Of a stretch of DNA of 64,000 bases, positions 1 through 64,000 are shown one piece after another. The stretch lies in contig VBFH01000023.1 of assembly GCA_005883575.1 (NCBI GenBank), positions 186,001 through 250,000 on the forward strand, written 5' to 3'. The notes under the pieces were generated by a model. The model was not told the origin of the DNA. It made no database searches and saw only the letters and a program-made list of their open reading frames with translations. The translations under genes and the position numbers were made by a program. Numbering within the stretch: the first letter of the stretch is position 1; every line of letters begins with the position of its first letter. The stretch is from Chloroflexota bacterium. GTDB taxonomy: Bacteria > Chloroflexota > Dormibacteria > Dormibacterales > Dormibacteraceae.

Positions 1-552
1 CTCGACCGGATCTTCGCCGAGACCCGCGACCGCGGCAACGAAGGGCTGATGGTGAAGGATCCGCTCAGCCCTTACACGCCGGGACGTCGCGGGCTCGCGT
101 GGCTCAAGTTGAAGCGCGCGCTGGCCACCCTCGACGTCGTGGTGACGGCGGTCGAATGGGGTCACGGGAAACGAAGAGGCGTGCTGTCCGACTACACGTT
201 TGCCGTCAAGGACACCAGCACTGGTCGGCTGGTTAACGTCGGCAAGGCATACACCGGCCTGACCGACGCCGAGATTGCGACGTTCACGCAGCGATTTCTA
301 CAGATGACGATCGAGGACCTGGGGCATACGCGCATGGTGCGGCCCGAGGTCGTGCTCGAGGTTGCCTTCGACTCGATCCAGCACTCGGGGCGGCACCTGA
401 GCGGGTACGCGCTACGGTTCCCACGCATCGTCCGGATCCGCGATGACAAGCCGGTGGGGGAGATCGACACCCTCGAGCGGGTCGCCGAGCTGTACGACCG
501 GTACTTCGGCGAGAAGTCGGAGATCCCGCTGTCGGAGGTTGCCGAGACTTGA
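1..552 (+). CDS. ATP-dependent DNA ligase, C-terminal part (cut by window edge)
   Basis: The gene is open from base 1 and ends with TGA at 550-552, so the N-terminus with the nucleotidyl-lysine is outside the window. Visible near the start are ligase motif IV (EGLMVKD) and motif V (WLKLKR), followed by an OB-fold-like tail that includes the segment VEWGHGKRRG and ends with a conserved RFPR element. These mark an ATP-dependent DNA ligase of the archaeal/LigB type, which seals nicks in duplex DNA using ATP. Only the last 183 or so residues can be read, so domain completeness cannot be judged. It is followed by two hairpins and a gene on the same strand. Confidence 0.9.
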   Translation, partial: LDRIFAETRDRGNEGLMVKDPLSPYTPGRRGLAWLKLKRALATLDVVVTAVEWGHGKRRGVLSDYTFAVKDTSTGRLVNVGKAYTGLTDAEIATFTQRFLQMTIEDLGHTRMVRPEVVLEVAFDSIQHSGRHLSGYALRFPRIVRIRDDKPVGEIDTLERVAELYDRYFGEKSEIPLSEVAET

Positions 553-563
553 TTCCCCCCACA

Positions 564-602
564 CGGCCGCTGTGCGGCCGACCTCCCCACACGGTGGGGA
601 GG
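564..602 (+). repeat. Two adjacent perfect hairpins between the ligase and the next gene
   Basis: Bases 564-570 (CGGCCGC) pair perfectly with 574-580 across a TGT loop. Bases 582-590 (CCTCCCCAC) pair perfectly with 594-602 across an ACG loop. The second stem runs into the likely GTG start at 602, so it could mask translation initiation or be a remnant of a palindromic repeat element. There is no T-run after either stem, so it is not a classical terminator. Confidence 0.7.
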
Positions 603-1339
603 TGAGGCTCACGTTCATGGGGACCGCCGGCGCGCGGTTCATGGTCGCAAGGCAGGTTGCCGCGTCGGCCGGCCTCTTCATCGAAGAGGGCGACACGTGC
701 ATTAGCCTCGACCCAGGTCCGGGCGCGGTCGTCGCCTACGCTCAGCGCAAGGTCGACCTCACGACGCTGGACGCGATCGTAATCAGTCATCGCCACCTCG
801 ATCACGCGGGAGACGTGAACGTCATGGTCGAGGCGATGACCGACGGCGGATTTGCACACCGCGGAATTCTGTTCTGTCCATCAGACGCTCTGGACGACGA
901 CCCCGTCGTCCTCAAGTACCTGCGCCGCTTTCCGCGCGAGATCATCCGCCTCGCGGCGGAAACCACGTACTCGGTCAACGGCGTGACGTTCACGACGAGC
1001 TGCCGGCACGTGCACCAGGTGGAGACGTATGGCTTTCGCTTTGGCGAACGTCTTGGCTGGATCACCGACTCCGCCTACTACGAGGGCATCGCCGAGCAGC
1101 ACAAGGCCGAGGTGATGCTCATCCACACCATCCTTCTGCACTGCCGGCCCGACCTGCCCCACCTTTGCATCGACGACGCCGAGCGCATCATCCGCGAGGC
1201 CCAGCCCCGGCTTGCGATCCTCACGCACTACGGAATGACGGTCTGGCGCGCGAATCCGCAGGCTATAGCGGCCGATCTGACCCAGCGCATCGGCACAGAG
1301 GTGCGCGCCGCCTACGACGGCATGTCGATCGACGTATGA
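602..1339 (+). CDS. Metallo-beta-lactamase-fold hydrolase
   Basis: A 245-residue protein starting at GTG 602 (VRLTFMGTAG), which matches the usual first strand of the metallo-beta-lactamase fold; longer readings upstream are low-complexity and would run through the hairpins. The metal motif HRHLDH is near residues 64-69, followed later by further His residues (near CRHVHQ) and a C-terminal THYG segment. The family hydrolyses esters, thioesters or phosphodiesters with one or two metal ions. RNase Z-like or general hydrolase roles are both possible; I cannot name the substrate. It lies 49 nt after the ligase and 13 nt before the GT87 gene, so the three may be co-transcribed. Confidence 0.8.
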   Translation: MRLTFMGTAGARFMVARQVAASAGLFIEEGDTCISLDPGPGAVVAYAQRKVDLTTLDAIVISHRHLDHAGDVNVMVEAMTDGGFAHRGILFCPSDALDDDPVVLKYLRRFPREIIRLAAETTYSVNGVTFTTSCRHVHQVETYGFRFGERLGWITDSAYYEGIAEQHKAEVMLIHTILLHCRPDLPHLCIDDAERIIREAQPRLAILTHYGMTVWRANPQAIAADLTQRIGTEVRAAYDGMSIDV

Positions 1340-1352
1340 CCCGTGTAACTAT

Positions 1353-2474
1353 TTGAACGAGCGCTGGCGATGGCGCGGTTCGGTCGCGCTGCTGGCGGTC
1401 GCCCTGGCGTTCTTCATCTACCCGCTGCTGCCCAACGACGACGTCATCAACTCTGACTGGCCGGCCTTCGCAACCGGCGCGCGCCTCATCGTCTCCGATC
1501 CCGGTCACCTGTACGACATCGACACCCAACAGCGCGTAGAGCGCGATGTGACGGGCGGTCGCGTGCTGGTGACCCTCGGGATCCACGGCATCCTGCCGTT
1601 TCTCGCGCCGGCCTGGGTCGCCCTGGTTGCGGTTCCGTTCGAGGCGTTGGGGACAAACGTCGGCGGCCGCGCGTGGATTCTCTTCGGCCTGGTTTGCCTC
1701 CTGGCGGGGCTTTACCTGGCGATCCGGCCGCGCCCGCCACGGTCCATCCTTCCCGCATTTGCCACGGTGCCGACTGCTCTCATGCTGGTCAACGCACAGC
1801 TGGACGGCATCGTCGTTCTGGGCATTGGCGCTGCAGTCTCCTTCTGGGAGCAGCGGCCGTACTGGGCCGGCTTGGCGCTCGGGCTCAGCCTGGTCAAACC
1901 GCAGCTCGTGCTTCCAATGGGTATGGCGCTGATCCTTGCCCGGAAGTGGAGGGTGCTTGGAGGATGGGCGGTGGCCGGCCTGGTGCTCCTGGTGTCGACC
2001 ATCGTCTTGAGCCCGCGGTGGGTCTTCGACTGGCTCGCCCAGACCCGATCGACAGTGCAGACCGGAAGTCGAGAGGTCGATCTTCCGCACGTCGCGGTTT
2101 TTCTGCCGGAATCGTTTCAGGCCGCGGCGCTCGGCACCCTGACAGTCATCGCGGTGGCCGGAGTGCTGCTCCTCGCGTGGCGAACCCGGGATCGGATTCG
2201 ATCCGCCGCGGCGATCGTGATCGCGGGCGGGGTGCTGGCGGCCCCGCACGCACTTCCGACCGATCTGGTCGTTGTCGCCCTGGCCATCGCAATCTGGGGC
2301 GAGGCCCGCTGGTTCGACTGGCTGGCGCTTTCGGCGGGGGCTCTCGTCTGCGCTCTGACGCCCGCCCCAATCCCGCTGGTCTTCGGACTGCTGCTGATCG
2401 CTTGGGTGTGCTCGAGGGCCACGGGGATCCTTACGTCGAGGCTGCCAGAACGGGCACCCGCGTCTGCGCGATGA
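1353..2474 (+). CDS. GT87/DUF2029-type integral membrane glycosyltransferase
   Basis: A 373-residue polytopic membrane protein with an N-terminal transmembrane helix, then a periplasmic-like segment ([15 protein letters not shown]) and about eight hydrophobic helices. This layout is that of the DUF2029/GT87 family, which includes polyprenyl-phosphate-mannose-dependent mannosyltransferases of actinobacterial lipoglycan synthesis. The donor and acceptor here are not known. The only in-frame start near the first helix is TTG 1353, 13 nt behind the preceding stop. Its last 44 nt overlap the 3' end of clpP on the other strand. A second, divergent family member lies at 13877-15094. Confidence 0.75.
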
Positions 2475-3051
2475 TGCCGTCGATCAGCCCGTACTCGACC
2501 GCTTCGCGCGGCGAGAGGAAGAAGTCGCGGTCGGTGTCGCGCTCGACGCGGTCGAGCGGCTGGCCGGTGTGCTTGGCGATGAGCTCGTTCAGAACCGTGC
2601 GGATCCGGATGATCTCCTTGGCGTGGATATCCAGATCGCTGGCCTGACCCTGCAGTCCCTTACCGCCGATGAGGGGCTGGTGCATGTGGATGACCGCGCT
2701 CGGCAAGGAGAATCTCTTGCCCTTGGCCCCGGCCATCAACACGACTGTGCCAAAGCTCGCCGCGCGCCCGATGCAGACGGTCGAGATCGGCGCCTGGACA
2801 TACTGCATGGTGTCGTAGATCGCGAGCCCGGCCGTGACCGCGCCACCGGGGGAGTTGACGTAGACCTGAATCTCCTTTTCCGGGTCGTCGGCGGCCAGGT
2901 ACATGAGCTGCGCGACGACCAGGTTGGCGACCACGTCGTCGATCGGGCGACCGATGATGATGATGCGGTCCTTAAGCAGGCGCGAGTAGATGTCGAAGGT
3001 CCGCTCACGGTTGCCGCCTTCGTTTTCGACGACGGTTGGGACGTACGCCAA
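2431..3051 (-). CDS. clpP: ATP-dependent Clp protease proteolytic subunit
   Basis: A 206-residue ClpP, the serine peptidase that forms a tetradecameric chamber and degrades unfolded proteins with ClpX or ClpC. The catalytic triad can be read: Ser99 in GRAASFG, His124 in HMHQP, and Asp172 in ERDTDRD. The oxyanion region (VNSPGG, residues 65-70) is intact. The usual GMAASMG is GRAASFG here. The start is TTG 3051 (MAYVPTVVE), which matches the normal N-terminus of actinobacterial and chloroflexal ClpP. No clpX or second clpP is next to it. Its 3' end overlaps the GT87 gene by 44 nt, tail to tail. Confidence 0.96.
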
Positions 3052-3077
3052 TATGGATCGCAGCTTACGAGAAACCC

Positions 3078-3203
3078 TCGCGGGGGAGGCAGGCCTCCCC
3101 CCGCGGGCCCCCTCCGTTGCATGCCACGTTTGTGTGGCGTCTGGCAGTTACGCTCGGGGGAGACGGCCGGAATAAATCCGGCCTACATCCGCACCTCGTC
3201 TTA
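3078..3203 (+). repeat. Dispersed hairpin-flanked repeat, copy 1
   Basis: About 126 bp. It starts with a GC-rich inverted repeat (GCGGGGGAGGC and its complement, one extra C on the right arm) and ends with GGCCGGA-N5-TCCGGCC followed by a conserved tail close to CCGCACCTCGTCTTA. It sits between the divergent clpP and the gene at 3211. Related copies are at 17913, 40432 and 40561, and a fragment is at 50190. Confidence 0.85.
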
Positions 3204-3210
3204 CTCAGAA

Positions 3211-3657
3211 ATGTTGCTTGCCCCATCTGACTTCTTCGCCGGTCTGCGCAAGGGATTGAAGGCGAAGCTGCCGGCCGCCCTGCGCGGCTTCCGGACGACC
3301 CGCGGCCGCGGCCGTCTCATCAAGGTCTACTTCGAACAGCCGGCGTTCCACTACGAGGCGTGGCATCACACCGGTGCGGGTAGGCTGGAGGTCGGGTTGC
3401 ACTTCGAAGCGTCCGCGGCCGAAAACCAGGCGGCCTTTGACTTCTTTCGCGCGCGAATGGTCGAGGTCAAGGCTCGACTGCCGCGGGCGGAGCTCGAGCC
3501 GTGGGACCGCGGCTGGTCGCGGCTTTACGAAACCGCACAGGCGGCTCGCCTCGACGAGGACGTGCTCGCTCGTGCGGTCGAATGCATGGCCACGTACGTG
3601 GTGACCCTTCAGCCTTTGCTCGAGGAGTTCATGAGGAGGCGCGATGAGAACAGTTGA
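3211..3657 (+). CDS. Conserved hypothetical protein, 148 aa
   Basis: I do not recognise the family. The reading begins at ATG 3211, directly after repeat copy 1; in-frame sequence upstream is the repeat itself and is unlikely to be coding. The protein has a basic N-terminus with an RGRGRL segment, a central aromatic stretch (FEQPAFHYEAW), and a helical C-terminus ending in charged residues. There is no signal peptide or membrane helix. It overlaps the methyltransferase start by 14 nt, so the two are very likely translated from one mRNA, which suggests a linked role. Confidence 0.65.
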   Translation: MLLAPSDFFAGLRKGLKAKLPAALRGFRTTRGRGRLIKVYFEQPAFHYEAWHHTGAGRLEVGLHFEASAAENQAAFDFFRARMVEVKARLPRAELEPWDRGWSRLYETAQAARLDEDVLARAVECMATYVVTLQPLLEEFMRRRDENS

Positions 3658-4288
3658 AGTGACCGACAAGCTGCAGGAGTACCTGGACGCACTCGTGCCC
3701 AAGCGCGACCCGGTGCTTGCCCGGATGGAGGAGGAGGCGCATCACGAGAACATTCCGATCGTCGATCCACACGAAGGGCAGCTCCTCTATCTGCTGGTCA
3801 AGATCGCGGGGGCGAAGCGGATCCTGGAGCTCGGGACGGCCACCGGCTACAGCGGACTCTGGCTGCTGCGCGGAACGGAGGGCGGCACTCTGACCACGTA
3901 CGAGACGGACCACGATCGCGCCGCGCGGGCGCGGGCGAATTTCGCCGAGGCGGGATTCGGCAAGCAGGCGCTGGTGCTGGAAGAAAACGCAAAGGACGGA
4001 TTGGAGAAGCTCCAGGCGCGCTTCGACGCGTGCTTCATCGACCTGCTCAACTCGTTCAGGTCCGAGGAGATCACACGGCGTGTAGTCGAGCTGTGCCTGG
4101 AGAGGTTGGATCCGGGCGCGCTCCTGATGGCCGATAACGCCTTGCGCCAAGGCGAGGTCGTGCACCCGGACAACCAGCAGGCGAAGAACGTCGCGTTCTA
4201 CAACAGCCTGGTGGCGACGCACCCACGCCTGGAGAGCGTGGTGATTCCGATCCGTGACGGCGTGTCGGTCGCCCGGGTCAGGAACTAG
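3644..4288 (+). CDS. SAM-dependent O-methyltransferase (family 3, COMT-like)
   Basis: A 214-residue class I methyltransferase. The SAM-binding motif I is ILELGTATGYSGLWL near residues 60-74, followed by an acidic residue at the end of strand 2 (TYETDHD) and a metal-site-like segment (CFIDLLNS) near residue 130. This matches bacterial caffeoyl-CoA/catechol-type O-methyltransferases, which methylate hydroxyl groups of small aromatic or lipid substrates, usually with a divalent metal. The acceptor cannot be inferred. The ATG at 3644 lies inside the end of the preceding gene, so translation is probably coupled. Confidence 0.88.
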   Translation: MRTVEVTDKLQEYLDALVPKRDPVLARMEEEAHHENIPIVDPHEGQLLYLLVKIAGAKRILELGTATGYSGLWLLRGTEGGTLTTYETDHDRAARARANFAEAGFGKQALVLEENAKDGLEKLQARFDACFIDLLNSFRSEEITRRVVELCLERLDPGALLMADNALRQGEVVHPDNQQAKNVAFYNSLVATHPRLESVVIPIRDGVSVARVRN

Positions 4289-4365
4289 CAAGCTCCAACC
4301 CCCCGCCAAACCCCTCCGAAATTGCCTACGCCGCGCGAGCCCGGCGAGGCGCAAGATTCAACCCG

Positions 4366-6648
4366 ATGTTCGGGATGGAGGAGCTGTCCAGGCGCGAGCG
4401 CGAAGTAGCGAAGCTGGTCGCGGAAGGCCTGACCAACCGCCAGATCTCGCAGCGGCTTTTCATCGCCGAGCGGACCGCCGAAGGGCACGTCGAGCAGATC
4501 CGTAACAAGCTCGGATTCAGCTCGCGGTCGCAGATCGCGGCCTGGTATGCAACAAGCGCTGGCGGAGCAGCAGCCGCGCCCGCCGTGGACACCGCACATC
4601 TCAACAACCTGCCAATGCCGCTCAGCTCCATCGTGGGGCGCTCGAGGGAGATGCAGACCACCGCGGCCCTCCTGAAGGCGGCGTCCCTTGTCACCATCAC
4701 CGGACCGGGCGGAATCGGCAAGACCCGGCTTGCGCTCGAGGTCGCTCGCAGCATCGAAAGTCGATTTCGCGACGGCGTATGGGTCGTGGAGCTCGAGGCC
4801 GTGTCCGACTCTGAATCGGTGGCCTCGGCGATTGGCCGCACGCTAGAGCTGACTCAGTCGGGCACCGATCCAGCCCGCGACCAGATCACCCGCTTCCTTG
4901 CCAGCCGCGAAGCGCTCATCGTCCTGGACAACTGCGAGCACGTCGTGCAGGCGGCCGCCGATCTGGTGCGATTCGTGCTTTTGAAAGCACCTGGCCTGAA
5001 GGTGCTCGCCACCAGTCGCGAGTCGCTTGGGGTGCCTGGCGAACACGTCGTCGTGCTCGAGCCGTTGAGCGTTGGTGACGGTGCGAGCCGCAGCGAGGCT
5101 GTCGAGCTGCTGGCGCGGCGCTGCATGGAGCACGGCGCGGTCGAGCTTACGAAGGAGGAGGTTCCCACCGCCGCGGCAATCTGCGCTCGTCTGGATGGAA
5201 TTCCGCTCGCAATTGAGCTGGCGGCTGCCCAGACGGCGGTCCTCTCGCTGAATGAGATTGCGCTCAAGCTGGACGATCGTTTCACCCTCCTGGCAAGTCA
5301 CATCCGGACAGTCCTGCCCAGGCAGCAAACGCTCAGGGCGACCGTGGACTGGAGCTACCGGTTGCTCACTCCAACCGAGCAGCTGGCCTTTCGACGCTTT
5401 GCCGTCTTCTCGGGCGGGTTCGATCTCGAGGCCGGGGCAGCGTTGATGGCCGCCAACGACGCCGGCGAGCCGGTAGTGGTGACGATCGCGTCGCTGATCC
5501 GCAAGTCAGTGCTGACCTCACGCCAGCAGCCCTCGGGACGCCGATTTGTGATGCTCGACACCCTGCGCCAGTTCGGACTCGAGCGTCTCGATGAGGAAGG
5601 TGAGAACAGCCTCGCGAGAAGCCTGCACGCGGAGCACTATCGGCAGCTCGCGAAAGCCGCGTTCGCCGGGCTCCGTTCGGACGGCAGTGACGGGTGGGTG
5701 CGACAGCTCGACGCCGAGCGCGACAATCTTTCGGCCGCGCTGCAGTGGATAAGCTCGAAACCTGGTCCGGAGTTTGCCGAGATGGTTGCGGCGCTGGGCC
5801 GCTACTGGATTCGAGGCCGCATTCGCGATGGCTATCCGTGGACGCAACGAGCTGTCGCTTCAGCAGATCCAGATTGGCCTGCGCGCCTCGACCTGCTCCA
5901 TTCGTGGGCTTGGCTGACCTGGCAGTCGGGCAAGAAAGCGCCCGCCTTTGAAACGGTCGACCAGATGCTCGAACAAGCGACGAGCTCTCACGACGACGCC
6001 CACATCGGTTGGGCGCTGCAAATGAGATCGACGTTCCGCAGCGACCTGGGCATGCCCGTCAGCACCGACGATTGGAACCGCGCGGAGGACCACATGCGAA
6101 GGTCCGGTGACAACTGGGCGCTGGCGCTGCTCCTGAACAATCGCGGTTTCATCCGCGCGCTTCAGGGTGAGAAAGAGGCCGGTCTGCGCCAGATTCTCGA
6201 AGGCCTGGAGCTGGCACGCCGTGTCGGTGACTCATGGTTGGTCGGTTTGATCATCGATTCGGCCGCATGGACTTACGCGGAGCTGGGAAACCTTGATGAG
6301 GCGACGCGGCAGTGGTCTGAAGGCGTAACGACAGCCCTCGCGGCGCCCAATCGGTGGGCCCTCCCCAACTACCTGGAGGGTTTTGCCCACGTCGCGCGGC
6401 TCGCAGGCGATCCTGGGCGCGCCTGCACGTTGCTCGGCGCCGCGGCCGGGATCCGTGATGCCATGGGCATGGCCACTCCGACAATATGGAAGGAGTACCT
6501 CCGCGGTGAGATCGATGAGGCGCGGAGACAGTTTGGAGAGCAGGCCGAGGCCTTTTGGAACGCGGGCCGGCAGATGACGGCCGAGGAAGCCGTCAGATTT
6601 GCCGTCTCCAGAGGCGAGAAGGACGCGACGGTTGGCGCGCCTTCCTAG
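4366..6648 (+). CDS. LuxR-type HTH regulator with NB-ARC ATPase and TPR-like tail
   Basis: A 760-residue signal-transduction ATPase. Residues 5-65 form a LuxR/GerE helix-turn-helix (LSRREREVAKLVAEGLTN, then the recognition helix RTAEGHVEQI). An NB-ARC/STAND ATPase follows: Walker A GPGGIGKT at 113-120 and Walker B ALIVLDNCEHV at about 183-193. The C-terminal half is helical and TPR-like. In large LuxR (LAL) regulators the HTH is normally C-terminal; here it is N-terminal. Such proteins switch oligomeric state on nucleotide and ligand binding and activate transcription. The ligand is unknown. The stop interlocks with that of moaE in CTAG (6645-6648). Confidence 0.88.
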   Translation: MFGMEELSRREREVAKLVAEGLTNRQISQRLFIAERTAEGHVEQIRNKLGFSSRSQIAAWYATSAGGAAAAPAVDTAHLNNLPMPLSSIVGRSREMQTTAALLKAASLVTITGPGGIGKTRLALEVARSIESRFRDGVWVVELEAVSDSESVASAIGRTLELTQSGTDPARDQITRFLASREALIVLDNCEHVVQAAADLVRFVLLKAPGLKVLATSRESLGVPGEHVVVLEPLSVGDGASRSEAVELLARRCMEHGAVELTKEEVPTAAAICARLDGIPLAIELAAAQTAVLSLNEIALKLDDRFTLLASHIRTVLPRQQTLRATVDWSYRLLTPTEQLAFRRFAVFSGGFDLEAGAALMAANDAGEPVVVTIASLIRKSVLTSRQQPSGRRFVMLDTLRQFGLERLDEEGENSLARSLHAEHYRQLAKAAFAGLRSDGSDGWVRQLDAERDNLSAALQWISSKPGPEFAEMVAALGRYWIRGRIRDGYPWTQRAVASADPDWPARLDLLHSWAWLTWQSGKKAPAFETVDQMLEQATSSHDDAHIGWALQMRSTFRSDLGMPVSTDDWNRAEDHMRRSGDNWALALLLNNRGFIRALQGEKEAGLRQILEGLELARRVGDSWLVGLIIDSAAWTYAELGNLDEATRQWSEGVTTALAAPNRWALPNYLEGFAHVARLAGDPGRACTLLGAAAGIRDAMGMATPTIWKEYLRGEIDEARRQFGEQAEAFWNAGRQMTAEEAVRFAVSRGEKDATVGAPS

Positions 6649-7070
6649 ACCGGTTTGGCTTCCTCGCCTTCGATCCAGTAGGTGCCGTCGGCGGCGTGCT
6701 CCTTTTTCCAGATCGGCACGGACTCCTTGAGCCGGTCGATCCCCCACCTGCAGGCTTCGAAAGCCTCCGCGCGATGCGGGCACGAAACCGAGACCACGAC
6801 CGAAACTTCGCCGATCTCGAGATGACCGGTCCGGTGGGCCATCGCGACCCGAGCCTCGGGCCATCGCTGCTTGATCTCCTCGCCGATCTTGCGCATTTGC
6901 GGGACTGCCATCTCGGCGTAAGCCTCGTAGTCGAGGTGTGTTACGGCCAGTCCCCGTGAGTTGTCGCGGACGATGCCGCTGAAGGTGCAGATCGCACCGG
7001 CTCCTGGATGCAGGACCACAGCCTCGAGCTCGCGCGCATCGATGCGATCGAGCGTCACGTCATATCGCAT
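6645..7070 (-). CDS. moaE: Molybdopterin synthase catalytic subunit MoaE
   Basis: A 141-residue MoaE, which binds precursor Z (cPMP) and accepts sulfur from the MoaD thiocarboxylate to form molybdopterin. Recognisable are the GAICTFSGIVRD segment near residue 25, the HRTGHLEIGE segment near 80, and the conserved C-terminal WKKE (catalytic Lys region) followed by YWIEG. The ATG overlaps the moaD stop by one base (TAATG). No other moa gene is in the window, so the rest of the cofactor pathway must be elsewhere. Confidence 0.95.
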   Translation of the reverse strand: MRYDVTLDRIDARELEAVVLHPGAGAICTFSGIVRDNSRGLAVTHLDYEAYAEMAVPQMRKIGEEIKQRWPEARVAMAHRTGHLEIGEVSVVVSVSCPHRAEAFEACRWGIDRLKESVPIWKKEHAADGTYWIEGEEAKPV

Positions 7071-7327
7071 TAGCGACCTCCGCTGACGGGTGGGATGAAG
7101 GCCACCTCGTCACCCGCTGAAACCTCGGCGCCCCACTCCACGAATTCCTGATTGAGGGCGGCCCGAACCGACTCGACCGGCGGCAGCGCGGCATACTGGC
7201 GGCGCAGAGCCTCGTAGACATCCTCAACATTCGAGCTCGGCGGCACATGCAGCGCCCCGCTATCGGTGCCCGCCAGCTCGCGCAGCCGAGCGAAAAAACG
7301 CACCCGGACAGCGATCGCTTCCGCCAT
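7070..7327 (-). CDS. moaD: Molybdopterin synthase sulfur carrier MoaD
   Basis: An 85-residue beta-grasp (ubiquitin-like) protein with FFARLRELAG near the start and the functional Gly-Gly near the end. MoaD is adenylated and thiocarboxylated on the terminal glycine and donates sulfur to MoaE. The oddity is the last residue: the protein ends SGGR, one Arg beyond the di-glycine, whereas active MoaD normally ends in GG. The ATG at 7327 has no ribosome-binding site but follows a TAAGAT box by 6 nt. It is translationally coupled to moaE. Confidence 0.9.
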   Translation of the reverse strand: MAEAIAVRVRFFARLRELAGTDSGALHVPPSSNVEDVYEALRRQYAALPPVESVRAALNQEFVEWGAEVSAGDEVAFIPPVSGGR

Positions 7328-7333
7328 GAGGGC

Positions 7334-7339
7334 ATCTTA
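7334..7339 (-). promoter_or_regulatory. Candidate -10 box TAAGAT for moaD
   Basis: TAAGAT ends 6 nt before the moaD ATG. Its first three bases are the stop codon of the upstream SLOG gene. The spacing would give a leaderless moaDE transcript. No clear -35 was identified. Confidence 0.4.
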
Positions 7340-7681
7340 CTTAGCGACATAGACGTGTACCTCTTTGCCTGAGTCGAGCGCCCGCTCGACCGTCGTCCTC
7401 GTGCCCTTGGAGCTCCCATCCCAGAAGGCGACCAGGACATCGCAGGCATCGACCAGCCGCTGATTCCGGGCCGCGGACTTGCTCGCGTCCGCCAGCTCCT
7501 CGAACGACGCCGGCATCACCTGGACCGGGATGCCTTTCTCCCGAGCGGCCTTGGTGGCCGCGGCGTCGACTCCGCTGGCGCTGCCGGTGATGATCGATGC
7601 TCTGGGCGGCAGTGAGTTGACGTAGTCGGCAACCCGCGACGGATCGGAGAAATGCCGGCTCCCGACGATCGCCACTCGCAA
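7337..7681 (-). CDS. SLOG-fold (DUF2493-like) nucleotide-binding protein
   Basis: A 114-residue single-domain protein: MRVAIVGSRHFSDP at the start, a central ITGSASGVDAAA segment near residues 31-42, and a late segment (DVLVAFWDGSSKGT) near 82-95. This is the Rossmann-like SLOG fold related to YspA/DprA/TIR-like nucleotide sensors, which bind nucleotides or their derivatives and often act in stress or defence. No effector is fused, and the neighbours (pckA, moaD) are metabolic, so a defence role is not supported. The start is TTG 7681, 4 nt after the pckA stop. Confidence 0.8.
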   Translation of the reverse strand: MRVAIVGSRHFSDPSRVADYVNSLPPRASIITGSASGVDAAATKAAREKGIPVQVMPASFEELADASKSAARNQRLVDACDVLVAFWDGSSKGTRTTVERALDSGKEVHVYVAK

Positions 7682-7685
7682 ACGT

Positions 7686-9227
7686 CTAGCCGGCGGAGGA
7701 CGCGCTCTTGCCGATCATGTGGATGTTCTGGTCGAACATGTCCCGCAGCTTGGCCGCTTGACGGTCATACTCCTCCGGGTTCGGCCAGCTGTCTCGAGTG
7801 TCGAGCACCTCGCGGGGCACACCTGGCACTCGGTTGGGGATCTGAAGTCCAAACACCGGGTCGACGTGAGTCGAAACGCCGCGCAGGTCACCCGCCAGCA
7901 CGGCCCGCACTATGGCGCGCGTGTGCGCGATCGACATCCGCTCGCCGACACCATACGGTCCGCCGACCCAGCCGGTGTTCAGCATCCAGACGTCGGCGTG
8001 GTGCCGCTTGACGCGCTCGATCAGCATGTCTGCGTACCGCTCCGGCGGCAAGACCAGGAAGGGCGCTGCGAAGCAGGTGCTGAAGATCGGCTCAGGTTCG
8101 GTGACGCCGCGTTCCGTGCCGGCGACCTTCGCCGTGTAGCCGCTCAGAAAGTAGTGGCGGATCTGGTCCTCGTCCAGCCGCGAGACCGGAGGAAGCACGC
8201 CAAACGCATCGGCGGATAGAAACATGACGTTGTGCGGGTGGCTGCCGGTGCCGGCCAGGACGGCGTTGGGGATCAGGTCGATCGGATAGGCGGCCCGCGT
8301 GTTCTCGGTCTTCTCGTCGGAGTCGTAGTCGGGCACCCGGGTGCGTGGGTCGAAGACCACGTTCTCGAGGATCGTGCCGAAACTCTCAGTCGCGGTGTAG
8401 ATCTCAGGCTCCGATTCCTTGTGGATCCGGATTGTCTTCGCGTAGCAGCCGCCTTCAAAGTTGAAGATCCCCCGGTCGCTCCAGCCATGCTCGTCGTCGC
8501 CGATGAGCCGGCGGGATGGCTCGGCCGAGAGCGTCGTCTTGCCCGTGCCGCTCAGGCCGAAGAAAAGCGCGACGTCTGAGCCATCAGGGTCGGCGTTGGC
8601 GGAGCAGTGCATCGGAAACACACCCTGGGCCGGCAGGAGATAGTTGAGTGCGGTGAAGATCGACTTCTTGATCTCGCCGGCGTAGCCGGTTCCGCCGATG
8701 ATCACGATCCGGCGGCCGAGGTTGACCAGGATGAAGGTTTCGCTGTGCGTGCCATCACGCTGCGGCTCGGCCATCACCGAAGGCAGAGACATGACCGTGA
8801 AGTCCGGCTCGAAGTTCATCAGCTCGTCCGCGGTCGGCCGGATGAACAGGTTGCGAGCGAAAAGGCTGTGCCACGCGAGCTCCGAGACGACCCGCACCCG
8901 CAGCCGAAAGCGCGGGTCCGCGCACGCAAACACGTCCTGCGTGTAGACGTCGTGGGCGTCGCAGAACTCTTCCATCCGCGCCAGCAGCTGGTCGAACTTC
9001 GCTGACGCGATCGGCTGGTTGCCGGGATGCCACCAGATGGCATCCTGGCTTGTCGGCTCCCTGACGAAGAACTTGTCCCTTGGCGAGCGGCCGCTGTGCT
9101 TGCCGGTCTCGGCGGTCAGTGCTCCGGTGGAGACGATGTTCGCCTCGTTGCGCCGGATCGCATGCTCATAGAGGTCCGCCGGGCTGAGATTTCTGCGCTC
9201 GACCGCGATCTTGCTCGTGGACGCCAC
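7686..9227 (-). CDS. pckA: Phosphoenolpyruvate carboxykinase (ATP)
   Basis: A 513-residue ATP-type PEP carboxykinase that converts oxaloacetate and ATP to PEP, CO2 and ADP, the first step of gluconeogenesis. The kinase-1a P-loop is GLSGTGKTT at residues 224-232. Upstream are the substrate-site segments SGRSPRDKF (45-53) and GGTGYAGEIKKS (178-189). Length and motifs are normal for the family. Most actinomycetes use the unrelated GTP-dependent enzyme, so this is a weak taxonomic clue. The GTG start at 9227 follows the VWA gene stop by 9 nt and a TAGCCT box by 6 nt. Confidence 0.97.
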   Translation of the reverse strand: MASTSKIAVERRNLSPADLYEHAIRRNEANIVSTGALTAETGKHSGRSPRDKFFVREPTSQDAIWWHPGNQPIASAKFDQLLARMEEFCDAHDVYTQDVFACADPRFRLRVRVVSELAWHSLFARNLFIRPTADELMNFEPDFTVMSLPSVMAEPQRDGTHSETFILVNLGRRIVIIGGTGYAGEIKKSIFTALNYLLPAQGVFPMHCSANADPDGSDVALFFGLSGTGKTTLSAEPSRRLIGDDEHGWSDRGIFNFEGGCYAKTIRIHKESEPEIYTATESFGTILENVVFDPRTRVPDYDSDEKTENTRAAYPIDLIPNAVLAGTGSHPHNVMFLSADAFGVLPPVSRLDEDQIRHYFLSGYTAKVAGTERGVTEPEPIFSTCFAAPFLVLPPERYADMLIERVKRHHADVWMLNTGWVGGPYGVGERMSIAHTRAIVRAVLAGDLRGVSTHVDPVFGLQIPNRVPGVPREVLDTRDSWPNPEEYDRQAAKLRDMFDQNIHMIGKSASSAG

Positions 9228-9233
9228 GGTTTC

Positions 9234-9239
9234 AGGCTA
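9234..9239 (-). promoter_or_regulatory. Candidate -10 box TAGCCT for pckA
   Basis: TAGCCT ends 6 nt before the pckA GTG and begins with the TAG stop codon of the upstream VWA gene. No ribosome-binding site is visible, which fits a leaderless start. Confidence 0.4.
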
Positions 9240-11219
9240 CGCGATGCGGGCGCGGCGGCTGCTGGCGCGCCGGCGCTGCTTCCCGCTGACGTAATCGACC
9301 AGGATGTACTCGCCCAGCCGGTCCGGCGAGACGAAGAACGCCCGGCCCTTGTTGATGCGCGTCATCTGGTTGATGAACTCGGTCAGGTAGGGCCCCCGCT
9401 CGAGCATGAACGTGTTTATGACGATCCGGTCTCGCGTGCAGCGCTTGACCTCGCTCAGCGTCTGCTGGATCGTCTTGTAGGTCGGCGGATAGGCGAACGA
9501 CGCCCGGCCGTTTTCTTCGAGGTGGGCCGTTGGCTCACCGTCCGTGATCATGATCACCTGCCGGTTGCCGCGGTGCTTGGCGAGCAGGGAGCGCGCGAGC
9601 TGGAACCCGTGCTGCATGTTGGTGCCGTACACGTAGTCGTTCAGCGCCAGCTGAGGCAAGGTCTGGGGTTTGAGCTCGACCGCATAGTTGGAGAATCCGA
9701 CCACGTAGAGGGAGTCGCGCGGGTACTGGCTGCGGATCAGCGAATCCAACGCGATCGCCACCTTCTTGGCCGCGAGAAAGCATCCGCGTAAGAACATCGA
9801 GCGGCTCATGTCGATCATCAGCACCGTCGAGGCCTGCGTCATGTGCTCGGTGCGTTTGACGATGAAGTCCTTGGGCGCCATCCTGACCGGCACCTTCGGA
9901 CCTTCGCGGACGATGGAGTTGAAAAGCGTCTCCTTCAACTCGAGCAGGAAGGCGTCGCCATACTCGTAGTTCTTGAGGTCTTCGGACGCATCGGTACCGA
10001 CCCCGCCGCGCCAGAGCTGGTGGTGCCCCATCCGCGTCTTCTTCAGCTGGTCGAAGATGTCTCGGAGCGCGGACTGGCCGATCCGGCGCATGCCGCGCGG
10101 CGTCAGGTCGAGGCGGCGTCCCTTCCGCTCGACGTATCCCGCCTTCTCGAGCACATCGGTGACCTGGCGCAGCTGGTCGAGCGCCTGCCGCGCGTCGGGC
10201 CCCAGCAGCTGCTGCGCAAGTGAACGGTCGACGTCATCCGGGCGGAAGCTTCCGCGCTCCAGCTGCGACTCGAGCCGGTCCATCTGCTGCAGCCGCTCCA
10301 TCAGGCCCATCGCCTCGCCCAGGCTCATCGGGTCTTCGCCGAAAAAGGGGTAGCGCTCGGTCAGCTCGGATGGCGGCATCATCGCCTGCATGAAGCCGGA
10401 CAGCCTCGCCAGCTCGAGGCGCAGCGAATCGTCCTGGAGAAGCGCGTCCATCATCTGGCGCAGCTCCTCGCGCGCCTCGGGGCTCAAGCTCTGCATCAGA
10501 GATTGCATCTGGGCCATCTGTCGTTGGAGGTGCTCCAGCAGCTCGTCGAGGCTGTTGATGCCCGGCGGGAACATGTCGCCGAAGCGCTGCATGAACCCGT
10601 TGAAGTCCGGAGTGCGCCCCTCCATGCGCTGCTCGAGCATCTTGTTCAGCTCGCGCACCATGTCGCGGACGCGCGAGAGGTCCTGACCTTGCATCTGCTG
10701 CAGCGATCCCTTGATGCCCTGGAACATCTGGTCGAGCATCTGCTTCTGCAGCTGCTGCATGAGCTCTTCGAATTTCTGCCGCGCCTCGTCGTCGACGAAC
10801 TCGTAGTTGCGTAATCCCTTGACCCGACCGCCGAGGTCGTCGGGCAGCCGATCCAGCTGGTCGGTGCGCTGGCGCGCGATGCGCTCGAGCAGCTTCCGCG
10901 CCTCGGGCGTCGCCTCCTTCAGGCGGCGGTCGATGCCGCCACGTTCGGTGTCGATGACGTCCTGCACCTGCTGGCGGAGCTGCTCGACAGTCGAGTCGAG
11001 GTTGTAGCGGCCCAGCTCTCGCTCACGCGCCTCGCGCAGCTGCTTGAGCAGCTGCTCGAGGCCTGGCATGTTGGGCGAGCCCCAGCGGAGGAAGCGCTGC
11101 AGGGCGGCGTTCAGGTCGCCGTAGTTCATCAGGTCGTCGGAAAGCGCGTCGAGGACGTCTCCCGCGTCGAGTTCGTCGAGCTTTTGCGTTCCGTCCCAGC
11201 GGGAGTAGCGAAACCTCAC
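9237..11219 (-). CDS. VWA-domain protein with long Gln/Met-rich helical N-terminal region
   Basis: A 660-residue protein. Residues 1-460 are mostly helical and Gln-, Met- and Leu-rich, with coiled-coil potential around 60-270. A von Willebrand factor A domain follows, with the MIDAS motif DMSRS at 470-474 and a second metal-site segment (MITDGEPT). There is no signal peptide or membrane helix, so it is probably cytoplasmic. Such VWA proteins usually partner with MoxR-type AAA ATPases, but none is present here. The GTG start overlaps the amidase stop in GTGA, so the two genes are coupled. The C-terminus is very basic (RRRASSRRARIA). Confidence 0.82.
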   Translation of the reverse strand: MRFRYSRWDGTQKLDELDAGDVLDALSDDLMNYGDLNAALQRFLRWGSPNMPGLEQLLKQLREARERELGRYNLDSTVEQLRQQVQDVIDTERGGIDRRLKEATPEARKLLERIARQRTDQLDRLPDDLGGRVKGLRNYEFVDDEARQKFEELMQQLQKQMLDQMFQGIKGSLQQMQGQDLSRVRDMVRELNKMLEQRMEGRTPDFNGFMQRFGDMFPPGINSLDELLEHLQRQMAQMQSLMQSLSPEAREELRQMMDALLQDDSLRLELARLSGFMQAMMPPSELTERYPFFGEDPMSLGEAMGLMERLQQMDRLESQLERGSFRPDDVDRSLAQQLLGPDARQALDQLRQVTDVLEKAGYVERKGRRLDLTPRGMRRIGQSALRDIFDQLKKTRMGHHQLWRGGVGTDASEDLKNYEYGDAFLLELKETLFNSIVREGPKVPVRMAPKDFIVKRTEHMTQASTVLMIDMSRSMFLRGCFLAAKKVAIALDSLIRSQYPRDSLYVVGFSNYAVELKPQTLPQLALNDYVYGTNMQHGFQLARSLLAKHRGNRQVIMITDGEPTAHLEENGRASFAYPPTYKTIQQTLSEVKRCTRDRIVINTFMLERGPYLTEFINQMTRINKGRAFFVSPDRLGEYILVDYVSGKQRRRASSRRARIA

Positions 11220-12505
11220 CCGACCACGCTAGCAGGGCGCCAGCCACCCAGCTTTCGTTCGATGGCGCCGGCGGCGCGCAGAGCGACGAGATCGTGCCAG
11301 TTCCTGGCCACGATCTGCACCCCGATGGGCATGTTCTCGGGCGAGGTGCCCGCACGCACGACCACGCACGGGTTGCCGGTCAGGCTGAAGGGGATGGTGT
11401 AGGTGTACTGGTGGTCCGGTTGCGATCTCACGCGGTAAAGCGGTGCGACGTCAGGTGCGACCGGTGTGAGGACCAGGTCGAACCGAGTCATGAAATCGAG
11501 CAAGGTCCTCCGAAACGCGTCCCAGCGCCGGTAGAGGCGCTCATGGCTCATATGCTTGCGTCCCCAATACCCGAGGGTCACCTGTTCGGCCTCGTTCAAC
11601 CCGGTGGGCCGCTCCTCGACGACGGTGCAGCCGGCCGCCGCGAGCACTTTGGCGGCGGCGCGCACCGCGGATGCAGTGGCAGAGGTTGGCTTCATCAGGC
11701 CGTCGTCCACGTACCACGCGACCTTCAGCCCGGGGAGCTTGGGGACGCGCCTGGGTAGGGGCACCGGCACGACACCGGAGTCGACCCCGTCGGGTCCGAT
11801 CAGGATCGGCAGCGTGAGGGCAAGGTCGGCAACGTACCGGGCCAGCGGGCCGACCTGGCTGCGAGGGTCGCTGAGACCTCCGGGAAGGGCGTAGGCGCCG
11901 GTCGCCGGAACGAGGCCGGCCGTCGGTTTGAGAGCTGCGATTCCGCAGTAGTGCGCCGGCATCCTGATGCTGCCGCCGGAATCGCTCCCGATCCCGAGCG
12001 GCGAGCCGGCGGCCGCGATGATCGCGGCCTCGCCGCTGCTGCTTCCACCCGGCGACCGGTTGATGTCGTAGGGATTCCTCGTGCCGCCGTGCAGAGGGTT
12101 CCAGCTGTCGGTGCCGACGCCGCCCGGCGGGCAGTTGGTCTTCCCGATAAGGATCGCCCCCGCGCGGCGCATGCGGGCGATCACGGTCGCGTCGTGGTCG
12201 GGAATGTGGGTGCGCAGCATCCGCAACCCAGCCGTCGTCGGCAGGCCCTCGGTGTCGAAGATGTCCTTGGCCGTGAACGGGACGCCGTGCAGCGGTCCGA
12301 GGACACTCTTCCGTTTGTTGTGCCGGTCCGCGTTCCGCGCCTCCTTGATGGCGCTCTCGCCGGTGGCGAAGACGACGGCGTTCAGGCGCGGGTTGACGGT
12401 GTGGATGTGCTCGAGGTGCGCGCGCACGACCTCAACCGAGGACAGCTTCTTGGCCCGGATCGCGCGTGCCAGCCACCCCGCCCGGGCCCCGATGACGTCT
12501 CTCAC
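11216..12505 (-). CDS. Amidase signature family hydrolase
   Basis: A 429-residue amidase with the full Ser-cisSer-Lys triad: Lys80 in FTAKD, Ser155 in SPGGSSSG, and Ser179 in GSDSGGSIR. Family members hydrolyse amides, ureas or act as GatA. Here GatB and GatC are absent and the length is shorter than GatA, so a catabolic amidase is more likely. The GTG start lies 7 nt after a TAACCT box (12513-12518) and no ribosome-binding site is seen. The 3' end is coupled to the VWA gene by a GTGA overlap. Behind it is the tandem repeat array. Confidence 0.9.
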   Translation of the reverse strand: MRDVIGARAGWLARAIRAKKLSSVEVVRAHLEHIHTVNPRLNAVVFATGESAIKEARNADRHNKRKSVLGPLHGVPFTAKDIFDTEGLPTTAGLRMLRTHIPDHDATVIARMRRAGAILIGKTNCPPGGVGTDSWNPLHGGTRNPYDINRSPGGSSSGEAAIIAAAGSPLGIGSDSGGSIRMPAHYCGIAALKPTAGLVPATGAYALPGGLSDPRSQVGPLARYVADLALTLPILIGPDGVDSGVVPVPLPRRVPKLPGLKVAWYVDDGLMKPTSATASAVRAAAKVLAAAGCTVVEERPTGLNEAEQVTLGYWGRKHMSHERLYRRWDAFRRTLLDFMTRFDLVLTPVAPDVAPLYRVRSQPDHQYTYTIPFSLTGNPCVVVRAGTSPENMPIGVQIVARNWHDLVALRAAGAIERKLGGWRPASVVG

Positions 12506-12561
12506 GCCGGGCAGGTTAGTCGCTCGGGGCCGAGTTGGAGCGACCTAAGCGAACCCATAAG

Positions 12562-13165
12562 GTCAATCCGGTGAAGCCTTCTTCTCCGGAGGGGGTTAGC
12601 GACGCGAATCCGGCGCGAGCCGCTGCGGGGATTGGCTCGCTCGCGAGGCGCCGTTGAGCGTCGCGGCGTAGGGGGAACCTGGCAGGGTTCCCCCCCGCAG
12701 CTTTGGATAACACACCCGGCGCCCGCGACCGGACTTGCTCCGGCCGCAACCCGCGCAACTGGCACGCCGCCCCAGCTGAGTGCCCGGAACCGTCAATCCG
12801 GTGAAGCCTTCCTCTCCGGAGGGGGTTAGCGACGCGAATCCGGCGCGAGCCGCTGCGGGGATTGGCTCGCTCGCGAGGCGCCGTTGAGCGTCGCGGCGTA
12901 GGGGGAACCTGGCAAGGTTCCCTCTGCGGCTTTAGATAACACACCCGGCGCCCGCGATCGGACTTGCTCCGGCCGCAACCCGCGCAACTGGCACGCCGCC
13001 CCAGCTGAGTGCCTGGAATCGTCAATCCGGTGAAGCCTTCCTCTCCGGAGGGAGTTAGCGACGCGAATCCGGCGCGAGCCGCTGCGGGGATTGGCTCGCT
13101 CGCGAGGCGCCGTTGAGCGTCGCGGCGTAGGGGGGGAACCTGGCAGGGTTCCCCCTACGGCCTTT
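12562..13165 (+). repeat. Tandem array of two and a half ~230-bp units
   Basis: Units begin with GTCAATCCGGTGAAGCCTTC at 12562, 12792 and 13021 (periods 230 and 229 bp); the third stops after about 145 bp, at the 3' end of the UPF0173 gene. Each unit carries a hairpin of GGGGGAACC and its complement (12671-12694 in unit 1). The full units also carry CCGGA-N5-TCCGG (12729-12743 in unit 1). Copies differ by a few substitutions. Open frames here follow the repeat period and are not genes. This fills the 658-bp space between the amidase and UPF0173 genes. Confidence 0.9.
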
Positions 13166-13880
13166 AGACGATATCTCCCGGCTTGATGTCGAGCACCTTG
13201 GCCTTGTTGCCGACGAGCTCCTGGAGCTGGCTGGGGTTGCCGGAGAGGACGGGGAAGGTGCCGAAGTGCATCGGCACGACGGTCTTCACCCCGAGCAGCT
13301 GGACCGCCTTGGCCGCGCGCTCAGGACCCATCGTGTAGAAACCGCCGATGGGAAGAAACGCGACGTCGAACTTGCTCAGCTCGGCGATCAAAGCCATGTC
13401 GCCGAAGACATCAGTGTCACCGGAGAAGTAGACCGTGAAGCCGTTCTCGAACTCGATCACCAGGCCGCAGGCCTCACCGCCATAGACGATGCCGCCGTTG
13501 TCGGTGATGCCGCATGTGTGCTCGGCGTGGACGAGCGTGACGTTGATGCCCTCGGCCTCGATCGTGCCGCCCTTGTTGCCACCGATGATCTTCTCCCCGT
13601 CGATGCCTTTCGACCCCAGCCAGACACCGATCTCGTGGTTGGTGACGATCGTCGGTTTGGTCCTGCGCGCGATCTCTAGACCGTCGTGAATGTGGTCGAA
13701 GTGGCCATGCGTGATGAGCATCAGGTCGCAGCGATCGACGGCCTTGAGGTTCTCGGGCGCCACGGGGTTGTTCATGACCCATGGGTCGATGAGCACTTCC
13801 TTGCCTTTGGCGCTGCGGACCTTCCACGTCCCATGACCGACCCACGTGAAGCCGACCTCAGCGTTGAGCGCCATGCTCAC
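13164..13880 (-). CDS. UPF0173-type metal-dependent hydrolase (MBL fold)
   Basis: A 238-residue metallo-beta-lactamase-fold protein of the UPF0173/YtkL type. It shows an early TWVGHGTW segment, the metal motif HGHFDH near residues 58-63, and the late MHFGTFP segment. The function is unknown beyond predicted metal-dependent hydrolysis. The ATG at 13880 overlaps the stop of the GT87 gene by four bases (ATGA), so the two form an operon. The stop lies at the edge of the truncated third repeat unit, which therefore abuts the gene. Confidence 0.88.
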   Translation of the reverse strand: MSMALNAEVGFTWVGHGTWKVRSAKGKEVLIDPWVMNNPVAPENLKAVDRCDLMLITHGHFDHIHDGLEIARRTKPTIVTNHEIGVWLGSKGIDGEKIIGGNKGGTIEAEGINVTLVHAEHTCGITDNGGIVYGGEACGLVIEFENGFTVYFSGDTDVFGDMALIAELSKFDVAFLPIGGFYTMGPERAAKAVQLLGVKTVVPMHFGTFPVLSGNPSQLQELVGNKAKVLDIKPGDIV

Positions 13881-15094
13881 TCCCCCTTGTATTCAGCTCG
13901 GAAAAGCCGATTCTCCCACACGGCAAGCGCGAAGATTCCGATCGCCGCGACCGTCCAGAGGTTCGGAAAGAAGAGGTCGCAAGGCTGGCGGTAGAAGCCG
14001 AGCATGCAGAGCGCAAGCAATCCGAGGGTGACCATGTGGCGCCGTTCGACAGCACGGACGACCAGCAGCAGCGCAACAGGCAGAAGCGGCAGCCACTGGT
14101 AGGGCCACACCTCGTTGGGGATAAGCGCCCCGAGCGCGAAACCCAGTGACATGCCGTAAGCCGGATTCCATCCACTGCGCCACGCCCCCCACGCGGCCGC
14201 GCAGGCGAAGGCCAGCGCGCTGAGATAGGAGAGGAAGAGCGCCAGTGCGGGCAAGTGCAGCGGCGAGGTGACCAGGACGTATCCAGTGCCGCCGGGCACG
14301 GCGAACTCCTCGCCGCCGATGTAGCGCGCAAACAGGGTCCGCACTGAGTCATAGGCGCAGTCGGGGTTGTGCGAGCCGAGCGATGGCAGCAGAACATGCT
14401 GGTAGTAGAAGACCGCGCCTCCGACACCGAGCGGGATGAAGCTGGCCGCGGTCACCACGATGAGCGCCGCGCCAAGCGCCAACGCGAACCGAATGCGATG
14501 CGCAGGTCGGGGACCGATGATCATCGCTGCGGGGAAGTACTTGAGCGCGGACGCCACGCCGCCGATCGCTCCCGCGATGACGGGCGAGCTTTTCTCGAAC
14601 CAGACGGCGGCCATCGCGCACACGAGCAACACGCCGCCGCGCTGGCCGGCGCTGAGGTCGGCGAAAAGTGGAGGAAAGTAACCGGCGATCAACCAGAACA
14701 GCGGCTGCGCGACCGGGTGCGTGCTTGCAAGCACGCGATACAGGAGCACCAGCGCCACGAGCAACGCGATGGCGTCGATCGCCGTCCAGACCTGGACGCC
14801 GACGTTCTTGGGCAGGAGCGCGATCGGGACCGCGAGCAGCGCGACCGGTGGCGGGCTGACGAACGCGTCGAGTCCTCCCGGCGGCGCGATGATGTGCAGC
14901 CGCGCCAGGTACTCGGCGGCGGCGTCGTACATGTGCGAGGGCTCGGTGAGGTACGCACGTCCGCCCTCCCACATTCCCTCTGTGTCCGGGCGGCGCTGGG
15001 TGAGCAGCGTCAGGACGGCGACGCGGATCCAGAACACGGCGGCAAGGGCCCAATAGAGAGCGGGCCTCGAAAGGACGCGGCCGAGAGGTGACAC
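13877..15094 (-). CDS. GT87/DUF2029-type integral membrane glycosyltransferase
   Basis: A 405-residue polytopic protein with about ten hydrophobic helices, an early loop with RRPDTEGMWEGG and PSHMYD, and a later SPPPVALLA loop, as in DUF2029/GT87 proteins. The family members that are characterised transfer mannose or arabinose from polyprenyl-phosphate donors on the outer face of the membrane. It is a distant paralogue of the protein at 1353-2474. The GTG start at 15094 is chosen because the first helix follows directly. No ribosome-binding site is obvious. It is coupled to the UPF0173 gene downstream. Confidence 0.72.
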   Translation of the reverse strand: MSPLGRVLSRPALYWALAAVFWIRVAVLTLLTQRRPDTEGMWEGGRAYLTEPSHMYDAAAEYLARLHIIAPPGGLDAFVSPPPVALLAVPIALLPKNVGVQVWTAIDAIALLVALVLLYRVLASTHPVAQPLFWLIAGYFPPLFADLSAGQRGGVLLVCAMAAVWFEKSSPVIAGAIGGVASALKYFPAAMIIGPRPAHRIRFALALGAALIVVTAASFIPLGVGGAVFYYQHVLLPSLGSHNPDCAYDSVRTLFARYIGGEEFAVPGGTGYVLVTSPLHLPALALFLSYLSALAFACAAAWGAWRSGWNPAYGMSLGFALGALIPNEVWPYQWLPLLPVALLLVVRAVERRHMVTLGLLALCMLGFYRQPCDLFFPNLWTVAAIGIFALAVWENRLFRAEYKGE

Positions 15095-15285
15095 GCGGCG
15101 TCCTAACGCGCCGCAGCTCGGGCCAGGCGACCGTCAGGTCGCCGATCCGGCCGCCGAGACGAAGGAACGGGTGGCACGACGAGGAACGCATTGGAAGATG
15201 CGTGACGAGGAAGCGCCGGGACCCGTGACGCACTTATCGGCGGCCGGAGGCCCGAGATGCGGTGTGGGAGGGCGACGCGTGTCAC

Positions 15286-16254
15286 CTAATCGGTCGGAGG
15301 TCGGACGCGACCGCGTGAGCCGTTGCGTGCCAGCCAGCTCGTGTCTTTGAGGAAGTCGATGAACGAGCGGACCGAAGCCGGGAGCCTGCGCCTGCGCAGG
15401 TGCACGATGTGCCAGTCGCGGCGGATCGGAAACCCGCGCACGTCGAGCTCGACGAGGCGCCCGCTCGAGAACTCGAGGGCACACGCATAACGCGAGATCA
15501 CCGCGAGACCGAGGCCCGACTCGACCGCGTGCTTGATCGCACCGTTGGAGCCGAGCTCCATCGCCACCTTCAACCTCGCGCCTGCCTTGCGCGCCGCCTT
15601 CTCGAAGGACAGGCGGCTGCCCGAGGCCACCTCGCGCATGATGAAGGGCTGGTCCGCGAGCTCTTTCAGGCCGAGGCTGCGGCTGCTCGCCAGCGGATGA
15701 CCCGCGGGCGCGACGACCACCAGCTCGTCGCTCAGGAACGGGATGATGGCCAGCTCCGGGTCCTTTGATGCGGGGCCCACGACCGCGAGGTCGAGCTCGT
15801 TGCGCAGCACCTGCTCCTGGACACGCGTCCGCGTGCCGATCTCGAGTGAGATCACCAACCCCGGATGCAGCTTCTTGAACGCCCCGAGCGCAGCAGGCAG
15901 CAGGTAGATGCCCACGGTCGTGCTGGCACCTACGCGCAGGCTGCCGCGCTTGATGCCACGGATCTCCTCGATCGCAACCGTGGCCTCGTCGAGGACATCC
16001 AGCATCCGCCGCGCGTAGCCGTACAGGAGGGTGCCCGCTTCGGTCAGCTGGACCCGCTTGCCGAGGCGGTCGAGCAGTGGGAGGCCCAAGGTCTCCTCCA
16101 GCTCCTTCACCTGATAGGAGATGGAAGGCTGGCTCAACTTCAAACGCTGGGCGGCAAGGCTGAAGCTGTTCAGGTCGGCGACGGTCTTGAACGTGCGCAG
16201 CTGGCGGAGCGTGACCGCTCGGTCGAGATCGAGCTGAACTGAACCCCGGGGCAC
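15286..16254 (-). CDS. LysR-family transcriptional regulator
   Basis: A 322-residue LysR regulator. The winged HTH occupies residues 14-75 (TLRQLRTFKTVADLNSFSLA, then LSQPSISYQVKELEE), followed by a linker helix and a two-lobed effector-binding domain (RVGASTTVGIYLLPA near 108, and a second lobe around 170-270). The sequence is closest in feel to CbbR/CysB-like members, but the effector is not evident. GTG 16254 is used because no other start precedes the HTH. It is divergent from the carboxylase gene with only 14-20 nt between start codons, so it probably regulates that gene. Confidence 0.92.
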   Translation of the reverse strand: MPRGSVQLDLDRAVTLRQLRTFKTVADLNSFSLAAQRLKLSQPSISYQVKELEETLGLPLLDRLGKRVQLTEAGTLLYGYARRMLDVLDEATVAIEEIRGIKRGSLRVGASTTVGIYLLPAALGAFKKLHPGLVISLEIGTRTRVQEQVLRNELDLAVVGPASKDPELAIIPFLSDELVVVAPAGHPLASSRSLGLKELADQPFIMREVASGSRLSFEKAARKAGARLKVAMELGSNGAIKHAVESGLGLAVISRYACALEFSSGRLVELDVRGFPIRRDWHIVHLRRRRLPASVRSFIDFLKDTSWLARNGSRGRVRPPTD

Positions 16255-16260
16255 GGCGCC

Positions 16261-16267
16261 TACGATA
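16261..16267. promoter_or_regulatory. Overlapping divergent -10 boxes, LysR gene / carboxylase gene
   Basis: On the plus strand TACGAT (16261-16266) ends 8 nt before ATG 16275. On the minus strand TATCGT (16267-16262) ends 7 nt before the LysR GTG. The two boxes share five base pairs. Confidence 0.45.
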
Positions 16268-16274
16268 TATGCGC

Positions 16275-17912
16275 ATGGCCGCCCGGAAACCTAGGTCGCT
16301 CTCACCTGTCCGTCGTACTACGCCCAGCCTGGAAGGAGTGGAGGCCCCTCATCGCGAGGCCGCAACCGTCTCCGAGCAGAAGATCAACCAGTACCGCAAG
16401 CGCCGCTACCAGGCGCTGCACTCCGACACAGAGGCCGCCAACAAGCGTCGCGCCGCCGGCAAGGCGACGGCCCGGGACCGGGTCGAGATGCTGGTCGACG
16501 AAGGCTCCTTTGTCGAGCTTGACGTCTTCGCGACCCACCGCGCCCATGGTTTCGGCATGGAAGACCGCAAGATCGCCGGCGACGGCGTGGTGGCCGGATT
16601 CGGCGAGATAGACCGGCGCCCAGTCGCCGTGTACGCCTACGACGCGACCGTGTTCGGGGGCTCGCTGGGCGAGGTCACAGCGGAGAAGATCGTCAAGGTC
16701 CAGGAGCTCGCGGTGCGGAACCGCGTCCCGATCATCGGCATCAACGACTCCGGAGGCGCGCGCATCCAGGAAGGGGTCGTCGCGCTCGCCGGCTACGCGG
16801 ACATCTTCTTCCGCAACGTGCGCTCCTCCGGCGTGATCCCGCAGATCAGCATCATCGCCGGCCCCTGCACCGGTGGCGCCGTTTACTCGCCGGCGATCAC
16901 CGATTTCATCTTCATCGTCGCCGGACAGGGCTACATGTTCATCACCGGCCCGGAGGTCATCAAGGTCGTCACCGGCGAGGCGGTGTCGTTCGATGAGCTC
17001 GGCGGAGGCAACGTGCACAACGCCACCTCGGGAGTCGCGCACTTCCTTCCGCGAACCGAGCAGGAATGCGCCGCGGGCGTGCGCAAGCTCCTCTCCTACC
17101 TGCCTCTGTCGAACACCGAACGGCCGCCCTTCGTGCCGACCGCCGACGACCTGGACCGGGCCGACGCTGAGCTGCAGACGATCGTTCCCGAGTCGCCGAA
17201 CAAGCCCTACGACATGCGCCAGGTCGTTTCGCGAGTGCTCGACGGGCGCGAGTTCTTCGAGGTCCAGCCTTTCTTCGCCCAGAACATCATCGTCGGACTC
17301 GGGCGGCTCGGCGGCCACGTCGTCGGCATCGTCGGCAACCAGCCGAAGGTCCTCGCGGGCGCGATCGACATCAACGCCTCCGTGAAGGCCGCGCGATTCA
17401 TTCGGTTCTGCGACGCGTTCGGCATCCCGATCATCTCGTTTGTCGACGTGCCGGGCTACCTACCCGGGCGGGACCAGGAGCACGGCGGCATCATTCGCCA
17501 CGGCGCCAAGCTGCTGTACGCGTACGCCGAGGCGACGGTGCCCAAGCTTACCGTGATCACGCGGAAAGACTATGGCGGGGCGTACTGCGTGATGTCGCCC
17601 AAACAGATGGGCGCGGACCTCAACCTGGCATGGCCGACGGCGGAAATCGCGGTCATGGGCCCGGAGGCGGCGGTGAACATCATCTACAAGCGTGATCTCG
17701 CGGCTGCGCCAGACCCTGCAGCGCGGCGCAAGGAGCTTGTCGCCGAGTACACGACGCGCTTCGCCAACCCGTACGTGGCCGCGGAGCGAGGTTACATCGA
17801 CGACGTCATCGAGCCGAGCCAGACAAGGCGAGAGCTCGTGCGCGGTTTGCAGCTGTGCCTGCGCAAGACAGTCGAGCGCCCGCCGCGCAAGCACGGCAAC
17901 ATCCCGCTTTAG
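16275..17912 (+). CDS. Acyl-CoA carboxylase beta (carboxyltransferase) subunit
   Basis: A 545-residue carboxyltransferase of the PccB/AccD5 type, which moves CO2 from biotin to propionyl- or acetyl-CoA to make methylmalonyl- or malonyl-CoA. The family core starts at KINQYRKRRYQAL. The oxyanion and CoA-site segments GPCTGGAVYSPA and the biotin-site segment QMGADLNLAWP are present. The biotin carboxylase/BCCP (alpha) subunit is not adjacent. ATG 16269 is also possible; I prefer 16275 because it lies 8 nt after TACGAT. About 35 residues precede the family core, so a still later start (GTG 16338) cannot be excluded. A LysR gene is divergent. Confidence 0.94.
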   Translation: MAARKPRSLSPVRRTTPSLEGVEAPHREAATVSEQKINQYRKRRYQALHSDTEAANKRRAAGKATARDRVEMLVDEGSFVELDVFATHRAHGFGMEDRKIAGDGVVAGFGEIDRRPVAVYAYDATVFGGSLGEVTAEKIVKVQELAVRNRVPIIGINDSGGARIQEGVVALAGYADIFFRNVRSSGVIPQISIIAGPCTGGAVYSPAITDFIFIVAGQGYMFITGPEVIKVVTGEAVSFDELGGGNVHNATSGVAHFLPRTEQECAAGVRKLLSYLPLSNTERPPFVPTADDLDRADAELQTIVPESPNKPYDMRQVVSRVLDGREFFEVQPFFAQNIIVGLGRLGGHVVGIVGNQPKVLAGAIDINASVKAARFIRFCDAFGIPIISFVDVPGYLPGRDQEHGGIIRHGAKLLYAYAEATVPKLTVITRKDYGGAYCVMSPKQMGADLNLAWPTAEIAVMGPEAAVNIIYKRDLAAAPDPAARRKELVAEYTTRFANPYVAAERGYIDDVIEPSQTRRELVRGLQLCLRKTVERPPRKHGNIPL

Positions 17913-18035
17913 ATCGCGGGGGAGGCAGGCCTCCCCCGCGGACCCCCTCCATTGCCGGCAGCCTCTGGCTGCGTTTGGTAGGCGACGCAGGGAGACGGCC
18001 GGAGTAAATCCGGCCTACAGCTCCACTTCGTCTAT
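17913..18035 (+). repeat. Dispersed hairpin-flanked repeat, copy 2
   Basis: About 123 bp between the convergent carboxylase and GH15 genes. The left inverted repeat is GCGGGGGAGGC-AG-GCCTCCCCCGC. The right hairpin is GGCCGGA-GTAAA-TCCGGCC, followed by the tail CTCCACTTCGTCTA. The final bases overlap the GH15 stop codon (18032-18034). It may act as a bidirectional transcription stop, but no T-run is present. Confidence 0.88.
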
Positions 18036-20023
18036 GTGGGTCCATCGGCCGTGCGGCGCAGGGAGTCGGCTTTGCGGCAGTAGTCGTCCACGCTGACGAT
18101 GAACTCCGCGTGCGACCAGGTCAGCGGCGAGACCGAGAGTGGAGTACCGGTGTGCGGATGCAGCTGCTCGGAGAGCAAGCCGCCGGGGAGCTGATGCTTG
18201 ACCGCCCAATCGACCATCTCGCGCGCCGGCTTGAGGTCGGGGAGCGACCCTGCCGTTGCGATGTACCACTGGGCGAGCCACATCGTGCACATGAACCACG
18301 GGTTGCCCGGCACCTTGCTGGTGTCGGGCTCGACCCTGAAGTAGTAATCGTCGGTGTAGCGCGCGATGCCTCCGCTGTTCGCCTTGTTGGAGAGCTGGTC
18401 GGCGATCGCGGTCATGGTCTCGACGATCCGCGGGTCATCCGCGGGATACATGCCGAAGCGCCACAGCCCGTAGATCGCGCTGTCGAGCACCGTGTCCACG
18501 GTGACCGACTCGTCGTCCTCGACCGTGATCCGGCGTGGGAATCGGCCAAGCTCCGCGCTGTAGAGGTTGGTGTCCGCCGCCTCGCGCAACCGCTCGGCGG
18601 CGTCGCGGTAGCGGACATATGCCTTGACATCGCCGAAGAGGTCGGCGAAGTTGCGCGCCGCATCCAGGCCCGCCCACACCGCGCCGACGGTGAACGCATG
18701 CACGCCCCAGCGTTCCTCCCAGAGGTCCCACGAGGGAATCGGCAGTCCGTTGCGCTGGTCGACATAGCTCACCATCCAGTCCGCGGCGGGTACGAGCAGC
18801 GTCGAATAAAGTCCGACGACAAAGTCGAGGTTGCGATGGATCCGGTAGTGCTGCCACAGCGACCAGAGCACCAGGCCGGTCTCGTCCTCTTGCACGGGGA
18901 GCGTGCGCACGCCGTGGGAGTCGACCCACGGCAACCAGGAGCTGCCCGGCTGCCCGTAAGGCGTGTACTTGTGGAGAAAGAATCCCTCCTCCACCAACGA
19001 CTGCTGACAGAAGAGGAAAAACTGCCGCGTCACGTCCTCGTGCCCCGCGCGGTCGAGCGCGTTGGCGACCAGCGCGCCGTCGCGCGGCCACGCGTAGGCG
19101 TAGGTATCGCGCGCGAACTTCGTGATGTCAAAGTCGCTCGAGGCGATGATGGCGCCTCGGTTGTCGGCATGCGTGCGCACCGTGAGCACGCTGCGCCGGT
19201 AAAGCTTCGAGGCATCCGGGCCAAGGTGCTCATCGATGTGGCGGTGGTCCTTCTCCGACCACACCTGCCAGTAGGTGATCGTCCTGTCGCGGTACGTGTC
19301 CGGGCCGCGCGAAACGATCAGCTCCTGTCCGTAGGCTGTGACCTCGCTCAGACGCGTGCCCATGCAGAGCCAGTGAGTGAGGCTTCGCGGCTGGTTGGCG
19401 GCTGCACCGCCGAGGTCGAAGCCGACCGTGCAGTCGACCGAGCCTTGCTCGATCGGGTTCTTGCCCAGCACGCCATCCTCGGCGTCGACCCAGGTCCCCG
19501 CGGCGCCATTGCCCTTTTTGCCATTGGCCCAGGTCGAGATGCCGTACTCGTCGCCCGACTGGCCGCCGATCAAGAAGTAGCGGTTGGCCTTGTAGGCGAT
19601 GACGCCTCGATGCCGCGGGTCGTACAGCACGGTGTTGCCGATATCTGAGCCTTCGATGAACCAGTCGTAGTGGAAGAACACAGACCCAGCACCAAACCCC
19701 GTCGGTGACAGGATCTCGACGTTGCGGATGAACCAGTTGCGGGCGAGGTCGATGTAGTCCTCGAATCGCACGCTGATGCCGAGTCCCGGGTGGGTCATCG
19801 TGACATCGGTCATCAGGGAGTCCTCTGCGTAGCCGAACTTGCGGACCCATGCCCCGTCGTCGAGCCACGCGAACCTGCCATCGATGAAGAACCCGGTGCG
19901 ACAGAGGTTTCCCATCGTGTGGTTGGCGTCGCCGACGCGCGGGAAGTAGATGTCGCGTACGGAGTACGTCGTGTCGAAGCCCACGAGCGAGTTGCCATTT
20001 CCGAGGACGAGGCTTCTAGGCAC
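18032..20023 (-). CDS. Glycoside hydrolase family 15 glucoamylase-type protein
   Basis: A 663-residue GH15 protein. Residues 1-270 are the beta-sandwich N-domain typical of prokaryotic and archaeal glucoamylases, and 290-650 the (alpha/alpha)6 barrel. Active-site segments are AYAWPRDGA (310-317), DLWEERWG (433-440, general acid Glu) and LLSEQLHPHTG (616-626, general base Glu). No signal peptide is seen, so it is intracellular and probably acts on glycogen, maltodextrin or trehalose; GH15 trehalases share this fold, so the substrate is open. The start is GTG 20023, 14 nt after a minus-strand TAGGAT box (20038-20043). The last codons enter repeat copy 2. Confidence 0.93.
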   Translation of the reverse strand: MPRSLVLGNGNSLVGFDTTYSVRDIYFPRVGDANHTMGNLCRTGFFIDGRFAWLDDGAWVRKFGYAEDSLMTDVTMTHPGLGISVRFEDYIDLARNWFIRNVEILSPTGFGAGSVFFHYDWFIEGSDIGNTVLYDPRHRGVIAYKANRYFLIGGQSGDEYGISTWANGKKGNGAAGTWVDAEDGVLGKNPIEQGSVDCTVGFDLGGAAANQPRSLTHWLCMGTRLSEVTAYGQELIVSRGPDTYRDRTITYWQVWSEKDHRHIDEHLGPDASKLYRRSVLTVRTHADNRGAIIASSDFDITKFARDTYAYAWPRDGALVANALDRAGHEDVTRQFFLFCQQSLVEEGFFLHKYTPYGQPGSSWLPWVDSHGVRTLPVQEDETGLVLWSLWQHYRIHRNLDFVVGLYSTLLVPAADWMVSYVDQRNGLPIPSWDLWEERWGVHAFTVGAVWAGLDAARNFADLFGDVKAYVRYRDAAERLREAADTNLYSAELGRFPRRITVEDDESVTVDTVLDSAIYGLWRFGMYPADDPRIVETMTAIADQLSNKANSGGIARYTDDYYFRVEPDTSKVPGNPWFMCTMWLAQWYIATAGSLPDLKPAREMVDWAVKHQLPGGLLSEQLHPHTGTPLSVSPLTWSHAEFIVSVDDYCRKADSLRRTADGPT

Positions 20024-20028
20024 GTCTT

Positions 20029-20056
20029 TTGCGCGGCAATCCTACGCCGGTAGAAT
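20029..20056 (+). promoter_or_regulatory. Promoter candidate TTGCGC-16-TAGAAT
   Basis: The -35 TTGCGC is at 20029-20034 and the -10 TAGAAT at 20051-20056, with a 16-nt spacer. It faces the YgjP-type gene. Transcription from about 20063 rules out a translation start inside the GH15 gene. Confidence 0.5.
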
Positions 20057-20123
20057 CCGACCGCGGCCCAACCTCAAACGGAGCAACGTCCTGGAATACG
20101 ACCCTGAATCGTCCCCACCACCG

Positions 20124-20600
20124 GTGCGCGTGATCACCTCGCGCAAGCGCCGTCGCACCGTCGCCGCGCGCTTGCGATCGGGCGTGCTCGAGCTCCTGGT
20201 CCCGGCGACCATGCCGCCCTCGGAACGGCAGCATTGGGCCGAGGTCATGAGTCGGCGGCTGCAGCGCCGCGCCGAGCGCAGCCGCCCGTCGGATTCGAGA
20301 CTCGCCGAGCGGGCTCGCATGCTCAACCACCTGCACTTCGAAGGTAAGCTGCGCTGGACCTCGATCGCATTTGCCGAGATGGAGCGGCTGTGGGGCAGCT
20401 GCACCTTCACCCACGGCGCCATCCGCATCGCGCGCCGCGCCGCCTCACTCCCCGAGTGGGTGGTGGACTACCTGCTCGTGCATGAGCTGGCGCACCTCGT
20501 GCACAGCGACCACGGCGCCGAGTTTCACGAGCTCGAGAACCGCTACCCGCTGACCGAGCGCGCGAAGGGCTATCTTCTGGCTCTCGACTCCATGGTCTGA
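20124..20600 (+). CDS. YgjP-like zinc metallopeptidase
   Basis: A metallopeptidase of the YgjP/SprT-like (M48-related) type. The domain begins near RVITSRKRRRTVAARL and carries the WGSCT segment, the zinc motif HELAH, and a third ligand His in HSDHGAEFH. Function in bacteria is poorly known. The start is uncertain: GTG 20124 is the first canonical start after the promoter at 20029-20056, and it keeps the whole conserved domain. A CTG at 20091 sits after a GGAG-like sequence and could be an alternative. Reading back to ATG 19950 would overlap GH15 and precede the promoter. 158 residues with the chosen start. Confidence 0.85.
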   Translation: MRVITSRKRRRTVAARLRSGVLELLVPATMPPSERQHWAEVMSRRLQRRAERSRPSDSRLAERARMLNHLHFEGKLRWTSIAFAEMERLWGSCTFTHGAIRIARRAASLPEWVVDYLLVHELAHLVHSDHGAEFHELENRYPLTERAKGYLLALDSMV

Positions 20601-20690
20601 AGAGCGCCCCATTCCGCGTCTTTGGCGTCACCGGTTCGCATTCCTGCGTCGGTTGACGCGCGTTTGGCACCAGCCATGCGGGTTCCGGTC

Positions 20691-21728
20691 TTAGGGAGTG
20701 AGCACGATCTTCGTCGCCTCGCGCGCGTCGAAGATCCGATACGCCTCCTCGGCCTGGTCGAGCTTCATGCGGTGACTGATGATCTTCTCCGGGTGCAGCC
20801 GCCCCGCGGCGATCAGGTCCAGCAGCGGCCGCATGTACATTTGCACGTTGCACCATCCGGCGCGGAACGAGAGCGACTTGAGCCACATCCGGAGGTAGGG
20901 GAAATCACCCTGCACCGCGCTGGGAACGCCGACCATGGAGATGGTCCCGCCGCCGCGCACGCAGTGAATCGCCGTATCGACGGCGGTCAGGAGTCCCACG
21001 CACTCGATGCTGGAATCGGCGCCGACGCCCCCGGTCGCCTTCTCGATCGCCTGCACCGGGTGGGTCTCCCCGGCATTGATCGGAATCCCGCCCAGCTCCT
21101 GCGCGATCTCCAGCCGGGATTCGACCATGTCGATGACAAACGTCCGCGACGGTCCGAAGAGCTGCGCGCACATCGTCGCCATCAGGCCCACCGGTCCGGC
21201 GCCCACGACCGCGACGACGTCGCCCGGCTTGATCTCCGCGCGCTCGGCCCCGAAAAAGCCCGTGGCGAGTATGTCGCCGACGAAGATCGCCTGCTCATCC
21301 TCCATTCCTTGCGGGATCAGCTCCATGGTGTGGTCGGCGTTGGGGACGACGACGTACTCGGCCTGACCACCACCCAGTCCGCCGAAGTACTCACCGTGGC
21401 CGAACGTGCCTTTGTCGACGCACTGGTTGAACCAGCCCTTGCGGCACAAAGCGCAGTGCCCGCACGAGGTGAAGAAGCTGGAGACGACCCGGTCGCCCGG
21501 CTTGAAGCGATTGACCTCGCGCCCGACCTCTTCCACGACCCCGACGAACTCATGGCCGAGCACCGCGCCGGCGTTCATGGGAGTGTGGCCGTGGAGGATG
21601 TGGAGGTCGGAGCCGCAGACCGCTCCGAGCGTCACCTTCACAAGCGCGTCGCCCGACCCGTTGATGGATGGCTTGGGAACCTCCATGACCTTGACGTCGC
21701 CCTCGCCCCGGAAGGTGAGCGCCTTCAC
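20691..21728 (-). CDS. Zinc-dependent alcohol dehydrogenase (MDR family)
   Basis: A 345-residue medium-chain dehydrogenase. The catalytic zinc site has Cys in AVCGSD and HE in GHEFVG. The structural zinc loop has four Cys (CGHCALCRKGWFNQC). The NAD-binding Rossmann motif is GAGPVGLMA. It oxidises an alcohol, possibly a formaldehyde adduct or polyol; the GDILATGFFGAE segment resembles formaldehyde/threonine dehydrogenase relatives. The substrate is not determined. GTG 21728 overlaps the DinB stop in GTGA. The longer upstream reading on this strand is a shadow of the DinB gene. Confidence 0.93.
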   Translation of the reverse strand: MKALTFRGEGDVKVMEVPKPSINGSGDALVKVTLGAVCGSDLHILHGHTPMNAGAVLGHEFVGVVEEVGREVNRFKPGDRVVSSFFTSCGHCALCRKGWFNQCVDKGTFGHGEYFGGLGGGQAEYVVVPNADHTMELIPQGMEDEQAIFVGDILATGFFGAERAEIKPGDVVAVVGAGPVGLMATMCAQLFGPSRTFVIDMVESRLEIAQELGGIPINAGETHPVQAIEKATGGVGADSSIECVGLLTAVDTAIHCVRGGGTISMVGVPSAVQGDFPYLRMWLKSLSFRAGWCNVQMYMRPLLDLIAAGRLHPEKIISHRMKLDQAEEAYRIFDAREATKIVLTP

Positions 21729-22225
21729 TGGTTCGTCACGGGGACGTGTTCGACCTTGCCGGTGGCATCGGCGTAGCACCAAACATCGATATCCGGACCC
21801 TCGAGTCCAGTAGCGCCGATGACGGACATGACGTGGGTGCGATGGTCGTCCGCGTGATGTATCGCCTGGGCCATGATCTCGGCGCCCGCCAAGCGCCAGC
21901 CGTCGTCGGTCGTCACGTCGCGCGTCTGCACATCGACATCGTGGGCCAGCTTCTCCCACTCGGGGCCGAGCACGCGGATCCGCTCCGCCAGCTCGCCCAA
22001 AGGCACCGGCACGTCCGACAGAGGGTCCTTCAGCCGCCTGCCCGTCAGCCTTGCGAAGTAGCCCTCCTCGGCTTGCACGAGGTGCCGTAGGGTGTCGCGG
22101 ATCGAGCCATAGGTGCCTGGGGTCGTGGCGTCGAGGTGCTCATCGTCGAGGTCCCGGCAGAAGTCGAGCAGCTCCAGCGTCGCCCACGTCTTGTGCCGGA
22201 AAAGTTCGAGCAGCGCCTCGCTCAT
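21725..22225 (-). CDS. DinB-family (DUF664-like) four-helix protein
   Basis: About 166 residues of a DinB/YfiT-like helical bundle. Metal-ligand His residues are in IRDTLRHLVQAEEGYF near residue 50 and IHHADDHRTHV near 125-135. The fold binds a divalent metal; members include thiol-dependent transferases such as those using bacillithiol or mycothiol. The ATG at 22225 is preferred over an earlier GTG because a GGGGG run precedes it at ribosome-binding distance. It is coupled to the alcohol dehydrogenase gene and lies 21 nt after the DUF72 gene. Confidence 0.82.
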   Translation of the reverse strand: MSEALLELFRHKTWATLELLDFCRDLDDEHLDATTPGTYGSIRDTLRHLVQAEEGYFARLTGRRLKDPLSDVPVPLGELAERIRVLGPEWEKLAHDVDVQTRDVTTDDGWRLAGAEIMAQAIHHADDHRTHVMSVIGATGLEGPDIDVWCYADATGKVEHVPVTNQ

Positions 22226-22246
22226 GGTGCCCCCTACATTACTCAC

Positions 22247-23152
22247 CTATTTCTGCCAGGCCTCTAGCAGGCGCTCCAGCTGCTGGGCGTTCTTGACCGA
22301 ATAGTTGGAGTAGTTGTTGTTCATCAGGGCGTGGACCTGACCGGCCGAGCGCTCCATCTCCTTGATCCGCGGCACCCACTCCCCGAGCTCGTCGTCCGTG
22401 TACTCGTAGCGGAACCGCACGTTCGGGGGCACGCCCCGCAGGTCCCAGGTGTCGTGGTTGCGGCCGTGAAAGCGGATCACGGCAAGCTTCGACGAGGTGA
22501 CCTCGTGGACCGCCGGCATGCTCGTCGCGTGGCCCGGCGGCACATCGACTGCGACGTAGGGGATGTCGCGGCTGCGCAGGAAGGCGATGGTGCCGTCGAG
22601 GTGCCGCGGATCCAGCCACTCCGGCTTGCGGAACTCCACGGCGATCCGGAAACCGTGCATTCGCTCCTGCACCTGCTCCACGTAGGCAAGCGACCGCGAG
22701 GAGGGAAGGAACCAGGGTGGAAACTGAAAGAAGACCGCGGCGAGCTTGCCCGCCACGCGCAGGGGTTCGATCGCGGCCCGGAAGCGCTCCCAAGCCTCGT
22801 CCACCAGCTCTTCGGGCATGTGCTCCAGGTAGACGTTTTTCTTCTCCCGGAGCTTGGCGGGAAGGTCGGCTCGGATGTCCGGCGGCAGGGACAGAGGCCG
22901 GGTCGGATGGTTCGTGAAAAGCGCGAATGACTTGACGTCGAAAACGAAGCCGGCGGGCGTCTGCGCCGCCCAGGCCTCGGCAGTCTCCGGCTTCGGGATC
23001 CCGTAGTAGGTCGAGTCGACCTCGACCAGCGGAAACTGGCTGGCGTAAAAGCGCAGGCGGTCGCCCGAGGTCTTGACCGCGAGCGGATAGAAGAGCTTCG
23101 AGTCGATGAGCGATTTGTCGACCCATCCAGCGATGCCGCAAAGCACTGTCAT
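22247..23152 (-). CDS. DUF72 (YecE-like) TIM-barrel protein
   Basis: A 301-residue protein beginning MTVLCGIAGWVDKSL, with EVDSTYYGIP near residue 45, FVFDVKSF near 70, AVFFQFPPWF near 140, and VEFRKPEW near 172. These are the marks of the DUF72/YecE family, whose biochemical role is unsettled. The C-terminal NNNYSNYSVKNA segment is typical. Its ATG is only 7 nt from the ATG of the divergent adenylate cyclase gene. It leads a leftward run with DinB and the alcohol dehydrogenase. Confidence 0.9.
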   Translation of the reverse strand: MTVLCGIAGWVDKSLIDSKLFYPLAVKTSGDRLRFYASQFPLVEVDSTYYGIPKPETAEAWAAQTPAGFVFDVKSFALFTNHPTRPLSLPPDIRADLPAKLREKKNVYLEHMPEELVDEAWERFRAAIEPLRVAGKLAAVFFQFPPWFLPSSRSLAYVEQVQERMHGFRIAVEFRKPEWLDPRHLDGTIAFLRSRDIPYVAVDVPPGHATSMPAVHEVTSSKLAVIRFHGRNHDTWDLRGVPPNVRFRYEYTDDELGEWVPRIKEMERSAGQVHALMNNNYSNYSVKNAQQLERLLEAWQK

Positions 23153-23159
23153 CCGCCTT

Positions 23160-25349
23160 ATGATCGCGGCGCCCTTGGGCCGCCACCTTCGCTATTGGTA
23201 CACGTACCGCACCGCGGTCGCCGTTTTGATCGCGCTCGTCCTGACCGGCGCCATGTACTGGCTTTACACGCAGCAGGTGGCCTGCGACGCGCATCAAGGC
23301 GGCTGCGAGGTCAACGTCGCGGTCCATCCCGAGGACCGCCTTTTCAGTCAGTCCAAGCCCAATTCCGACATCGTGGTCGTCGGACTTGATGATGAGAGCG
23401 TCAGCCGGATCGGTAACTTTCCAGTTCCGCGCGAAGTTTACGCGCGCGCGCTGCGGAACCTGGCCGCGGCGGGCGCCTCGGTGGTTGCTTTCGATGTGAG
23501 CTTCCCCGACGTGCGCGATCCGGCCACTGACGCGGACTTCGCCACAGCCCTCAGAGACAGCAACATTCCAGTCATTCTTTCCTACCCCGGCGAAGAAACC
23601 CTCGCCGGCGATGGATTGGTCCAGCAAACCTCAAGCAGGACGATTCCGGCAGGAATCGACCAGATGCCGCTGAAGCAATTCTGGTGCGGTGACCAGAATC
23701 AAGGCTCAAGTCCGGGATGTCAAAACCCGTATCGGAACGTGATCCTCGCCTCGACCGATGTGGTGACCGACTCCGACGGTGTGGTTCGGCGGATGCCGAT
23801 GTTCGTGGAGCCCGCTTGCTACCGAGCGGGCACGTGCAACGCCCGCATCATCAATCCGCTTGGCTTCGCTGCTTACCGGGCCTACGAGTTGGGCTCCGAT
23901 TTCACGAGCGGCCCGACTCTGCAGGAAGTGGATGGAGCGGCGACTTTCGGCACCGCATGGCCTCGGCCACTCCAGGTCGACGGAACGGGGGCCGCGCTGA
24001 TCGATTACGAGATCGGGCCGCGGACGTTCAAAAACACAAGCCAGTACCTCTCCTTGGCAGACGTCTACATAGGCTCCTTCTATTCGTCCCAGGTGACGGG
24101 CAAAGTCATCCTGATCGGCGCCTACAACCTCACGGGCGTGCACGACGATTTCCTGACGCCGGCGGGCAACGGGGCGCTGATGCCGGGCGTCGAGCTGCAC
24201 GCCAACGTGCTGAACATGCTTTTGCCGCCGCCCGCGCAGCCGCGCTTTCTGGTGCCCGAGGCGCCGCCCGCGCTGTTGCTGATCATGCTTGCCCTCGCGC
24301 TTGCGACCGCGATCGGAGTGTCGCGCGTCACGGTTCTGTGGGGCTTTGCCGGGACAGCTGGGGTGATCGTCCTGTTCACCCTCGCCATGTCGGGACTCTC
24401 GGTTTTCAACGGTTGGGTGCCCGACCTCTTTCATCCATGGCTGGCCATCGCCCTGACCTATTCCAGCGTTACGGCATACCGATTCCTCTATGAGGACCGT
24501 GAGAAGCGCAAGGTCACAGCGCTCTTCGGGCACTACTTGAAGCCTGAGATCGTCGCCGAGCTGGCGAAGACGCGAGGGGGAGTTGACGACATCCTTCGCG
24601 GCGGCCAGCGGCGTGACATCAGCCTGATGTTCGTCGACATCCGAGGCTTCACCCAGATGTCCGAATCGATGGCCGCCGGCGACGTGACCGAGGTTGTGCA
24701 GATGTACCTCGACCACCTGAGCGGGATCATCTTCACCTGGGACGGCACCGTCGACAAATACGTCGGCGACGAGATCATGGCCTTTTGGAACGCGCCGCGG
24801 CTACAGGAAAACCACGCGTTGCTGGCGATTCGCTGTGCGTACGACTGCATCAACCGCGCGCCCGAGCTCCAGGAGAAGTTGCTGGCCAAGGGCCTGCCAC
24901 CGATCCGATGGGGCATCGGCATCAACACGGGGCCGGCGGTGGTCGGCAACATGGGCTCGCGCAGCCGGCTTCAGTACACCGCCCTCGGCGACAGCGTCAA
25001 TACCGCCGCCCGTTTCTGCTCCCATGCACCCGCCTTCCAGGTCCTGATTGGGCAGATGACCTACGAGATGTGTCGCGACTACATGGCGGTCGACCTCGTT
25101 CCTGGCGTTCAGCTCAAAGGCAAATCCGCGGAGACGTTTCGGATCTACGAGGTGACCGCGATCCGTGAGGCTCCCGACGCGCCGTGGGTTCAGTTCCCGA
25201 CTCAGATGGCGACGCAGACGCACCACGCATTCACTGCCCAGTACACGCAGCAGACTGTTCTGGCCGCTGCCGAGACGGGCTCGAGCGAAATCGTTGTCGG
25301 GGCGGAGGCGCGGGAGATCCTGGCGCACCAGCCTGAATCGCCCCACTAG
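23160..25349 (+). CDS. CHASE2-domain class III adenylate cyclase
   Basis: A 729-residue membrane receptor. After one transmembrane helix (about residues 15-33) comes a CHASE2 extracellular sensor (to about 355; includes FDVSFPD and a Cys-rich patch), then about three helices (to 440) and a class III cyclase domain. Metal-binding Asp are at 493 (VDIRGF) and 537 (YVGDEIMA). The purine-site Lys in VDKYVGD and Asp in ALGDSVN indicate ATP as substrate. It would make cAMP in response to an external signal. ATG 23160 is chosen because upstream sequence lies in DUF72; TTG 23175 is possible. The stop interlocks with the kinase stop in CTAG. Confidence 0.93.
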   Translation: MIAAPLGRHLRYWYTYRTAVAVLIALVLTGAMYWLYTQQVACDAHQGGCEVNVAVHPEDRLFSQSKPNSDIVVVGLDDESVSRIGNFPVPREVYARALRNLAAAGASVVAFDVSFPDVRDPATDADFATALRDSNIPVILSYPGEETLAGDGLVQQTSSRTIPAGIDQMPLKQFWCGDQNQGSSPGCQNPYRNVILASTDVVTDSDGVVRRMPMFVEPACYRAGTCNARIINPLGFAAYRAYELGSDFTSGPTLQEVDGAATFGTAWPRPLQVDGTGAALIDYEIGPRTFKNTSQYLSLADVYIGSFYSSQVTGKVILIGAYNLTGVHDDFLTPAGNGALMPGVELHANVLNMLLPPPAQPRFLVPEAPPALLLIMLALALATAIGVSRVTVLWGFAGTAGVIVLFTLAMSGLSVFNGWVPDLFHPWLAIALTYSSVTAYRFLYEDREKRKVTALFGHYLKPEIVAELAKTRGGVDDILRGGQRRDISLMFVDIRGFTQMSESMAAGDVTEVVQMYLDHLSGIIFTWDGTVDKYVGDEIMAFWNAPRLQENHALLAIRCAYDCINRAPELQEKLLAKGLPPIRWGIGINTGPAVVGNMGSRSRLQYTALGDSVNTAARFCSHAPAFQVLIGQMTYEMCRDYMAVDLVPGVQLKGKSAETFRIYEVTAIREAPDAPWVQFPTQMATQTHHAFTAQYTQQTVLAAAETGSSEIVVGAEAREILAHQPESPH

Positions 25350-26668
25350 CGGGGCAAGGCGGCTCCCACGAGCGCAGCCACTGCGAAGAGCACGACCAGG
25401 GTGCCCAGCAGGCTGAGGCAGCTCATCGACTTCTTGGCCACCGGCTTCACGGGCGGCGCCGGGTTGTAGGCGACATGCGCCGGTGGGATCGCCGATTGGG
25501 GCTGCGCGACGGCCATTCCGATCGGCGTCGATGGAACCGCGGTGGGCGGCGCCGCCAGAGGGGCCATGCGTGAAAGATCCGCGCCGGGCTCCAGGCTGCG
25601 CTGCCATCCTGGGCACATCTGGTCCGCAACGCGCGACATCGCATCATCGAACTCGTGGCCGGACTGGTAGCGGTCCTCGGGCCTCTTGGACAGGGACTTG
25701 AGGATCACCTGCTCCAGGTCCGGGTTAAGTCCCGGCCGAAATACCGATGGCGGCTTGGGCGGCGCCTGGACGTGTTTGGCCATCAGCGTGAACGGCCCGT
25801 CCGCCTCCGACGCGGTGAACGGTGGCTGGCCCACCACCAGCTCGTAGAACATGATCCCCGCCGAGTAGAGATCGCTGCGTCCGTCGACCTTGCTCGAGGC
25901 GACCTGCTCGGGCGACATGTACTGCGGCGTCCCGACCGTCGTACCGGTCTTGGTCGCGGTGCCGCCGACGCCAGTGTCGTCCATCAAGCGAGCAATGCCG
26001 AAGTCGGCAACCTTGACCATCCCGTCGTCGGAGATGAGCACGTTCTCGGGCTTCATGTCGCGGTGAACGATGGCGTGACGGTGGGCATAGTCCAGCGCCT
26101 GCAGCACACCGTGCATGACGGCGAAGACTTGCGGCGGAGGGATCTGGGTCTCATTAATCCAGGCGCGCAGCGAGCGGCCGCGGACGAACTCCATGACCAG
26201 GTAGTTCACGTTGCCCATCAGCTCCATGTCGTGGACCTGGACGAGATTGGGATGGCTCGCCCGCGCCATCACCTGTGCCTCCTGGAGAAAGCGCTTCAGG
26301 GCGACGGGGTCCGCCGTCTGGATGAGCTCTTTGATCGCCACCTCGCGACCTAAACCCGGCTGCTCGGCCAGGTATACGGCACCCATGCCGCCGCGGCCCA
26401 GCTCGCTCTGGACCCTGTACTTGCCGATGTAGTGCTCCCCGGGCACATGAGGCGGGGTCGTGATCGACGCGACCGAAGGCGGCGGTGCGTTCGGTGGCGG
26501 CACAGGAATCAGCCGCATTGTGGCCGCGACGTCCGCGGAGTAGGGCGCTGCGTCCCTGGGCAGCTCCGGGTGCGGCTGGTCTTGTTGTTGGATCGGATCA
26601 GGCGCAGGGGGCCGCCCGGGAATGGGCGGCTTTGACGAAGGGTCTTGCGGCTGACCGGAGTCGGTCAT
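25346..26668 (-). CDS. Membrane-anchored Ser/Thr protein kinase (PknB-like)
   Basis: A 440-residue Hanks-type kinase. A Pro-rich N-terminal tail (1-80) precedes the kinase domain: glycine loop GRGGMG (91-96), Lys113, catalytic HRDMKPEN (202-209), DFG (222-224) and activation segment GTPQYMSPEQ. A Pro/Ala-rich linker (about 350-410) leads to a single C-terminal transmembrane helix (about 417-437) and no extracellular sensor. The kinase domain is therefore cytoplasmic and tail-anchored. A TAGGCT box at 26678-26683 lies 9 nt before the ATG. It is convergent with the CHASE2 cyclase. Confidence 0.95.
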   Translation of the reverse strand: MTDSGQPQDPSSKPPIPGRPPAPDPIQQQDQPHPELPRDAAPYSADVAATMRLIPVPPPNAPPPSVASITTPPHVPGEHYIGKYRVQSELGRGGMGAVYLAEQPGLGREVAIKELIQTADPVALKRFLQEAQVMARASHPNLVQVHDMELMGNVNYLVMEFVRGRSLRAWINETQIPPPQVFAVMHGVLQALDYAHRHAIVHRDMKPENVLISDDGMVKVADFGIARLMDDTGVGGTATKTGTTVGTPQYMSPEQVASSKVDGRSDLYSAGIMFYELVVGQPPFTASEADGPFTLMAKHVQAPPKPPSVFRPGLNPDLEQVILKSLSKRPEDRYQSGHEFDDAMSRVADQMCPGWQRSLEPGADLSRMAPLAAPPTAVPSTPIGMAVAQPQSAIPPAHVAYNPAPPVKPVAKKSMSCLSLLGTLVVLFAVAALVGAALPR

Positions 26669-26752
26669 CTTCCGGCGAGCCTACCAGAGTTACGTTCGCA
26701 CCCAGTACGCTCTGCGGGCCATGTGACTATGGCGTTTTGCGGGCATTAAGTC

Positions 26753-26758
26753 GATAAT
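26753..26758 (+). promoter_or_regulatory. Candidate -10 box GATAAT for the Tic20/DUF4870-like gene
   Basis: GATAAT lies 42 nt before ATG 26801. This gene has a real leader and a strong ribosome-binding site (AGGAGG), unlike many genes in the window. No convincing -35 was found. Confidence 0.4.
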
Positions 26759-26800
26759 CTGGCCCGCAGAAGCCCACCCCACAGGAGGAGATTTATCGAT

Positions 26801-27214
26801 ATGGCCCAGATGCCACCACCACCCCCGAGCCAGCCGGCGCCGACGCCTGGAACGCCTAGTTCGGTGGGTGGAAACAAGAACCTCTACACGATCCTTGCCT
26901 GGGCTTTGTTGCCGCCAATCGGTAGCCTCATCTTTCTTTTCGTCGGCAAGGACGACCCCGATGTCAAATACAACGCAGCCCAGGCGACCGTTATCCACGG
27001 CGCGGCGTTTGCAGTCTGGATCGTGTTGTGGGTCCTGTCGATCATTCTTTTGCCGATTGCCTTCCTGCTGCTCCTGTGGGACCTCATCTGGTTCGTGTTG
27101 TGGCTGGTCGGCCTGATCATGGCCCTCCAGGCCAACGGCGCTCGCGTCAACTACCCGGTCGTCGGTCCGATGGCCGCCCAGTACGTGCCGATGGTTGAGT
27201 CCTGGGCCAAGTAG
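26801..27214 (+). CDS. Tic20/DUF4870-like small membrane protein
   Basis: A 137-residue protein with a Pro-rich N-terminus (1-25), a first helix (ILAWALLPPIGSLIFLF), the charged loop GKDDPDVKYNAAQAT, and two or three further helices. The loop placed between helices is the signature of the DUF4870/Tic20-like family, whose bacterial role is unknown. An AGGAGG ribosome-binding site precedes the ATG by about 10 nt, one of the few strong ones here. The gene stands alone between divergent and convergent neighbours and ends in a rho-independent terminator, so it is likely well expressed and monocistronic. Confidence 0.8.
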   Translation: MAQMPPPPPSQPAPTPGTPSSVGGNKNLYTILAWALLPPIGSLIFLFVGKDDPDVKYNAAQATVIHGAAFAVWIVLWVLSIILLPIAFLLLLWDLIWFVLWLVGLIMALQANGARVNYPVVGPMAAQYVPMVESWAK

Positions 27215-27236
27215 CCGATTCTTCTCGCGAAGAACC

Positions 27237-27271
27237 AGGAGGCTCCGCTCGAACGGGGCCTCCTCTTTTTT
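27237..27271 (+). terminator. Rho-independent terminator
   Basis: An 11-bp stem (27237-27247 with 27254-27264, one G-T pair) with loop CTCGAA is followed by C and six T. It lies 23 nt after the stop of the Tic20/DUF4870-like gene and ends at the stop codon of the convergent coiled-coil gene. Confidence 0.92.
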
Positions 27272-27563
27272 ATTTCGATTCGGCGTCTTCGGTGAGCTGG
27301 GCCAGGGCCCGCTCGATTCCTCTTCGGAGCTCGTCGCGTTCCTCCCGCAGCTGCGTGGTCTCGGCGCGGGAGGACGCGAGCTGGTAGCGAAGCCGTTCGA
27401 TTTCGTCCTGGAGCTCGCGCACCCGCGGATCGGGGCCGCCACCGCTCGACTGGGCGTCCGCGAGCTCGAGCTTGAGCCGTTCGACGGCGACCTTGAGCTC
27501 GCGCCGCTCGGCTAGCAGATCCTGGACGAGCGACTCAGACGGCTTGGTCTGCTCTTTCGACAT
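27270..27563 (-). CDS. Small coiled-coil protein, unknown function
   Basis: A 97-residue, highly charged protein starting at ATG 27563 (MSKEQTKPSES). Residues 10-90 are predicted to be almost continuous coiled coil, interrupted by SSGGGPDPR near the middle. There is no membrane segment or enzyme motif. It may be a structural or adaptor protein. It overlaps the preceding small gene by 29 nt, so the two are coupled. Its stop codon lies within the T-run of the terminator of the convergent gene. Confidence 0.65.
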   Translation of the reverse strand: MSKEQTKPSESLVQDLLAERRELKVAVERLKLELADAQSSGGGPDPRVRELQDEIERLRYQLASSRAETTQLREERDELRRGIERALAQLTEDAESK

Positions 27564-27831
27564 AGCGGCAAAGACCGGGCTGGAATTCGCGTAAACGCAG
27601 GTGCTCCATCTCTCCACGCAGGAAGCGGGCCTTCTGCTCCAGGCCGCGAATCCCCTTTGCGGTCTCGAACGGAAATCGATAGAGCTTGCCCGAGTCGACG
27701 AGCAGGCAGACCGAAAGCGTTTCGCCGTCCTTTTCGATCACGTGCTTGTAACAGGGCACTGTGCGGCGCGCGATCTCCATCTTCGTGAAGCCTCCGACCT
27801 TGCCGGCGAGGACGTCAAGCGGGCTGCGCAT
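27535..27831 (-). CDS. Small conserved hypothetical protein, 98 aa
   Basis: I do not recognise the family. The protein has a first half with alternating strands (RRTVPCYKHVIEKDGE, LSVCLLVDSGKLYRF) and a helical second half (GLEQKARFLRGEMEHLRL). There are two or three Cys but no metal motif. No signal or membrane helix is seen. It is 12 nt downstream of the radical SAM gene and overlaps the coiled-coil gene, so it belongs to the same leftward unit. Confidence 0.6.
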   Translation of the reverse strand: MRSPLDVLAGKVGGFTKMEIARRTVPCYKHVIEKDGETLSVCLLVDSGKLYRFPFETAKGIRGLEQKARFLRGEMEHLRLREFQPGLCRYVERADQAV

Positions 27832-27843
27832 CCTCGATGAATG

Positions 27844-28764
27844 CTAATTGAGAAGGGTGAGCTGCTCCGGTTGAGGAGGTGGTTTCAGGATGACTCGCCT
27901 GCGGTCTGACACACCGTGGTGCGAGCGCAAACGCGCGACCTCGTGGAGCGTTTTTTCGCCAAACGACTGGGGAAGATAGGCGCGGTTGCGGTACGCGTGC
28001 TCGTAACGCGGCAGCAGCTCAGGCCAGTGATGGGCGAGGACCGAGAGGAAGTGCTCACGGGTGCCGTCCTTGAGGTGGAGCATGCCTGCCCACAATCCCG
28101 TGGCGCCCGCGGCGCGGGCTGCTTTGACGACCGCCTCCAGGAGCTCGGGCCTGTCCGAAAGTCCAGGCAGGATGGGCGCCATGCCCACGCCGACGTCAAT
28201 GCCGGCGGCGACGAGCTTTTCGATCGCACGCAGGCGCTGGCGTGGATGGGCCGTGCCTGGCTCGGTCTTGCGCCAGACCTCGTCGTCGAGCGTGGGGATG
28301 CTGAAGGTGATGTGCAGCTCGGCATGTCGCCCGAGGTCGGTCAAGACGTCGATGTCGCGGACGATCATCGGTCCGCGCGTGATCATCGCCGCGGGACTGG
28401 CGAAATCCCGGAACGCCTGCAGGCACTGCCGGGTGAGCTGAAAGCGGCCCTCAGCCGGTTGGTAGGGGTCCGTGGCGGCGCCGATCACCACGGTTTCCTT
28501 GCGCCATGAACGGCGCGCGAGCTCGCTGCGCAGGACGGACGCAACGTTGATCTTCACCCGAACCGTGCGGCCGTAGCGGTCATCCGACGGCCGGTCGGCG
28601 CGCAGCTCGAACGCCCGCACGTAGCAAAAGGCGCAGCGATGTTCGCAACCCGTGTACGGGTTGAGGGACCAGGCAAAGCCCATGTTCTTGACGGGATTGA
28701 GGGCCGACTTGCATGCGACCTGGACGTACTCGACATCGGCCAGACGAGGTTCGGGAGCAGCCAT
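27844..28764 (-). CDS. Radical SAM protein of the Rv2578c/spore photoproduct lyase-like type
   Basis: A 306-residue radical SAM enzyme with the [4Fe-4S] motif CEHRCAFC (CX3CX2C) near residues 37-44, in the context NPYTGCEHRCAFCYVR. A downstream GAATDPYQPAE segment is typical of the SplB-related family that includes mycobacterial Rv2578c. Substrate is unproven; DNA photoproduct repair is a reasonable guess. The start is ATG 28764, which lies 6 nt after a TATCAT box (28771-28776). A LexA-like palindrome abuts the box. nth lies just upstream, which supports a DNA repair context. Confidence 0.85.
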   Translation of the reverse strand: MAAPEPRLADVEYVQVACKSALNPVKNMGFAWSLNPYTGCEHRCAFCYVRAFELRADRPSDDRYGRTVRVKINVASVLRSELARRSWRKETVVIGAATDPYQPAEGRFQLTRQCLQAFRDFASPAAMITRGPMIVRDIDVLTDLGRHAELHITFSIPTLDDEVWRKTEPGTAHPRQRLRAIEKLVAAGIDVGVGMAPILPGLSDRPELLEAVVKAARAAGATGLWAGMLHLKDGTREHFLSVLAHHWPELLPRYEHAYRNRAYLPQSFGEKTLHEVARLRSHHGVSDRRRVILKPPPQPEQLTLLN

Positions 28765-28776
28765 GGACACATGATA

Positions 28777-28788
28777 GAACAAACGTTC
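28777..28788. promoter_or_regulatory. LexA-like palindrome GAAC-N4-GTTC
   Basis: GAAC-AAAC-GTTC matches the core of the Gram-positive/actinobacterial SOS box. It directly abuts the -10 box TATCAT (28771-28776, minus strand) of the radical SAM gene, where a repressor would block RNA polymerase. Confidence 0.55.
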
Positions 28789-28801
28789 GGACGGCGGAGT
28801 G

Positions 28802-29581
28802 CTAGGTGTTTCCCAGCCTGATGTCGGAATTCGGGGCCTCGCCGATGGGCCGCCCTTTGCGCAGCCGCCGTCGCGGCCGAACAAGCGATGACGGGCAGAA
28901 ATCGTTGAGGACGCACTCCTCACAACGGGGCCGTCGCGCGTCGCAAATCCTTCGACCGTGAAGGATAAGCCGCAGCGACAGGGCCGTCCACTCCTCCTTC
29001 GGCACCATCGCGCCTACCTGGTACTCGATCTTCACCGGGTCTCGCGTCGCCACCAGTCCCAGCCGGTTGGTCAGCCGAATCACGTGCGTGTCGACCGCGA
29101 AGCCGGGCGAGTCGAAGCCCGCGCCGAGAATCACGTTTGCGGTCTTACGCCCGATCCCGGGAATCTTGACCATGTCCTCCATCGTGGTCGGTACCTCGCC
29201 TCCGAACAGGTCGACAAGTGCCCGGCTCGCGGCGAGGATCCGCATTGTCTTCAGCCGGAAGAAGCCAGTCGGTTTGATCAACTTTTCGACCTCCGCCGGG
29301 TCCGCCGCCGCCAGGTCATGGGCCGTCGGGTAGCGTCGGAACAGCTCCGGCGTGACCAGGTTTACGGATCGGTCGGTCGTCTGCGCGGACAGGATCGTCG
29401 CGATCAGCAGCTGGAACGGATTCTCGTGCGTGAGCTCGGTCGCCGCGGCATACAGGTCGCGCAGCCTTTCTATCGTCAGCGCCGCTCGCTTTTGGGCACC
29501 GCGCGGTGGCGGCGGCGTCATCCAGGACGGCTTGCGCTTTGAGGCGCGACCAGAAACGCCTGCGGCGGGGCCCCTAGCCAA
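28802..29581 (-). CDS. nth: Endonuclease III
   Basis: A 259-residue base-excision repair glycosylase/AP lyase that removes oxidised pyrimidines. The helix-hairpin-helix VKIPGIGRKTANVIL carries the catalytic Lys, and the catalytic Asp is in FAVDTHVIR. The four Cys of the [4Fe-4S] loop are spaced C-X6-C-X2-C-X5-C. TTG 29581 overlaps the yqeY stop; an ATG 60 nt downstream (MTPPPPRG) would give a length closer to the family norm. The C-terminus has an extra basic tail (RPRRRLRKGR). Confidence 0.95.
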   Translation of the reverse strand: MARGPAAGVSGRASKRKPSWMTPPPPRGAQKRAALTIERLRDLYAAATELTHENPFQLLIATILSAQTTDRSVNLVTPELFRRYPTAHDLAAADPAEVEKLIKPTGFFRLKTMRILAASRALVDLFGGEVPTTMEDMVKIPGIGRKTANVILGAGFDSPGFAVDTHVIRLTNRLGLVATRDPVKIEYQVGAMVPKEEWTALSLRLILHGRRICDARRPRCEECVLNDFCPSSLVRPRRRLRKGRPIGEAPNSDIRLGNT

Positions 29582-30038
29582 GCAGCCGGCGCGCCACCGC
29601 CGCGATCTGGTTTCCGTCGGCGCGACCGGCCAGGCGCGCGGTCGCCGCCTTCATCACCGCACCGAAGCCCTTGGGACCGTCCGGCTTCACCTCGGCGATG
29701 ACGGCGCGGACCTCGGCCTCGATCTCCTGCTCGCTCATTGCCGCCGGCAGAAAGCGACGAAGCACCCGCATCTCCGCCTCTTCGCGCCGCGCCGACTCCT
29801 CGCGACCGGCCTTGCGATAGAGCCCAATTGCCTCCTCGCGTCTCTTCACCTCTTTGCGCGCCACGCGTATGACCAGGTCGTCCTCGATCTTTCCGCCGGC
29901 CGCGCCTTCCTTGCTGGCACGGACAAGCTCGCTTTTGAGGAGCGAGAGCGTATCGAGAGCGACCTCATCGCGCTGAACTCGAGCTTCGACCATTTCTGCC
30001 TGGACGCGGTCATAAAGTGGCATTTCGGCGATTGTCAC
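29574..30038 (-). CDS. yqeY: GatB/YqeY-domain protein
   Basis: A 154-residue YqeY-type protein with LLKSELVRASKE near residue 33, VARKEVKRREEAIGLYRKAGRE near 58-80, FLPAAMSEQEIE near 96, and GPKGFGAVMKA near 125. It resembles the tRNA-interacting tail domain of GatB, but its cellular role is not established. GTG 30038 or the ATG five codons later may be the start. Its end overlaps nth by 8 nt, so the leftward unit is yqeY-nth and possibly on into the radical SAM gene. Confidence 0.88.
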   Translation of the reverse strand: MTIAEMPLYDRVQAEMVEARVQRDEVALDTLSLLKSELVRASKEGAAGGKIEDDLVIRVARKEVKRREEAIGLYRKAGREESARREEAEMRVLRRFLPAAMSEQEIEAEVRAVIAEVKPDGPKGFGAVMKAATARLAGRADGNQIAAVARRLLG

Positions 30039-30059
30039 ACATGGCCGATCCCGGATAAT
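30032..30059 (+). promoter_or_regulatory. Promoter candidate TTGTCA-16-GATAAT, leaderless
   Basis: The -35 TTGTCA is at 30032-30037 and the -10 GATAAT at 30054-30059. ATG 30068 begins 8 nt after the -10 box, so the transcript would start at or next to the start codon. The -35 lies in the first codons of divergent yqeY. Confidence 0.6.
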
Positions 30060-30067
30060 CGGCGCCT

Positions 30068-30892
30068 ATGGCGTACCTCCTGGCCGGGCCCTTTGTCGCA
30101 CTCGTCGGCATCATGGCGATCTTTTTCGTCCTGCGGCGAAAGTCGGTCGAGAAGCGATCGATGTACTCGGCGAGGCGCTCGCAGATCGAGCACAAGGTCC
30201 GGGCGGCGCGTCAGCGCACGCTTGCGCCCCACGGTCACTCGCAGAGCCCACCCGAGGAAACCATCCCGGCCGGGACAACTTTCGCTCAGCCCCAGGCGCA
30301 GTCGACCGTCGCCTACGAGGCGCCGGCGTACGAGCCGCCGCCGGCAGCTCCGCCGGCCGCCACCCCGTTCTCGAGGCCACAGGAATCGCCGGCACCAGCG
30401 CCCTGGGACGTACCGGCGGCCCCATCGGCGGCCCCGTCATCGTTCGATTACCCGCCCGCCGCGCCCGAACCCCAGTACACCCCGCCCCAGCCGGAGCCGT
30501 TCCGGCCCGCGCCTGAGCCGACTCCGATGCCGGCGCCGAGCGAGCCGGCGTGGACGCCCGCACCCCGGCCGTCTGAACCGGCGGCAGCGATGGAGCCGGC
30601 CGCGTCCGCAGCATCGGTGACCGCGGCCGGCTCATGGTCGGTCGTCAGCACCAACAAGGAATCGACCGAGGCCGAGCCAGATGGCAAGAAGAAGAAGAAG
30701 GACAAAGGAGAGCCGGGATCAGCCTGGCAGCTTTCCTCTGGCGAAGCTCCGGATCTGGAGGCGGACGAACCAGAGGTCAGGCGCTCGAGCGGGACTCTCG
30801 TGGCGGTTGCTCAGTACGCCGTGCTCGTCGTCGGTCTGGTGATGGTGCTCATCGGCGTCCTGGTCATGGTCGCCAACGCACACGTCACGTAG
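30068..30892 (+). CDS. Pro/Ala-rich protein with terminal membrane helices
   Basis: A 274-residue protein. An N-terminal transmembrane helix (about residues 4-21) is followed by a basic stretch, a long Pro/Ala/Glu-rich low-complexity region (about 60-190), a KKKKKDKG lysine run, and a C-terminal transmembrane helix (about 247-270). With two helices both ends are on the same side and the disordered loop on the other. No enzymatic domain is seen. Its function is unknown. ATG 30068 is well supported by the promoter spacing. Its 3' end overlaps cofD by 8 nt, tail to tail. Confidence 0.7.
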   Translation: MAYLLAGPFVALVGIMAIFFVLRRKSVEKRSMYSARRSQIEHKVRAARQRTLAPHGHSQSPPEETIPAGTTFAQPQAQSTVAYEAPAYEPPPAAPPAATPFSRPQESPAPAPWDVPAAPSAAPSSFDYPPAAPEPQYTPPQPEPFRPAPEPTPMPAPSEPAWTPAPRPSEPAAAMEPAASAASVTAAGSWSVVSTNKESTEAEPDGKKKKKDKGEPGSAWQLSSGEAPDLEADEPEVRRSSGTLVAVAQYAVLVVGLVMVLIGVLVMVANAHVT

Positions 30893-31790
30893 CGCTCAAG
30901 ACGGCCTGCGCCAGCGCGCGACCGCCGTCGCGCATGATCGTGTCGCAAACGATCACCCGATGGCCAAGCCGCTCAACGCTGTCTGCCAGATCGCGGTCGC
31001 GTGAATCGAGCACGAAGGCGCCGGCGATATCCCCATACATCCGCGCGACCTCGACCGGATTTGGCGCCGGGCCGAGCGTGCGCATCATCTCCACCGTCGG
31101 TCCCTTCAACGCGACGCCTTCGACGATTGGCGTGACCGCGACGGTTCGCTCGCGCGAAAGCTTGTCGCGCACCAGCGTGAGGATCGGGGCAATCGAGATC
31201 AGGGGATTCGACGGACCGATGATCACGAGGCCTGCCTCGCGCAGCGTCTCCAGAACCTCGGGCGTCGGCCGTGCCGAGTCCAGACCGGCAAAATCGATCC
31301 CGCTCAGCCGAGGCGCGAGCCGCTCGCGCACGAAATACTCCTGAAACGACAGCTCGCCCTTGTCGGTCGCGAATCTGGTGCGCACACGGTCGTCGGTCAT
31401 CGGTAGCACCTGGACCGCAACGCCAAAGCGCCGGCATAGCTCGCGAGTCGCTTCGGTAAGCGTGCATCCGGCACGAAGCATGCCGGCGCGTACGAGATGT
31501 GAGGCGAGATCTTGGTCCCCGATGCGAAACCATGCATCCTCGCCGATGCGGTCCATGCTCTCGAGGACATGGAAGGTGTCGTCCTTGACGCCATATCCCG
31601 CGCGTTCGTTGAAGACCCCGGCCAGCCGGTAGATCACGGCATCTACATCCGGACAGACCAGAAGGCCCCAGAACTCGTCGTCGTCGGCGGTGTTGGCGAT
31701 CACCGTGAGCTCGTGCTCCGGCGCCACGGACTGGATGCCGGCGGCGAGCGCCGCGCCGCCGGTGCCTCCCGCCAAAACCACCACCTTCAT
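30885..31790 (-). CDS. cofD: CofD: 2-phospho-L-lactate transferase (F420 biosynthesis)
   Basis: A 301-residue CofD/FbiA, which joins the activated lactyl or enolpyruvyl phosphate (LPPG or EPPG) to the deazaflavin Fo to give F420-0 or dehydro-F420-0. The start (MKVVVLAGGTGGAALAAG) is the family's GDP-binding glycine loop. Also visible are VIANTADDDEFWGL near residue 30 and IGPSNPLISIAPIL near 195. It is the last gene of the F420 operon, 10 nt after cofE. Fo synthase (CofG/CofH or FbiC) is not in the window. Confidence 0.95.
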   Translation of the reverse strand: MKVVVLAGGTGGAALAAGIQSVAPEHELTVIANTADDDEFWGLLVCPDVDAVIYRLAGVFNERAGYGVKDDTFHVLESMDRIGEDAWFRIGDQDLASHLVRAGMLRAGCTLTEATRELCRRFGVAVQVLPMTDDRVRTRFATDKGELSFQEYFVRERLAPRLSGIDFAGLDSARPTPEVLETLREAGLVIIGPSNPLISIAPILTLVRDKLSRERTVAVTPIVEGVALKGPTVEMMRTLGPAPNPVEVARMYGDIAGAFVLDSRDRDLADSVERLGHRVIVCDTIMRDGGRALAQAVLSAT

Positions 31791-31800
31791 CCGGCGACCT

Positions 31801-32538
31801 TCAGCGGAACAGGTCTTCTGCCGCCGGGCGAATGAGGTCGCGACCGGATCCTCTTCCCTCCAGCGCCAGCCCCCTCGCGATCACGGCCGGTGTTCGCGAC
31901 GTCTTGCCCATGACGAGTCCCGCGCTGGCTGCGATTTCGTCGGCAACGGCGAGCACCGTCGCATGCAGAGGTTCACCTGCGTCGTCGAGCGTGCCGCGAA
32001 GATCGACCAAGGCCGGCACGCCGGCCACGCCGAGCGCGATGTTGATGATGCCCAACCGCCAGGGTCTGCCGAAAGTGTCGGAGATGATGACACCAAGCTC
32101 GCCACCGGTAAGCTCGCGCAGCCGATCTCGCAAACGATGGGCGCTCGCGTCGGGGTCGACGGGCAGCAATGTGAGCGTGTCGCGACCTCCGGTGTTCGAA
32201 TGGTCCACCCCCGCGTTGGCGCAGACATAACCGTGACGCGTTTCTGTGATCAGCACTCTCTCTGACCTAAGGACGCGAACGCTTTCGTTGAGCACTACCT
32301 GGACCATGCGCGGGTCGGGCCTGGCGATCAGGCGCTCGGCGATCCGCTTTGCTTCCGCGCTTGCATGGATGCTCGCAAGGTCGACAAGCCGGCCCTCCGC
32401 CTTGGAGATGACCTTCTGCGCCACCACGAGCACATCGCCCGACGCAAACGCGGCGTGCGCCGAGATCAGCTGACCGATATCGTCCCCAGGCCGCACCTCC
32501 GGCAGCCCTTCGACCCCAATCAGCTCGACGCGCTTCAC
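31801..32538 (-). CDS. cofE: CofE: F420-0 gamma-glutamyl ligase
   Basis: A 245-residue CofE that adds glutamates to F420-0 using GTP. Motifs include VVAQKVISKAEGR near residue 40, VCANAGVDHSN near 103-113, and SDTFGRPWR near 150. The protein stops after the ligase domain: the nitroreductase-like domain fused in mycobacterial FbiB is missing. If the precursor is enolpyruvyl-derived, the dehydro-F420-0 reductase would have to be encoded elsewhere. The GTG start overlaps the cofC stop in GTGA. Confidence 0.95.
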   Translation of the reverse strand: MKRVELIGVEGLPEVRPGDDIGQLISAHAAFASGDVLVVAQKVISKAEGRLVDLASIHASAEAKRIAERLIARPDPRMVQVVLNESVRVLRSERVLITETRHGYVCANAGVDHSNTGGRDTLTLLPVDPDASAHRLRDRLRELTGGELGVIISDTFGRPWRLGIINIALGVAGVPALVDLRGTLDDAGEPLHATVLAVADEIAASAGLVMGKTSRTPAVIARGLALEGRGSGRDLIRPAAEDLFR

Positions 32539-33128
32539 ACCGCGCGGCGGAGACGGTCGAGGTCTGCAGGTTCGTCGATGTCGAGCGCCATCGCCTCGGA
32601 GCGGAAGAGCACGAATTTCACGCCTCGCTTCTGCGCGTCGGCCCGGAACTGGGCGAGCGACTCATCGCCAAAGTGAAGGCTGATCGCGTCGGGCGGGCGA
32701 AGATACAGCGCATTGGTGCCGCCCCGCCCAGTCGCCGGCGCGGCCATCGCGACAGGCGACGCATGACGCGCCGCCGATTGCAGCATCTCCCGGACAGCGT
32801 CCTCGGTCACAAGCGGCAGGTCGCTGGACAGCAGCAGCACTGCCTCCGCACCTCCCGCCAGGGCGCGATCGATGCCTCGTTTCGCGGCGACGTTCTGGCC
32901 TTCTTCGCGCGGCTCGAGCAAGACTTCAGCGCCCCACGACCCGGCCATCTCCGCGACCTCGTCTCCGCCGGCCACGACAAGCACATGGTCGCCGGCGGCC
33001 GCCGCGCTCACCGCCAGCCGCGCGTTGCCGCGCGCGAGAGCCCGTCGAGACTTCACTCCGAGGGCGGGTCGCAAGCGCTGCTTGGCCGAGTCGAAGTCCT
33101 TGATCAGGACGACGACCCAGGTCCTCAT
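32535..33128 (-). CDS. cofC: CofC/FbiD: lactate- or PEP-phosphate guanylyltransferase
   Basis: A 197-residue nucleotidyltransferase that activates 2-phospholactate or phosphoenolpyruvate with GTP for CofD. The fold's start (VVLIKDFDSAKQRLRP) matches CofC. The metal-site SSDLPLV segment is near residue 102, followed by GRGGTNALYLRP near 135. Whether 2-phospholactate or PEP is used cannot be read from sequence by eye. ATG 33128 overlaps the fgd stop in ATGA; an earlier start would run further into fgd. Confidence 0.93.
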   Translation of the reverse strand: MRTWVVVLIKDFDSAKQRLRPALGVKSRRALARGNARLAVSAAAAGDHVLVVAGGDEVAEMAGSWGAEVLLEPREEGQNVAAKRGIDRALAGGAEAVLLLSSDLPLVTEDAVREMLQSAARHASPVAMAAPATGRGGTNALYLRPPDAISLHFGDESLAQFRADAQKRGVKFVLFRSEAMALDIDEPADLDRLRRAV

Positions 33129-34132
33129 GCCCATTGCTTGCGGATCCTCGGCAGGATCTGCGCACCATAGAGCTCGAGAAAGCGGGCCTGACCATCCCCT
33201 GGCGCGTGAAAAACAAGGTGGTTGAAGCCAAGGTCGAGGTACGGCCGGAGCTGTTCGATGTGCTCTTCAGGATCACTTGCAACCAGCCAGCGCCGATGAG
33301 CGACGTCCTCGACAGTCTTGGCAAGCTGCTCCATCTCGCGCGGATCATCAACGCCTGCCTTGGTCTCGGCGGGCAGGGCAAGCGCAGCCCAGATCTTGGT
33401 GTCCTCCATCGCGCGGCGGCGATCCGTGTCGTAGGACACCTTGACCTCGATCATCTTGTCGAGCTGCCCTGGATCGCGGCCTGACTCCTTGGCGCCATCG
33501 CTGAACGAGGGAAGCAACTGCTGGGAGTAGAGCTCCATTCCTTTTCCGGACGTGCAGATGAGACCATCCGCGGCGCGCCCGGCGTACTTGGCGACCTGCG
33601 GGCCGCCGGCGCCGACGTAGATGGGAACTTGCTCTTCCGGCCGGTCGTAGATGGTCGCGTTGCGCGTGTGGTAGTACTCGCCGTCGAACGTCACCGACTG
33701 CTCGCTCCAGAGTTGCCGGATTAGGCGCACCGCCTCGCGTAAACGGGCGAATCGTTCGCGGTTGTCGGGCCAGACGATGCCCAGCGCGCCCTCGTTCAGG
33801 TGCTCGCCCGTCCCGACGCCCAGGATCATGCGTTCCGGGAACAGCGCCCCCAGCGTTCCAAACGCCTGGGCCACGATCGCTGGGTGGTAGCGGAAGGTCG
33901 GAGTGTTGACCGAGGTGCCCAGAAGGATCTGCGACGTCCGCTCGCCCGCCGCGGCAAGCCACGAGAAGGCGAAGGGCGCGTGGCCGTCGGAGTGCCGCCA
34001 GGGTTGGAAATGATCGCTCACGAAAACGGAATCGAAACCGCATTGCTCTGCCGCAAGGGCAAAATCGAGCAGCTCGCGCGGGCCGAATTGCTCGGCGGAA
34101 GCCTTGTAACCGAGGCGCAGCGGCAGCGTCAC
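33125..34132 (-). CDS. fgd: F420-dependent glucose-6-phosphate dehydrogenase
   Basis: A 335-residue luciferase-like (LLM) oxidoreductase that closely matches mycobacterial FGD: LGYKASAEQF near the start, SDHFQPWRH near residue 40 (active-site His region), FRYHPAIVAQAFGTLG near 80, GVGTGEHLNE near 105, AKYAGRAADGLICTSGKG near 180-197, and NHLVFHAPG near 310. It oxidises glucose-6-phosphate to phosphogluconolactone and reduces F420. It is unusual to find it at the head of the cofactor's own biosynthesis genes. The GTG start overlaps the preceding small membrane gene by GTGA. Confidence 0.93.
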   Translation of the reverse strand: MTLPLRLGYKASAEQFGPRELLDFALAAEQCGFDSVFVSDHFQPWRHSDGHAPFAFSWLAAAGERTSQILLGTSVNTPTFRYHPAIVAQAFGTLGALFPERMILGVGTGEHLNEGALGIVWPDNRERFARLREAVRLIRQLWSEQSVTFDGEYYHTRNATIYDRPEEQVPIYVGAGGPQVAKYAGRAADGLICTSGKGMELYSQQLLPSFSDGAKESGRDPGQLDKMIEVKVSYDTDRRRAMEDTKIWAALALPAETKAGVDDPREMEQLAKTVEDVAHRRWLVASDPEEHIEQLRPYLDLGFNHLVFHAPGDGQARFLELYGAQILPRIRKQWA

Positions 34133-34317
34133 GAACGCCTGCTGTATCGCTTCCAGCTGAACGCGACGCCGCTGATCGCGGCGGCGACGATGACCACGAC
34201 AAGGGCAACCAGGCTGCGCACGTCGAAGCTCGCGATACCGGCCGCGGTGAGCAGGATGAACGCCCCCAGGGCGATGAGCATCATCACCACGAGAACGATC
34301 GCGCGGTGAATCTTCAC
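34129..34317 (-). CDS. Small two-helix membrane protein leading the F420 operon
   Basis: A 62-residue protein with two hydrophobic helices (about residues 6-28 and 33-54) and a basic C-terminus (WKRYSRRS). No family is recognised. It is coupled to fgd by a GTGA overlap. The GTG start at 34317 lies 6 nt after a TAAGCT box and 18 nt from the divergent biotin ligase start. Its position suggests it is real and co-expressed with F420 synthesis and use, but its role is unknown. Confidence 0.6.
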   Translation of the reverse strand: MKIHRAIVLVVMMLIALGAFILLTAAGIASFDVRSLVALVVVIVAAAISGVAFSWKRYSRRS

Positions 34318-34322
34318 TGCGC

Positions 34323-34329
34323 TAGCTTA
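34323..34329. promoter_or_regulatory. Shared palindromic -10 (TAGCTTA) of divergent F420 operon and biotin ligase
   Basis: Read on plus, TAGCTT (34323-34328) ends 7 nt before GTG 34336. Read on minus, TAAGCT (34329-34324) ends 6 nt before GTG 34317. One seven-base sequence would serve both directions with leaderless starts. Confidence 0.45.
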
Positions 34330-34335
34330 CCGACC

Positions 34336-34947
34336 GTGGCTCATGGTCAAGTCTTGCGTCTGGATTCGGTCACTTCGACGCAGGACGTGGCGCGCGAGCT
34401 GCCGATCGGTTCGATCGTCATCGCCGACCACCAGACCGCGGGTCGCGGGCGGATGGAGCGGCGCTGGGAGGCGCCGCCTGGCGCCGCGCTTCTCGTGTCC
34501 TTTGTCCTCCAGCCCAATCCGCTGCTTAGCCTCGCCGCCGGCGTCGCTGCTTCGGAAGCGTGCGGCGCAGGCATCCGTCTCAAGTGGCCCAACGACCTCC
34601 TGCTCGACAATCGCAAGGTCGGCGGCATCCTGGTCGAGACCACGCCGCAAAAGGCGATCTGCGGCATCGGAGTCAACCTGACGTGGGCGCCTGAAGGAGC
34701 GGCCATGCTGGATCGGCCACGCGAGCCGCTCTTCGGTCGTCTGCGGACGGAGATTGACACCTGGGCCGCCGCGACTCCCGACGCGGTCGTGAAGCGCTGG
34801 CGCGAGCTGTCAGCGACCCTTGGCCGGCGGGTGCGTATCGAGGTCGCTGGTGAGGCCACGGAAGGCCTCGCCCAGGACATCACGGCCGGCGGGGAGCTTA
34901 TCGTCGACGGGAAGCCCTTCATCGCCGGCACCGTCACGCATCTATAA
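34336..34947 (+). CDS. birA: Biotin--protein ligase (catalytic domain only)
   Basis: A 203-residue biotin protein ligase that makes biotinyl-AMP and biotinylates carrier proteins such as those of acyl-CoA carboxylases. The biotin/ATP loop is GRGRMERRW near residues 40-48, and LKWPNDLLL and KVGGILVE follow near 87-105. A short SH3-like C-terminal domain is present. The DNA-binding domain of E. coli BirA is absent, so it is a class I enzyme without repressor function. GTG 34336 is selected by the -10 spacing; an in-frame GTG at 34306 lies on the other side of that box. Confidence 0.93.
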   Translation: MAHGQVLRLDSVTSTQDVARELPIGSIVIADHQTAGRGRMERRWEAPPGAALLVSFVLQPNPLLSLAAGVAASEACGAGIRLKWPNDLLLDNRKVGGILVETTPQKAICGIGVNLTWAPEGAAMLDRPREPLFGRLRTEIDTWAAATPDAVVKRWRELSATLGRRVRIEVAGEATEGLAQDITAGGELIVDGKPFIAGTVTHL

Positions 34948-35677
34948 GGCGGGCGATCTCGGGCAGCACCTCGCCAGAGCGGCCGTGGATCACGACCTCG
35001 GCGAGGCGATCGAATGGGGTGGGTTCGGCGTTGATCACGATCATCCGCGCGCCCGAACGGAGCGCGACGAAGGGCACGTCCGCTGCTGGATAGACCACGA
35101 GGGACGAACCGACGACCAGCATCACGTCCGCCTCGGCGGCGAGCGCGAACGCTTCCTGCATGGGTGCCGCGGGCATCGGTTCGCCGAACAGGACGACGGT
35201 CGGCTTCAGCACCGTGCCGCCGCAGTGCGGGCAGCGGGGAGGCATCTCGGTATCGAGCCGCTCCTGGACCGCGGATCGAGGCTCGCGCCGGCCGCAATCG
35301 AGGCACTCGACCGTGCGTCCGGAGCCGTGCAGCTCGAGCACACGGCTGCTGCCCGACTCCTGGTGCAACCCGTCGGTGTTCTGGGTCACCACGGCGACGA
35401 TGTGCCCGGCCGCTTCGAGGGCTGCAAGCGCGACGTGCCCAGGATTCGGCCTCGCCGCCAGGGCGACGCGGCCGCGCTCCCTGGAAACCATCCAGTAGGC
35501 AGCCGGATCCGCGAGAAAGGTCTCGATCGACGACACCTTCACCGGGTCGTACTTCGTCCACAGTCCGCCTTCGCCACGAAACGTCGGGATGCCACTCTCG
35601 GCTGAGATGCCCGCTCCGGTCAGGGCGAGGCCGTGGCGAGCCCCGGCAAGAAGCTCCGCAGCCCGATGCAGGGTCAA
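34934..35677 (-). CDS. cobB: Sirtuin NAD-dependent protein deacylase
   Basis: A 247-residue sirtuin. The NAD-binding segment LTGAGISAESGIPTFRG is near residues 20-35, VTQNTDGLH near 100-108 with the catalytic-site His next to SGSSRVLELHGS, and a four-Cys zinc ribbon (CLDC and CPHC) near 125-157. It removes acetyl or other acyl groups from lysines using NAD. TTG 35677 is chosen because it overlaps the cyclase stop (TTGA) and has a GGAGG ribosome-binding site 7 nt upstream. The end overlaps birA by 14 nt. Confidence 0.93.
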   Translation of the reverse strand: MTLHRAAELLAGARHGLALTGAGISAESGIPTFRGEGGLWTKYDPVKVSSIETFLADPAAYWMVSRERGRVALAARPNPGHVALAALEAAGHIVAVVTQNTDGLHQESGSSRVLELHGSGRTVECLDCGRREPRSAVQERLDTEMPPRCPHCGGTVLKPTVVLFGEPMPAAPMQEAFALAAEADVMLVVGSSLVVYPAADVPFVALRSGARMIVINAEPTPFDRLAEVVIHGRSGEVLPEIARLIDA

Positions 35678-37547
35678 GCCGTGACCTCCTTCGCCGCTCC
35701 GGTCGGAAAGGGAACCCAAGGTGATGCTTTGTCTTCGCGGATCGCGGTCACCTTGAAGACGCGGAACTTTTCCGCTGACTTTCCCTTCAGCTGCATGCCG
35801 GGCATCTCGTCAACGGCGATGTACTCGGCGCAAGCCTGGTAGGTCGGCCAGCCGATCAGCAGGTTGAACGCTGGAGCCGCACCGCAAAAGCGCGCGGCCG
35901 TGTTCACCGTGTCACCCAGCGCGGTGTACTGCAGACGCTCCTGGCTGCCCATGTTGCCGACGACCGCAGGACCGGTGTTGATCCCGATCCCCCACGCGAT
36001 CGCTGGGAGTCCACGCGCGGCAAGCTTTGCCCGCAGTGTCGGAGCATTGTCGATAAGGTCATACGCGCAGCGGATCGCCAGCAGCGCATGGTCCCGCTGC
36101 GCGAGAGGCGTGTTCCAGAGTGCCATGATCTCGTCGCCTACGTATTTGTCGATGAGCCCGTCCCATTTCAGGATCAGCTTGCTCATGTCATCGAGGTAGT
36201 CCTGGATCACGGCAAGAACCTGATCGGGCCGCATCGATTCCGACATCGATGTGAAACCGCGAATGTCCACGAAAAGTGCCGTGATGTCGCGACGCTCACC
36301 CTTGGAGATCAGCTCCTCGACGGACTTGGTTGCGGCCAGCTGCTGAGCAACCCACGGCGCTCTCGTTCCTCGAGGACATAACGCGCGCCGAGCGAAAAGG
36401 TCGTCGCGAGCACGATTGCGGCGGGCGCGTAAAGCGGATCGCCAAGATAGCCCTGCTGACCCAGCCAGTAGATCCCGAGGTAATAAGACGCGAGCAACGC
36501 GACCGCCAGCATCATCCCGCCTCGAAATGAAAGTACGTAAACGAGAAGTCCAACAAGCGCCGCCAGCAGCAACACCGCGAGCTGGACGGAGATCTGCGGC
36601 TGAAGCCGGACGTATCGATCCTGGAGGATGGTGCTGATCGCGTCACCCTGGATCCGGTAGCCGTAGTTCTGGCTGTCGAGCATGCAGTTGGGCCGGAACT
36701 GCGGACAGAAGGTCGGATCGTGCCGAAAGGAAACCGCCTGGCCATAAATATCTCCGGCGTCGATGAGCTTCGTCCCGACGACCACGATATGGTCTGTGAT
36801 CAGCCCTGGCTTGGGACACACGCCGTTGAACGCATCGACGTACTGGCACGTCGGACTTGTGCCCCGAGTGAAGTTGATCAGCATCTGGCCGTCAACGACC
36901 GGAATCCTGTGGCTTCCAAACGCGGCCACTGAATCCTGGATCGCCAGAGGCGCCGTGATCTTGTCGGCGACCCTCAGTGTTTGTAAGAAGGCCGGTTCGT
37001 TGCTTTTGTTCGCTGGGCAGGTGGCTTTCGGGTCGCCGCGCAGTAGCATTCCGCGGACGGCGTTGGCGTGATCTGCGACGCCAAACCCGCGATCACCGAC
37101 TGCCGCGGCGACCGACGCGAACTCGGGGCGAGGGGCCGCCTCGGCCGTGCAAACGAGGATGACGTTGCCCGCCCTCTGGATCGCTTGTGTGAGAAGTGGA
37201 TCGGCGGGCTCGAACGGCGGTTCGACGTCATTGCCTGTGAGGTGGTCGAGCACTATGTCCAAAAGAATCGCCCGCGGGTGAAGGCTCGCCAGGTAATTGA
37301 TGACCTTGGCGTGATACGCGTTGCTCCATGGGTACGCGCCGAGCGCGCGCTGGGTTCTTGAGTCGATCGCCACGAGGGTGATGCCCGGGTCTGGCGCGGG
37401 CGCGGGGAAGAGGCGGTCCTGACCCGCATCGAATGTTCCGGCCGTGACGCCGGTTTGAGCTAGTGCGATGACCAGCAGCCCTGCCACCATGCCCGCGAGC
37501 GCGAAGCGCCAGGCCAGCTTCCAATCGCCCACCCGCTCGCGAACCAT
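35674..37547 (-). pseudogene. CHASE2 adenylate cyclase gene broken by an out-of-frame deletion
   Basis: The 5' part (37547 to 36309) encodes a transmembrane helix, a CHASE2 sensor and three membrane helices, ending in a frameshifted tail. The 3' part (about 36351 to 35674) in another frame encodes a class III cyclase domain with VDIRGF, DKYVGDE and ALGDTVN intact. Aligned to the paralogue at 23160-25349, the reading jumps from the ERERR linker to VAQQLAATKS; about 14 residues (equivalent to VTALFGHYLKPE and neighbours) are missing, consistent with a deletion of about 40 nt near 36351-36354. As written, no full receptor can be made. Confidence 0.85.
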
Positions 37548-37555
37548 GTCGCCGG

Positions 37556-37562
37556 TATGGTA
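37556..37562. promoter_or_regulatory. Overlapping divergent -10 boxes, cyclase pseudogene / MFS gene
   Basis: Plus TATGGT (37556-37561) ends 7 nt before GTG 37569. Minus TACCAT (37562-37557) ends 9 nt before ATG 37547. Start codons are 21 nt apart. Confidence 0.35.
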
Positions 37563-37568
37563 GATACC

Positions 37569-38801
37569 GTGCCCCAGCCGGTTGCTGAGTCGCGCCGGAT
37601 GATCTCGCTGTACCTCGCCGCAGGCGCAGTTTTTGCCACCATCGCGGCACGAGGCCTCACCGTCCCGCTCTATGCTCACGAGCTCGGCGCGAGCCGCTTT
37701 GCTGTCGGAGCGCTTTTCTCCGTTGCGACGATCGCGGCGGCCCTGCTGTCTCTGCCCTCGGGTGTGCTGGTCGACCGCTTCGGCGCGCGTAACCTGCTGG
37801 CGGTCTCGCTGGTGCTCACGGCCGTCTCCCAGCTGGCGACCGCCTTCACACCGAGCGTCGCGCCCCTGTTCCTGTGGCAGATCGTTGGCGGGCTCGCGGC
37901 CGGGATCCAGCAGTCGGCGATCTTCAGCGCGGTCACCGAGTCGGTCGATCGAGCACGCCTCGGCCGGGCCATGGGCTGGCTGACCTTGTCGATGCAGGCA
38001 GGCTTCTTCATCGGACCGTCGGTCGCGGGCGTAGCGCTCCGATGGATCGACCTCCGGACCGACATCGCGGTGATGACCGCGCTCCTGATCTTCACCCTGC
38101 CTGGCGCGATCGCCGCCAGCAACAGCACGCAGCGTTCAGGCAAAGGACTGAGCCTGCGCGAGCCGCTGCGGGCGCTGGCGCGGCAGCGCGCCTTCGTGCC
38201 AGTGACCATCGGCCTGATCGCGATGACTCTGACCTGGGGCACCATCGGCGCGTTCCTGCCCGTTTTCGGCAAGGAAGCGCTCGGGCTTCCGAACTCGCAG
38301 GTGGGCTACCTGCTCGCGCTCCAGGCGGTCGTCAACGGCGTTTCGCGCGTTCCCGCCGGGCGACTCGTCGACCGGCTCCCCCAGCGTTGGCCGATCGTTT
38401 TTGTGGGCGCGGTCGGGTGGTCGGTGGTGATGGTTGTGCTGGGCCACCTGAACGGATTCCTCGCGCCTGCTCTTGTGCTCGCCATCGGTACGCCCTTCAT
38501 GGCTGCCGCGTTTGTCGCCATGGGCGTGGTCTTCGCCGACCTCTCGACCGCGTCCACGCGAGGCGTGACGATGGGCATGTACGGCACCATCCTCTTTCTC
38601 GGCCTGTCGGCCGGACCGCTCATCTTCGGCCCGGTCGTCCAGGGTTATGGCTACGCCGCCGGCTTCACCGCATGTGCCGTGGCGGCCATGATGCTCGTCC
38701 TGGTGATGGCGGCGATGCATAGGGAGCAGGTTCGCCGGCGTACAGAGCAAGCACCTCTCGGTGACTCGGAAACGCGAGCGGCGGCAACGCGCCGGGCGTG
38801 A
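37569..38801 (+). CDS. Major facilitator superfamily transporter
   Basis: A 410-residue, 12-helix MFS permease. The cytoplasmic loop 2-3 motif is GVLVDRFGARNLL near residue 65, and a second-half equivalent is GRLVDRLPQRWP near 265. The family moves small solutes or drugs with proton coupling; the substrate is unknown. GTG 37569 follows a TATGGT box; ATG 37557 is an alternative four codons upstream. The last 137 nt overlap the 3' end of the Nudix gene on the other strand, an unusually long convergent overlap; the C-terminal tail there is hydrophilic. Confidence 0.88.
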   Translation: MPQPVAESRRMISLYLAAGAVFATIAARGLTVPLYAHELGASRFAVGALFSVATIAAALLSLPSGVLVDRFGARNLLAVSLVLTAVSQLATAFTPSVAPLFLWQIVGGLAAGIQQSAIFSAVTESVDRARLGRAMGWLTLSMQAGFFIGPSVAGVALRWIDLRTDIAVMTALLIFTLPGAIAASNSTQRSGKGLSLREPLRALARQRAFVPVTIGLIAMTLTWGTIGAFLPVFGKEALGLPNSQVGYLLALQAVVNGVSRVPAGRLVDRLPQRWPIVFVGAVGWSVVMVVLGHLNGFLAPALVLAIGTPFMAAAFVAMGVVFADLSTASTRGVTMGMYGTILFLGLSAGPLIFGPVVQGYGYAAGFTACAVAAMMLVLVMAAMHREQVRRRTEQAPLGDSETRAAATRRA

Positions 38802-39216
38802 AGACACCGACCTCGAGCATCTCAGAGCCCGCGGCGAGCTTTTGGCCATCGACCAGGCGGCCTCGGTAGGCGATCCCGATGATCGAGGACGCTGTCGTCT
38901 TGGCGACGTGGTACACGCCCAGCAGCTCGGTCAGCTCGACCTCGGCGCCGATCTCTTCCCGGCACTCGCGCACCGCCGCGGCTGCGGGGTCCTCGTCGTG
39001 GTTGACGAACCCGCCGGGCAGGCACCACAGGCCGCGGCCAGGTTCGATCGCCCGGCGGCCGAGCACGATTCCTCCCTCTGCCTCGACGACCACTGCGGCG
39101 GCCACCTTGGGGTCGCGCCAGAGGACGTAGTCGTCATTCGGGCATGCCTCGAGCTCGCGGCCTTCGATGACCTTGATGACAAGCGGCGCGCCGCACTGCA
39201 CGCAGAAGTGCCCCAA
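38665..39216 (-). CDS. Nudix hydrolase with N-terminal zinc ribbon
   Basis: A 183-residue protein. An N-terminal ribbon (FCVQCGAPL, then CPNDDY) resembles the zinc ribbon of NudC-like or NADH-pyrophosphatase-like Nudix enzymes. The Nudix box is GGFVNHDEDP...VRECREEIGAE near residues 66-91 and is complete (GX5EX7REUXEEXGU). It hydrolyses nucleoside diphosphates linked to another moiety. TTG 39216 lies 8 nt after TAAGCT. The last part (about residues 139-183) is antisense to the MFS gene and Pro/Ser-rich, so the natural end may carry little function. Confidence 0.9.
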   Translation of the reverse strand: MGHFCVQCGAPLVIKVIEGRELEACPNDDYVLWRDPKVAAAVVVEAEGGIVLGRRAIEPGRGLWCLPGGFVNHDEDPAAAAVRECREEIGAEVELTELLGVYHVAKTTASSIIGIAYRGRLVDGQKLAAGSEMLEVGVFTPGALPPLAFPSHREVLALYAGEPAPYASPPSPGRASWPPRHMR

Positions 39217-39224
39217 CGAAACGG

Positions 39225-39230
39225 AGCTTA
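39225..39230 (-). promoter_or_regulatory. Candidate -10 box TAAGCT for the Nudix gene
   Basis: TAAGCT ends 8 nt before TTG 39216. Its first three bases are the TAA stop codon of the upstream diguanylate cyclase gene. Confidence 0.4.
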
Positions 39231-40385
39231 GACTGCTTCGGGTTCCGGCTTTGGGGAGTGGGGTTTGGGGGCCGGACCGCTCATGTCCGCGACCCGGACC
39301 TGATTGCGGCCGCCCTGCTTGGCTGCGTACAGGGCCTGGTCGGCGCGGTCGATCAGCTGGGTGAACAAGGCGGGCTCCTCGGTGGCGGCGAGGCCGATGC
39401 TGATCGTCAGCTTCAGACCGCCCGGGAAGGTGGCCGCCGCCACCTTCGAGCGGATCCGCTCCGCCAGGGTGCGCGCCCCGGCTTCAGTCGTTTCCGGCAG
39501 GATCAGCGCGAACTCTTCTCCCCCGTAGCGCGCGCACACGTCGGATTCGCGGGCGCCGGTGACCAGGATCTGAGCGAGCTCGGCGAGCACGGCGTCGCCG
39601 TTCAGGTGGCCGTACGTGTCGTTCACCTGCTTGAAATGGTCGAGGTCGATCATCACGAACGTGATGCCCTTGTGGTGACGGCGTGCGCGCTGCATCTCCT
39701 GGAGGAACCGCTGCGCCAGGTGGCGGCGGTTGGGCAGCTTGGTGAGCTCGTCGGTCAGTGCATTGTCTTCCTGCGCCTCGAAGAGCTGGGCGTGGCGGAT
39801 CGCGATCGCCGCCTGCGACGCGACACCGTTCAGCAGGTCGGCCTGGTCTTCGCTGAGCTCGCGCCAGGCGTTGAGATAGATCTCCATCGCACCCATCAGC
39901 TGCCCCGACCGCTGAATCGGAACCACCAGCGCGTGCTGCGGATGACCACCCGCGTCGAGTCCTGGCGCGGAGCGCTCGTCCAGCTTGATGACAAGGGGCC
40001 GCATCGCCGCGAGCGCGGAGCGCAGGGGCTCCTCGTCGATCTTCCGCACCCCACCTCGCGCGCGGTTCGTCAGATTGTAAGAAGCCTCGCGGTACAGCTC
40101 CGTCTTGCCCGGCCGCACGAGATACATCGCTCCCGCGACCGCGCCCATGATCCGGCCCGCGTGCGTGAGCGCGACGTTGAGGACCTCCTCGAGAGCCAGG
40201 GACGAGTTGACCGCCGAAGCGATCGCGAGCAGCAGGGCGGCTCGGTCGCGGGCGCCGGTCTCATCCGCCAGCGCGGCCTCGAGTTCGCGCGTGGTGCCAC
40301 GAAGGCGCATCAGTGAGAGGGTCAGCAGTATGAAGGCGGCCACCAGCAGGACCGAGACGATGAGCAGGATGCCCGCCGGTTCCAT
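39228..40385 (-). CDS. Membrane-anchored GAF-GGDEF diguanylate cyclase
   Basis: A 385-residue protein: an N-terminal transmembrane helix (about residues 5-25), a short coiled linker, a GAF domain (about 50-205), and a GGDEF domain (about 215-370). The active-site loop is GGEEF, an accepted active variant, and the inhibitory I-site RESD lies five residues before it. It should make cyclic di-GMP and be feedback inhibited. No EAL or PilZ gene is nearby. ATG 40385 starts the helix directly. Behind it are two tandem copies of the dispersed repeat. Confidence 0.94.
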   Translation of the reverse strand: MEPAGILLIVSVLLVAAFILLTLSLMRLRGTTRELEAALADETGARDRAALLLAIASAVNSSLALEEVLNVALTHAGRIMGAVAGAMYLVRPGKTELYREASYNLTNRARGGVRKIDEEPLRSALAAMRPLVIKLDERSAPGLDAGGHPQHALVVPIQRSGQLMGAMEIYLNAWRELSEDQADLLNGVASQAAIAIRHAQLFEAQEDNALTDELTKLPNRRHLAQRFLQEMQRARRHHKGITFVMIDLDHFKQVNDTYGHLNGDAVLAELAQILVTGARESDVCARYGGEEFALILPETTEAGARTLAERIRSKVAAATFPGGLKLTISIGLAATEEPALFTQLIDRADQALYAAKQGGRNQVRVADMSGPAPKPHSPKPEPEAV

Positions 40386-40431
40386 GAAGTCCGGATAGGT
40401 TAACGCTGCGAGATTCGAGTTGGTTCTAAAA

Positions 40432-40691
40432 GGTCGCGGGGGAGGACAGGTGTCCTCCCCGCGGAACCCCCGCCTCTCCCGGGCAACGCGGGCAGGCGTT
40501 TGGAGGATGACGCCCGGGGACGGCGGAGTAAATCCGGCCTAAGGCTCCACTTCGTCTTTGGGTCGCGGGGAAGGACAGGTGTCCTCCCCCGCGGAACCCC
40601 CGCCTCTCCCAGGCAACGCGGGCATGCGTTTGGAGGATGACGCGTGGTGACGGCCGGAGTAAATCCGGCCTAAGGCTCCACTTCGTCTTTG
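40432..40691 (+). repeat. Dispersed hairpin-flanked repeat, copies 3 and 4 in tandem
   Basis: Two head-to-tail units (40432-40560 and 40561-40691). The left hairpins have GAGGACA/TGTCCTC arms instead of the GAGGC/GCCTC arms of copies 1 and 2, so pairing is kept while sequence changes (unit 4 has one mismatch). Unit 4 ends with GGCCGGA-N5-TCCGGCC; unit 3 has lost two bases in this arm. Together they fill most of the 344-bp space between the GGDEF gene and the MaoC-like gene; the remaining 40692-40729 holds a TATACT box. Confidence 0.9.
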
Positions 40692-40714
40692 CAAATGAAG
40701 GCAGCTCTGCGGGC

Positions 40715-40720
40715 TATACT
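40715..40720 (+). promoter_or_regulatory. Candidate -10 box TATACT for the MaoC-like gene
   Basis: TATACT ends 9 nt before an in-frame CTG (40730) and is the best -10 match in this space. It follows repeat copy 4. Confidence 0.45.
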
Positions 40721-40729
40721 CGGCGCGAT

Positions 40730-41521
40730 CTGGAGCCGCTTTCCTTCGACGATCTTCCTCTTGGCGGCGAGTGGACAACGCGCCGCCGCACGGTCACCGA
40801 AGCCGAGATAGCGCTGTTTGCGGGCGTGGCCGGCGACTTCTCGCCCCTCACCATCGAGGCGGGGGAGAACGGGGCTCGCGCGGCCCCTCCGGCGCTGGTG
40901 CTCGCCATGGCGGTCGGGCTTGGCTCGGTCGACATGCCCGTGCCTTCGGTCGCGGAGTGGGAGTGGCTGAACTGGAAGTTTCCTCGCCCGGTGCACGCTG
41001 GGGACACGATCTACGCCCGCTGGACGCTTACCCAGAAGCGGCCACCCATCGGTGGCGCCGCCTCCTCGATCGTGGTCTGGCGGGTTGACGTGCACACCGC
41101 CGACGGCGCCATGTGCGCCGAGGGAGAGGTCGGCGCCAAGGTGAAGCGCAACCCCTCGGCGATCCGCCAGCGCGCACCCGACCAGGCTTCTCCGGCCGCA
41201 TCGGCAGCCGTAGCTTCTCCCCGGCGCCGCAGGGGCCGGCGGTCGCGGGCCAACGGAGCGTCGGTGCCCGAGCCTCCGCTGGTGGCGGCGCCTCCCGCGG
41301 CGTCGGCCAAGCCGGAACGTGCGGCCGGGCCGTCGCGCAGGCGGCGCCGCCGGCGTTCGTCTGGTTCAGGCGCTCGCGACGAGGAGCACGAACCCCGCGC
41401 CGCCCACGTCCCGGAGACGGCTTCGCCGCCGATCGCCAACGTGCCTGCACCGACCAACCCGTCGCGCCCCGCCGGCCGGAAAGGGCTGGGCGGCGTGCTG
41501 CGACGGTTGCGCGGCAGCTAG
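40730..41521 (+). CDS. MaoC-like hot-dog protein with Arg-rich tail
   Basis: About 263 residues. Residues 1-140 form a MaoC-type hot-dog domain (TRRRTVTEAEI, GDFSPLTIEAG, HAGDTIYARW), as in enoyl-CoA hydratases and polyketide or fatty-acid dehydratases. Residues 145-263 are Ala/Pro/Arg-rich with basic clusters (RRRRGRRSR, RRRRRRRSSG), suggesting nucleic-acid or membrane binding. No ATG, GTG or TTG lies between the TATACT box and the domain; CTG 40730 is proposed as start. ATG 40637 inside repeat copy 4 is the alternative. The stop interlocks with ispH in CTAG. Confidence 0.7.
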   Translation: MEPLSFDDLPLGGEWTTRRRTVTEAEIALFAGVAGDFSPLTIEAGENGARAAPPALVLAMAVGLGSVDMPVPSVAEWEWLNWKFPRPVHAGDTIYARWTLTQKRPPIGGAASSIVVWRVDVHTADGAMCAEGEVGAKVKRNPSAIRQRAPDQASPAASAAVASPRRRRGRRSRANGASVPEPPLVAAPPAASAKPERAAGPSRRRRRRRSSGSGARDEEHEPRAAHVPETASPPIANVPAPTNPSRPAGRKGLGGVLRRLRGS

Positions 41522-42387
41522 CCGGGAACCTCGAGCCCCTCCAGGTATTCGATGACCTGGCGCGTGAGTTGGGTCGGCGTGGACGCCCCACTCGTGACGC
41601 CGACTCTTCGCGCCCCCTTGAACCACGCGAGGTCGAGCTCCTCCAGCCTGTCGACGAGGTACGCCGGCTTGTGCCCCAGCTTCTTTACCACCTCGACCAA
41701 ACGGAGCGAGTTCGACGACCGCGGGCTGCCGACGACGATCACCAGGTCGACCTCTTTGGCGGCCTCGACCGCCGCCTCCTGCCGCTCCTGGGTCGCGCGG
41801 CAGATCTCGTTGTAGACCTCGGCCTGCGGATATCGCGCCTGCACCTTGCCGATCAGGTCCTCGGTGTCCCAGACCGAAAGCGTGGTCTGGCACGTGACCG
41901 CGATCCGGTCGCCGTGCAGGTCGAGCGCGTCGATGTCTTGCGGGTCCTGGACGAGGTGGACGGTCCCCGGCGCTTCGCCCATCACGCCCTCCGGCTCGGG
42001 ATGGCCTTTGCGCCCGATATAGACGACCTCGTACCCCTTGCGGGCGAGGTCCGCGACCAGCTCGTGGGTGCGGACGACGTCAGAGCAGGTGGCGTCGACG
42101 GGTTTCAGGCCTAGCTCAACAGCGCGCTCTTTCACCTGCGGAGAGACGCCGTGCGCGGTGAAGATCACCGTGCCTTCCTTGATGTGCTCGAGGCCGGCGA
42201 GGCGGTTGGGCTGGTCGACGAGGGCGATGCCCTGACGCTGCAGGTCGTCGGTCGCGTGCGTGTTGTGGACGAGCATCCCAAGCATGTGCACCGGACCATG
42301 CGTTTCCTCGCGTACGCGTTTGGCGATTCGAAACGCATCCACGACGCCGTGGCAGTAGCCGCGCGGCGTGATCTTGAGCACTTCCAT
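41518..42387 (-). CDS. ispH: 4-hydroxy-3-methylbut-2-enyl diphosphate reductase
   Basis: A 289-residue IspH, the last enzyme of the MEP isoprenoid pathway, which reduces HMBPP to IPP and DMAPP. The three cluster Cys are in PRGYCHGV (near residue 11), DATCSDV (near 99) and NEICRATQERQ (near 190). The substrate-site SPRSSNSLRL follows. ATG 42387 fits the family start (MEVLKITPRGYC); upstream codons are not conserved. A TAGACT box lies 14 nt upstream. No other MEP-pathway gene is near. Confidence 0.96.
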   Translation of the reverse strand: MEVLKITPRGYCHGVVDAFRIAKRVREETHGPVHMLGMLVHNTHATDDLQRQGIALVDQPNRLAGLEHIKEGTVIFTAHGVSPQVKERAVELGLKPVDATCSDVVRTHELVADLARKGYEVVYIGRKGHPEPEGVMGEAPGTVHLVQDPQDIDALDLHGDRIAVTCQTTLSVWDTEDLIGKVQARYPQAEVYNEICRATQERQEAAVEAAKEVDLVIVVGSPRSSNSLRLVEVVKKLGHKPAYLVDRLEELDLAWFKGARRVGVTSGASTPTQLTRQVIEYLEGLEVPG

Positions 42388-42413
42388 ATCAGGCGTTGTC
42401 GAGTCTACGTGAG

Positions 42414-43247
42414 ATGATTCCGGCCACCATGGCCGTGGCGGCCGCCTCCGGCCAGACCACATCCGGTCGGTACGTGTACGCGCGAGAGGCGCGGGTGGCC
42501 CGCTCGGCGGCTCTCGTACTCGACGCGATCGTCTTTGGCTTCGTCACGGCCGTGGTGAACGGCGTCTATGGCGTGACCGAGATCACCTCGGCGTCCTTCT
42601 CACCCAGCGGGAGCGTGATGTCGACAACCACATCTGTGGCCTGGCCTTGGCTGACCCTGCTCGGGCTTCTCTACTTCACGATCCCCGAGGCCATGTTCGG
42701 CGCCTCTTTGGGCAAGCACTGGATGCACTTGAAGGTCGTCCGGCTCGATGGCCTACCCCTGGGGCTCGGTGCGGTCATCATCCGCAACCTGCTGAAACCG
42801 ATCGATTTCCTGCCTCTGCTCTATCTAGTCGGCGGAGTCCTGGTGCTCCTCACGCCGGGTGCACAGCGGCTCGGTGACATGGCCGGCGGAACAACCGTCG
42901 TCTATCAGCGCCGTGCTCCCGAGGCCGGGGCGACGCGCACCAGCGGAAGGATGGCCGCCCGGCGCGTACTGCCTGGAGTGTTGCTGGCGGCGCTGCTTTT
43001 TACCGCGCTCTTCGATTACTTCGGCCGCCCTCCCCTACTGATCGACGGCCTTTTCAAACAGGACGCGCTGCTGGCCCGCGACCTCAGGAGCTACGAGCTC
43101 GGTGCGCCCACCTGGGGCTTCGGGCGGGTCACCTACCCGATCAGGGGTCGCACCGCCACCGCGGTGTGCTCAGGGTCCATCCACCTGCAGTGGCAGTTCC
43201 TCGGTTGGACGGAAAGCAGCGGCAGCATGACCTGCGATTCGAGTTAG
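42414..43247 (+). CDS. RDD-family membrane protein
   Basis: A 277-residue protein with the RDD domain in the first two thirds: a first helix with an LDAIVFG segment, GASLGKHWMHLKVVRLDG after helix 2, and RNLLKPIDFLPLLY. A fourth helix (about residues 185-200) leads to a C-terminal extracellular-like region with two Cys. RDD proteins are of unknown or ion-transport-related function. The start may be ATG 42414 or ATG 42429; neither has a clear ribosome-binding site. Convergent stop codons overlap with the PIG-L gene in TTAG. Confidence 0.82.
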   Translation: MIPATMAVAAASGQTTSGRYVYAREARVARSAALVLDAIVFGFVTAVVNGVYGVTEITSASFSPSGSVMSTTTSVAWPWLTLLGLLYFTIPEAMFGASLGKHWMHLKVVRLDGLPLGLGAVIIRNLLKPIDFLPLLYLVGGVLVLLTPGAQRLGDMAGGTTVVYQRRAPEAGATRTSGRMAARRVLPGVLLAALLFTALFDYFGRPPLLIDGLFKQDALLARDLRSYELGAPTWGFGRVTYPIRGRTATAVCSGSIHLQWQFLGWTESSGSMTCDSS

Positions 43248-44050
43248 TTGATACCGGCGAAGAGGTCAGGCTCCGGCAACTTTGCACCCGGCTCGCCACG
43301 CGCGAGCTGGTAGTACTCCGTGCCGAACGCGAGCTCGTAGACCTGGCTCTGCATCGTCGTGAACCACGAGTTGGGATCGTTCTGGCTGACGTGGGCGCGA
43401 AAGGCGTTGCGTTTCTGTTCCACGTAGTCGTGGACGTCGACGCGAGTCGTGACGAGCTCGTCAGGTGTGCCCGCGATCCGCATGTTGCCGCCCATCGCCT
43501 GGCGCGCCTCTTCGGGCATCTGCTGGACGAACGCCTCCATCATCGAGCGCGGAATCGCCATGTAGTACAGCTTCCTGACCCGTAGACCTTCCTGCTCGAG
43601 CAGGTCGAGGGCCGCGTTCGTGACAAAGTGCGCCTTGATGTGGTCTGGATGACCGTAGACGCCGTCTTCCGCGTACGTAACCACCACCGCCGGCCGTTCC
43701 TCGCGGATGTACACCGCCAGCCTGCCGGCAGCCTCCTCGAGCTTGGCCTGATGGAAGGAGCGCGGATCTTTGTTGTCGGCGGTGTCGACCATGCCTGAGT
43801 CGCGGTAGCCGAGAAACTCCTGGCGATCGACCCCGAGGATCTCGGCCGCGTGTCGGAGCTCTTCGGTTCGGATCTCACCCAGTCGCGGGCGCGACTCCGC
43901 TTCGTCCATGTTGTGGATTTCGCCCACCTCCCCGCGCGTCGCCGTGATGAGCACAACCCGATGGCCATCCGCCTTTGCCTTCATCATCACGCCGCCAGTC
44001 GAGATCGCCTCGTCGTCCGGGTGGGCGTGGACCAGAAGCATCGTCGCCAT
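43244..44050 (-). CDS. PIG-L family deacetylase (MshB/Mca-like)
   Basis: A 268-residue zinc deacetylase with the metal motif AHPDDE (residues 9-14), RDSGM near 83, and the second metal segment YGHPDH near 132-137. The family includes MshB and mycothiol-conjugate amidase Mca, and GlcNAc-PI deacetylases. Because the same transcription block makes inositol-3-phosphate, a GlcNAc-inositol or inositol-lipid substrate is attractive, but this is inference. It is the last gene of the long leftward block, 2 nt after the HAD phosphatase stop. Confidence 0.9.
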   Translation of the reverse strand: MATMLLVHAHPDDEAISTGGVMMKAKADGHRVVLITATRGEVGEIHNMDEAESRPRLGEIRTEELRHAAEILGVDRQEFLGYRDSGMVDTADNKDPRSFHQAKLEEAAGRLAVYIREERPAVVVTYAEDGVYGHPDHIKAHFVTNAALDLLEQEGLRVRKLYYMAIPRSMMEAFVQQMPEEARQAMGGNMRIAGTPDELVTTRVDVHDYVEQKRNAFRAHVSQNDPNSWFTTMQSQVYELAFGTEYYQLARGEPGAKLPEPDLFAGIN

Positions 44051-44052
44051 CT

Positions 44053-44832
44053 CTAATTGAGCAACAGGTCGGCAAGCTCGGGGATTCCGCCGTGCCCCGG
44101 ACCGGGAATGGTCCGGTCGGCGGCCGCGATGACCTCCGGCGGCGACCCCTGGACCGCGACCCCGAGCCCCGCCCAGGCGATCATCGAGGCGTCGTTGCGC
44201 CCATCACCCACCGCCGCCGATTGCTCCTGGGGGACGCCCAAACGAGCACATAGAAAGCGCAGCGCCGACGCCTTGTCGCTCTCGGCGCTCGTGAACTCGA
44301 GGTACTCGGGCACTGAGGTAGCTACGTTGAGGCGGCCCGCCCAGGTGGCGCGCGCTTCGGGGAGGAGTCGCTTCAGCTCGTCTGGAGTCGAGACGATCAC
44401 CAGCTTCGGCGTGGTCGGGCCCATAGCCTCGTCGAGGTCGGCGACGACGTGCACCTGCATCCCTGCATGGCGCGCATAGATCTGCGCCTCTTCGCGGTCG
44501 TGCTCGACGATCAGCTGATCGTCACGGTAGGCCTGGACGTGAAGGCTTCGCTCACGCGCGAATCGGATCACCTCCATCGCTACGGCGTGCGGAATGCCGT
44601 GGTCGAGCATCACACTTCCATCGAGGTTACGGACCTGGGCGCCCTGGTAGCAGACGATCGGGCCCTCGAGGCCCAGGCGCTGCACCCATGGCACGGCGCC
44701 TGGGAAAGGGCGACCGGTGCAGGCGATCACCGTCACGCCCGCGGCGAGCATGCGGTGCACGGCCTCGACGTCGCGCGGGTCGAGCTCGAGCTTCAAGCCG
44801 AGTATCGTCCCGTCGAGATCGAGCGCGAGCAG
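44053..44832 (-). CDS. HAD-superfamily (Cof-type) phosphatase
   Basis: About 259 residues. The nucleophile motif ALDLDGT is at the extreme N-terminus, motif II is ACTGRPF near residue 41, and motif IV is VGDGRNDASM near 210, with a C2-type cap between. It dephosphorylates a small phosphorylated metabolite, perhaps a sugar or inositol phosphate. No ATG, GTG or TTG in frame lies between the stop of the upstream gene and motif I; CTG 44832 (LLALDLDGT) is the best start. A longer reading upstream overlaps the dehydrogenase gene as a shadow. Confidence 0.85.
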   Translation of the reverse strand: MLALDLDGTILGLKLELDPRDVEAVHRMLAAGVTVIACTGRPFPGAVPWVQRLGLEGPIVCYQGAQVRNLDGSVMLDHGIPHAVAMEVIRFARERSLHVQAYRDDQLIVEHDREEAQIYARHAGMQVHVVADLDEAMGPTTPKLVIVSTPDELKRLLPEARATWAGRLNVATSVPEYLEFTSAESDKASALRFLCARLGVPQEQSAAVGDGRNDASMIAWAGLGVAVQGSPPEVIAAADRTIPGPGHGGIPELADLLLN

Positions 44833-44852
44833 CCGATATAGAAGGGCGAGTG

Positions 44853-45836
44853 CTATCGCTTGACCTCGGGGTTGACCAGGTTCGGCGGCCGTCCACCACG
44901 GACCGCGGTTGCCATGTTGCGCGCGGCCATGGCCGACATCTCCGACCGCGTGCGTACGGTGGCGCTCGCGATGTGGGGTGCGAGCACGACGTTGGGCATG
45001 GGGATCAGGTGCGGATGCACGGCCGGCTCGCGCTCGTAGACATCGAGACCGGCCCCGGCCAGCTTTTTGGCGTTGAGCGCTTCGACGAGCGCCGCCTCGT
45101 CGACGACCGCGCCGCGGGACGTGTTGACGAGGATGGCGTTGCGCTTCATGGCGTTGAACTGCGGGGTGGTGATGAGGTGAAGCGTCTCCTGCGTCAGCGG
45201 CACGTGGACGGAGATGAAGTCCGACTCGGCGATCAGCCGGTTCAGGTCGACCCGCGTCGCGCCCAGCTGCTCCTCCGCCTCGCGGGGCAGCGGCTGGGGA
45301 TCGTAGTAGAGGACGCGCATGTTGAAGCCCTTGGCGCGATGCGCAACCCCGCGCCCGATTCGGCCGATGCCGATGATGCCAAGCGTCGCGCCAAAGACGT
45401 CCTGGCCGAGCATCATGTCGATCGCCCAACCGTGGAAGTGACCTGCACGCGTGAACGCATCCGCTTCGGCCACGCGCCGCGCCGCGGCCATGAGCAAGGT
45501 GAACGCGAAATCAGCGGTCGCGTCATCGAGCACGCCCGGCGTGTTGGTGACCATCACCTTGCGCGCCGTCGCCGCGGCGATGTCGATGTTGTCGAACCCG
45601 ACCGCGACGTTGCTCACGCATCTGAGGCCCGGCGTCGAGAGAACCGTGTCCCGGATCGGATCCATCAACTGGCTGACGATGCCGACGCATCCCTCGGCGG
45701 CCCGCCGGATGCTCGCTTCGTCGAGCGGACGGTCCGCGGGATAGGCCATGACCTCGGCGGCCTCGGCCAGGATGGCCGGACCGGGGTCGAGGATCGGGTG
45801 CATCACGAGGACTCGAGGCCGCCCACCGGTGCTCAT
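44853..45836 (-). CDS. D-2-hydroxyacid dehydrogenase
   Basis: A 327-residue NAD(P)-dependent dehydrogenase of the glyoxylate/hydroxypyruvate reductase and SerA-like family. The Rossmann motif is GIIGIGRIGRG near residues 155-165. Catalytic Arg is in NTSRGAVVDE near 245, Glu in DVYEREP near 277, and His in APHIASAT near 298. It reduces 2-keto acids to D-2-hydroxy acids or the reverse. The ATG overlaps the HD gene stop (ATGA), so the two are coupled. Confidence 0.94.
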   Translation of the reverse strand: MSTGGRPRVLVMHPILDPGPAILAEAAEVMAYPADRPLDEASIRRAAEGCVGIVSQLMDPIRDTVLSTPGLRCVSNVAVGFDNIDIAAATARKVMVTNTPGVLDDATADFAFTLLMAAARRVAEADAFTRAGHFHGWAIDMMLGQDVFGATLGIIGIGRIGRGVAHRAKGFNMRVLYYDPQPLPREAEEQLGATRVDLNRLIAESDFISVHVPLTQETLHLITTPQFNAMKRNAILVNTSRGAVVDEAALVEALNAKKLAGAGLDVYEREPAVHPHLIPMPNVVLAPHIASATVRTRSEMSAMAARNMATAVRGGRPPNLVNPEVKR

Positions 45837-46402
45837 GGCGTCAACCCCAGCTCATGGGCGATCGGTTTGAGCGCGTCGCGGACGAACTCCACGTGCTCGT
45901 CGAACGGCACGCCGAGCACTTCCGCGCCGGCGACGAGCTCTTCGCGGTGCACGCCACGCGCAAAGGCCTTGTCCTTCATCTTCTTGCGCACGGTGGTCGC
46001 CTCGACGGCACCAAGCGACTTGTCGGGCTTGACCAGCGCGCACGCGATCACGAATCCGCACATCTCGTCGACTGCATAGAGGGCCTTGCGCGCGTTGCTG
46101 TCGCGGGGAACGTTGAGGTAATCAGCGTGCGAGGCGATGTCGTCGAGGATGTCTTCAGGCCAGCCTTTCTCGCGCAGCATCTGGATTCCGCGCATCGGAT
46201 GCAGCTCCGCCGTGGGGCCTGACTCGTAGTCCCAGTCGTGAATCAATCCGAGCACGCCCCAGCGCTCCTCGTCCTCGCCGAAACGCCGCGCGTAGGCGCG
46301 CATCGCCGCCTCGACGCTGCGCATGTGCCGGCGCAGCTGGTCGGACTTGGTCATCGAGGTGACGAGCTCCCAGGTCTCGTCCCGCGTCGGTGTGCTGCTC
46401 AA
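45833..46402 (-). CDS. HD-domain hydrolase
   Basis: A 189-residue protein of the HDIG-type: HMRSVEAAMRAYARR near residue 27, then the HD pair in LIHDWDYESG near 55 and a late helix. The family hydrolyses phosphates of nucleotides or related compounds. It shows the segment LHPMRGIQMLREKGWPEDI typical of predicted HD-superfamily hydrolases in Chloroflexi and Firmicutes. TTG 46402 is chosen: it overlaps the hisC stop in TTGA and AAGGAG lies 5-6 nt upstream. A longer reading back into hisC is less likely. Confidence 0.85.
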   Translation of the reverse strand: MSSTPTRDETWELVTSMTKSDQLRRHMRSVEAAMRAYARRFGEDEERWGVLGLIHDWDYESGPTAELHPMRGIQMLREKGWPEDILDDIASHADYLNVPRDSNARKALYAVDEMCGFVIACALVKPDKSLGAVEATTVRKKMKDKAFARGVHREELVAGAEVLGVPFDEHVEFVRDALKPIAHELGLTP

Positions 46403-47445
46403 AGGATCTCCTTCAATGCCTCGAGCAGCTTGCTGTGCTGCTCGCGTGTGCCGATCGTGATCCGGATCCAACCCGCGATCGGCTCACGATCGTAATGGCG
46501 GACCAGGATCTTGCGCTCGCGCAGGGCGGCCACCACCTCGCCCGCGGGCCTCGGCGGCTGGACGAAGATGAAGTTCGCCGCGCTCGGCACGACCTCAAAT
46601 CCCATCTGCTCGAGCGCCCGGGCGAGCTCGCCCCTGTTCCTGACCACCTCGCCGACGACCTGCTCGTGGTGGGGTTCGTCTTCGATCGCGGCCACCGCAG
46701 CCACGATCGAGAGGCGGTCCACGTTGTACGAATCCTTGACCGAGTCGAGCGCCGCGATGAGATCGCGGCTGCCGAGCGCGAAGCCGATGCGCATGCCGGC
46801 AAGGCCGTAGGACTTCGAGAAGGTGCGCAGCAAAAGCACCTTGTCCTGCGATTCCAGAAGCTCGAGGGCCGACCGCGGAGCGAAGTCGACGTAAGCCTCA
46901 TCGATCGCCACCACGCCGGACGACGCCACGACCGCCGCCTCCACGTGGTGCGCATCGAAGAGCGCCCCCGTCGGAGAGTTGGGATTGACGATGAACTTCA
47001 AAGGCGAGGGATCGGGGCCCAGGCTCGCCGGGAGATCCGCGAAATCCTCTGTCGGATGCCTTGACGGCGCGGCCTCGTGGATCCGGCAGAGCGGTTCGAA
47101 CAGCGGATACGTCGGCGTCGGAAACGCGACCGTGTCGCCGGCGCCGGCGAAGGCGCGGAAACACAGCTCGATCAGCTCGTCGCCGCCGTTCCCGACCGTG
47201 ACCTGCGTCGGATCGAGCCCGAACCGGCGGGCGATCGCCTGGCGCGCGGGCGCCGCGGTCGGGCTCGGATACAGCCTCAGCTGGTCGGTCGCCGCCGCTT
47301 TGATCGCCTCGATCACCTTCGGCGACGGCGGCAGCGGTGACTCGTTGGTGTTGAGCTTGACCCAACCTTCCCCGTCGGGAGGCTGCTCGCCAGGGACGTA
47401 CGGGTGGAAGCCCTCCAGGGCCCTCCTCACGACGCTTTTCGGCAT
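46399..47445 (-). CDS. hisC: Histidinol-phosphate aminotransferase
   Basis: A 348-residue PLP enzyme of class I/II that converts imidazole acetol phosphate and glutamate to histidinol phosphate. Marks are KLNTNESPLPPSP near residue 30, GNGGDELIEL near 85, NPNSPTGAL near 157, DEAYVDF near 184, and the PLP Lys in RTFSKSYGLAGMRIG near 208-222. ATG 47445 (MPKSVVRRAL) matches the usual start and overlaps the delta' gene by 19 nt. No other his gene is in the window. Confidence 0.94.
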   Translation of the reverse strand: MPKSVVRRALEGFHPYVPGEQPPDGEGWVKLNTNESPLPPSPKVIEAIKAAATDQLRLYPSPTAAPARQAIARRFGLDPTQVTVGNGGDELIELCFRAFAGAGDTVAFPTPTYPLFEPLCRIHEAAPSRHPTEDFADLPASLGPDPSPLKFIVNPNSPTGALFDAHHVEAAVVASSGVVAIDEAYVDFAPRSALELLESQDKVLLLRTFSKSYGLAGMRIGFALGSRDLIAALDSVKDSYNVDRLSIVAAVAAIEDEPHHEQVVGEVVRNRGELARALEQMGFEVVPSAANFIFVQPPRPAGEVVAALRERKILVRHYDREPIAGWIRITIGTREQHSKLLEALKEIL

Positions 47446-48377
47446 TCGAGAAGAAATGTCTCGAGCGCGAGCCGAGGACTGACGTTTTGCTCGAGGTAGC
47501 CCAACGTGTCGTAGGACAACTCCAGCAGCCGTGCCCAACGACCCTGCTCACGGCCCCGGCTGGCGTGCATCCGGCGTCGAAGCTCGATCTGCCAGCTGGC
47601 GATCGCGAACAGCGCAGGGTCCTCCTGGTCACCCTCGGTGCGTCGCCAGCCCATCTGCTCCGAGTCGAGCTGCGCGGCCACGTGCAGCGGCACATCCGCG
47701 GGCGCGCCAAAGATCTCCTCGAGGCGGCGCGTCCACACGTGGTGCAGCTCAACCACGCTTTCGTCGCCGGCCCGGCGCATCGCCCAACCCGGCCGGCCGC
47801 TGGACAGCTCTGCAAGCAGCGTCGCGCGCTTGGCCTCGACGCCCTGGGACTCGAGCAATCGCTCGATCTCACGGGCGGGAACCGGATGATAGAACACGCG
47901 CTGGCAGCGCGAGACGACCGTGGGCAGGACGACGAACGGGTTAAGGCTGGGGGTGGTCAGGACGATGACGCGGTGTGGATGCGGCTCCTCGAGCGTCTTC
48001 AGCAGCACGCCTTGATCCTGGTCGCGCAGGCGGCCGACGTTGGTGACCAGTGCGACGCGGCGGGATGCTACGGCCGGCTTCAGATTCAGGAACGCCTGCA
48101 GGGACAGCTCGTGGAACTCGGGCGGCTTGTCGGGCAGCAGGCGAATTTCATTGATCGAGAGCGGCTTGATGCGGTCGTCTTCCCAGTAGTCGGGGTGACG
48201 TGACAGCGGCGCCTCTGGCAGCAAGGCCGATGCGAGCGCACGGCCCGCGGTTGCCTTGCCAAGGCCCGATTCGCCGACGAATAGATAGGCATGGGCAAGG
48301 CGGTCGGTCTCGAGCTGCGCGCGCAGCTGGCGCAGCGCCTGGTCGTGGCCGACGACGCCGGGGAACGGGTCGGTCAC
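47427..48377 (-). CDS. holB: DNA polymerase III delta' subunit
   Basis: A 316-residue clamp-loader subunit. It begins VTDPFPGVVGHDQALRQL, has the phosphate loop GESGLGKATAG near residue 39, and the SRC motif in VVSRCQRVF near 150. The cysteine zinc module of DnaX-type subunits is absent, as in many delta' proteins. The clamp loader opens the beta clamp at replication forks. GTG 48377 overlaps the previous stop (GTGA). The usual neighbour tmk is not present; instead it sits between a phospholipid synthase and hisC. Confidence 0.9.
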   Translation of the reverse strand: MTDPFPGVVGHDQALRQLRAQLETDRLAHAYLFVGESGLGKATAGRALASALLPEAPLSRHPDYWEDDRIKPLSINEIRLLPDKPPEFHELSLQAFLNLKPAVASRRVALVTNVGRLRDQDQGVLLKTLEEPHPHRVIVLTTPSLNPFVVLPTVVSRCQRVFYHPVPAREIERLLESQGVEAKRATLLAELSSGRPGWAMRRAGDESVVELHHVWTRRLEEIFGAPADVPLHVAAQLDSEQMGWRRTEGDQEDPALFAIASWQIELRRRMHASRGREQGRWARLLELSYDTLGYLEQNVSPRLALETFLLECRKAS

Positions 48378-49027
48378 GGCGCGCGGTGTGGCGCGGCCTG
48401 GGCGGCCCGGGTTTCCCGTTCCCGCTGCAACCTCTGGGCGCGACCCTGCAGCCACACCTCGCGGATGCGCTGCAGCGCGGTGATGTTGGTGACGACCGCG
48501 AGCAGAAAAACGATCCCGTAGAGCAGAGGCGGACCGGCGAGGAGCCCGATCACGGTCGCCACCACGCGCTCGGGGCGCTGGAACAGACCCGACTTGCAGG
48601 CGAAGCCTAGGCTCTGGGCGCGGGCTCGGACGTAGCTGACCAGAAACGATCCCGCGAGCGCCGTCAGCGTGGACAGGACCAGCCATTCCTGCAGGGGTGG
48701 GTCGATGGTGACGAAGTACGCGGTCAGACCGAGATAGACGGCGCCCTCCGAGTAGCGGTCGAGGGTGGAGTCTAGAAACGCTCCGTACGGATAGCTCGCC
48801 TTGGTGGTGCGGGCGAGCGCGCCGTCGAGGATGTCGCATGTGCCAGCGAAGATCAGAACCACCCCCGCCCATCTCAAGTGTCCGAACGCCGCCAGGCCCG
48901 CGGCCATGAAGGTGAGAGCCAACCCCACGACCGTGATCTGGTTGGGGGTCACTGGTGAGCGGCCGAGCGCCGACATCAGCGCCTCGGCGTGGCGCCGAAC
49001 CCACGCCTCAAACCGCGTGGTGAACAC
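48374..49027 (-). CDS. CDP-alcohol phosphatidyltransferase, probable phosphatidylinositol phosphate synthase
   Basis: A 217-residue integral membrane enzyme with the CDP-alcohol signature D-X2-DG-X2-AR-X8-G-X3-D-X3-D at residues 65-90 and about six helices. It transfers a phosphatidyl group from CDP-diacylglycerol to an alcohol. The neighbouring inositol-3-phosphate synthase and PimA-like gene indicate inositol-3-phosphate as acceptor, as in actinobacterial PgsA1; the identity is inferred from context. GTG 49027 overlaps the mannosyltransferase by 20 nt. The order matches the actinobacterial pgsA-acyltransferase-pimA cluster read in reverse. Confidence 0.87.
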   Translation of the reverse strand: MFTTRFEAWVRRHAEALMSALGRSPVTPNQITVVGLALTFMAAGLAAFGHLRWAGVVLIFAGTCDILDGALARTTKASYPYGAFLDSTLDRYSEGAVYLGLTAYFVTIDPPLQEWLVLSTLTALAGSFLVSYVRARAQSLGFACKSGLFQRPERVVATVIGLLAGPPLLYGIVFLLAVVTNITALQRIREVWLQGRAQRLQRERETRAAQAAPHRAP

Positions 49028-50177
49028 CTGTCACCTCCAGCTCTCTGGCCGGCCGCGCGGCCATGTATTTGCGCGCCTCGTGGTAAACCTCGAGCACCTC
49101 GGTGGCGACCTTGTCCCACGAGTAGCGACGCGCTTTCTGCAGGGCGTAGTCGGCGAGCCTGCGGCGCAGCTCTTCATCCCGGGCGAGGATGACGAGCGAC
49201 GCTGCGAGCTCGCGCCAGTTTTTGGGTGGCACGGTGATACTGTCGCGTCCAGGTTCGAGAACCGACATGTACCCGGGGACCTCGGTCGCGACGACCGGCA
49301 GCCCAGACGCCAGAGCCTCGAGCAGGACGATGCCGAAGCTCTCCGCACCCGTGGCCGGCGCACAGAAGATGTCGGCGCTGTTGAAGTAACGCGGTTTGAC
49401 GCTGTCGGGCACGTAGCCGGCGACGATCACGTTGGGAAGCCGATGCCTGGCCACATACGACTCGACACGACCGCGCAGCGGTCCGTCCCCAACGATGATC
49501 AGGCGGACGTTCGGCACTCGCGAGTTCATGGCCCGGTAAGCGCGAAGGAGATCGCCCAGACCTTTGCGCTTCTCGAGCCGGCCGACAAAAAGGATGTTGA
49601 GGTTTTCGTCGCGCAGGTGGCGGATCGGCGCAAGCCCCGGCCTGTAGGTGTCGACGTCGATGCCGTTAGGGATCACTCGCATCGGGAACTCGGGGAAATA
49701 GCGAGTGACAAAATCACGCGCCGGCTCGCTGACCGCGATCGCGCGATGCAGGTGCGCCAGGTACGGCTGCAGGAGCGGCCGTCCGTAGTAGTAGCCCACA
49801 TTAGATCGGGCGAAGGCATGGAACGTACCCACGTTGGCGGTCGGCGACATGCGAAGCATCGTCATCGGCAGGGCGGGCATCAGCGGCTCGTGGAAGTGCA
49901 GGACGTCGAAGCGTTCCTCGGCGATGATCGCCGCGACCCGGTTGGCGAGGTGAAAGCTCAGCGTGATACGCGCAACCGAATCGTTGACGGGGATTGCGAT
50001 CGGCGTGCCGATGCGGTAGAACCGCGCGCTGTCGAAGTCAACGTCGGCGCGACTTGACGGCGCGAAGATCCGGCTCTCGTGACCGAGCTTCTGGAGTTGG
50101 ACCGCGAGGTGGCGCACGTGATCGTTGACGCCACCCGCCGTGGCGAAGTCGTAAGGCGAGACCAAACCGACTTTCAT
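49008..50177 (-). CDS. GT4 glycosyltransferase, PimA-like phosphatidylinositol mannosyltransferase
   Basis: A 389-residue GT-B glycosyltransferase. The N-terminal glycine loop (ATAGGVNDHVRHLA, residues 12-25), HFHEP near 95, and GTFHAF near 117 match PimA. The GDP-sugar site E-X7-E is in AESFGIVLLEALASG near 282. PimA adds the first mannose from GDP-mannose to phosphatidylinositol on the inner membrane face. Sequence and neighbours agree, but a related lipid sugar transferase is possible. ATG 50177 is supported by the conserved start MKVGLVSPYDF; upstream sequence is a repeat fragment. Confidence 0.87.
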   Translation of the reverse strand: MKVGLVSPYDFATAGGVNDHVRHLAVQLQKLGHESRIFAPSSRADVDFDSARFYRIGTPIAIPVNDSVARITLSFHLANRVAAIIAEERFDVLHFHEPLMPALPMTMLRMSPTANVGTFHAFARSNVGYYYGRPLLQPYLAHLHRAIAVSEPARDFVTRYFPEFPMRVIPNGIDVDTYRPGLAPIRHLRDENLNILFVGRLEKRKGLGDLLRAYRAMNSRVPNVRLIIVGDGPLRGRVESYVARHRLPNVIVAGYVPDSVKPRYFNSADIFCAPATGAESFGIVLLEALASGLPVVATEVPGYMSVLEPGRDSITVPPKNWRELAASLVILARDEELRRRLADYALQKARRYSWDKVATEVLEVYHEARKYMAARPARELEVTGVHHAV

Positions 50178-50189
50178 CGTGAAACTCCG

Positions 50190-50225
50190 CGTCGAGTGAA
50201 GGCCGGATTCATTCCGGCCGTCACC
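50190..50225 (-). repeat. Fragment of the dispersed hairpin repeat
   Basis: AAGGCCGGA-TTCAT-TCCGGCCGTC is the right-hand hairpin of the 125-bp repeat in reverse orientation. It lies in the 64-nt space between the second acyltransferase and the PimA-like gene, the only sizeable gap inside the operon. Confidence 0.65.
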
Positions 50226-50241
50226 CAGACGTCGCCGTTCC

Positions 50242-51120
50242 TCACGGCGAGCCGGCCCAGATCCGGTGCGGCACATGCCACTGCTCGGGGTGGCGCTGGA
50301 TGAACTGCTCGATACGACGGAGAAGCTGCTCGGTCGCGCGCACCTGGTCGGCACGCGCGTTCCCTGTCGGCCGCGCGTACACCAGGGGCGCGCCTTCGGC
50401 CATGTAGGTGTCGTCCGGCAGGCGGTAGCAGCAAACCGGAAAAAGCGGCGTTCCGAGACGTAGGGCGATGGCTGCCGGGCCAAGCGGGATCGGCGCCAGC
50501 TTGCCGAAGAAAGGCATGAGGTATCCGGTACCGGCGATGTCGCGATCGATCGCGGTGATCACCATCTCCTGCTCGCGCAACGCCTGGAGGACCTTGCGGA
50601 TCCCTCCGTGGTCGAGAGTCAGGACGCTGATCCCAAGCCGCGCCCTCGTGTCTCGATACCACTCGAAGAGAGTCCGTGGCTCCAGCTCCTCGGCGAAGAA
50701 GCTGACTGGCGCAAGGTTCGCCGACCAGATCGCCGCCACCTCTTCGTACGACCCCATGTGGCAGGACACGAGGAGGATCCCCTTGCCCAGAGCGCGCGCT
50801 TCTTCGAGGTATTCCCAACCCTGCACCTTGAGCCGAGGCCGCATCGCCTCGACCCGAGCCATCGGAAGCTGCATCAGGTCGGCGTAGGCCTTGGCGTGAT
50901 TTCGAAAGTTCAACCACGAGATCCGGCGCAGAGCAATTCGATCGTGCTCCAGCTCCGGACATGCGACCTTCAGGTTGTACTCGAGACGCGGCCTCGCCAG
51001 GGGCGAAAACCACCAGGCGAAGCGCGCAGCCATGACCGCCAGCGCGTAAGCCCACGGACGCGGCATACGCTCCACCAGCGACTGGACCACCTTGAATGCT
51101 CGCCAGGTCCACTCGCCCAT
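50242..51120 (-). CDS. HtrB/PatA-like lipid acyltransferase (second of two)
   Basis: A 292-residue acyltransferase of the LpxL/HtrB family. The catalytic motif HX4E is HMGSYE near residue 121, with DRDIAG near 194 and PLFPVCCYR near 227. In actinobacteria, the family member PatA acylates the mannose of PIM1. The position between inositol synthase and the PimA-like gene suggests this role. Of the two copies this one has E in the motif, the other D. It starts at ATG 51120, 3 nt after the other acyltransferase stop. Confidence 0.85.
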   Translation of the reverse strand: MGEWTWRAFKVVQSLVERMPRPWAYALAVMAARFAWWFSPLARPRLEYNLKVACPELEHDRIALRRISWLNFRNHAKAYADLMQLPMARVEAMRPRLKVQGWEYLEEARALGKGILLVSCHMGSYEEVAAIWSANLAPVSFFAEELEPRTLFEWYRDTRARLGISVLTLDHGGIRKVLQALREQEMVITAIDRDIAGTGYLMPFFGKLAPIPLGPAAIALRLGTPLFPVCCYRLPDDTYMAEGAPLVYARPTGNARADQVRATEQLLRRIEQFIQRHPEQWHVPHRIWAGSP

Positions 51121-51123
51121 CCC

Positions 51124-52017
51124 TCAGCGGCTGAACATGGGACGGAATGCGTACCACTGATCAGGCCGCTCCTTGATGAAATCCTCGAACCGTTCGATCA
51201 CGCGCTGCATCACGGCTTCCTTCGTTTCCCCATCGTTGACGGTGAGCGCGGGGTCGAGATGGATGTGATAACGGCCGGGCGCGGTGGCGAACTGACAGGC
51301 AGGCATCAGAGCGGCGCCCGTCTTGATCGCAAAGGCGGCCGGCCCGCCGGGCACGATTGCACGCCGGCCGAAGAAGCGAACGCTCACGCCGGGACCTTGC
51401 TCGAGGTCGCAGAGCAGGGCAACGATCCGATTCGCGTGCAGCGCATTGGTGATCGCGCGGACCGCTGACCGGCCCAGCGTGATGACGTCGAGCCCGAATC
51501 GCTGGCGCGTTCCGACGACCGCATCGTTCAAGCTGCCGGGAAAACGGTCGGCGACAGCAGAGATGCGGTACCCGAGCGCGCCGGCATACGAGCCCGCCAT
51601 GTCCCATGAGCCCATGTGCGGCACGGCCATGATCACGCCGCGGCCGCGTGAGATCGCGGCATCGAGCTGGTCGCGGCTGTCCACCGAAACGCGTGCCATC
51701 AGCTCGGCCGGCGAGAGGCTGCCGAGGAGGAGGAAGTCCATCAGCATGCGCCCATAATTCTGAAAGGCGTGCCGGGCGACGCGGGCCACCTCGGGGTCGT
51801 CGCGCTGCCGGCCCAGCGCCGCGCCGTAGTTGTCCAGCGCCGCTCTGCGCTGCGCCGCGCTCAGCCAGAACCAGGCCGTGCCGCCCGGCGCGGCGGCAGC
51901 ATGGCGCAGCCAGAGTGGCATCGCGCGCAGCGCGCGCGCACCGATCTCGTAACTAGCGCCGAGCAGCTGCCGCGGTTTTCGTCCGGGCGACGCGGCGGTC
52001 GCGCCCGTCGCGCCCAT
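51124..52017 (-). CDS. HtrB/PatA-like lipid acyltransferase (first of two)
   Basis: About 297 residues of the same LpxL/HtrB family. The HX4D motif is HMGSWD near residue 137, with CDLEQGPG near 205 and ALMPACQFA near 240. Having two diverged acyltransferases in tandem suggests two acylation sites on the lipid. The start is uncertain: ATG 52017 overlaps the inositol synthase gene by 65 nt; a shorter start would begin closer to the first amphipathic helix (MPLWLRHAA). An AAGGCGGG sequence precedes ATG 52017. Confidence 0.84.
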
Positions 52018-53137
52018 TGACGCCCGCCTTATCACCCTCGATGAATTCCTCCACCAAACGCCTGGCGTCGTTGTCGCTGTACTGCACCGGCGGTGATTTC
52101 ATGAAGTAAGAGCTGGGCCCCTCGAGCGCGCCCCCGATGCCGCGGTCCAGCGCCAGCTTGGCGCAGCGCACGGCGTCGATGACGATGCCCGCCGAGTTGG
52201 GCGAGTCGACGACCTCGAGCTTGAGCTCGAGGTTCAGAGGCACGTCGCCAAACGAGCGTCCCTCGAGCCGGATGTACGCCCACTTGCGGTCGTTCAGCCA
52301 TGGCACGTAGTCGGAAGGTCCGATGTGGACGTTGTCCTTGCCGATGTCGTAGTCGAGCTGCGAGGTGACGGATCGGGTCTTCGAGATCTTCTTCGACATG
52401 AGACGCTCGCGCTCGAGCATGTTCAGAAAGTCGGTGTTGCCTCCGAAGTTCAGCTGATACGTGCGTTCGAGCCTGACGCCTCGATCTCGCATCAGGCGTG
52501 TGAGCACGCGGTGCACGATGGTCGCGCCGACCTGCGACTTGATGTCGTCGCCGATGATGGGCAGACCCTTGTCGAGGAAGCGCTTCTGCCAGTAAGGCTC
52601 GCGCGCAATGAAGACGGGGATGCAGTTGACGAAACCCACGCCGGCGGTCAGCGCCTGCTCGACATACCACTTGGTCGCCTCTTCGGAGCCGACCGGGAGA
52701 TAGCTCACGACGACGTGCGCCTTGGTCTTCTTCAAGATGCCGACCACGTCGGAGGTCTCTCCGGGGGCTTTCTGCACGATGTCGGAGAGGTACTTGCCGA
52801 TACCGTCGTGGGTCATTCCGCGCTGGACCTTGACGCCGGTCCTGGGCACTCCGGCGAACTTCACGGTGTTGTTGGGTTTTGCGAAGATCGCCTCCGACAG
52901 GTCGAGGCCGACCTTGTTCTTGTCGATGTCAAAGGCCGCGACGAACTCGATGTCACGTATGTGGTAGCCGCCGAGGTTGACATGCATCAAACCCGGCACC
53001 GAGTCTTTCGGCGAGGCGTTGCGGTAGTAGTGCACGCCCTGGACAAGCGAAGAGGCGCAGTTGCCCACACCGACGATGGCAACGCGAACCTTCTTGTCAT
53101 TGCCCTGGCGATTACCGTTCCGGTGATTGGGGCTCAT
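51953..53137 (-). CDS. ino1: Inositol-3-phosphate synthase
   Basis: A 394-residue enzyme that isomerises glucose-6-phosphate to 1L-myo-inositol-3-phosphate with NAD. The NAD loop is [15 protein letters not shown] near residues 20-34. Active-site segments are [13 protein letters not shown] near 147, [12 protein letters not shown] near 196, and [12 protein letters not shown] near 230. It belongs to the short actinobacterial/archaeal class. The C-terminus has a basic tail (about residues 375-394) that overlaps the acyltransferase gene. ATG 53137 overlaps the ArsR stop (ATGA), so regulator and enzyme are co-translated. Confidence 0.95.
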
Positions 53138-53469
53138 GCGCCCACCTCCTGACGTACTTTGGGTTTCCCGATCTGAGCCGGGGTGATGCCCAGCATCTCG
53201 TCCAGACGCTCGCGGTAGCGCCGGATGTTGTCCAGGTCCAGCGAGCAGTAGACCTGCCGGCCTTCGCGCCGCGTCCTGATCACCCCGCCCAGACGCAGCA
53301 TCCGCAGGTGCCAGGAGATGCGCGGCTGGCTCATGTGGAGATACTCGGCAAGGTCGTTGACGTTCACCTCGCCGGCCTGCGCCAGGCGCTCGAGGATGCG
53401 CAGGCGAGTGGGGTTGGCGAAGGCCAGGAAGTGGTCTGGCAGCTCTTTTCCGGGTTTCGGGAGAAACAT
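53134..53469 (-). CDS. ArsR-family repressor leading the inositol-lipid operon
   Basis: A 111-residue winged-helix protein: [14 protein letters not shown] near residue 18, the recognition helix [19 protein letters not shown] near 46, and a wing with RREGRQVYC near 67. The metal-binding cysteine box (CVC) of classical ArsR is absent; a single Cys is in the wing, so the signal may be a metabolite or redox rather than arsenic. The ATG lies inside a perfect palindrome, and a second copy lies 30 bp upstream, indicating autoregulation of the whole operon. A TAGACT box (53488-53493) lies between them. Confidence 0.92.
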
Positions 53470-53515
53470 AAAGGTTGCTTTATGTTCAGTCTAAAGCATA
53501 AAGGCTGCGTTATGT
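53466..53515. promoter_or_regulatory. Two operator-like palindromes, 30 bp apart, at the ArsR promoter
   Basis: Copy 1 (53466-53485): ACATAAA-GGTTGC-TTTATGT, a perfect 7-bp inverted repeat that includes the ArsR start codon. Copy 2 (53496-53515): GCATAAA-GGCTGC-GTTATGT, with five perfect inner arm bases. The centre-to-centre distance is exactly 30 bp, close to three helical turns. The likely -10 box (TAGACT, minus strand) lies between the copies. Confidence 0.75.
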
Positions 53516-53627
53516 GTCGAGGTCTCGGACCCGGACGGTGAGGGTTGCCAGAGCGACCATCAACCATCGCTGCGTCTGAACAGGCGTTTTTGCACGGCGG
53601 AGTGTAGTGGGGCCGCCGCGGACCGGT

Positions 53628-54209
53628 TTAGCTGGAGCGGCGGACCAGTTCCAGGAACTCGGCGCGGGTGCGTGGGTCTCGGCGGAACGTGCCGAGCATG
53701 CAGGAGGTCATCATGCGACCGCCCGGCGTCTCGACGCCCCTCATCTCCATGCACAGGTGCCTCGCCTCCACCACCACGCCCACGCCCCTGGGCGCAAGAC
53801 CGGCGTTGAGCGCCTCGGCGACCTCTCGGGTCAGCTGCTCCTGGATCTGCAGCCGGTGCGAGAAAACTTCCACCAGACGTGGGATCTTGCTCAGCCCGAC
53901 GACCTTGCCTTTGGGGAGATACCCGACGTGCACCTCCCCGAAGAACGGCAGCATATGGTGCTCGCAGAGGCTGTAGAACGGAATGTCCTTGACCACGACC
54001 ATCTCGTCGTAGTCCTGGTCGAAGACGGCGTCGGCGATGACGTCTTCGGGCTTGACCCCATAGCCGTCGGTCAGCTCCCGCAGGGCACGTGACACGCGGT
54101 CCGGCGTCGCCTTGAGGCCCTGCCGCGCCGGATCCTCACCCAGCTCGAGAAGCAAAGACTCGACGAGCTCGGCGATTGGATCACCCGGCTTGGGTTTAGG
54201 CGTGGCCAC
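53628..54209 (-). CDS. folE: GTP cyclohydrolase I
   Basis: A 193-residue homodecameric enzyme that converts GTP to dihydroneopterin triphosphate, the first step of folate synthesis. Zinc ligands Cys82 and His85 (LCEHHMLPF) and Cys153 (ARHLCMEMRG) are present, as are SKIPRLVEVFSHRLQIQE and the C-terminal MMTSCMLG. The GTG start at 54209 follows a TAAATT box by 12 nt. It is divergent from the PHP gene and separated by 158 nt from the ArsR promoter; that space holds the operators and no other feature I can name. Confidence 0.97.
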   Translation of the reverse strand: MATPKPKPGDPIAELVESLLLELGEDPARQGLKATPDRVSRALRELTDGYGVKPEDVIADAVFDQDYDEMVVVKDIPFYSLCEHHMLPFFGEVHVGYLPKGKVVGLSKIPRLVEVFSHRLQIQEQLTREVAEALNAGLAPRGVGVVVEARHLCMEMRGVETPGGRMMTSCMLGTFRRDPRTRAEFLELVRRSS

Positions 54210-54228
54210 GGTTGCTCACACAATTTAC

Positions 54229-55221
54229 GTGGTGGATGCCATCGCTGCCGCGCAGGCGCTCTCCGAGATCGGATATCTCCTCCGTCAGCAGGAAAAGGAG
54301 AGATTTCGCGCCAAGGCGTTCTCCATGGCGTCGTGGTCGATCGCCCTGCAGCGTCCGGACCTCGCGGCGCTACAGCGGTCGGAGGCCCTGACCTCGATCG
54401 AGGGCGTGGGCGAGGGCATCGCCAGAGTGCTCTCGGACCTGATCAAGAACGGCGAGAGCCGCTACCTGAACCGGCTGCGCGAGCAGATGGAGCAGCCGGC
54501 CCGCAACGACGAGTCGGACCTCGACTTCGCCGAGTACCGGGGCGACATTCACTCGCATACGGATTGGAGCGACGGCCGGGCGACCATGCTCGAGATGGCG
54601 GAAGGGGCGCGGGCGATGGGCTACACCTACGTGGGGATCACCGACCACTCGCCACGCATCACGGTAGTGCACGGTCTCAACGCCGAGCGCCTGGTCGCGC
54701 AGTCGCAGCAGATGGCGGAAGTGCAGAGGCAGGTCGATGGGCTGACGCTGCTGCAGGGCATCGAGGTCGACATCCTCGAGGATGGCGCGCTCGATCTTCC
54801 TGACGCCGTGCTCGAGATCCTCGACGTCGTCATCGCTTCACCGCACGTCAAATTGCGCCAGGAGCCGGCCGCGATGACCGAGCGCATGATGCGCGCGGTC
54901 GCGAATCGCCACGTCGATGTGATCGGCCATCCCACCGGCCGGCGCCCCGGCTCCCGCGAAGGCGCGACCTACGACTTCGAGACCGTCTTCAAGGAAGCCG
55001 CCAAGCAAGGTGTTGCCCTCGAGATCGACTGCGACCCGGCGCGGATGGACCTGTCGCCCGAGATGGCCCGACTCGCTTGCGAGCTCGGCTGTGACTTCGT
55101 GGTCGACGCCGACGCCCACGCACCCACGGAGTTCGCTTACGTGCCGATGGCGCTCTGGATGGCGCGGAGGGCGGGGATTCCGAAGGAGCGAATCCGGAAC
55201 TTTTGGCCGGAATGGAATTGA
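54229..55221 (+). CDS. PHP-domain phosphoesterase with N-terminal helix-hairpin-helix
   Basis: A 330-residue protein. Residues 1-90 form a helix-hairpin-helix module like the 8-kDa domain of PolX (ALTSIEGVGEGIARVLSDLI). Residues 105-325 are a PHP phosphoesterase with HSHTDWSDG, GITDHSPR, EVDIL, HVKLR, GHPTGR and DADAH metal motifs. It looks like PolX without the polymerase palm: a nuclease or phosphatase acting perhaps in DNA repair. GTG 54229 or 54232 is the start; earlier codons lie in folE. The gene is divergent from folE by 19 nt. Confidence 0.88.
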   Translation: MVDAIAAAQALSEIGYLLRQQEKERFRAKAFSMASWSIALQRPDLAALQRSEALTSIEGVGEGIARVLSDLIKNGESRYLNRLREQMEQPARNDESDLDFAEYRGDIHSHTDWSDGRATMLEMAEGARAMGYTYVGITDHSPRITVVHGLNAERLVAQSQQMAEVQRQVDGLTLLQGIEVDILEDGALDLPDAVLEILDVVIASPHVKLRQEPAAMTERMMRAVANRHVDVIGHPTGRRPGSREGATYDFETVFKEAAKQGVALEIDCDPARMDLSPEMARLACELGCDFVVDADAHAPTEFAYVPMALWMARRAGIPKERIRNFWPEWN

Positions 55222-55247
55222 CGGCCAACGCAAAATGATGTCAAATT
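55218..55247 (+). promoter_or_regulatory. Promoter candidate TTGACG-18-CAAATT, leaderless
   Basis: The -35 TTGACG (55218-55223) overlaps the PHP stop codon. The -10 CAAATT (55242-55247) ends 6 nt before GTG 55254. Confidence 0.5.
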
Positions 55248-55253
55248 GCATTC

Positions 55254-55946
55254 GTGGCCCGAGCGACGACCATCCGCCTGACCGACGAGGTTTTCGCCAG
55301 GCTCGACCAGGCGTCGGCGCGTACCGGGATGCCGGTCAACTCGATCGTGATCGCCGCATGCCTCGAGTGGATGCAGAGACACGCCTCGGAGCCGTTCAGC
55401 CCCCAGGATGTTTTCAGCCCACCGGTGGCCGGCCCCCCTCGCTGGGCGACCATCCGCCGAGCGGTCGTCGAGACGGTCGCCGGCCGCGCCCGCGGCCCGA
55501 TGTATCCGTTCGAGCGTTTCACCGCCACCGCCCAGGGAATGCTGACTGCGGCGCAGAACGAAGCCCTGAAGAGCGGCTTTACCTACATCGGCACAGAGCA
55601 CCTGTTGCTGGCGGCCTTCGCGGACGCGACATCGCACTCCGCGATGATGCTTGCCACGCTAGGCGTGCATGAGCAGACCGTCCGCTCGCTGCTGGAAAAG
55701 GCGCTGCGCGGCAAAAAGCCGCCCGGCAACCCGAGGATCGTTCCGACCTCGCGCGTGAAAAGAGTGATCGAGCTGGCGTTCAAGCTCTGCAGCGCAGCGG
55801 GGGATCCACTCGTCAGCACCGGCCACATCCTGCTGGCGCTCGCCTCAGAGGGCCAGGGGATCGCCGCCCACGTGCTGACAGACGCGGGCGTGCCCGCCGA
55901 CCGCGTCGCTGCAGCGATGGAGGAGTTCAGCGGGCCCGAAACCTGA
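55254..55946 (+). CDS. Ribbon-helix-helix / Clp N-domain fusion protein
   Basis: A 230-residue protein. Residues 1-45 are a ribbon-helix-helix DNA-binding domain (TTIRLTDEVFARLDQASARTG, then a second helix). After a linker, residues 85-228 contain the two-repeat Clp N-domain (FTATAQGMLTAAQNEAL, YIGTEHLLLAAF; then VIELAFKLC, STGHILLALA). No AAA ATPase follows. The N-domain normally presents substrates or adaptors to ClpC/ClpB. The fusion suggests a DNA-binding factor controlled by, or delivered to, Clp. GTG 55254 is 6 nt after the -10 box. Confidence 0.88.
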   Translation: MARATTIRLTDEVFARLDQASARTGMPVNSIVIAACLEWMQRHASEPFSPQDVFSPPVAGPPRWATIRRAVVETVAGRARGPMYPFERFTATAQGMLTAAQNEALKSGFTYIGTEHLLLAAFADATSHSAMMLATLGVHEQTVRSLLEKALRGKKPPGNPRIVPTSRVKRVIELAFKLCSAAGDPLVSTGHILLALASEGQGIAAHVLTDAGVPADRVAAAMEEFSGPET

Positions 55947-55952
55947 GACGGC

Positions 55953-55958
55953 TACGAT
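55953..55958 (+). promoter_or_regulatory. Candidate -10 box TACGAT for the LLM oxidoreductase
   Basis: TACGAT ends 8 nt before ATG 55967, and no ribosome-binding site is seen. This fits a leaderless start. Confidence 0.4.
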
Positions 55959-55966
55959 CTCGATCG

Positions 55967-56875
55967 ATGGCTGAGCTCGGGATCATGATCGAGGGCCAGG
56001 AAGGCCTCAACTGGGAGCGCTGGCGCCGCATCTGCGCCGACACCGAGCGCCTTGGCTTCGTGTCCCTGCGCCGGAGCGATCACATGATCTCGCTAATGGG
56101 CGACGCCGACCGGGACTGCATCGAGTGCTGGGAGTCTCTCGCCCTCACCGCGGAATGGACGAAGAAGATCGAGTTCGGTCCCATGGTCACCCCGATGACA
56201 TTCCGGCTCGCGGCGGTCCTGGCGAAGATTGCCGCCTCGGTCGACGCCCTTTCCGGTGGCCGCCTCCTGCTCGGCGTCGGCGCGGGCTGGAACGAAAACG
56301 AGCACTCGGTCTTCGGCATCCCGTTCTTCAGCGAGAAGGAGCGCTTCGAGAAGCTGGAGCGCGGGATCGAGACGATGCGCGACATCTGGAAGAAGACGAG
56401 CCCGAAGCCGGCGCGGAATCCGATTCCACTGTTGATCGGCGGCAAGGGGTCGAAACGGACGCTGCCTCTCGTCGCCCGTGAGGCGGCGGAGTGGAACTTC
56501 TCCCGGCTCGACCCCGAGATGTTTCGCGATCGGCGCGAGGCGCTGGATCATTGCTGCCGTGAGGTCGGTCGCGACCCGGCCACGATTCGCCGCTCGATGA
56601 TGTGCAGCTACCTGATCGGCCGGGACCGCTCGGACCTGCTCGAACGTGCTTCGCAGATGCGCGAGGTCATCCCGTCGATGAAACCGATGAGCCCCGAAGA
56701 GGTGCTCGACAACATGAAGGGCAGGTGGCTGGCGGGCACGCCAGAGGAGATCGCCGAGCGGATCCGGGAGCTGAGCCGGCTTGGCATCGATCTGTTCATG
56801 CTCCAGCATTTCCTGCTCGACGATTCCGACGGTCTCGAGCTTTTGGCCAAGGAAGTCCTGCCCGCCGTCGCCTAA
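55967..56875 (+). CDS. LLM-family F420-dependent oxidoreductase
   Basis: A 302-residue luciferase-like TIM-barrel protein: MAELGIMIEGQEGLNW at the start, LRRSDHMIS near 35, MVTPMTFRLAAVLAKIAAS near 75-92, and SGGRLLLGVGAGWNENEH near 95-112. These are typical of F420-dependent oxidoreductases, though FMN-dependent relatives share the fold. Substrate is unknown. The F420 operon elsewhere in the window makes F420 use plausible. It is followed at 10-nt spacing by an acyl-CoA dehydrogenase, so a role in lipid or acyl-CoA oxidation is possible. Confidence 0.87.
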   Translation: MAELGIMIEGQEGLNWERWRRICADTERLGFVSLRRSDHMISLMGDADRDCIECWESLALTAEWTKKIEFGPMVTPMTFRLAAVLAKIAASVDALSGGRLLLGVGAGWNENEHSVFGIPFFSEKERFEKLERGIETMRDIWKKTSPKPARNPIPLLIGGKGSKRTLPLVAREAAEWNFSRLDPEMFRDRREALDHCCREVGRDPATIRRSMMCSYLIGRDRSDLLERASQMREVIPSMKPMSPEEVLDNMKGRWLAGTPEEIAERIRELSRLGIDLFMLQHFLLDDSDGLELLAKEVLPAVA

Positions 56876-56878
56876 GCT
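56873..56878 (+). promoter_or_regulatory. Candidate -10 box TAAGCT for the first acyl-CoA dehydrogenase
   Basis: TAAGCT begins with the TAA stop of the LLM gene and ends 6 nt before GTG 56885. Confidence 0.4.
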
Positions 56879-56884
56879 GCTCCC

Positions 56885-58030
56885 GTGGACTTTGAGCTCA
56901 GCGGATCAGAACGAGCGTTTCGCGACGAGGTCAGGGCATGGCTGAAGGCCAACGCACCCAGCGACAGGGACGGCGACGGCGACCTGAAGGCGTTCATCGA
57001 CCGGCGCCGCGAGTGGCAGAGGAAGCTGCACGAAGCGGGCTATGTGGGCATCACCTGGCCCAAAGAGTTCGGCGGGCGCGGCGGCAGCTTCATGGACCAG
57101 CTGATCTTCAATGACGAGATGATCCTCGCTCACGCCCCCGAGCCCATCAACGTCATCGGCCTCGGCATGGGCGGGCCGGTCGTGATCGCGCACGGCACCC
57201 AGGAGCAGAAGAAGCGCTACCTGCCGCCGCTGCTCTCGGCGCAAGAGATATGGTGCCAGGGCTTCAGCGAGCCGAACGCCGGCAGCGACCTCTCAGGCCT
57301 GCAGACCCGAGCCGAGGACCAAGGCGATCACTATCTCGTCAACGGGCAGAAGGTCTGGACGACGCTGGCCCACGTCGCGAAGTGGTGCATGCTGGTCGCC
57401 CGCGAGCGGAAGGAGGCGAATCCACGCGAAGGCCTCACCTATCTGCTCGTGGACATGGAAAGCCCCGGCGTGGAGGTCAGGCCGCTGGTCCAGATCACCG
57501 GCGACGCGGAGTTCAACGAGATCTTCTTCAAGGACGTCAAGGTTTCGAAGTCGCAGATCCTCGGTGAGCCCGGGAATGGGTGGGCGGTCGCGATGACGAC
57601 CCTGCTCCACGAGCGCGGCACGCTCGGGCTCGCGCTCGCGACGCGGGCTCAGATCACCGCCTCCGAGCTCGCCGAGCATGCACGCAAGCTCGGGCGCGGC
57701 TCCGACCCTCTGGTTCGGCAGAAGATCGCGCAGCACACGATCGAGGCTCGCGCGCTGCAGCTCAACGGCTACCGGGCCGTGACCGCGGTGAAGCGAAGCG
57801 GGATTCCGGGGCCTGAGGGCTCGATCCTCAAGCTCATGTGGTCCGAGCTCAACCAGCGGATGACCGAAACCGCGATGGACATCGCCGGCCCGGCGTCGCA
57901 AGTTAAGGACGGCGACGGTTGGAAGTACCAGTTCCTGCGCTCGCGCGCCAACACGATCGAAGCTGGAACCTCCGAGGTTTTGCGCAACATCCTCGCCGAG
58001 AGAGTGCTGGGCCTGCCCCGCTCTCGGTAG
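56885..58030 (+). CDS. Acyl-CoA dehydrogenase (first)
   Basis: A 381-residue FAD-dependent acyl-CoA dehydrogenase. The FAD/substrate segment is CQGFSEPNAGSDLSGLQT near residues 124-141, followed by VNGQKVWTT near 154-162. The C-terminal helical domain has GPEGSILKLMWSELNQRM near 310 and the typical end YQFLRSRANTIEAGTSEVLRNILAERVLG. The catalytic Glu position is not assigned; the form resembles long-chain/FadE-type enzymes. Substrate chain is unknown. The GTG start follows the LLM stop by 9 nt. Confidence 0.94.
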   Translation: MDFELSGSERAFRDEVRAWLKANAPSDRDGDGDLKAFIDRRREWQRKLHEAGYVGITWPKEFGGRGGSFMDQLIFNDEMILAHAPEPINVIGLGMGGPVVIAHGTQEQKKRYLPPLLSAQEIWCQGFSEPNAGSDLSGLQTRAEDQGDHYLVNGQKVWTTLAHVAKWCMLVARERKEANPREGLTYLLVDMESPGVEVRPLVQITGDAEFNEIFFKDVKVSKSQILGEPGNGWAVAMTTLLHERGTLGLALATRAQITASELAEHARKLGRGSDPLVRQKIAQHTIEARALQLNGYRAVTAVKRSGIPGPEGSILKLMWSELNQRMTETAMDIAGPASQVKDGDGWKYQFLRSRANTIEAGTSEVLRNILAERVLGLPRSR

Positions 58031-58033
58031 ACT
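58028..58033 (+). promoter_or_regulatory. Candidate -10 box TAGACT for the DHA2 transporter gene
   Basis: TAGACT begins with the TAG stop of the acyl-CoA dehydrogenase gene and ends 7 nt before GTG 58041. Confidence 0.4.
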
Positions 58034-58040
58034 CGGTTCA

Positions 58041-59642
58041 GTGACCGCAGTCGCCTCCAAGGCGGCCGGCGCAACCGCGACGAAGGGCATCAACCATGGC
58101 GTGATGACCGTCTTCGCCGGTCTGATGCTCGGCTCGCTGATCGCCTCCCTCAACATGACGCTGGTCGCGCCCGCGCTGCCCACGATCGTGGCGGAGCTGG
58201 GCGGGCTGGCCGACTACAGCTGGATCCCGATCTCGGCCATGCTGGCCTCGACCATCGTCACGCCGGTCGCGGGCAAGCTGTCCGACGTCTACGGCCGCAA
58301 ACCTCTCTACATGACCGGGATCGTCGTCTTCGCAGTCGGCTCAGCGCTGTCCGGCCTCGCGCCCAACTTCTGGTTTCTGGTCTTCGCGCGATTTGTCCAG
58401 GGCGCCGGGATGGGCTTCATCATGCCCCTCTCGCAAGCGATCATCGGCGACATCATCTCGCCGCGCGAACGCGGGAAATATCAGGGCATGATGGGCGCAT
58501 CTTTCGGCCTGGCGTCGATCGTCGGCCCCGCGGCCGGCGGATTCATCACCGATCACTTCACGTGGCGATGGCTGTTCTTCGTCAATCTCCCAATCGCGGT
58601 TCTGACACTGGTCGTCATCTGGTTTTTCATGCACGTCCCCAATGAGCGGCGCAAGCATGCCATTGACGTCTGGGGCAGCGTGACCCTGTCGCTCGGGATC
58701 GCCGCGACCCTGCTCGCCACGGTGTGGGGCGGGGTGCAGTACCCGTGGAGCTCGTGGCAGATTGTCGGCCTGTATTCGGCCGCGGGAGTGCTGCTCGCCG
58801 CCTTCGTATGGATCGAGATGCACGCGCCTGAACCCGTGCTGCCCCTCAGGCTCTGGGCGAGCACCGTCTTCACCTTCTCGAACATCGCCAGCGTCGGGGT
58901 GGCGATGTCGATGTTCGGCGCCATCTTCTTCCTACCGGTGTTCGTGCAGGGCGTGGTCGGCAACAGCGTTACGAACTCCGGCGCGATCCTCGTGCCGATG
59001 CTCGTGGCGATGATCGTCACGAGCGTGGTCGGTGGGCAGCTCATATCCCGCACCGGACGCTACAAGGGACAGCTGCTCCTGGGGCTTGCGATGATGGGCG
59101 TCGGGTACTACCTGCTCTCGACCTTCAACGTCAACACAAGCAACCAGCAGGTGATCGTGGCGATGATCCTGCTCGGTCTTGGACTCGGCGCCTGCATGCA
59201 GACCTACGTCCTTGTGGTGCAGAACTCTGTCAGCCGCCAGGACATGGCCGTGGCCACATCCGCGACGCAGCTGTCGCGCTCGATCGGAGCGGCGATCGGG
59301 CTGGCCATCCTCGGAACCCTTCTAACCCAGGGCATGGCGAGCTCGATGGCCCGATACTTGCCCGCCTCGGCGCTGCAGAGACTCCAGTCGTCAGGCGGTG
59401 GCGCGACGGCGACCGCGGTGTTCGACCCCGCGAAGCTGGCGAACCTGCCGCCGGCGATCGAGCTGGGCATCCGGCATGGGCTCGCGGATGCCCTCCATCC
59501 GGTCTTTCTGGCCGGGGTCCCGATCATCGCCATCGCCTTCGTGGCGACCCTGTTCATCAAAGAGCTTCCGCTTCGCCAGACGGCTCACGTGACCGCCGGC
59601 CGACAGGCCCCCGCAGCGACCGAAAACTCACCTTTGAGCTGA
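58041..59642 (+). CDS. DHA2-family (EmrB/QacA-like) MFS drug exporter
   Basis: A 533-residue permease with about 14 helices. The loop 2-3 motif GKLSDVYGRKPLYMTG is near residue 80. Antiporter motif C-like sequence follows in helix 5 (SIVGPAAGGFITDHFTWRWLFFVNLPI near 155-180), which is typical of DHA2 exporters. It would pump toxic organic compounds out by proton antiport. The C-terminus is a short hydrophilic tail. The substrate is not predictable. It lies between two acyl-CoA dehydrogenase genes with 10-nt spacing. Confidence 0.93.
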   Translation: MTAVASKAAGATATKGINHGVMTVFAGLMLGSLIASLNMTLVAPALPTIVAELGGLADYSWIPISAMLASTIVTPVAGKLSDVYGRKPLYMTGIVVFAVGSALSGLAPNFWFLVFARFVQGAGMGFIMPLSQAIIGDIISPRERGKYQGMMGASFGLASIVGPAAGGFITDHFTWRWLFFVNLPIAVLTLVVIWFFMHVPNERRKHAIDVWGSVTLSLGIAATLLATVWGGVQYPWSSWQIVGLYSAAGVLLAAFVWIEMHAPEPVLPLRLWASTVFTFSNIASVGVAMSMFGAIFFLPVFVQGVVGNSVTNSGAILVPMLVAMIVTSVVGGQLISRTGRYKGQLLLGLAMMGVGYYLLSTFNVNTSNQQVIVAMILLGLGLGACMQTYVLVVQNSVSRQDMAVATSATQLSRSIGAAIGLAILGTLLTQGMASSMARYLPASALQRLQSSGGGATATAVFDPAKLANLPPAIELGIRHGLADALHPVFLAGVPIIAIAFVATLFIKELPLRQTAHVTAGRQAPAATENSPLS

Positions 59643-59649
59643 TAGCGGC

Positions 59650-59678
59650 TTGTCTTGCGGCGGCACGCAAGCCAGAAT
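59650..59678 (+). promoter_or_regulatory. Promoter candidate TTGTCT-17-CAGAAT, leaderless
   Basis: The -35 TTGTCT (59650-59655) and -10 CAGAAT (59673-59678) have a 17-nt spacer. GTG 59686 starts 7 nt after the -10 box, which supports this start over TTG 59650. Confidence 0.5.
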
Positions 59679-59685
59679 TCCGCTC

Positions 59686-60315
59686 GTGAATCAGGTGTCC
59701 GGCCGCGAACGGCTCGTCTGGTCCTTCTGGGCGGCGGCCGCCATCGCGGCGGTGGGAGGCGTGCTGCCCCTGCTGTTCGCCGGGACCGCGAGCCGGATGG
59801 CAACCGTGGCCATTCCGTTCGCAATCGGCGCCGCAGCGCTCGCAGCGTGTGGATTCCTGCACGGCCAGGGACGCGTCGTGTCCGCCGCCCTCTACTTCCT
59901 CGCCGGCCTCGCGCTCGTGTACGGGATTCTGGCGATGTTTGCGATCCCGCTCGAGCTGGCGGTCCTAGGCACCTGCGACCCTTCGCCGGCGCCGTGCGTC
60001 AGCGGCTTTGGGCGCCCACTGACCGTGGGCGAGAACACCGGCATGGGTTTTGCCGCAGGGTTCGGACTGGCCGCGCTGTTCATCGGCTTCTTCGGCTTGA
60101 TGGTGGTCTTCCGGAAACCGCTGCTGCCGCCTTCTGTCCCGTCGGCGAGAAAAATGCCGCCGGTCGGGAGCGCCGGGCCCGCGCCGGCTGTGGCGCAAGC
60201 TCCACGTAACGGCTCCGCACCGGAGGCGGTCGAGGACGAGCCCGAGCTGCCGGCGCACGAAGAGGAGGAGGTCCCGGAGCTGCCTCCGCACGAGTCAGAT
60301 CCTCCCACCGCCTAG
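59686..60315 (+). CDS. Four-helix membrane protein with acidic C-terminal tail, unknown function
   Basis: A 209-residue protein with four hydrophobic helices (about residues 10-30, 38-58, 65-85 and 115-138). A loop with two Cys (CDPSPAPC) lies between helices 3 and 4 and may form a disulfide outside. The C-terminal tail (150-209) is Pro- and Glu-rich with repeated PELP/PELPPHE-like units. No family is recognised. GTG 59686 is chosen by promoter spacing; TTG 59650 is an alternative. Confidence 0.68.
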   Translation: MNQVSGRERLVWSFWAAAAIAAVGGVLPLLFAGTASRMATVAIPFAIGAAALAACGFLHGQGRVVSAALYFLAGLALVYGILAMFAIPLELAVLGTCDPSPAPCVSGFGRPLTVGENTGMGFAAGFGLAALFIGFFGLMVVFRKPLLPPSVPSARKMPPVGSAGPAPAVAQAPRNGSAPEAVEDEPELPAHEEEEVPELPPHESDPPTA

Positions 60316-60318
60316 ACT
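60313..60318 (+). promoter_or_regulatory. Candidate -10 box TAGACT for the second acyl-CoA dehydrogenase
   Basis: TAGACT begins with the TAG stop of the membrane-protein gene and ends 8 nt before GTG 60327. The hexamer is identical to that at 58028. Confidence 0.4.
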
Positions 60319-60326
60319 GCCTCTCC

Positions 60327-61457
60327 GTGGATTTCGCATTCTCCGAAGAGCAGGAGATGCTTCGCCGCTCGGCGCGCGAGTTCCTGGCCAAGGAATGCAG
60401 CCCGAAGATCGTACGCAGGCTGATGGAGGGCGGCGACGGCTACGATCCGGCGCTCTGGAAGAAGATCACAGACCTCGGGTGGACCGCGTTGGGGATCCCT
60501 GAGGCATACGGCGGGGTCGGTACGTTCCTGGACCTGATCGTGGTCCTCGAGGAGGCGGGAAGAGCGCTGCTGCCGGGCCCTTTCTTCTCGACCATGGCCC
60601 TTGCGGTCCCGGTGCTGATCGAAGCGGGCACCGAGGTTCAAAAGAAGGAGGCGCTCAACGCCATCGCGGTGGGTTCCGCTCGGGCTACCCTTGCCTTCAC
60701 GGAGCCGTCCGGCAGGTGGGACGCAGGCGGCATCGGCCTCAAGGCCACGCAAGCCGGCGGCGGTTGGCGGCTCGACGGCGTCAAGCTGTTCGTCCCTGAC
60801 GCGGAGCGGGCTGACTACACGGTCGTGGTGGCGCGCACACGCGGTGAAGGCGAGGATGGCATCACGCTCTTCCTGGTCAAGGGCAAGCCGGCCGGGATGA
60901 GCGTTAGGCCGCTCGAGACCCTCGATATGACGCGGCGGTGGAGCGAAGTTCGCTTCGACGGCGTTCAGCTCGACGCCGAGACGATGATGGGAGCGCCCGG
61001 CAAGGCGTGGCCGCGCCTGAAGCGCGCTCTCGAATGGGCGACGGCGGCGCTGTGCGCGGAGATGGTGGGCGGGGTGCAAAAGGTCCTCGAGACTTCAACC
61101 GAGTATGCGAAGACACGGCACCAGTTCGGCAAACCGATCGGCATCTACCAGGCCGTCTCGCACAAGCTCGCGGACATGCTCGTGCTGTCCGAGAGCGGAC
61201 GCTCAGCAACCTACTACGCGGCATGGGCGGTCGACGCCGACGCCAGCGACCGCGCGCTGGCCTCGTCGATGGCGAAGGCATATGTGTCGGACGCGTATCG
61301 CAAGGTCGCAGGCGACGGTATCCAGGTGCACGGCGGCATCGGCTTCACCTGGGAGCACGACATGCATTTGTACTTCAAGCGCGCGAAATCATCGGAAGTG
61401 ACGCTCGGTGACGCGACCTATCATCGCGAGCTCGTCGCGCAAGCTCTCGACCTCTAG
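60327..61457 (+). CDS. Acyl-CoA dehydrogenase (second)
   Basis: A 376-residue acyl-CoA dehydrogenase of the shorter, more divergent kind often found as one partner of heteromeric FadE/ACAD pairs. The start MDFAFSEEQEMLRRSAREFL is typical. The FAD segment is degenerate (TLAFTEPSGRWDAGG) compared with the first dehydrogenase. The C-terminal RHQFGKPIGIYQAVSHKLADM and VHGGIGFTWEHDMHLYFKRAK are conserved. The two dehydrogenases may form a heteromer, as in steroid side-chain degradation. This is inference from pairing and sequence type. Confidence 0.92.
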   Translation: MDFAFSEEQEMLRRSAREFLAKECSPKIVRRLMEGGDGYDPALWKKITDLGWTALGIPEAYGGVGTFLDLIVVLEEAGRALLPGPFFSTMALAVPVLIEAGTEVQKKEALNAIAVGSARATLAFTEPSGRWDAGGIGLKATQAGGGWRLDGVKLFVPDAERADYTVVVARTRGEGEDGITLFLVKGKPAGMSVRPLETLDMTRRWSEVRFDGVQLDAETMMGAPGKAWPRLKRALEWATAALCAEMVGGVQKVLETSTEYAKTRHQFGKPIGIYQAVSHKLADMLVLSESGRSATYYAAWAVDADASDRALASSMAKAYVSDAYRKVAGDGIQVHGGIGFTWEHDMHLYFKRAKSSEVTLGDATYHRELVAQALDL

Positions 61458-61467
61458 GCGCGCGCCC

Positions 61468-61797
61468 TTGCTTGCCTGGGTGCTGCTGGGGGCGGCAATC
61501 GCAACCGAGGTGGTGGGCACTTTGGCCCTGCGTGGATCCCACGGCTTCACCCAGCTCGTGCCGTCGATCATCACGGTGATCGGCTACGTGGCCAGCTTTA
61601 TCTTGCTCGCGATCGTGCTCAAGTCGCTGCCGGTCGGGATCGTCTACGCGATCTGGTCGGCGATCGGAATCGCGCTCGTGGCGGTCTTTGGCAAGCTGAT
61701 CTTCGACGACCCTGTGCCACCGCTGGCGATCGCCGGCATGGTGCTGATCGTCGGCGGGGTCGTACTGGTCAGCGCTTCAGGAGCGAAGACGCACTAG
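61468..61797 (+). CDS. Small multidrug resistance (SMR/EmrE-like) protein
   Basis: A 109-residue, four-helix SMR transporter. The conserved Glu of helix 1 (AIATEVVGTLAL) is present, as is VGIVYAIWSAIGI in helix 3. It acts as an antiparallel homodimer or heterodimer exporting cations or guanidinium-type compounds. TTG 61468 gives the normal family start (LAWVLLGAAIATEV); an earlier GTG at 61408 would overlap the dehydrogenase. It is 10 nt behind the dehydrogenase stop. The stop interlocks with the lipoprotein stop in CTAG. Confidence 0.9.
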   Translation: MLAWVLLGAAIATEVVGTLALRGSHGFTQLVPSIITVIGYVASFILLAIVLKSLPVGIVYAIWSAIGIALVAVFGKLIFDDPVPPLAIAGMVLIVGGVVLVSASGAKTH

Positions 61798-62975
61798 CCG
61801 CGCACAGTACCGACGAATGCGCCGGTGAGCCGGAGCGAGACGACGGTCGCGCGGTCATCAAGGCTCACGTAACCGAGCGTCAACGGCGGCTGCTGCAGCG
61901 GATCTGCGTGCACCTCGCCGATAGCGGTCCGCGAGTTGAGCCATGCGTACGCGAAGAATCCCGGACCAAGCGTGGTCGAGGTGCCATCGCTATTGAACAC
62001 GAGCTCGCCGCCGGAAAGGCCGGAGCAGCACATCACCACGCTCTGACCGTCGGGCGAAAGTTCGGGGTTGGACGTACCGCCCGTCGCCGTGAAGTGCCAA
62101 GCCTCGGTTCCATCCGCGCGGCGAACGCTCACCGGCACGGCGACCTGCTGCTGCGCGGTCCCGGCGTTGGTCGTGATGCCGTCCTTGGTGCAGACGAACG
62201 ATCCGTTCTGGTTCGAATCCCAGACCAGGCACTTGCTCGGCTCCGAGAAGGCCGTGCCCGGCTGGAGGGTCGCTGCGTCGACCCTGACCTTGACGCCGAG
62301 GGTCGAGCCTGGGCCGCCACCCTGAGATGCCCAGACAGTTGGGTACGTGCCGATCGGACCGACCGAATCCCAACCGGTCAGGGCCAGCACGCTTTGCGGC
62401 TTGGTCCAGGTCTGGTGGTAGACGAGCTGCGCGGCCCCGCCGTTGGAGGCGGAGTAGGCGTCGAAGCTGAACGTGCCGCTGGCCGAGCCATTGCATGCGA
62501 ACGGGTCCGTCGGGATGGTGTAAACGGTGCCCAACAGCTTGCTGCCGTCCGGGCTGACCGCGAACGAAAGCATCTGCTGCGTCGACGTCATCGGGAACGT
62601 CGCGGCCGTCGCGACCGTCCCGTCGACGGCAAGGCTGCGCACGACCCCCGTGGCATCGGCGAAAAAGACCTTGCCCGCCGCGACGTGCGCTGACGGGGGA
62701 AGAACCGCGCCGATACAGGAAAGAGCCGGCGATGGCATGGGTGCGAACGTGGCGCTGGCACGCTCACGGCCGTCGAGGCCGGCGATCGCGACCGTGTTGT
62801 ACGTCCACGCGTTGGCCGTGCCCTTGGCTTCCAGCACCGCGAACAGCAGCGGTGAGGGCGAGGTCTGCGAGGTCGGGCTTGGTGACCCGACCGCGGAGCT
62901 CGGATTCCCTTGCGCCTGACCGCATGCCGCGACCACGAGAACGACCGCGGCGATCCAAAACGGTCTCATAGTCAT
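61794..62975 (-). CDS. Secreted lipoprotein with beta-propeller-like repeats
   Basis: A 393-residue protein with a lipoprotein signal: hydrophobic helix, then lipobox VVAACGQ (Cys about residue 18). After a Ser/Thr/Pro linker (25-45) the rest is beta-rich, with motifs such as LSFAVSPDGSKLLGTVY and SNPELSPDGQSVVMC that recall TolB/WD-type propeller blades. Several Cys could form disulfides. It is likely anchored to the outer face of the membrane. The function is unknown. ATG 62975 (MTMRPFW) is chosen; the ATG two codons later is also possible. Confidence 0.8.
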   Translation of the reverse strand: MTMRPFWIAAVVLVVAACGQAQGNPSSAVGSPSPTSQTSPSPLLFAVLEAKGTANAWTYNTVAIAGLDGRERASATFAPMPSPALSCIGAVLPPSAHVAAGKVFFADATGVVRSLAVDGTVATAATFPMTSTQQMLSFAVSPDGSKLLGTVYTIPTDPFACNGSASGTFSFDAYSASNGGAAQLVYHQTWTKPQSVLALTGWDSVGPIGTYPTVWASQGGGPGSTLGVKVRVDAATLQPGTAFSEPSKCLVWDSNQNGSFVCTKDGITTNAGTAQQQVAVPVSVRRADGTEAWHFTATGGTSNPELSPDGQSVVMCCSGLSGGELVFNSDGTSTTLGPGFFAYAWLNSRTAIGEVHADPLQQPPLTLGYVSLDDRATVVSLRLTGAFVGTVRG

Positions 62976-63127
62976 TGTTCTCTTACCCAGACGATCACGC
63001 ACCACTGGTAACAAAGTCAGCAACTTTTGGTGGCGATCTGGCCGCGCGCCACGGCCATCAAGAGGAGGGCGGCGGCCGTGACACTTGCTTTCATGTCAGC
63101 CACAACGCTGGCCCTGGGAATTGGTTA

Positions 63128-63994
63128 TCAGCCTGAGGCAAGAAGCCTGAAGACCACCAGGCCGAACAGCACGCAGGAAGGGATGACGAGCGCGCGGTAG
63201 AGAGCCCAGTAGCCCGACCAGGCCTCTCTCAGCCGGTCGAGCCTTCGTCCCGAGCCGAAGGCGAGCGACCAGTAGACCGGGAGCGCGGAGCCGGTGTTCA
63301 GCGCCAGCGCGAGCACCGCTGCTCCCCCTGCACCCGCGAGCCAGGGCTGGAGCGCGCCGGAACCGCCGAAGCCCGCCTGGACCCCCCACAGGGCGCCGGC
63401 GGTCACCAGCGTGAGGATCGCCGGCAGTCCCAGCAGGAAGAACGCGGCAAAGCTCACGATGACCATGAGCAGCATCAAAGCCAGCGTCGCGACGACACCC
63501 GCCAGTCCCGCGGCGGCCACGGTGATCCCGCTATCGGAGCGCGCGGGTTGAGGATCGGGCTGCGAGGAGACCAGCTGAGGATCGACCGGCTGCAGGTCCA
63601 CCGATGCGCGGACGTCCGACCAGGAGGTCCAGTGCGCCGTCGCGCTCACGGTCTCGGCGATGCCTGCCGGCACGGCCGCCAGCAGCACGCCCGCGGCGAT
63701 CGCGGCGGCGTTGCGACGGACGATTCCCAGCTGGAACCAGACACGCCGCCGCCTCCGGCCCACGCCCGTCTCCATCAGACGCTCGCGGTCGAACGTCGCG
63801 CCGCAGATCACGGTCAGCCCGAGGCAAGCCGCGATGGGCAGGGCGAGAAACGCCGGCGCGAACGGCGCGCGAAAGACGAAGAGCGCGAGCGGAACGTCCG
63901 CGACCGCGGCTGAGACCGGCGAGAGCAGGAACGACCATGCGCCGCCCGCCGCGCCCTCGCGCGGGAACAGCATGAACCCGAGCATGCGACCCAT
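63128..63994 (-). CDS. Polytopic membrane protein (Yip1-like layout), possibly cut at the window edge
   Basis: A 288-residue protein with an early GFMLFPREGAAGGAW segment and five or six hydrophobic helices, separated by a loop rich in Asp, Gln and Pro (about 130-150). The pattern of a short N-terminal segment followed by helices resembles Yip1/DUF1282-type membrane proteins, but I am not sure of the family. ATG 63994 is six bases from the edge, so the true start may lie outside. The space 62976-63127 shows nothing I can name. Confidence 0.55.
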   Translation of the reverse strand: MGRMLGFMLFPREGAAGGAWSFLLSPVSAAVADVPLALFVFRAPFAPAFLALPIAACLGLTVICGATFDRERLMETGVGRRRRRVWFQLGIVRRNAAAIAAGVLLAAVPAGIAETVSATAHWTSWSDVRASVDLQPVDPQLVSSQPDPQPARSDSGITVAAAGLAGVVATLALMLLMVIVSFAAFFLLGLPAILTLVTAGALWGVQAGFGGSGALQPWLAGAGGAAVLALALNTGSALPVYWSLAFGSGRRLDRLREAWSGYWALYRALVIPSCVLFGLVVFRLLASG

Positions 63995-64000
63995 CGCGGC

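Follow-up and report, generated by a model that had tools for sequence, protein, structure and literature searches.

Among proteins in which a Clp N-domain (Clp_N) stands without an ATPase, the closest described relative of the one considered here is ClpC2 of Mycobacterium tuberculosis, which is reported to repress its own gene through operators overlapping the -35 and -10 elements, and whose transcript the same report suggests to be leaderless (PMC10030653). Cyclomarin on the Clp_N domain of ClpC2 is described as lifting this repression, with the result that ClpC2 builds up and binds the antibiotic away (PMC10030653; see also PMC12913811). In ClpC the N-domain is presented as a docking receptor for adaptors, substrates and antibacterial peptides (PMC12583610). 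Descriptions of ClpC2 place it in actinobacteria, where it weakens the action of antibiotics aimed at Clp. The second point of reference is the CopG/Arc type of ribbon-helix-helix (RHH) repressor, which typically has repeats across its own promoter, and in which the ribbon of the fold forms only in a dimer.

The protein analyzed here, from a soil bacterium of the Chloroflexota, joins an RHH domain to a Clp N-domain. The features of its locus, in coordinates of the window (the whole stretch of 64,000 nucleotides that was analyzed), are the following.

54205..55221, + strand: upstream neighbor, encoding a PHP-domain protein that has a helix-hairpin-helix region; the ORF may start at 54112
55218..55253, + strand: conserved candidate promoter/operator element, with TTGACG at 55218-55223, a 17-nt spacer, a weak -10-like TCAAAT at 55241-55246 and 7 nt to the GTG
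55231..55248, + strand: two copies of the core repeat unit at an interval of 11 bp, CAAAATG (55231-55237) and CAAATTG (55242-55248)
55254..55946, + strand: RHH-Clp_N gene including its stop codon, 230 aa from a GTG start (ORF list, Pfam scan, dN/dS)
55254..55382, + strand: RHH domain, residues 1-43, with an extended strand at about 3-10 and two helices; T5, T6, R8, N29, S30, I31 and V32 are among its residues invariant in 10/10 members
55383..55505, + strand: variable and probably flexible linker, residues 44-84; pLDDT below 50 for 46-83, and the highest dN of the three parts in 4/5 pairs
55506..55937, + strand: complete two-repeat ClpC-type N-domain, residues 85-228, with no ATPase after it (Pfam, PDB sequence match, model)
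55967..56875, + strand: luciferase-like monooxygenase, the downstream neighbor, 20 bp after the stop
56885-58030, + strand: acyl-CoA dehydrogenase, after a gap of about 10 bp
58041-59642, + strand: MFS transporter, after a gap of about 10 bp

The gene is a real one, given a whole-protein dN/dS of about 0.11-0.31 in five pairs, which indicates purifying selection. The original prediction, of an RHH domain followed by Clp_N without any ATPase, was correct: the RHH part was recovered by model and Foldseek, Clp_N by Pfam, PDB sequence match and model, and an AAA domain is absent. The whole-protein model, from an alignment of 9 sequences, had a pLDDT of 74.

For the N-terminal domain, every RHH model in Pfam remained under its cut-off with the single sequence. 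RHH_3 matched at E 0.012 and 16 bits with the whole protein and at E 0.0036 and 17.7 bits with the N-terminal 80 aa alone, in both cases against a gathering score of 21.6, which is a curation threshold and not a structural criterion; 7/9 members matched RHH_3 at E up to 1. Since scores below the cut-off are no proof of an RHH domain from sequence alone, the first 47 residues were modeled separately. With ten relatives in the alignment the model reached a pLDDT of 92, with helices at 11-24 and 28-43, and when it was compared with the PDB by Foldseek each of the first nine rows was an RHH protein, from among CopG, Arc and the antitoxin CopASO (prob 0.95-0.99, TM 0.69-0.80), with AtaR, KacA and HicB in lower rows; the E-values were just 0.07-0.2, as expected at 47 residues. 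Structure prediction, the check that had been named beforehand for residues 1-45, consequently finds the RHH fold there, and by its single-chain model, a strand-helix-helix fold of about 45 residues, the domain is a member of the RHH (MetJ/Arc/CopG) superfamily. Invariant in all ten RHH domains are T5, T6, R8, R16, A20, G25, N29, S30, I31, V32, A35, C36, L37, W39 and H43, of which T6 and R8 presumably face the DNA, by analogy with CopG. The RHH part was also the lowest of the parts in the dN/dS comparison (RHH dN 0.03-0.15, five pairs). Dimerization and DNA binding would, by the modeled fold, be its functions.

The remainder of the protein is a ClpC-type N-domain. Pfam matched Clp_N in two stretches (E 1.6e-21), a comparison with PDB sequences aligned residues 86-220 to the ClpC N-domain over its full extent (E 4e-20), and residues ~85-228 of the model superpose on ClpC N-domains with Z 22-24 (about 1.5-2 A for most rows) and on the ClpC2 structure 8ad9 with Z 19.2; the two tandem Clp_N repeats form the double four-helix fold. 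The Pfam scan of the ORF, which stops 2 residues past the modeled N-domain, contained no AAA domain, and identity as a ClpC ATPase was ruled out by the absence of the two AAA modules after the N-domain. ClpC, which the original prediction suggested looking for, is encoded in the genome of the window together with ClpP, and ClpP is found in all ten carriers. The N-domain of this ClpC has the same fold, a common IIPTSRVKKVIE-like segment and 45% identity over residues 77-224. In contrast to the RHH-Clp_N protein, it is followed by AAA modules, and it keeps the equivalents of both E32 and E106, the latter of which, in the second phosphoarginine (pArg) pocket, is replaced by G, N or D in every member of the family. 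Cyclomarin-type peptides are reported to involve residues F2, F80 and E89 of ClpC1 (PMC10030653). The equivalents of F2 and E89 are kept in most members, and that of F80 is a proline in the family and in the host ClpC alike, so the sensed peptide, if any, need not be cyclomarin. Misfolded or aggregated proteins and ClpC-directed peptides are possible ligands.

An N-terminal profile search found members in 10 of 110 genomes of the class, nine of which belong to family f1 and the remaining one, G051, to f3, and all ten carry RHH and Clp_N together; a fragment at a contig end in G040 (residues 156-229, 64%) may be an eleventh. Across a sample of the phylum 13 of 400 genomes matched the profile, seven of these being members and the other six having no Clp_N within the fetched loci; at most 13 candidates were scored per genome in this search, and absence there is weak evidence. 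The architecture is thereby as uncommon as had been supposed, and a search limited to open-licence papers found no published description of an RHH + Clp_N fusion. A Clp_N tree of 63 rows was built after rows with fewer than 105 aligned positions and duplicate sequences had been dropped, and its bootstrap was still unsettled. In this tree nine of the ten RHH-bearing members cluster with the stand-alone Clp_N protein from G023 (96/91), inside a wider Chloroflexota group of stand-alone Clp_N proteins (86/91). The tenth, L074 (branch 2.9), lies outside this cluster, and a single origin of all ten is thus not demonstrated by the Clp_N tree.

Neither plasmids nor phages yielded an RHH-bearing relative, and of 35 pattern matches in viral contigs 0 were confirmed; an origin from a phage or mobile element was rejected on these searches. 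The plasmid matches covering at least 80% of the query numbered four and were all inspected, H5 by annotation only: in H1 and H8 a ClpC-like N-domain is preceded by an unrelated part, and H2 begins with a different, cysteine-bearing N-terminus, an RHH being seen in none of these three, and H5 is annotated as an AAA ATPase.

A new result of this analysis is an upstream element common to nine of the ten members, which strengthens the earlier reading of the protein as a transcription factor. TTGAC begins 34-37 nt before the start codon in 9/10 members; in L041, for instance, the region upstream of the ATG reads TTGACAATGATTGCAAAATGACACCAAATTGGCATC. In the window the stop codon of the PHP gene (TGA, 55219-55221) falls inside the element, and its first ~20 nt appear to double as coding sequence for the PHP C-terminus in four genomes of g2; upstream identity clearly exceeds third-codon-position identity among only part of the pairs. 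A strict sigma-70 consensus scan reported no promoter at the element, the hexamers being weak. With just 7 nt between the -10-like TCAAAT and the start codon, the transcript would be leaderless or almost so.

Within the element, short units recur at 11 bp. Over the nine aligned upstream regions (L074, from which the TTGAC element is absent, was left out) the mean self-match was 0.54 at lag 11 compared with 0.12-0.38 at the other lags from 5 to 17, a score reached by 0/5000 shuffles whether or not the choice of lag was allowed for; the shuffles moved whole alignment columns, which preserves the relatedness of the rows. When the most distant row was removed, the lag-11 score was still reached by 0/5000 shuffles, and by 2/5000 allowing for lag choice. 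L015, the most distant of the nine TTGAC-bearing members (39% identical, other family, other locus), displays a strong 11-bp periodicity by itself (1/5000 at lag 11, 13/5000 allowing for lag choice). Taken row by row, seven of the nine are strong (0-14/5000) and two are weak, namely L038 (616/5000) and the window's own region (728/5000), on which a repeat finder also reported no repeats. L074 has, instead of the repeats, a near-perfect palindrome GATGTCAT-A-ATGACATC directly before its start codon. At this locus (G027, around 1671-1684 of L074), the gene lies divergent to an acyl-CoA-dehydrogenase-like ORF at a distance of ~13 bp, with the palindrome GATGTCATAATGACATC adjoining the start codon, and L074 could control both itself and that ORF.

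A 19-bp core of the element, searched with up to 3 mismatches in nine carrier genomes, gave 7 sites, of which six are the gene's own promoter; the reversed pattern gave 0 matches, and none of the 7 sites is at clpC or clpB. The own promoters in G004, G005 and G051 are too divergent to match the core. The only site away from the gene, at G017:C140 (3 mismatches), sits between what read as nitroreductase-like and IclR-like ORFs, ~440 bp from the next start. A wider regulon was considered and rejected on this single off-gene site among the nine genomes, with the proviso that more degenerate sites would escape the pattern. As nearly all core matches are at the own promoter, the protein would be a local and not a global regulator as far as the pattern shows, and its likely role is that of a local autorepressor.

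We lean, by a narrow measure, towards a one-component, self-repressing sensor and decoy built from the ClpC N-domain. According to this model an RHH dimer would occupy the tandem ~11-bp repeats across its own promoter and hold expression of the gene low, while the tethered Clp N-domains would bind the ligands of the ClpC N-domain, which might be unfolded protein, adaptors, or peptides or antibiotics directed at ClpC. Ligand on the Clp N-domain would weaken DNA binding and derepress the gene, and the accumulated protein would titrate ligands away from ClpC. Repression, ligand-induced release and the decoy role are all drawn by analogy with ClpC2. The ClpC2 authors assign the DNA contact to the Clp_N domain, so the RHH domain here could in principle be a dimerizer only.

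Other explanations give the same domains a different task. It was originally proposed that the protein might sense phosphoarginine, and the equivalents of E32 in the first pocket and of K85 are indeed each kept in 9/10 members. We nevertheless consider this very improbable, because a McsB family member (ATP:guanido phosphotransferase, PF00217; two models) was found in 0/10 carrier genomes, and because the E106-equivalent is lost in 10/10 members although the genome's own ClpC retains it. The McsB search alone was uninformative at first, since none of 14 control genomes, including Bacillus subtilis, gave a match; the positive control added afterwards matched at E 5.6e-71. The protein might also be an autorepressor with built-in turnover, that is, a ClpCP substrate whose Clp_N or linker aids engagement by ClpC, with repression lifted once ClpCP becomes active or is freed. 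RHH antitoxins are well-known targets of proteases, ClpC and ClpP are both at hand, and the linker is variable and modeled with low confidence. This reading is quite unlikely, however, insofar as the Clp N-domain is described as the docking surface of ClpC and a receptor for adaptors, and not as an adaptor or degron itself (PMC12583610), which leaves the idea of delivery to ClpCP by the protein's own adaptor domain unsupported; moreover, no degron was identified, and docking of a free N-domain on ClpC is an assumption of the reading.

The genomic neighborhood bears on two further explanations. The RHH-Clp_N gene could possibly form an operon with the monooxygenase, acyl-CoA dehydrogenase and MFS transporter genes, and as regulator of that operon it would turn on detoxification and efflux once Clp_N is occupied by a compound directed at ClpC. 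The 20-bp and ~10-bp gaps in the window speak for this, as does the block itself, which comes after the gene in eight carriers of family f1, the window among them (the MFS gene being missing in G004). The role is unlikely, though, since the neighbors do not need the gene: it lies between the PHP-domain and monooxygenase genes in only 4/17 genomes of the genus (G000, G004, G005 and G008), and in the other 13 these two genes adjoin, 26-283 bp apart, with the gene absent. In addition, gaps of ~350 bp to 1.5 kb interrupt the run in some relatives, and two distant carriers (G051 and G027) have the gene at other loci with other neighbors. The same patchy distribution, together with a short 3' remnant in G014 (57 bp, 82% identical, spanning the gene end and the spacer after it), could be taken to mean a decaying gene or a chance fusion without function. 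We give this hardly any credence, given the dN/dS of 0.11-0.31 in five pairs and the second family that has the same fusion and promoter geometry at another locus. The place between the PHP and monooxygenase genes is also used in four g2 genomes, and loss of the gene in 13 genus genomes is thus more likely than repeated gain.

Two observations on the neighborhood are added for completeness. From 55967 to 61457 the genes of the window run in the same direction with short gaps, the MFS gene being followed by a protein without a Pfam match and then by a second acyl-CoA dehydrogenase. In G014 the gap between the PHP and monooxygenase genes (L117 1218-1500) contains at least five copies of a palindromic TAGTCGCGACTA-like unit; no copy was found in the 64-kb window when up to 1 mismatch was allowed.

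ATPase-less Clp_N proteins of other kinds occur in the class and beyond it. By sequence reading, L034, L051, L053 and L064 (G013, G007, G035 and G040) have a UvrB/UvrC-motif-like helical tail, and L032, L045, L047 and L049 a small C-terminal domain that includes a VLVHDPEPPYRLWEG-like segment and ends in C-x-x-C. The mycobacteriophages Phabba (L100 810-1475) and Myrna encode ATPase-less ClpC-type N-domain proteins, that of Phabba clustering in the tree with actinobacterial ClpC-type N-domains; these are possibly phage decoys of the Clp system.

We tentatively suggest, as a serious possibility that we would not yet bet on, that the ClpC N-domain has been made into a self-repressing one-component transcriptional sensor more than once independently, as HTH + Clp_N in the Actinomycetota and as RHH + Clp_N in the Chloroflexota, with near-leaderless promoters. 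If so, ATPase-less Clp_N proteins would be a general class of sensor-sponges that detect attack on, or overload of, the Clp protease, and ClpC-directed peptides of soil competitors would be a plausible ligand. A second lineage with the same logic and another DNA-binding domain would make sensing by a borrowed Clp N-domain a recurrent solution. The 230-aa protein and its 36-bp element would also be a compact test system, whose parts for binding DNA and ligand seem neatly divided, in contrast to ClpC2.

In comparison with known systems, the protein resembles CopG/Arc-type repressors in its two-helix fold with an N-terminal strand, but differs from them in that the RHH is fused to a Clp N-domain and scores below the Pfam RHH cut-offs. 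With trifunctional PutA, described as an autogenous repressor, it would have in common self-repression by an RHH fused to a ligand-binding partner, which in PutA is a flavoenzyme and not a Clp N-domain. The likeness to ClpC2 (Rv2667 of M. tuberculosis, and actinobacterial relatives) extends further: an ATPase-less Clp_N after a short N-terminal domain and a linker, a similar size (252 aa in ClpC2, 230 aa here), and, as a prediction for the protein here, a repeated or palindromic operator over the own promoter with a leaderless-like geometry. The operators themselves differ, CGTCAAC-n5-GTTGACG being given for ClpC2 as opposed to the 11-bp direct repeats of the RHH-Clp_N family, and so do the N-terminal domains, that of ClpC2 having four helices (PDB 8ada) and being read as an HTH (PMC13284704). 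Our N-terminal 80 aa gave no match to 8ada up to E 10, and in BLASTP with a ClpC2 relative only Clp_N aligns. By comparison, the ClpC2 relative P0001 (L096) of a Tsukamurella plasmid matches 8ada at E 1.6e-19; its N-terminal domain (residues 2-83) also matches the antitoxin RelI (9sdc, E 6.6e-6). In the Clp_N tree the two actinobacterial ClpC2-type proteins are separate (100/99), whereas the RHH-Clp_N domains fall inside the Chloroflexota group, and the separate positions and unrelated N-terminal domains favor independent origins of the two types. What is new is a ClpC2-like and probably autoregulated protein that pairs Clp_N with an exchanged DNA-binding domain and comes from another phylum, and we read it as a functional parallel, a domain-swapped analogue of ClpC2 and not a member of the ClpC2 group.

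Follow-up and report, generated by a model that had tools for sequence, protein, structure and literature searches.

Stop codons that coincide with putative leaderless −10 boxes in a genome of the phylum Dormiibacterota

In an array of five same-strand genes from an uncultured soil bacterium of the phylum Dormiibacterota, three GTG start codons follow the previous gene's stop codon by only a few nucleotides. The question this raises is whether such a stop codon can at the same time supply the first half of the next gene's promoter. The array lies in a window of 64,000 nucleotides (G000:C94:186001-250000), which is the whole stretch of DNA that the earlier note refers to, taken from a 3.6-Mb draft genome in 127 contigs. 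Of the named relatives, those closest to it come from soil metagenomes and bear the labels Chloroflexi CF_* or Candidatus Dormiibacterota. We searched the window for Rfam families and tRNA and the assembly for a 16S gene, and found none.

The array and the sites in the window

The earlier note on this DNA had listed six stop codons that open a TANNNT hexamer shortly before a start codon, three of them at successive junctions of the array. On rereading the sequence we find all six hexamers where they were placed (Table 1), and none of them (TAAGCT, TAGACT, TAGACT, TAAGAT, TAGCCT, TAAGCT) contains a GGAGG-like run. The array sites occupy three of its four junctions but are not strictly consecutive. 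A −10-like box stands at leaderless distance upstream of all five array genes, and for three of the five it falls on a stop codon. Over the whole window, T is found at the sixth position from the stop (+6) in 6 of the 7 same-strand TAA/TAG junctions whose called start lies 12–16 nt away; the sixth of these is the stop at 27846.

The odd junction in the array leads from the MFS transporter gene to the gene at 59686, and has TGA as its stop, a spacing of 46 nt and the hexamer CAGAAT 13 nt before GTG. This hexamer could be read as a leaderless −10 box in which C replaces the first T; unlike the other boxes, it is accompanied by a visible −35. The pair looks similar in most of the listed orthologs, and in one of them (L099) the aligned box is TAGATT. 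From its hydrophobic segments, the product of the gene at 59686 is likely a membrane protein. Outside the array, the TTG start of the NUDIX gene is uncertain, and the gene caller made no call of the 39230 junction. The site at 27841 is ambiguous because GAGG sits just before the start.

Table 1. Genes of the array and hexamers discussed in the text (window coordinates).
Feature	Position	Strand	Remarks
TAAGAT, SLOG-family gene stop and putative −10 of ThiS/MoaD gene	7334–7339	−	ThiS/MoaD ATG 7327
TAGCCT, VWA-domain gene stop and putative −10 of PEPCK gene	9234–9239	−	PEPCK GTG 9227
TAGCAT on stop	27841–27846	−	15 nt upstream of ATG; ambiguous
TAAGCT on stop, NUDIX gene	39225–39230	−	14 nt upstream of possible TTG 39216
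TACGAT, putative leaderless −10, non-stop	55953–55958	+	14 nt upstream of monooxygenase ATG 55967
Luciferase-like monooxygenase gene (PF00296)	55967–56875	+	stop TAA 56873–56875 opens next putative −10
TAAGCT, stop and putative −10	56873–56878	+	then 6 nt; first T 12 nt before GTG 56885
Acyl-CoA dehydrogenase gene 1	56885–58030	+	GTG start
TAGACT, stop and putative −10	58028–58033	+	then 7 nt; first T 13 nt before GTG 58041
MFS transporter gene	58041–59642	+	GTG start, TGA stop
TTGTCT, 17 nt, CAGAAT; −35/−10-like pair	59650–59678	+	off stop codon; read by eye
Unknown gene, without Pfam match	59686–60315	+	GTG start
TAGACT, stop and putative −10	60313–60318	+	then 8 nt; first T 14 nt before GTG 60327
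Acyl-CoA dehydrogenase gene 2	60327–61457	+	GTG start

The sixth base after the stop codon and the hexamer genome-wide

Because TA comes free with TAA and TAG, the earlier note had singled out the final T and its spacing as the informative part of the motif. We counted this base in 1.46 Mb of the 3.6-Mb genome, sampled in stretches, with 1361 called genes and 995 same-strand junctions. The gene caller relied on a self-trained coding model and took starts from the coding signal only, leaving upstream signals unused. After TAA/TAG stops, T at +6 was enriched at a spacing of 12–16 nt only (25/51 vs 47/273 at ≥17 nt, Fisher p = 3e-6), and it occurred in 0 of 17 junctions whose next start was 9–11 nt away. 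Within the same 51 junctions, the neighbouring positions 4, 5, 7 and 8 carried T in 8, 7, 11 and 6 cases. After TGA the frequency of T at +6 was flat, with 3/14 at 12–16 nt vs 45/255 at ≥17 nt (p = 0.47).

T at +6 also depends on what else precedes the start. At 12–16 nt it was found in 23 of 35 junctions without a Shine-Dalgarno sequence vs 2 of 16 with one (p = 6e-4), which is to say that a Shine-Dalgarno is missing from 23 of the 25 cases of stop sharing. Given a background of 17% T at +6, about 16 junctions in 1.46 Mb are in excess, and by extrapolation the whole genome perhaps holds about 40. A second genome of the same genus (G004) behaves alike (8/15 vs 9/75, p = 0.001). More distant genomes, one from another genus of the family (G022) and one from another family of the class (G027), gave 1/5 and 2/7, and 5 and 7 usable junctions are too small a sample to count for or against the effect. 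The coincidence of stop codon and TANNNT is real and above chance. A reversed-pattern control of the genome search was set aside, as codon bias makes that comparison unfair.

TAA and TAG are also over-represented when the next start is 3–11 nt away (73/105 vs 273/528 at ≥17 nt), there without T at +6, and we rejected the stop-codon excess as promoter evidence on that ground; part of the 3–11 nt excess likely reflects a start caller that favours overlapping starts at TGA. Runs of at least three neighbouring, putatively leaderless genes numbered 2 vs 0.6 expected by shuffling (p = 0.11). Since runs are no commoner than in shuffled orders, the arrangement is a property of single genes and not of a special type of operon. 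We rejected clustering into runs because the base rate yields those observed, and the proposal of an operon with a promoter for every gene, as a distinct structure, is not borne out for the same reason.

What, then, is the hexamer? Among divergent genes, TANNNT at 12–16 nt is found upstream of 86 of 348, vs 2–14 (about 9 per window) in other 5-nt windows, and it is their dominant upstream signal, at the same distance as at the stop sites. Because divergent genes have no same-strand upstream stop and peak at this same distance, TANNNT is most readily taken as the leaderless −10 box of this genome. At called starts it is present in 182 of 1361 genes and a Shine-Dalgarno-like word in 290 of 1361, yet only 7 genes have both. 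When we aligned the 182 TANNNT genes on the motif and sought a −35 consensus, we found none; this fits leaderless promoters elsewhere but supplies no second signal. In Actinobacteria and in Deinococcus, leaderless genes have TANNNT as their −10 box about 12 bp before the start (PMC3160421, PMC3898074, PMC12340547), and two marks of TA-led leaderless genes, this hexamer at this distance and the missing Shine-Dalgarno, are found here.

Orthologous junctions and the MFS transporter

Acyl-CoA dehydrogenase 1 is preceded by TANNNT in 32 of 32 distinct orthologs, 31 of them at 12–15 nt (these and the following ortholog counts come from related, non-independent sequences). In only 20 of the 32 does the stop of an upstream frame (80 codons or more) also form part of the hexamer. 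When the alignment is anchored on the start codon, the gene tree requires 6, 3 and 6 changes in columns −12, −11 and −7, and 7–18, mostly 9–18, in the remaining columns from −25 to −1, the lowest being −6 with 7. An alignment centred on the motif necessarily gives zero changes for T1, A2 and T6, and we therefore rely on the start-anchored counts alone as evidence.

For acyl-CoA dehydrogenase 2, TANNNT is present in 21 of 24 orthologs, and in 12 it doubles as the stop codon of a long ORF upstream. Its third base makes a stop (TAA/TAG) or does not (TAC/TAT), with TA and T constant. The three orthologs without the hexamer all score a Shine-Dalgarno, two as AAGGAG and one as GGAG. The start-anchored columns show no dip for this gene because the spacing differs between loci. 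Monooxygenase orthologs, whose counterpart in the window has its box off a stop codon, carry TANNNT 11–17 nt before the start in 22 of 30. Since the motif is kept where the stop is elsewhere, the promoter would be the conserved part and the stop borrowed. Taken as a whole, the comparison of relatives strongly supports a packing of stop codon and putative −10 box.

The start of the MFS transporter gene varies with its neighbour. Where it follows acyl-CoA dehydrogenase 1 directly (≤16 nt), TANNNT falls on the stop in 15 of 17 loci, vs 3 of 16 otherwise; the p-value of this contrast (9e-5) ignores relatedness, and on the tree adjacency switched about four times. One group of relatives has a MarR-family gene between the two; in these loci the start of the MFS gene mostly overlaps marR by four bases (ATGA), and TANNNT is missing. 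In a further locus (L105), TAGACT lies 12 nt before the GTG of the MFS gene without coinciding with the acyl-CoA dehydrogenase 1 stop. One transporter gene thus appears to be wired in two ways in relatives with and without marR.

The marR gene itself (L098:7147-7661; also in L093, L097, L099-L101, L103, L104, L106 and L130, and absent from the window locus) has its ATG within the last bases of an ATAGTT...AACTAT-like inverted repeat, and several of these loci show a TA-box about 15 nt before the ATG. To judge by these sequences, marR seems to have an autoregulated leaderless promoter whose operator lies on the start codon.

Shared stop codons, alternative readings and known systems

We consider it very probable that the sites are compact leaderless promoters whose TA is supplied by the upstream stop, so that the first half of the promoter is the last codon of the previous gene. 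The leaderless reading put forward in the earlier note is upheld by the count of T at +6 with its clean TGA control, by the signal of the divergent genes and by the conservation among orthologs. On this model, leaderless mRNAs would serve a sizeable minority of genes. TANNNT, with its first T 12–16 nt before the start codon, would be recognised by RNA polymerase carrying the housekeeping sigma factor, and transcription would begin at the start codon or within a few nucleotides of it, with neither a Shine-Dalgarno nor a visible −35. Where same-strand genes are packed at the right distance, TAA or TAG would give the TA, and selection would be needed only on the T at +6. The stop would then be dual, ending translation of the first gene and starting transcription of the second, and each gene of the array could be transcribed independently.

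An ordinary operon would look much the same at first sight. Its genes would share one polycistronic mRNA, translated by re-initiation or from weak Shine-Dalgarno sequences, and T at +6 would reflect stop-codon context (termination efficiency) or chance; the same-strand order, the gaps of 9–12 nt and the lack of a strong terminator between genes (3 found vs 2.4 in shuffles) would all be expected. However, stop-codon context or chance would hardly make T at +6 vary with the distance to the next start, confine the excess to TAA/TAG and to a single range of spacings, set it against the Shine-Dalgarno, or preserve the motif in orthologs whose stop is elsewhere, and we regard this explanation as highly improbable. 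We give even less credence to the idea that the TA-rich hexamer acts in ribosome binding or mRNA processing and is no promoter. Its closeness to the start codon and the missing −35 would suit such a role, but its consensus and distance of about 12 bp are those of leaderless −10 boxes in Actinobacteria and Deinococcus (PMC3160421, PMC3898074, PMC12340547), and TANNNT peaks upstream of divergent genes as well.

It is a distinct possibility, although we lean slightly away from it, that both hold: the genes would be co-transcribed, and the TANNNT boxes, as promoters within the transcription unit, would contribute additional leaderless mRNAs in certain conditions. The short gaps without terminators fit this, and in M. 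tuberculosis internal starts are frequent, being present in 26% of its CDSs (PMC3898074). Most of the downstream genes, however, lack a Shine-Dalgarno, and translation from a long mRNA would presumably be poor. Such a combination refines the leaderless-promoter explanation and is no alternative to its core. A further extension, which we consider unlikely, is that stops in this lineage are jointly selected, with their position and identity shaped by the promoter of the downstream gene. Operon-like arrays would then consist of independent transcription units strung together with hardly any intergenic DNA, and ribosomes terminating on one gene would encounter the polymerase that loads for the gene after it.

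If stop codons and leaderless promoters overlap as we propose, this matters for annotation. Operon prediction usually reads short same-strand gaps as co-transcription; since a gap of 9–13 nt could hold a −10 promoter in leaderless-rich genomes, operon and start-codon calls would err for a measurable number of genes. With two of the three conserved bases preset, the arrangement also points to stops as places where a promoter can arise at little cost.

Parts of this picture are known. Overlap of stop codon and Shine-Dalgarno in short spacers has been described (PMC2784483); there a ribosome-binding site is shared on one mRNA, whereas here the shared element would be a promoter element in DNA. 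The mark of that overlap, pairing with the 16S tail, is not seen at our six sites, as judged by the absent GGAGG-like run. Stops running into a Shine-Dalgarno do occur in the same genome (C54, C16 and C35), for example as TAAGGAG and TAGGAGG, 12–13 nt from the start. We sought the term 'stop codon' in PMC3160421, PMC3898074 and PMC12340547 and found no mention, and in the open-access literature we did not find sharing of stop and −10 box as an enriched arrangement. As leaderless TANNNT and stop/Shine-Dalgarno sharing are known already, the novelty of stop/−10 sharing is modest. The closest systems are the TA-led leaderless bacterial genes of Zheng et al. 2011 (PMC3160421), the leaderless promoters of M. 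tuberculosis (Cortes et al. 2013; PMC3898074) and the −10 motif of Deinococcus (PMC12340547). They have in common with our sites TANNNT about 12 bp upstream, no Shine-Dalgarno and a high-GC genome, and as reported for M. tuberculosis (PMC3898074) there is no −35 consensus. Unlike in those systems, the TA here is often the stop of the preceding gene, so that the putative promoter would fit into a gap of 9–13 nt.
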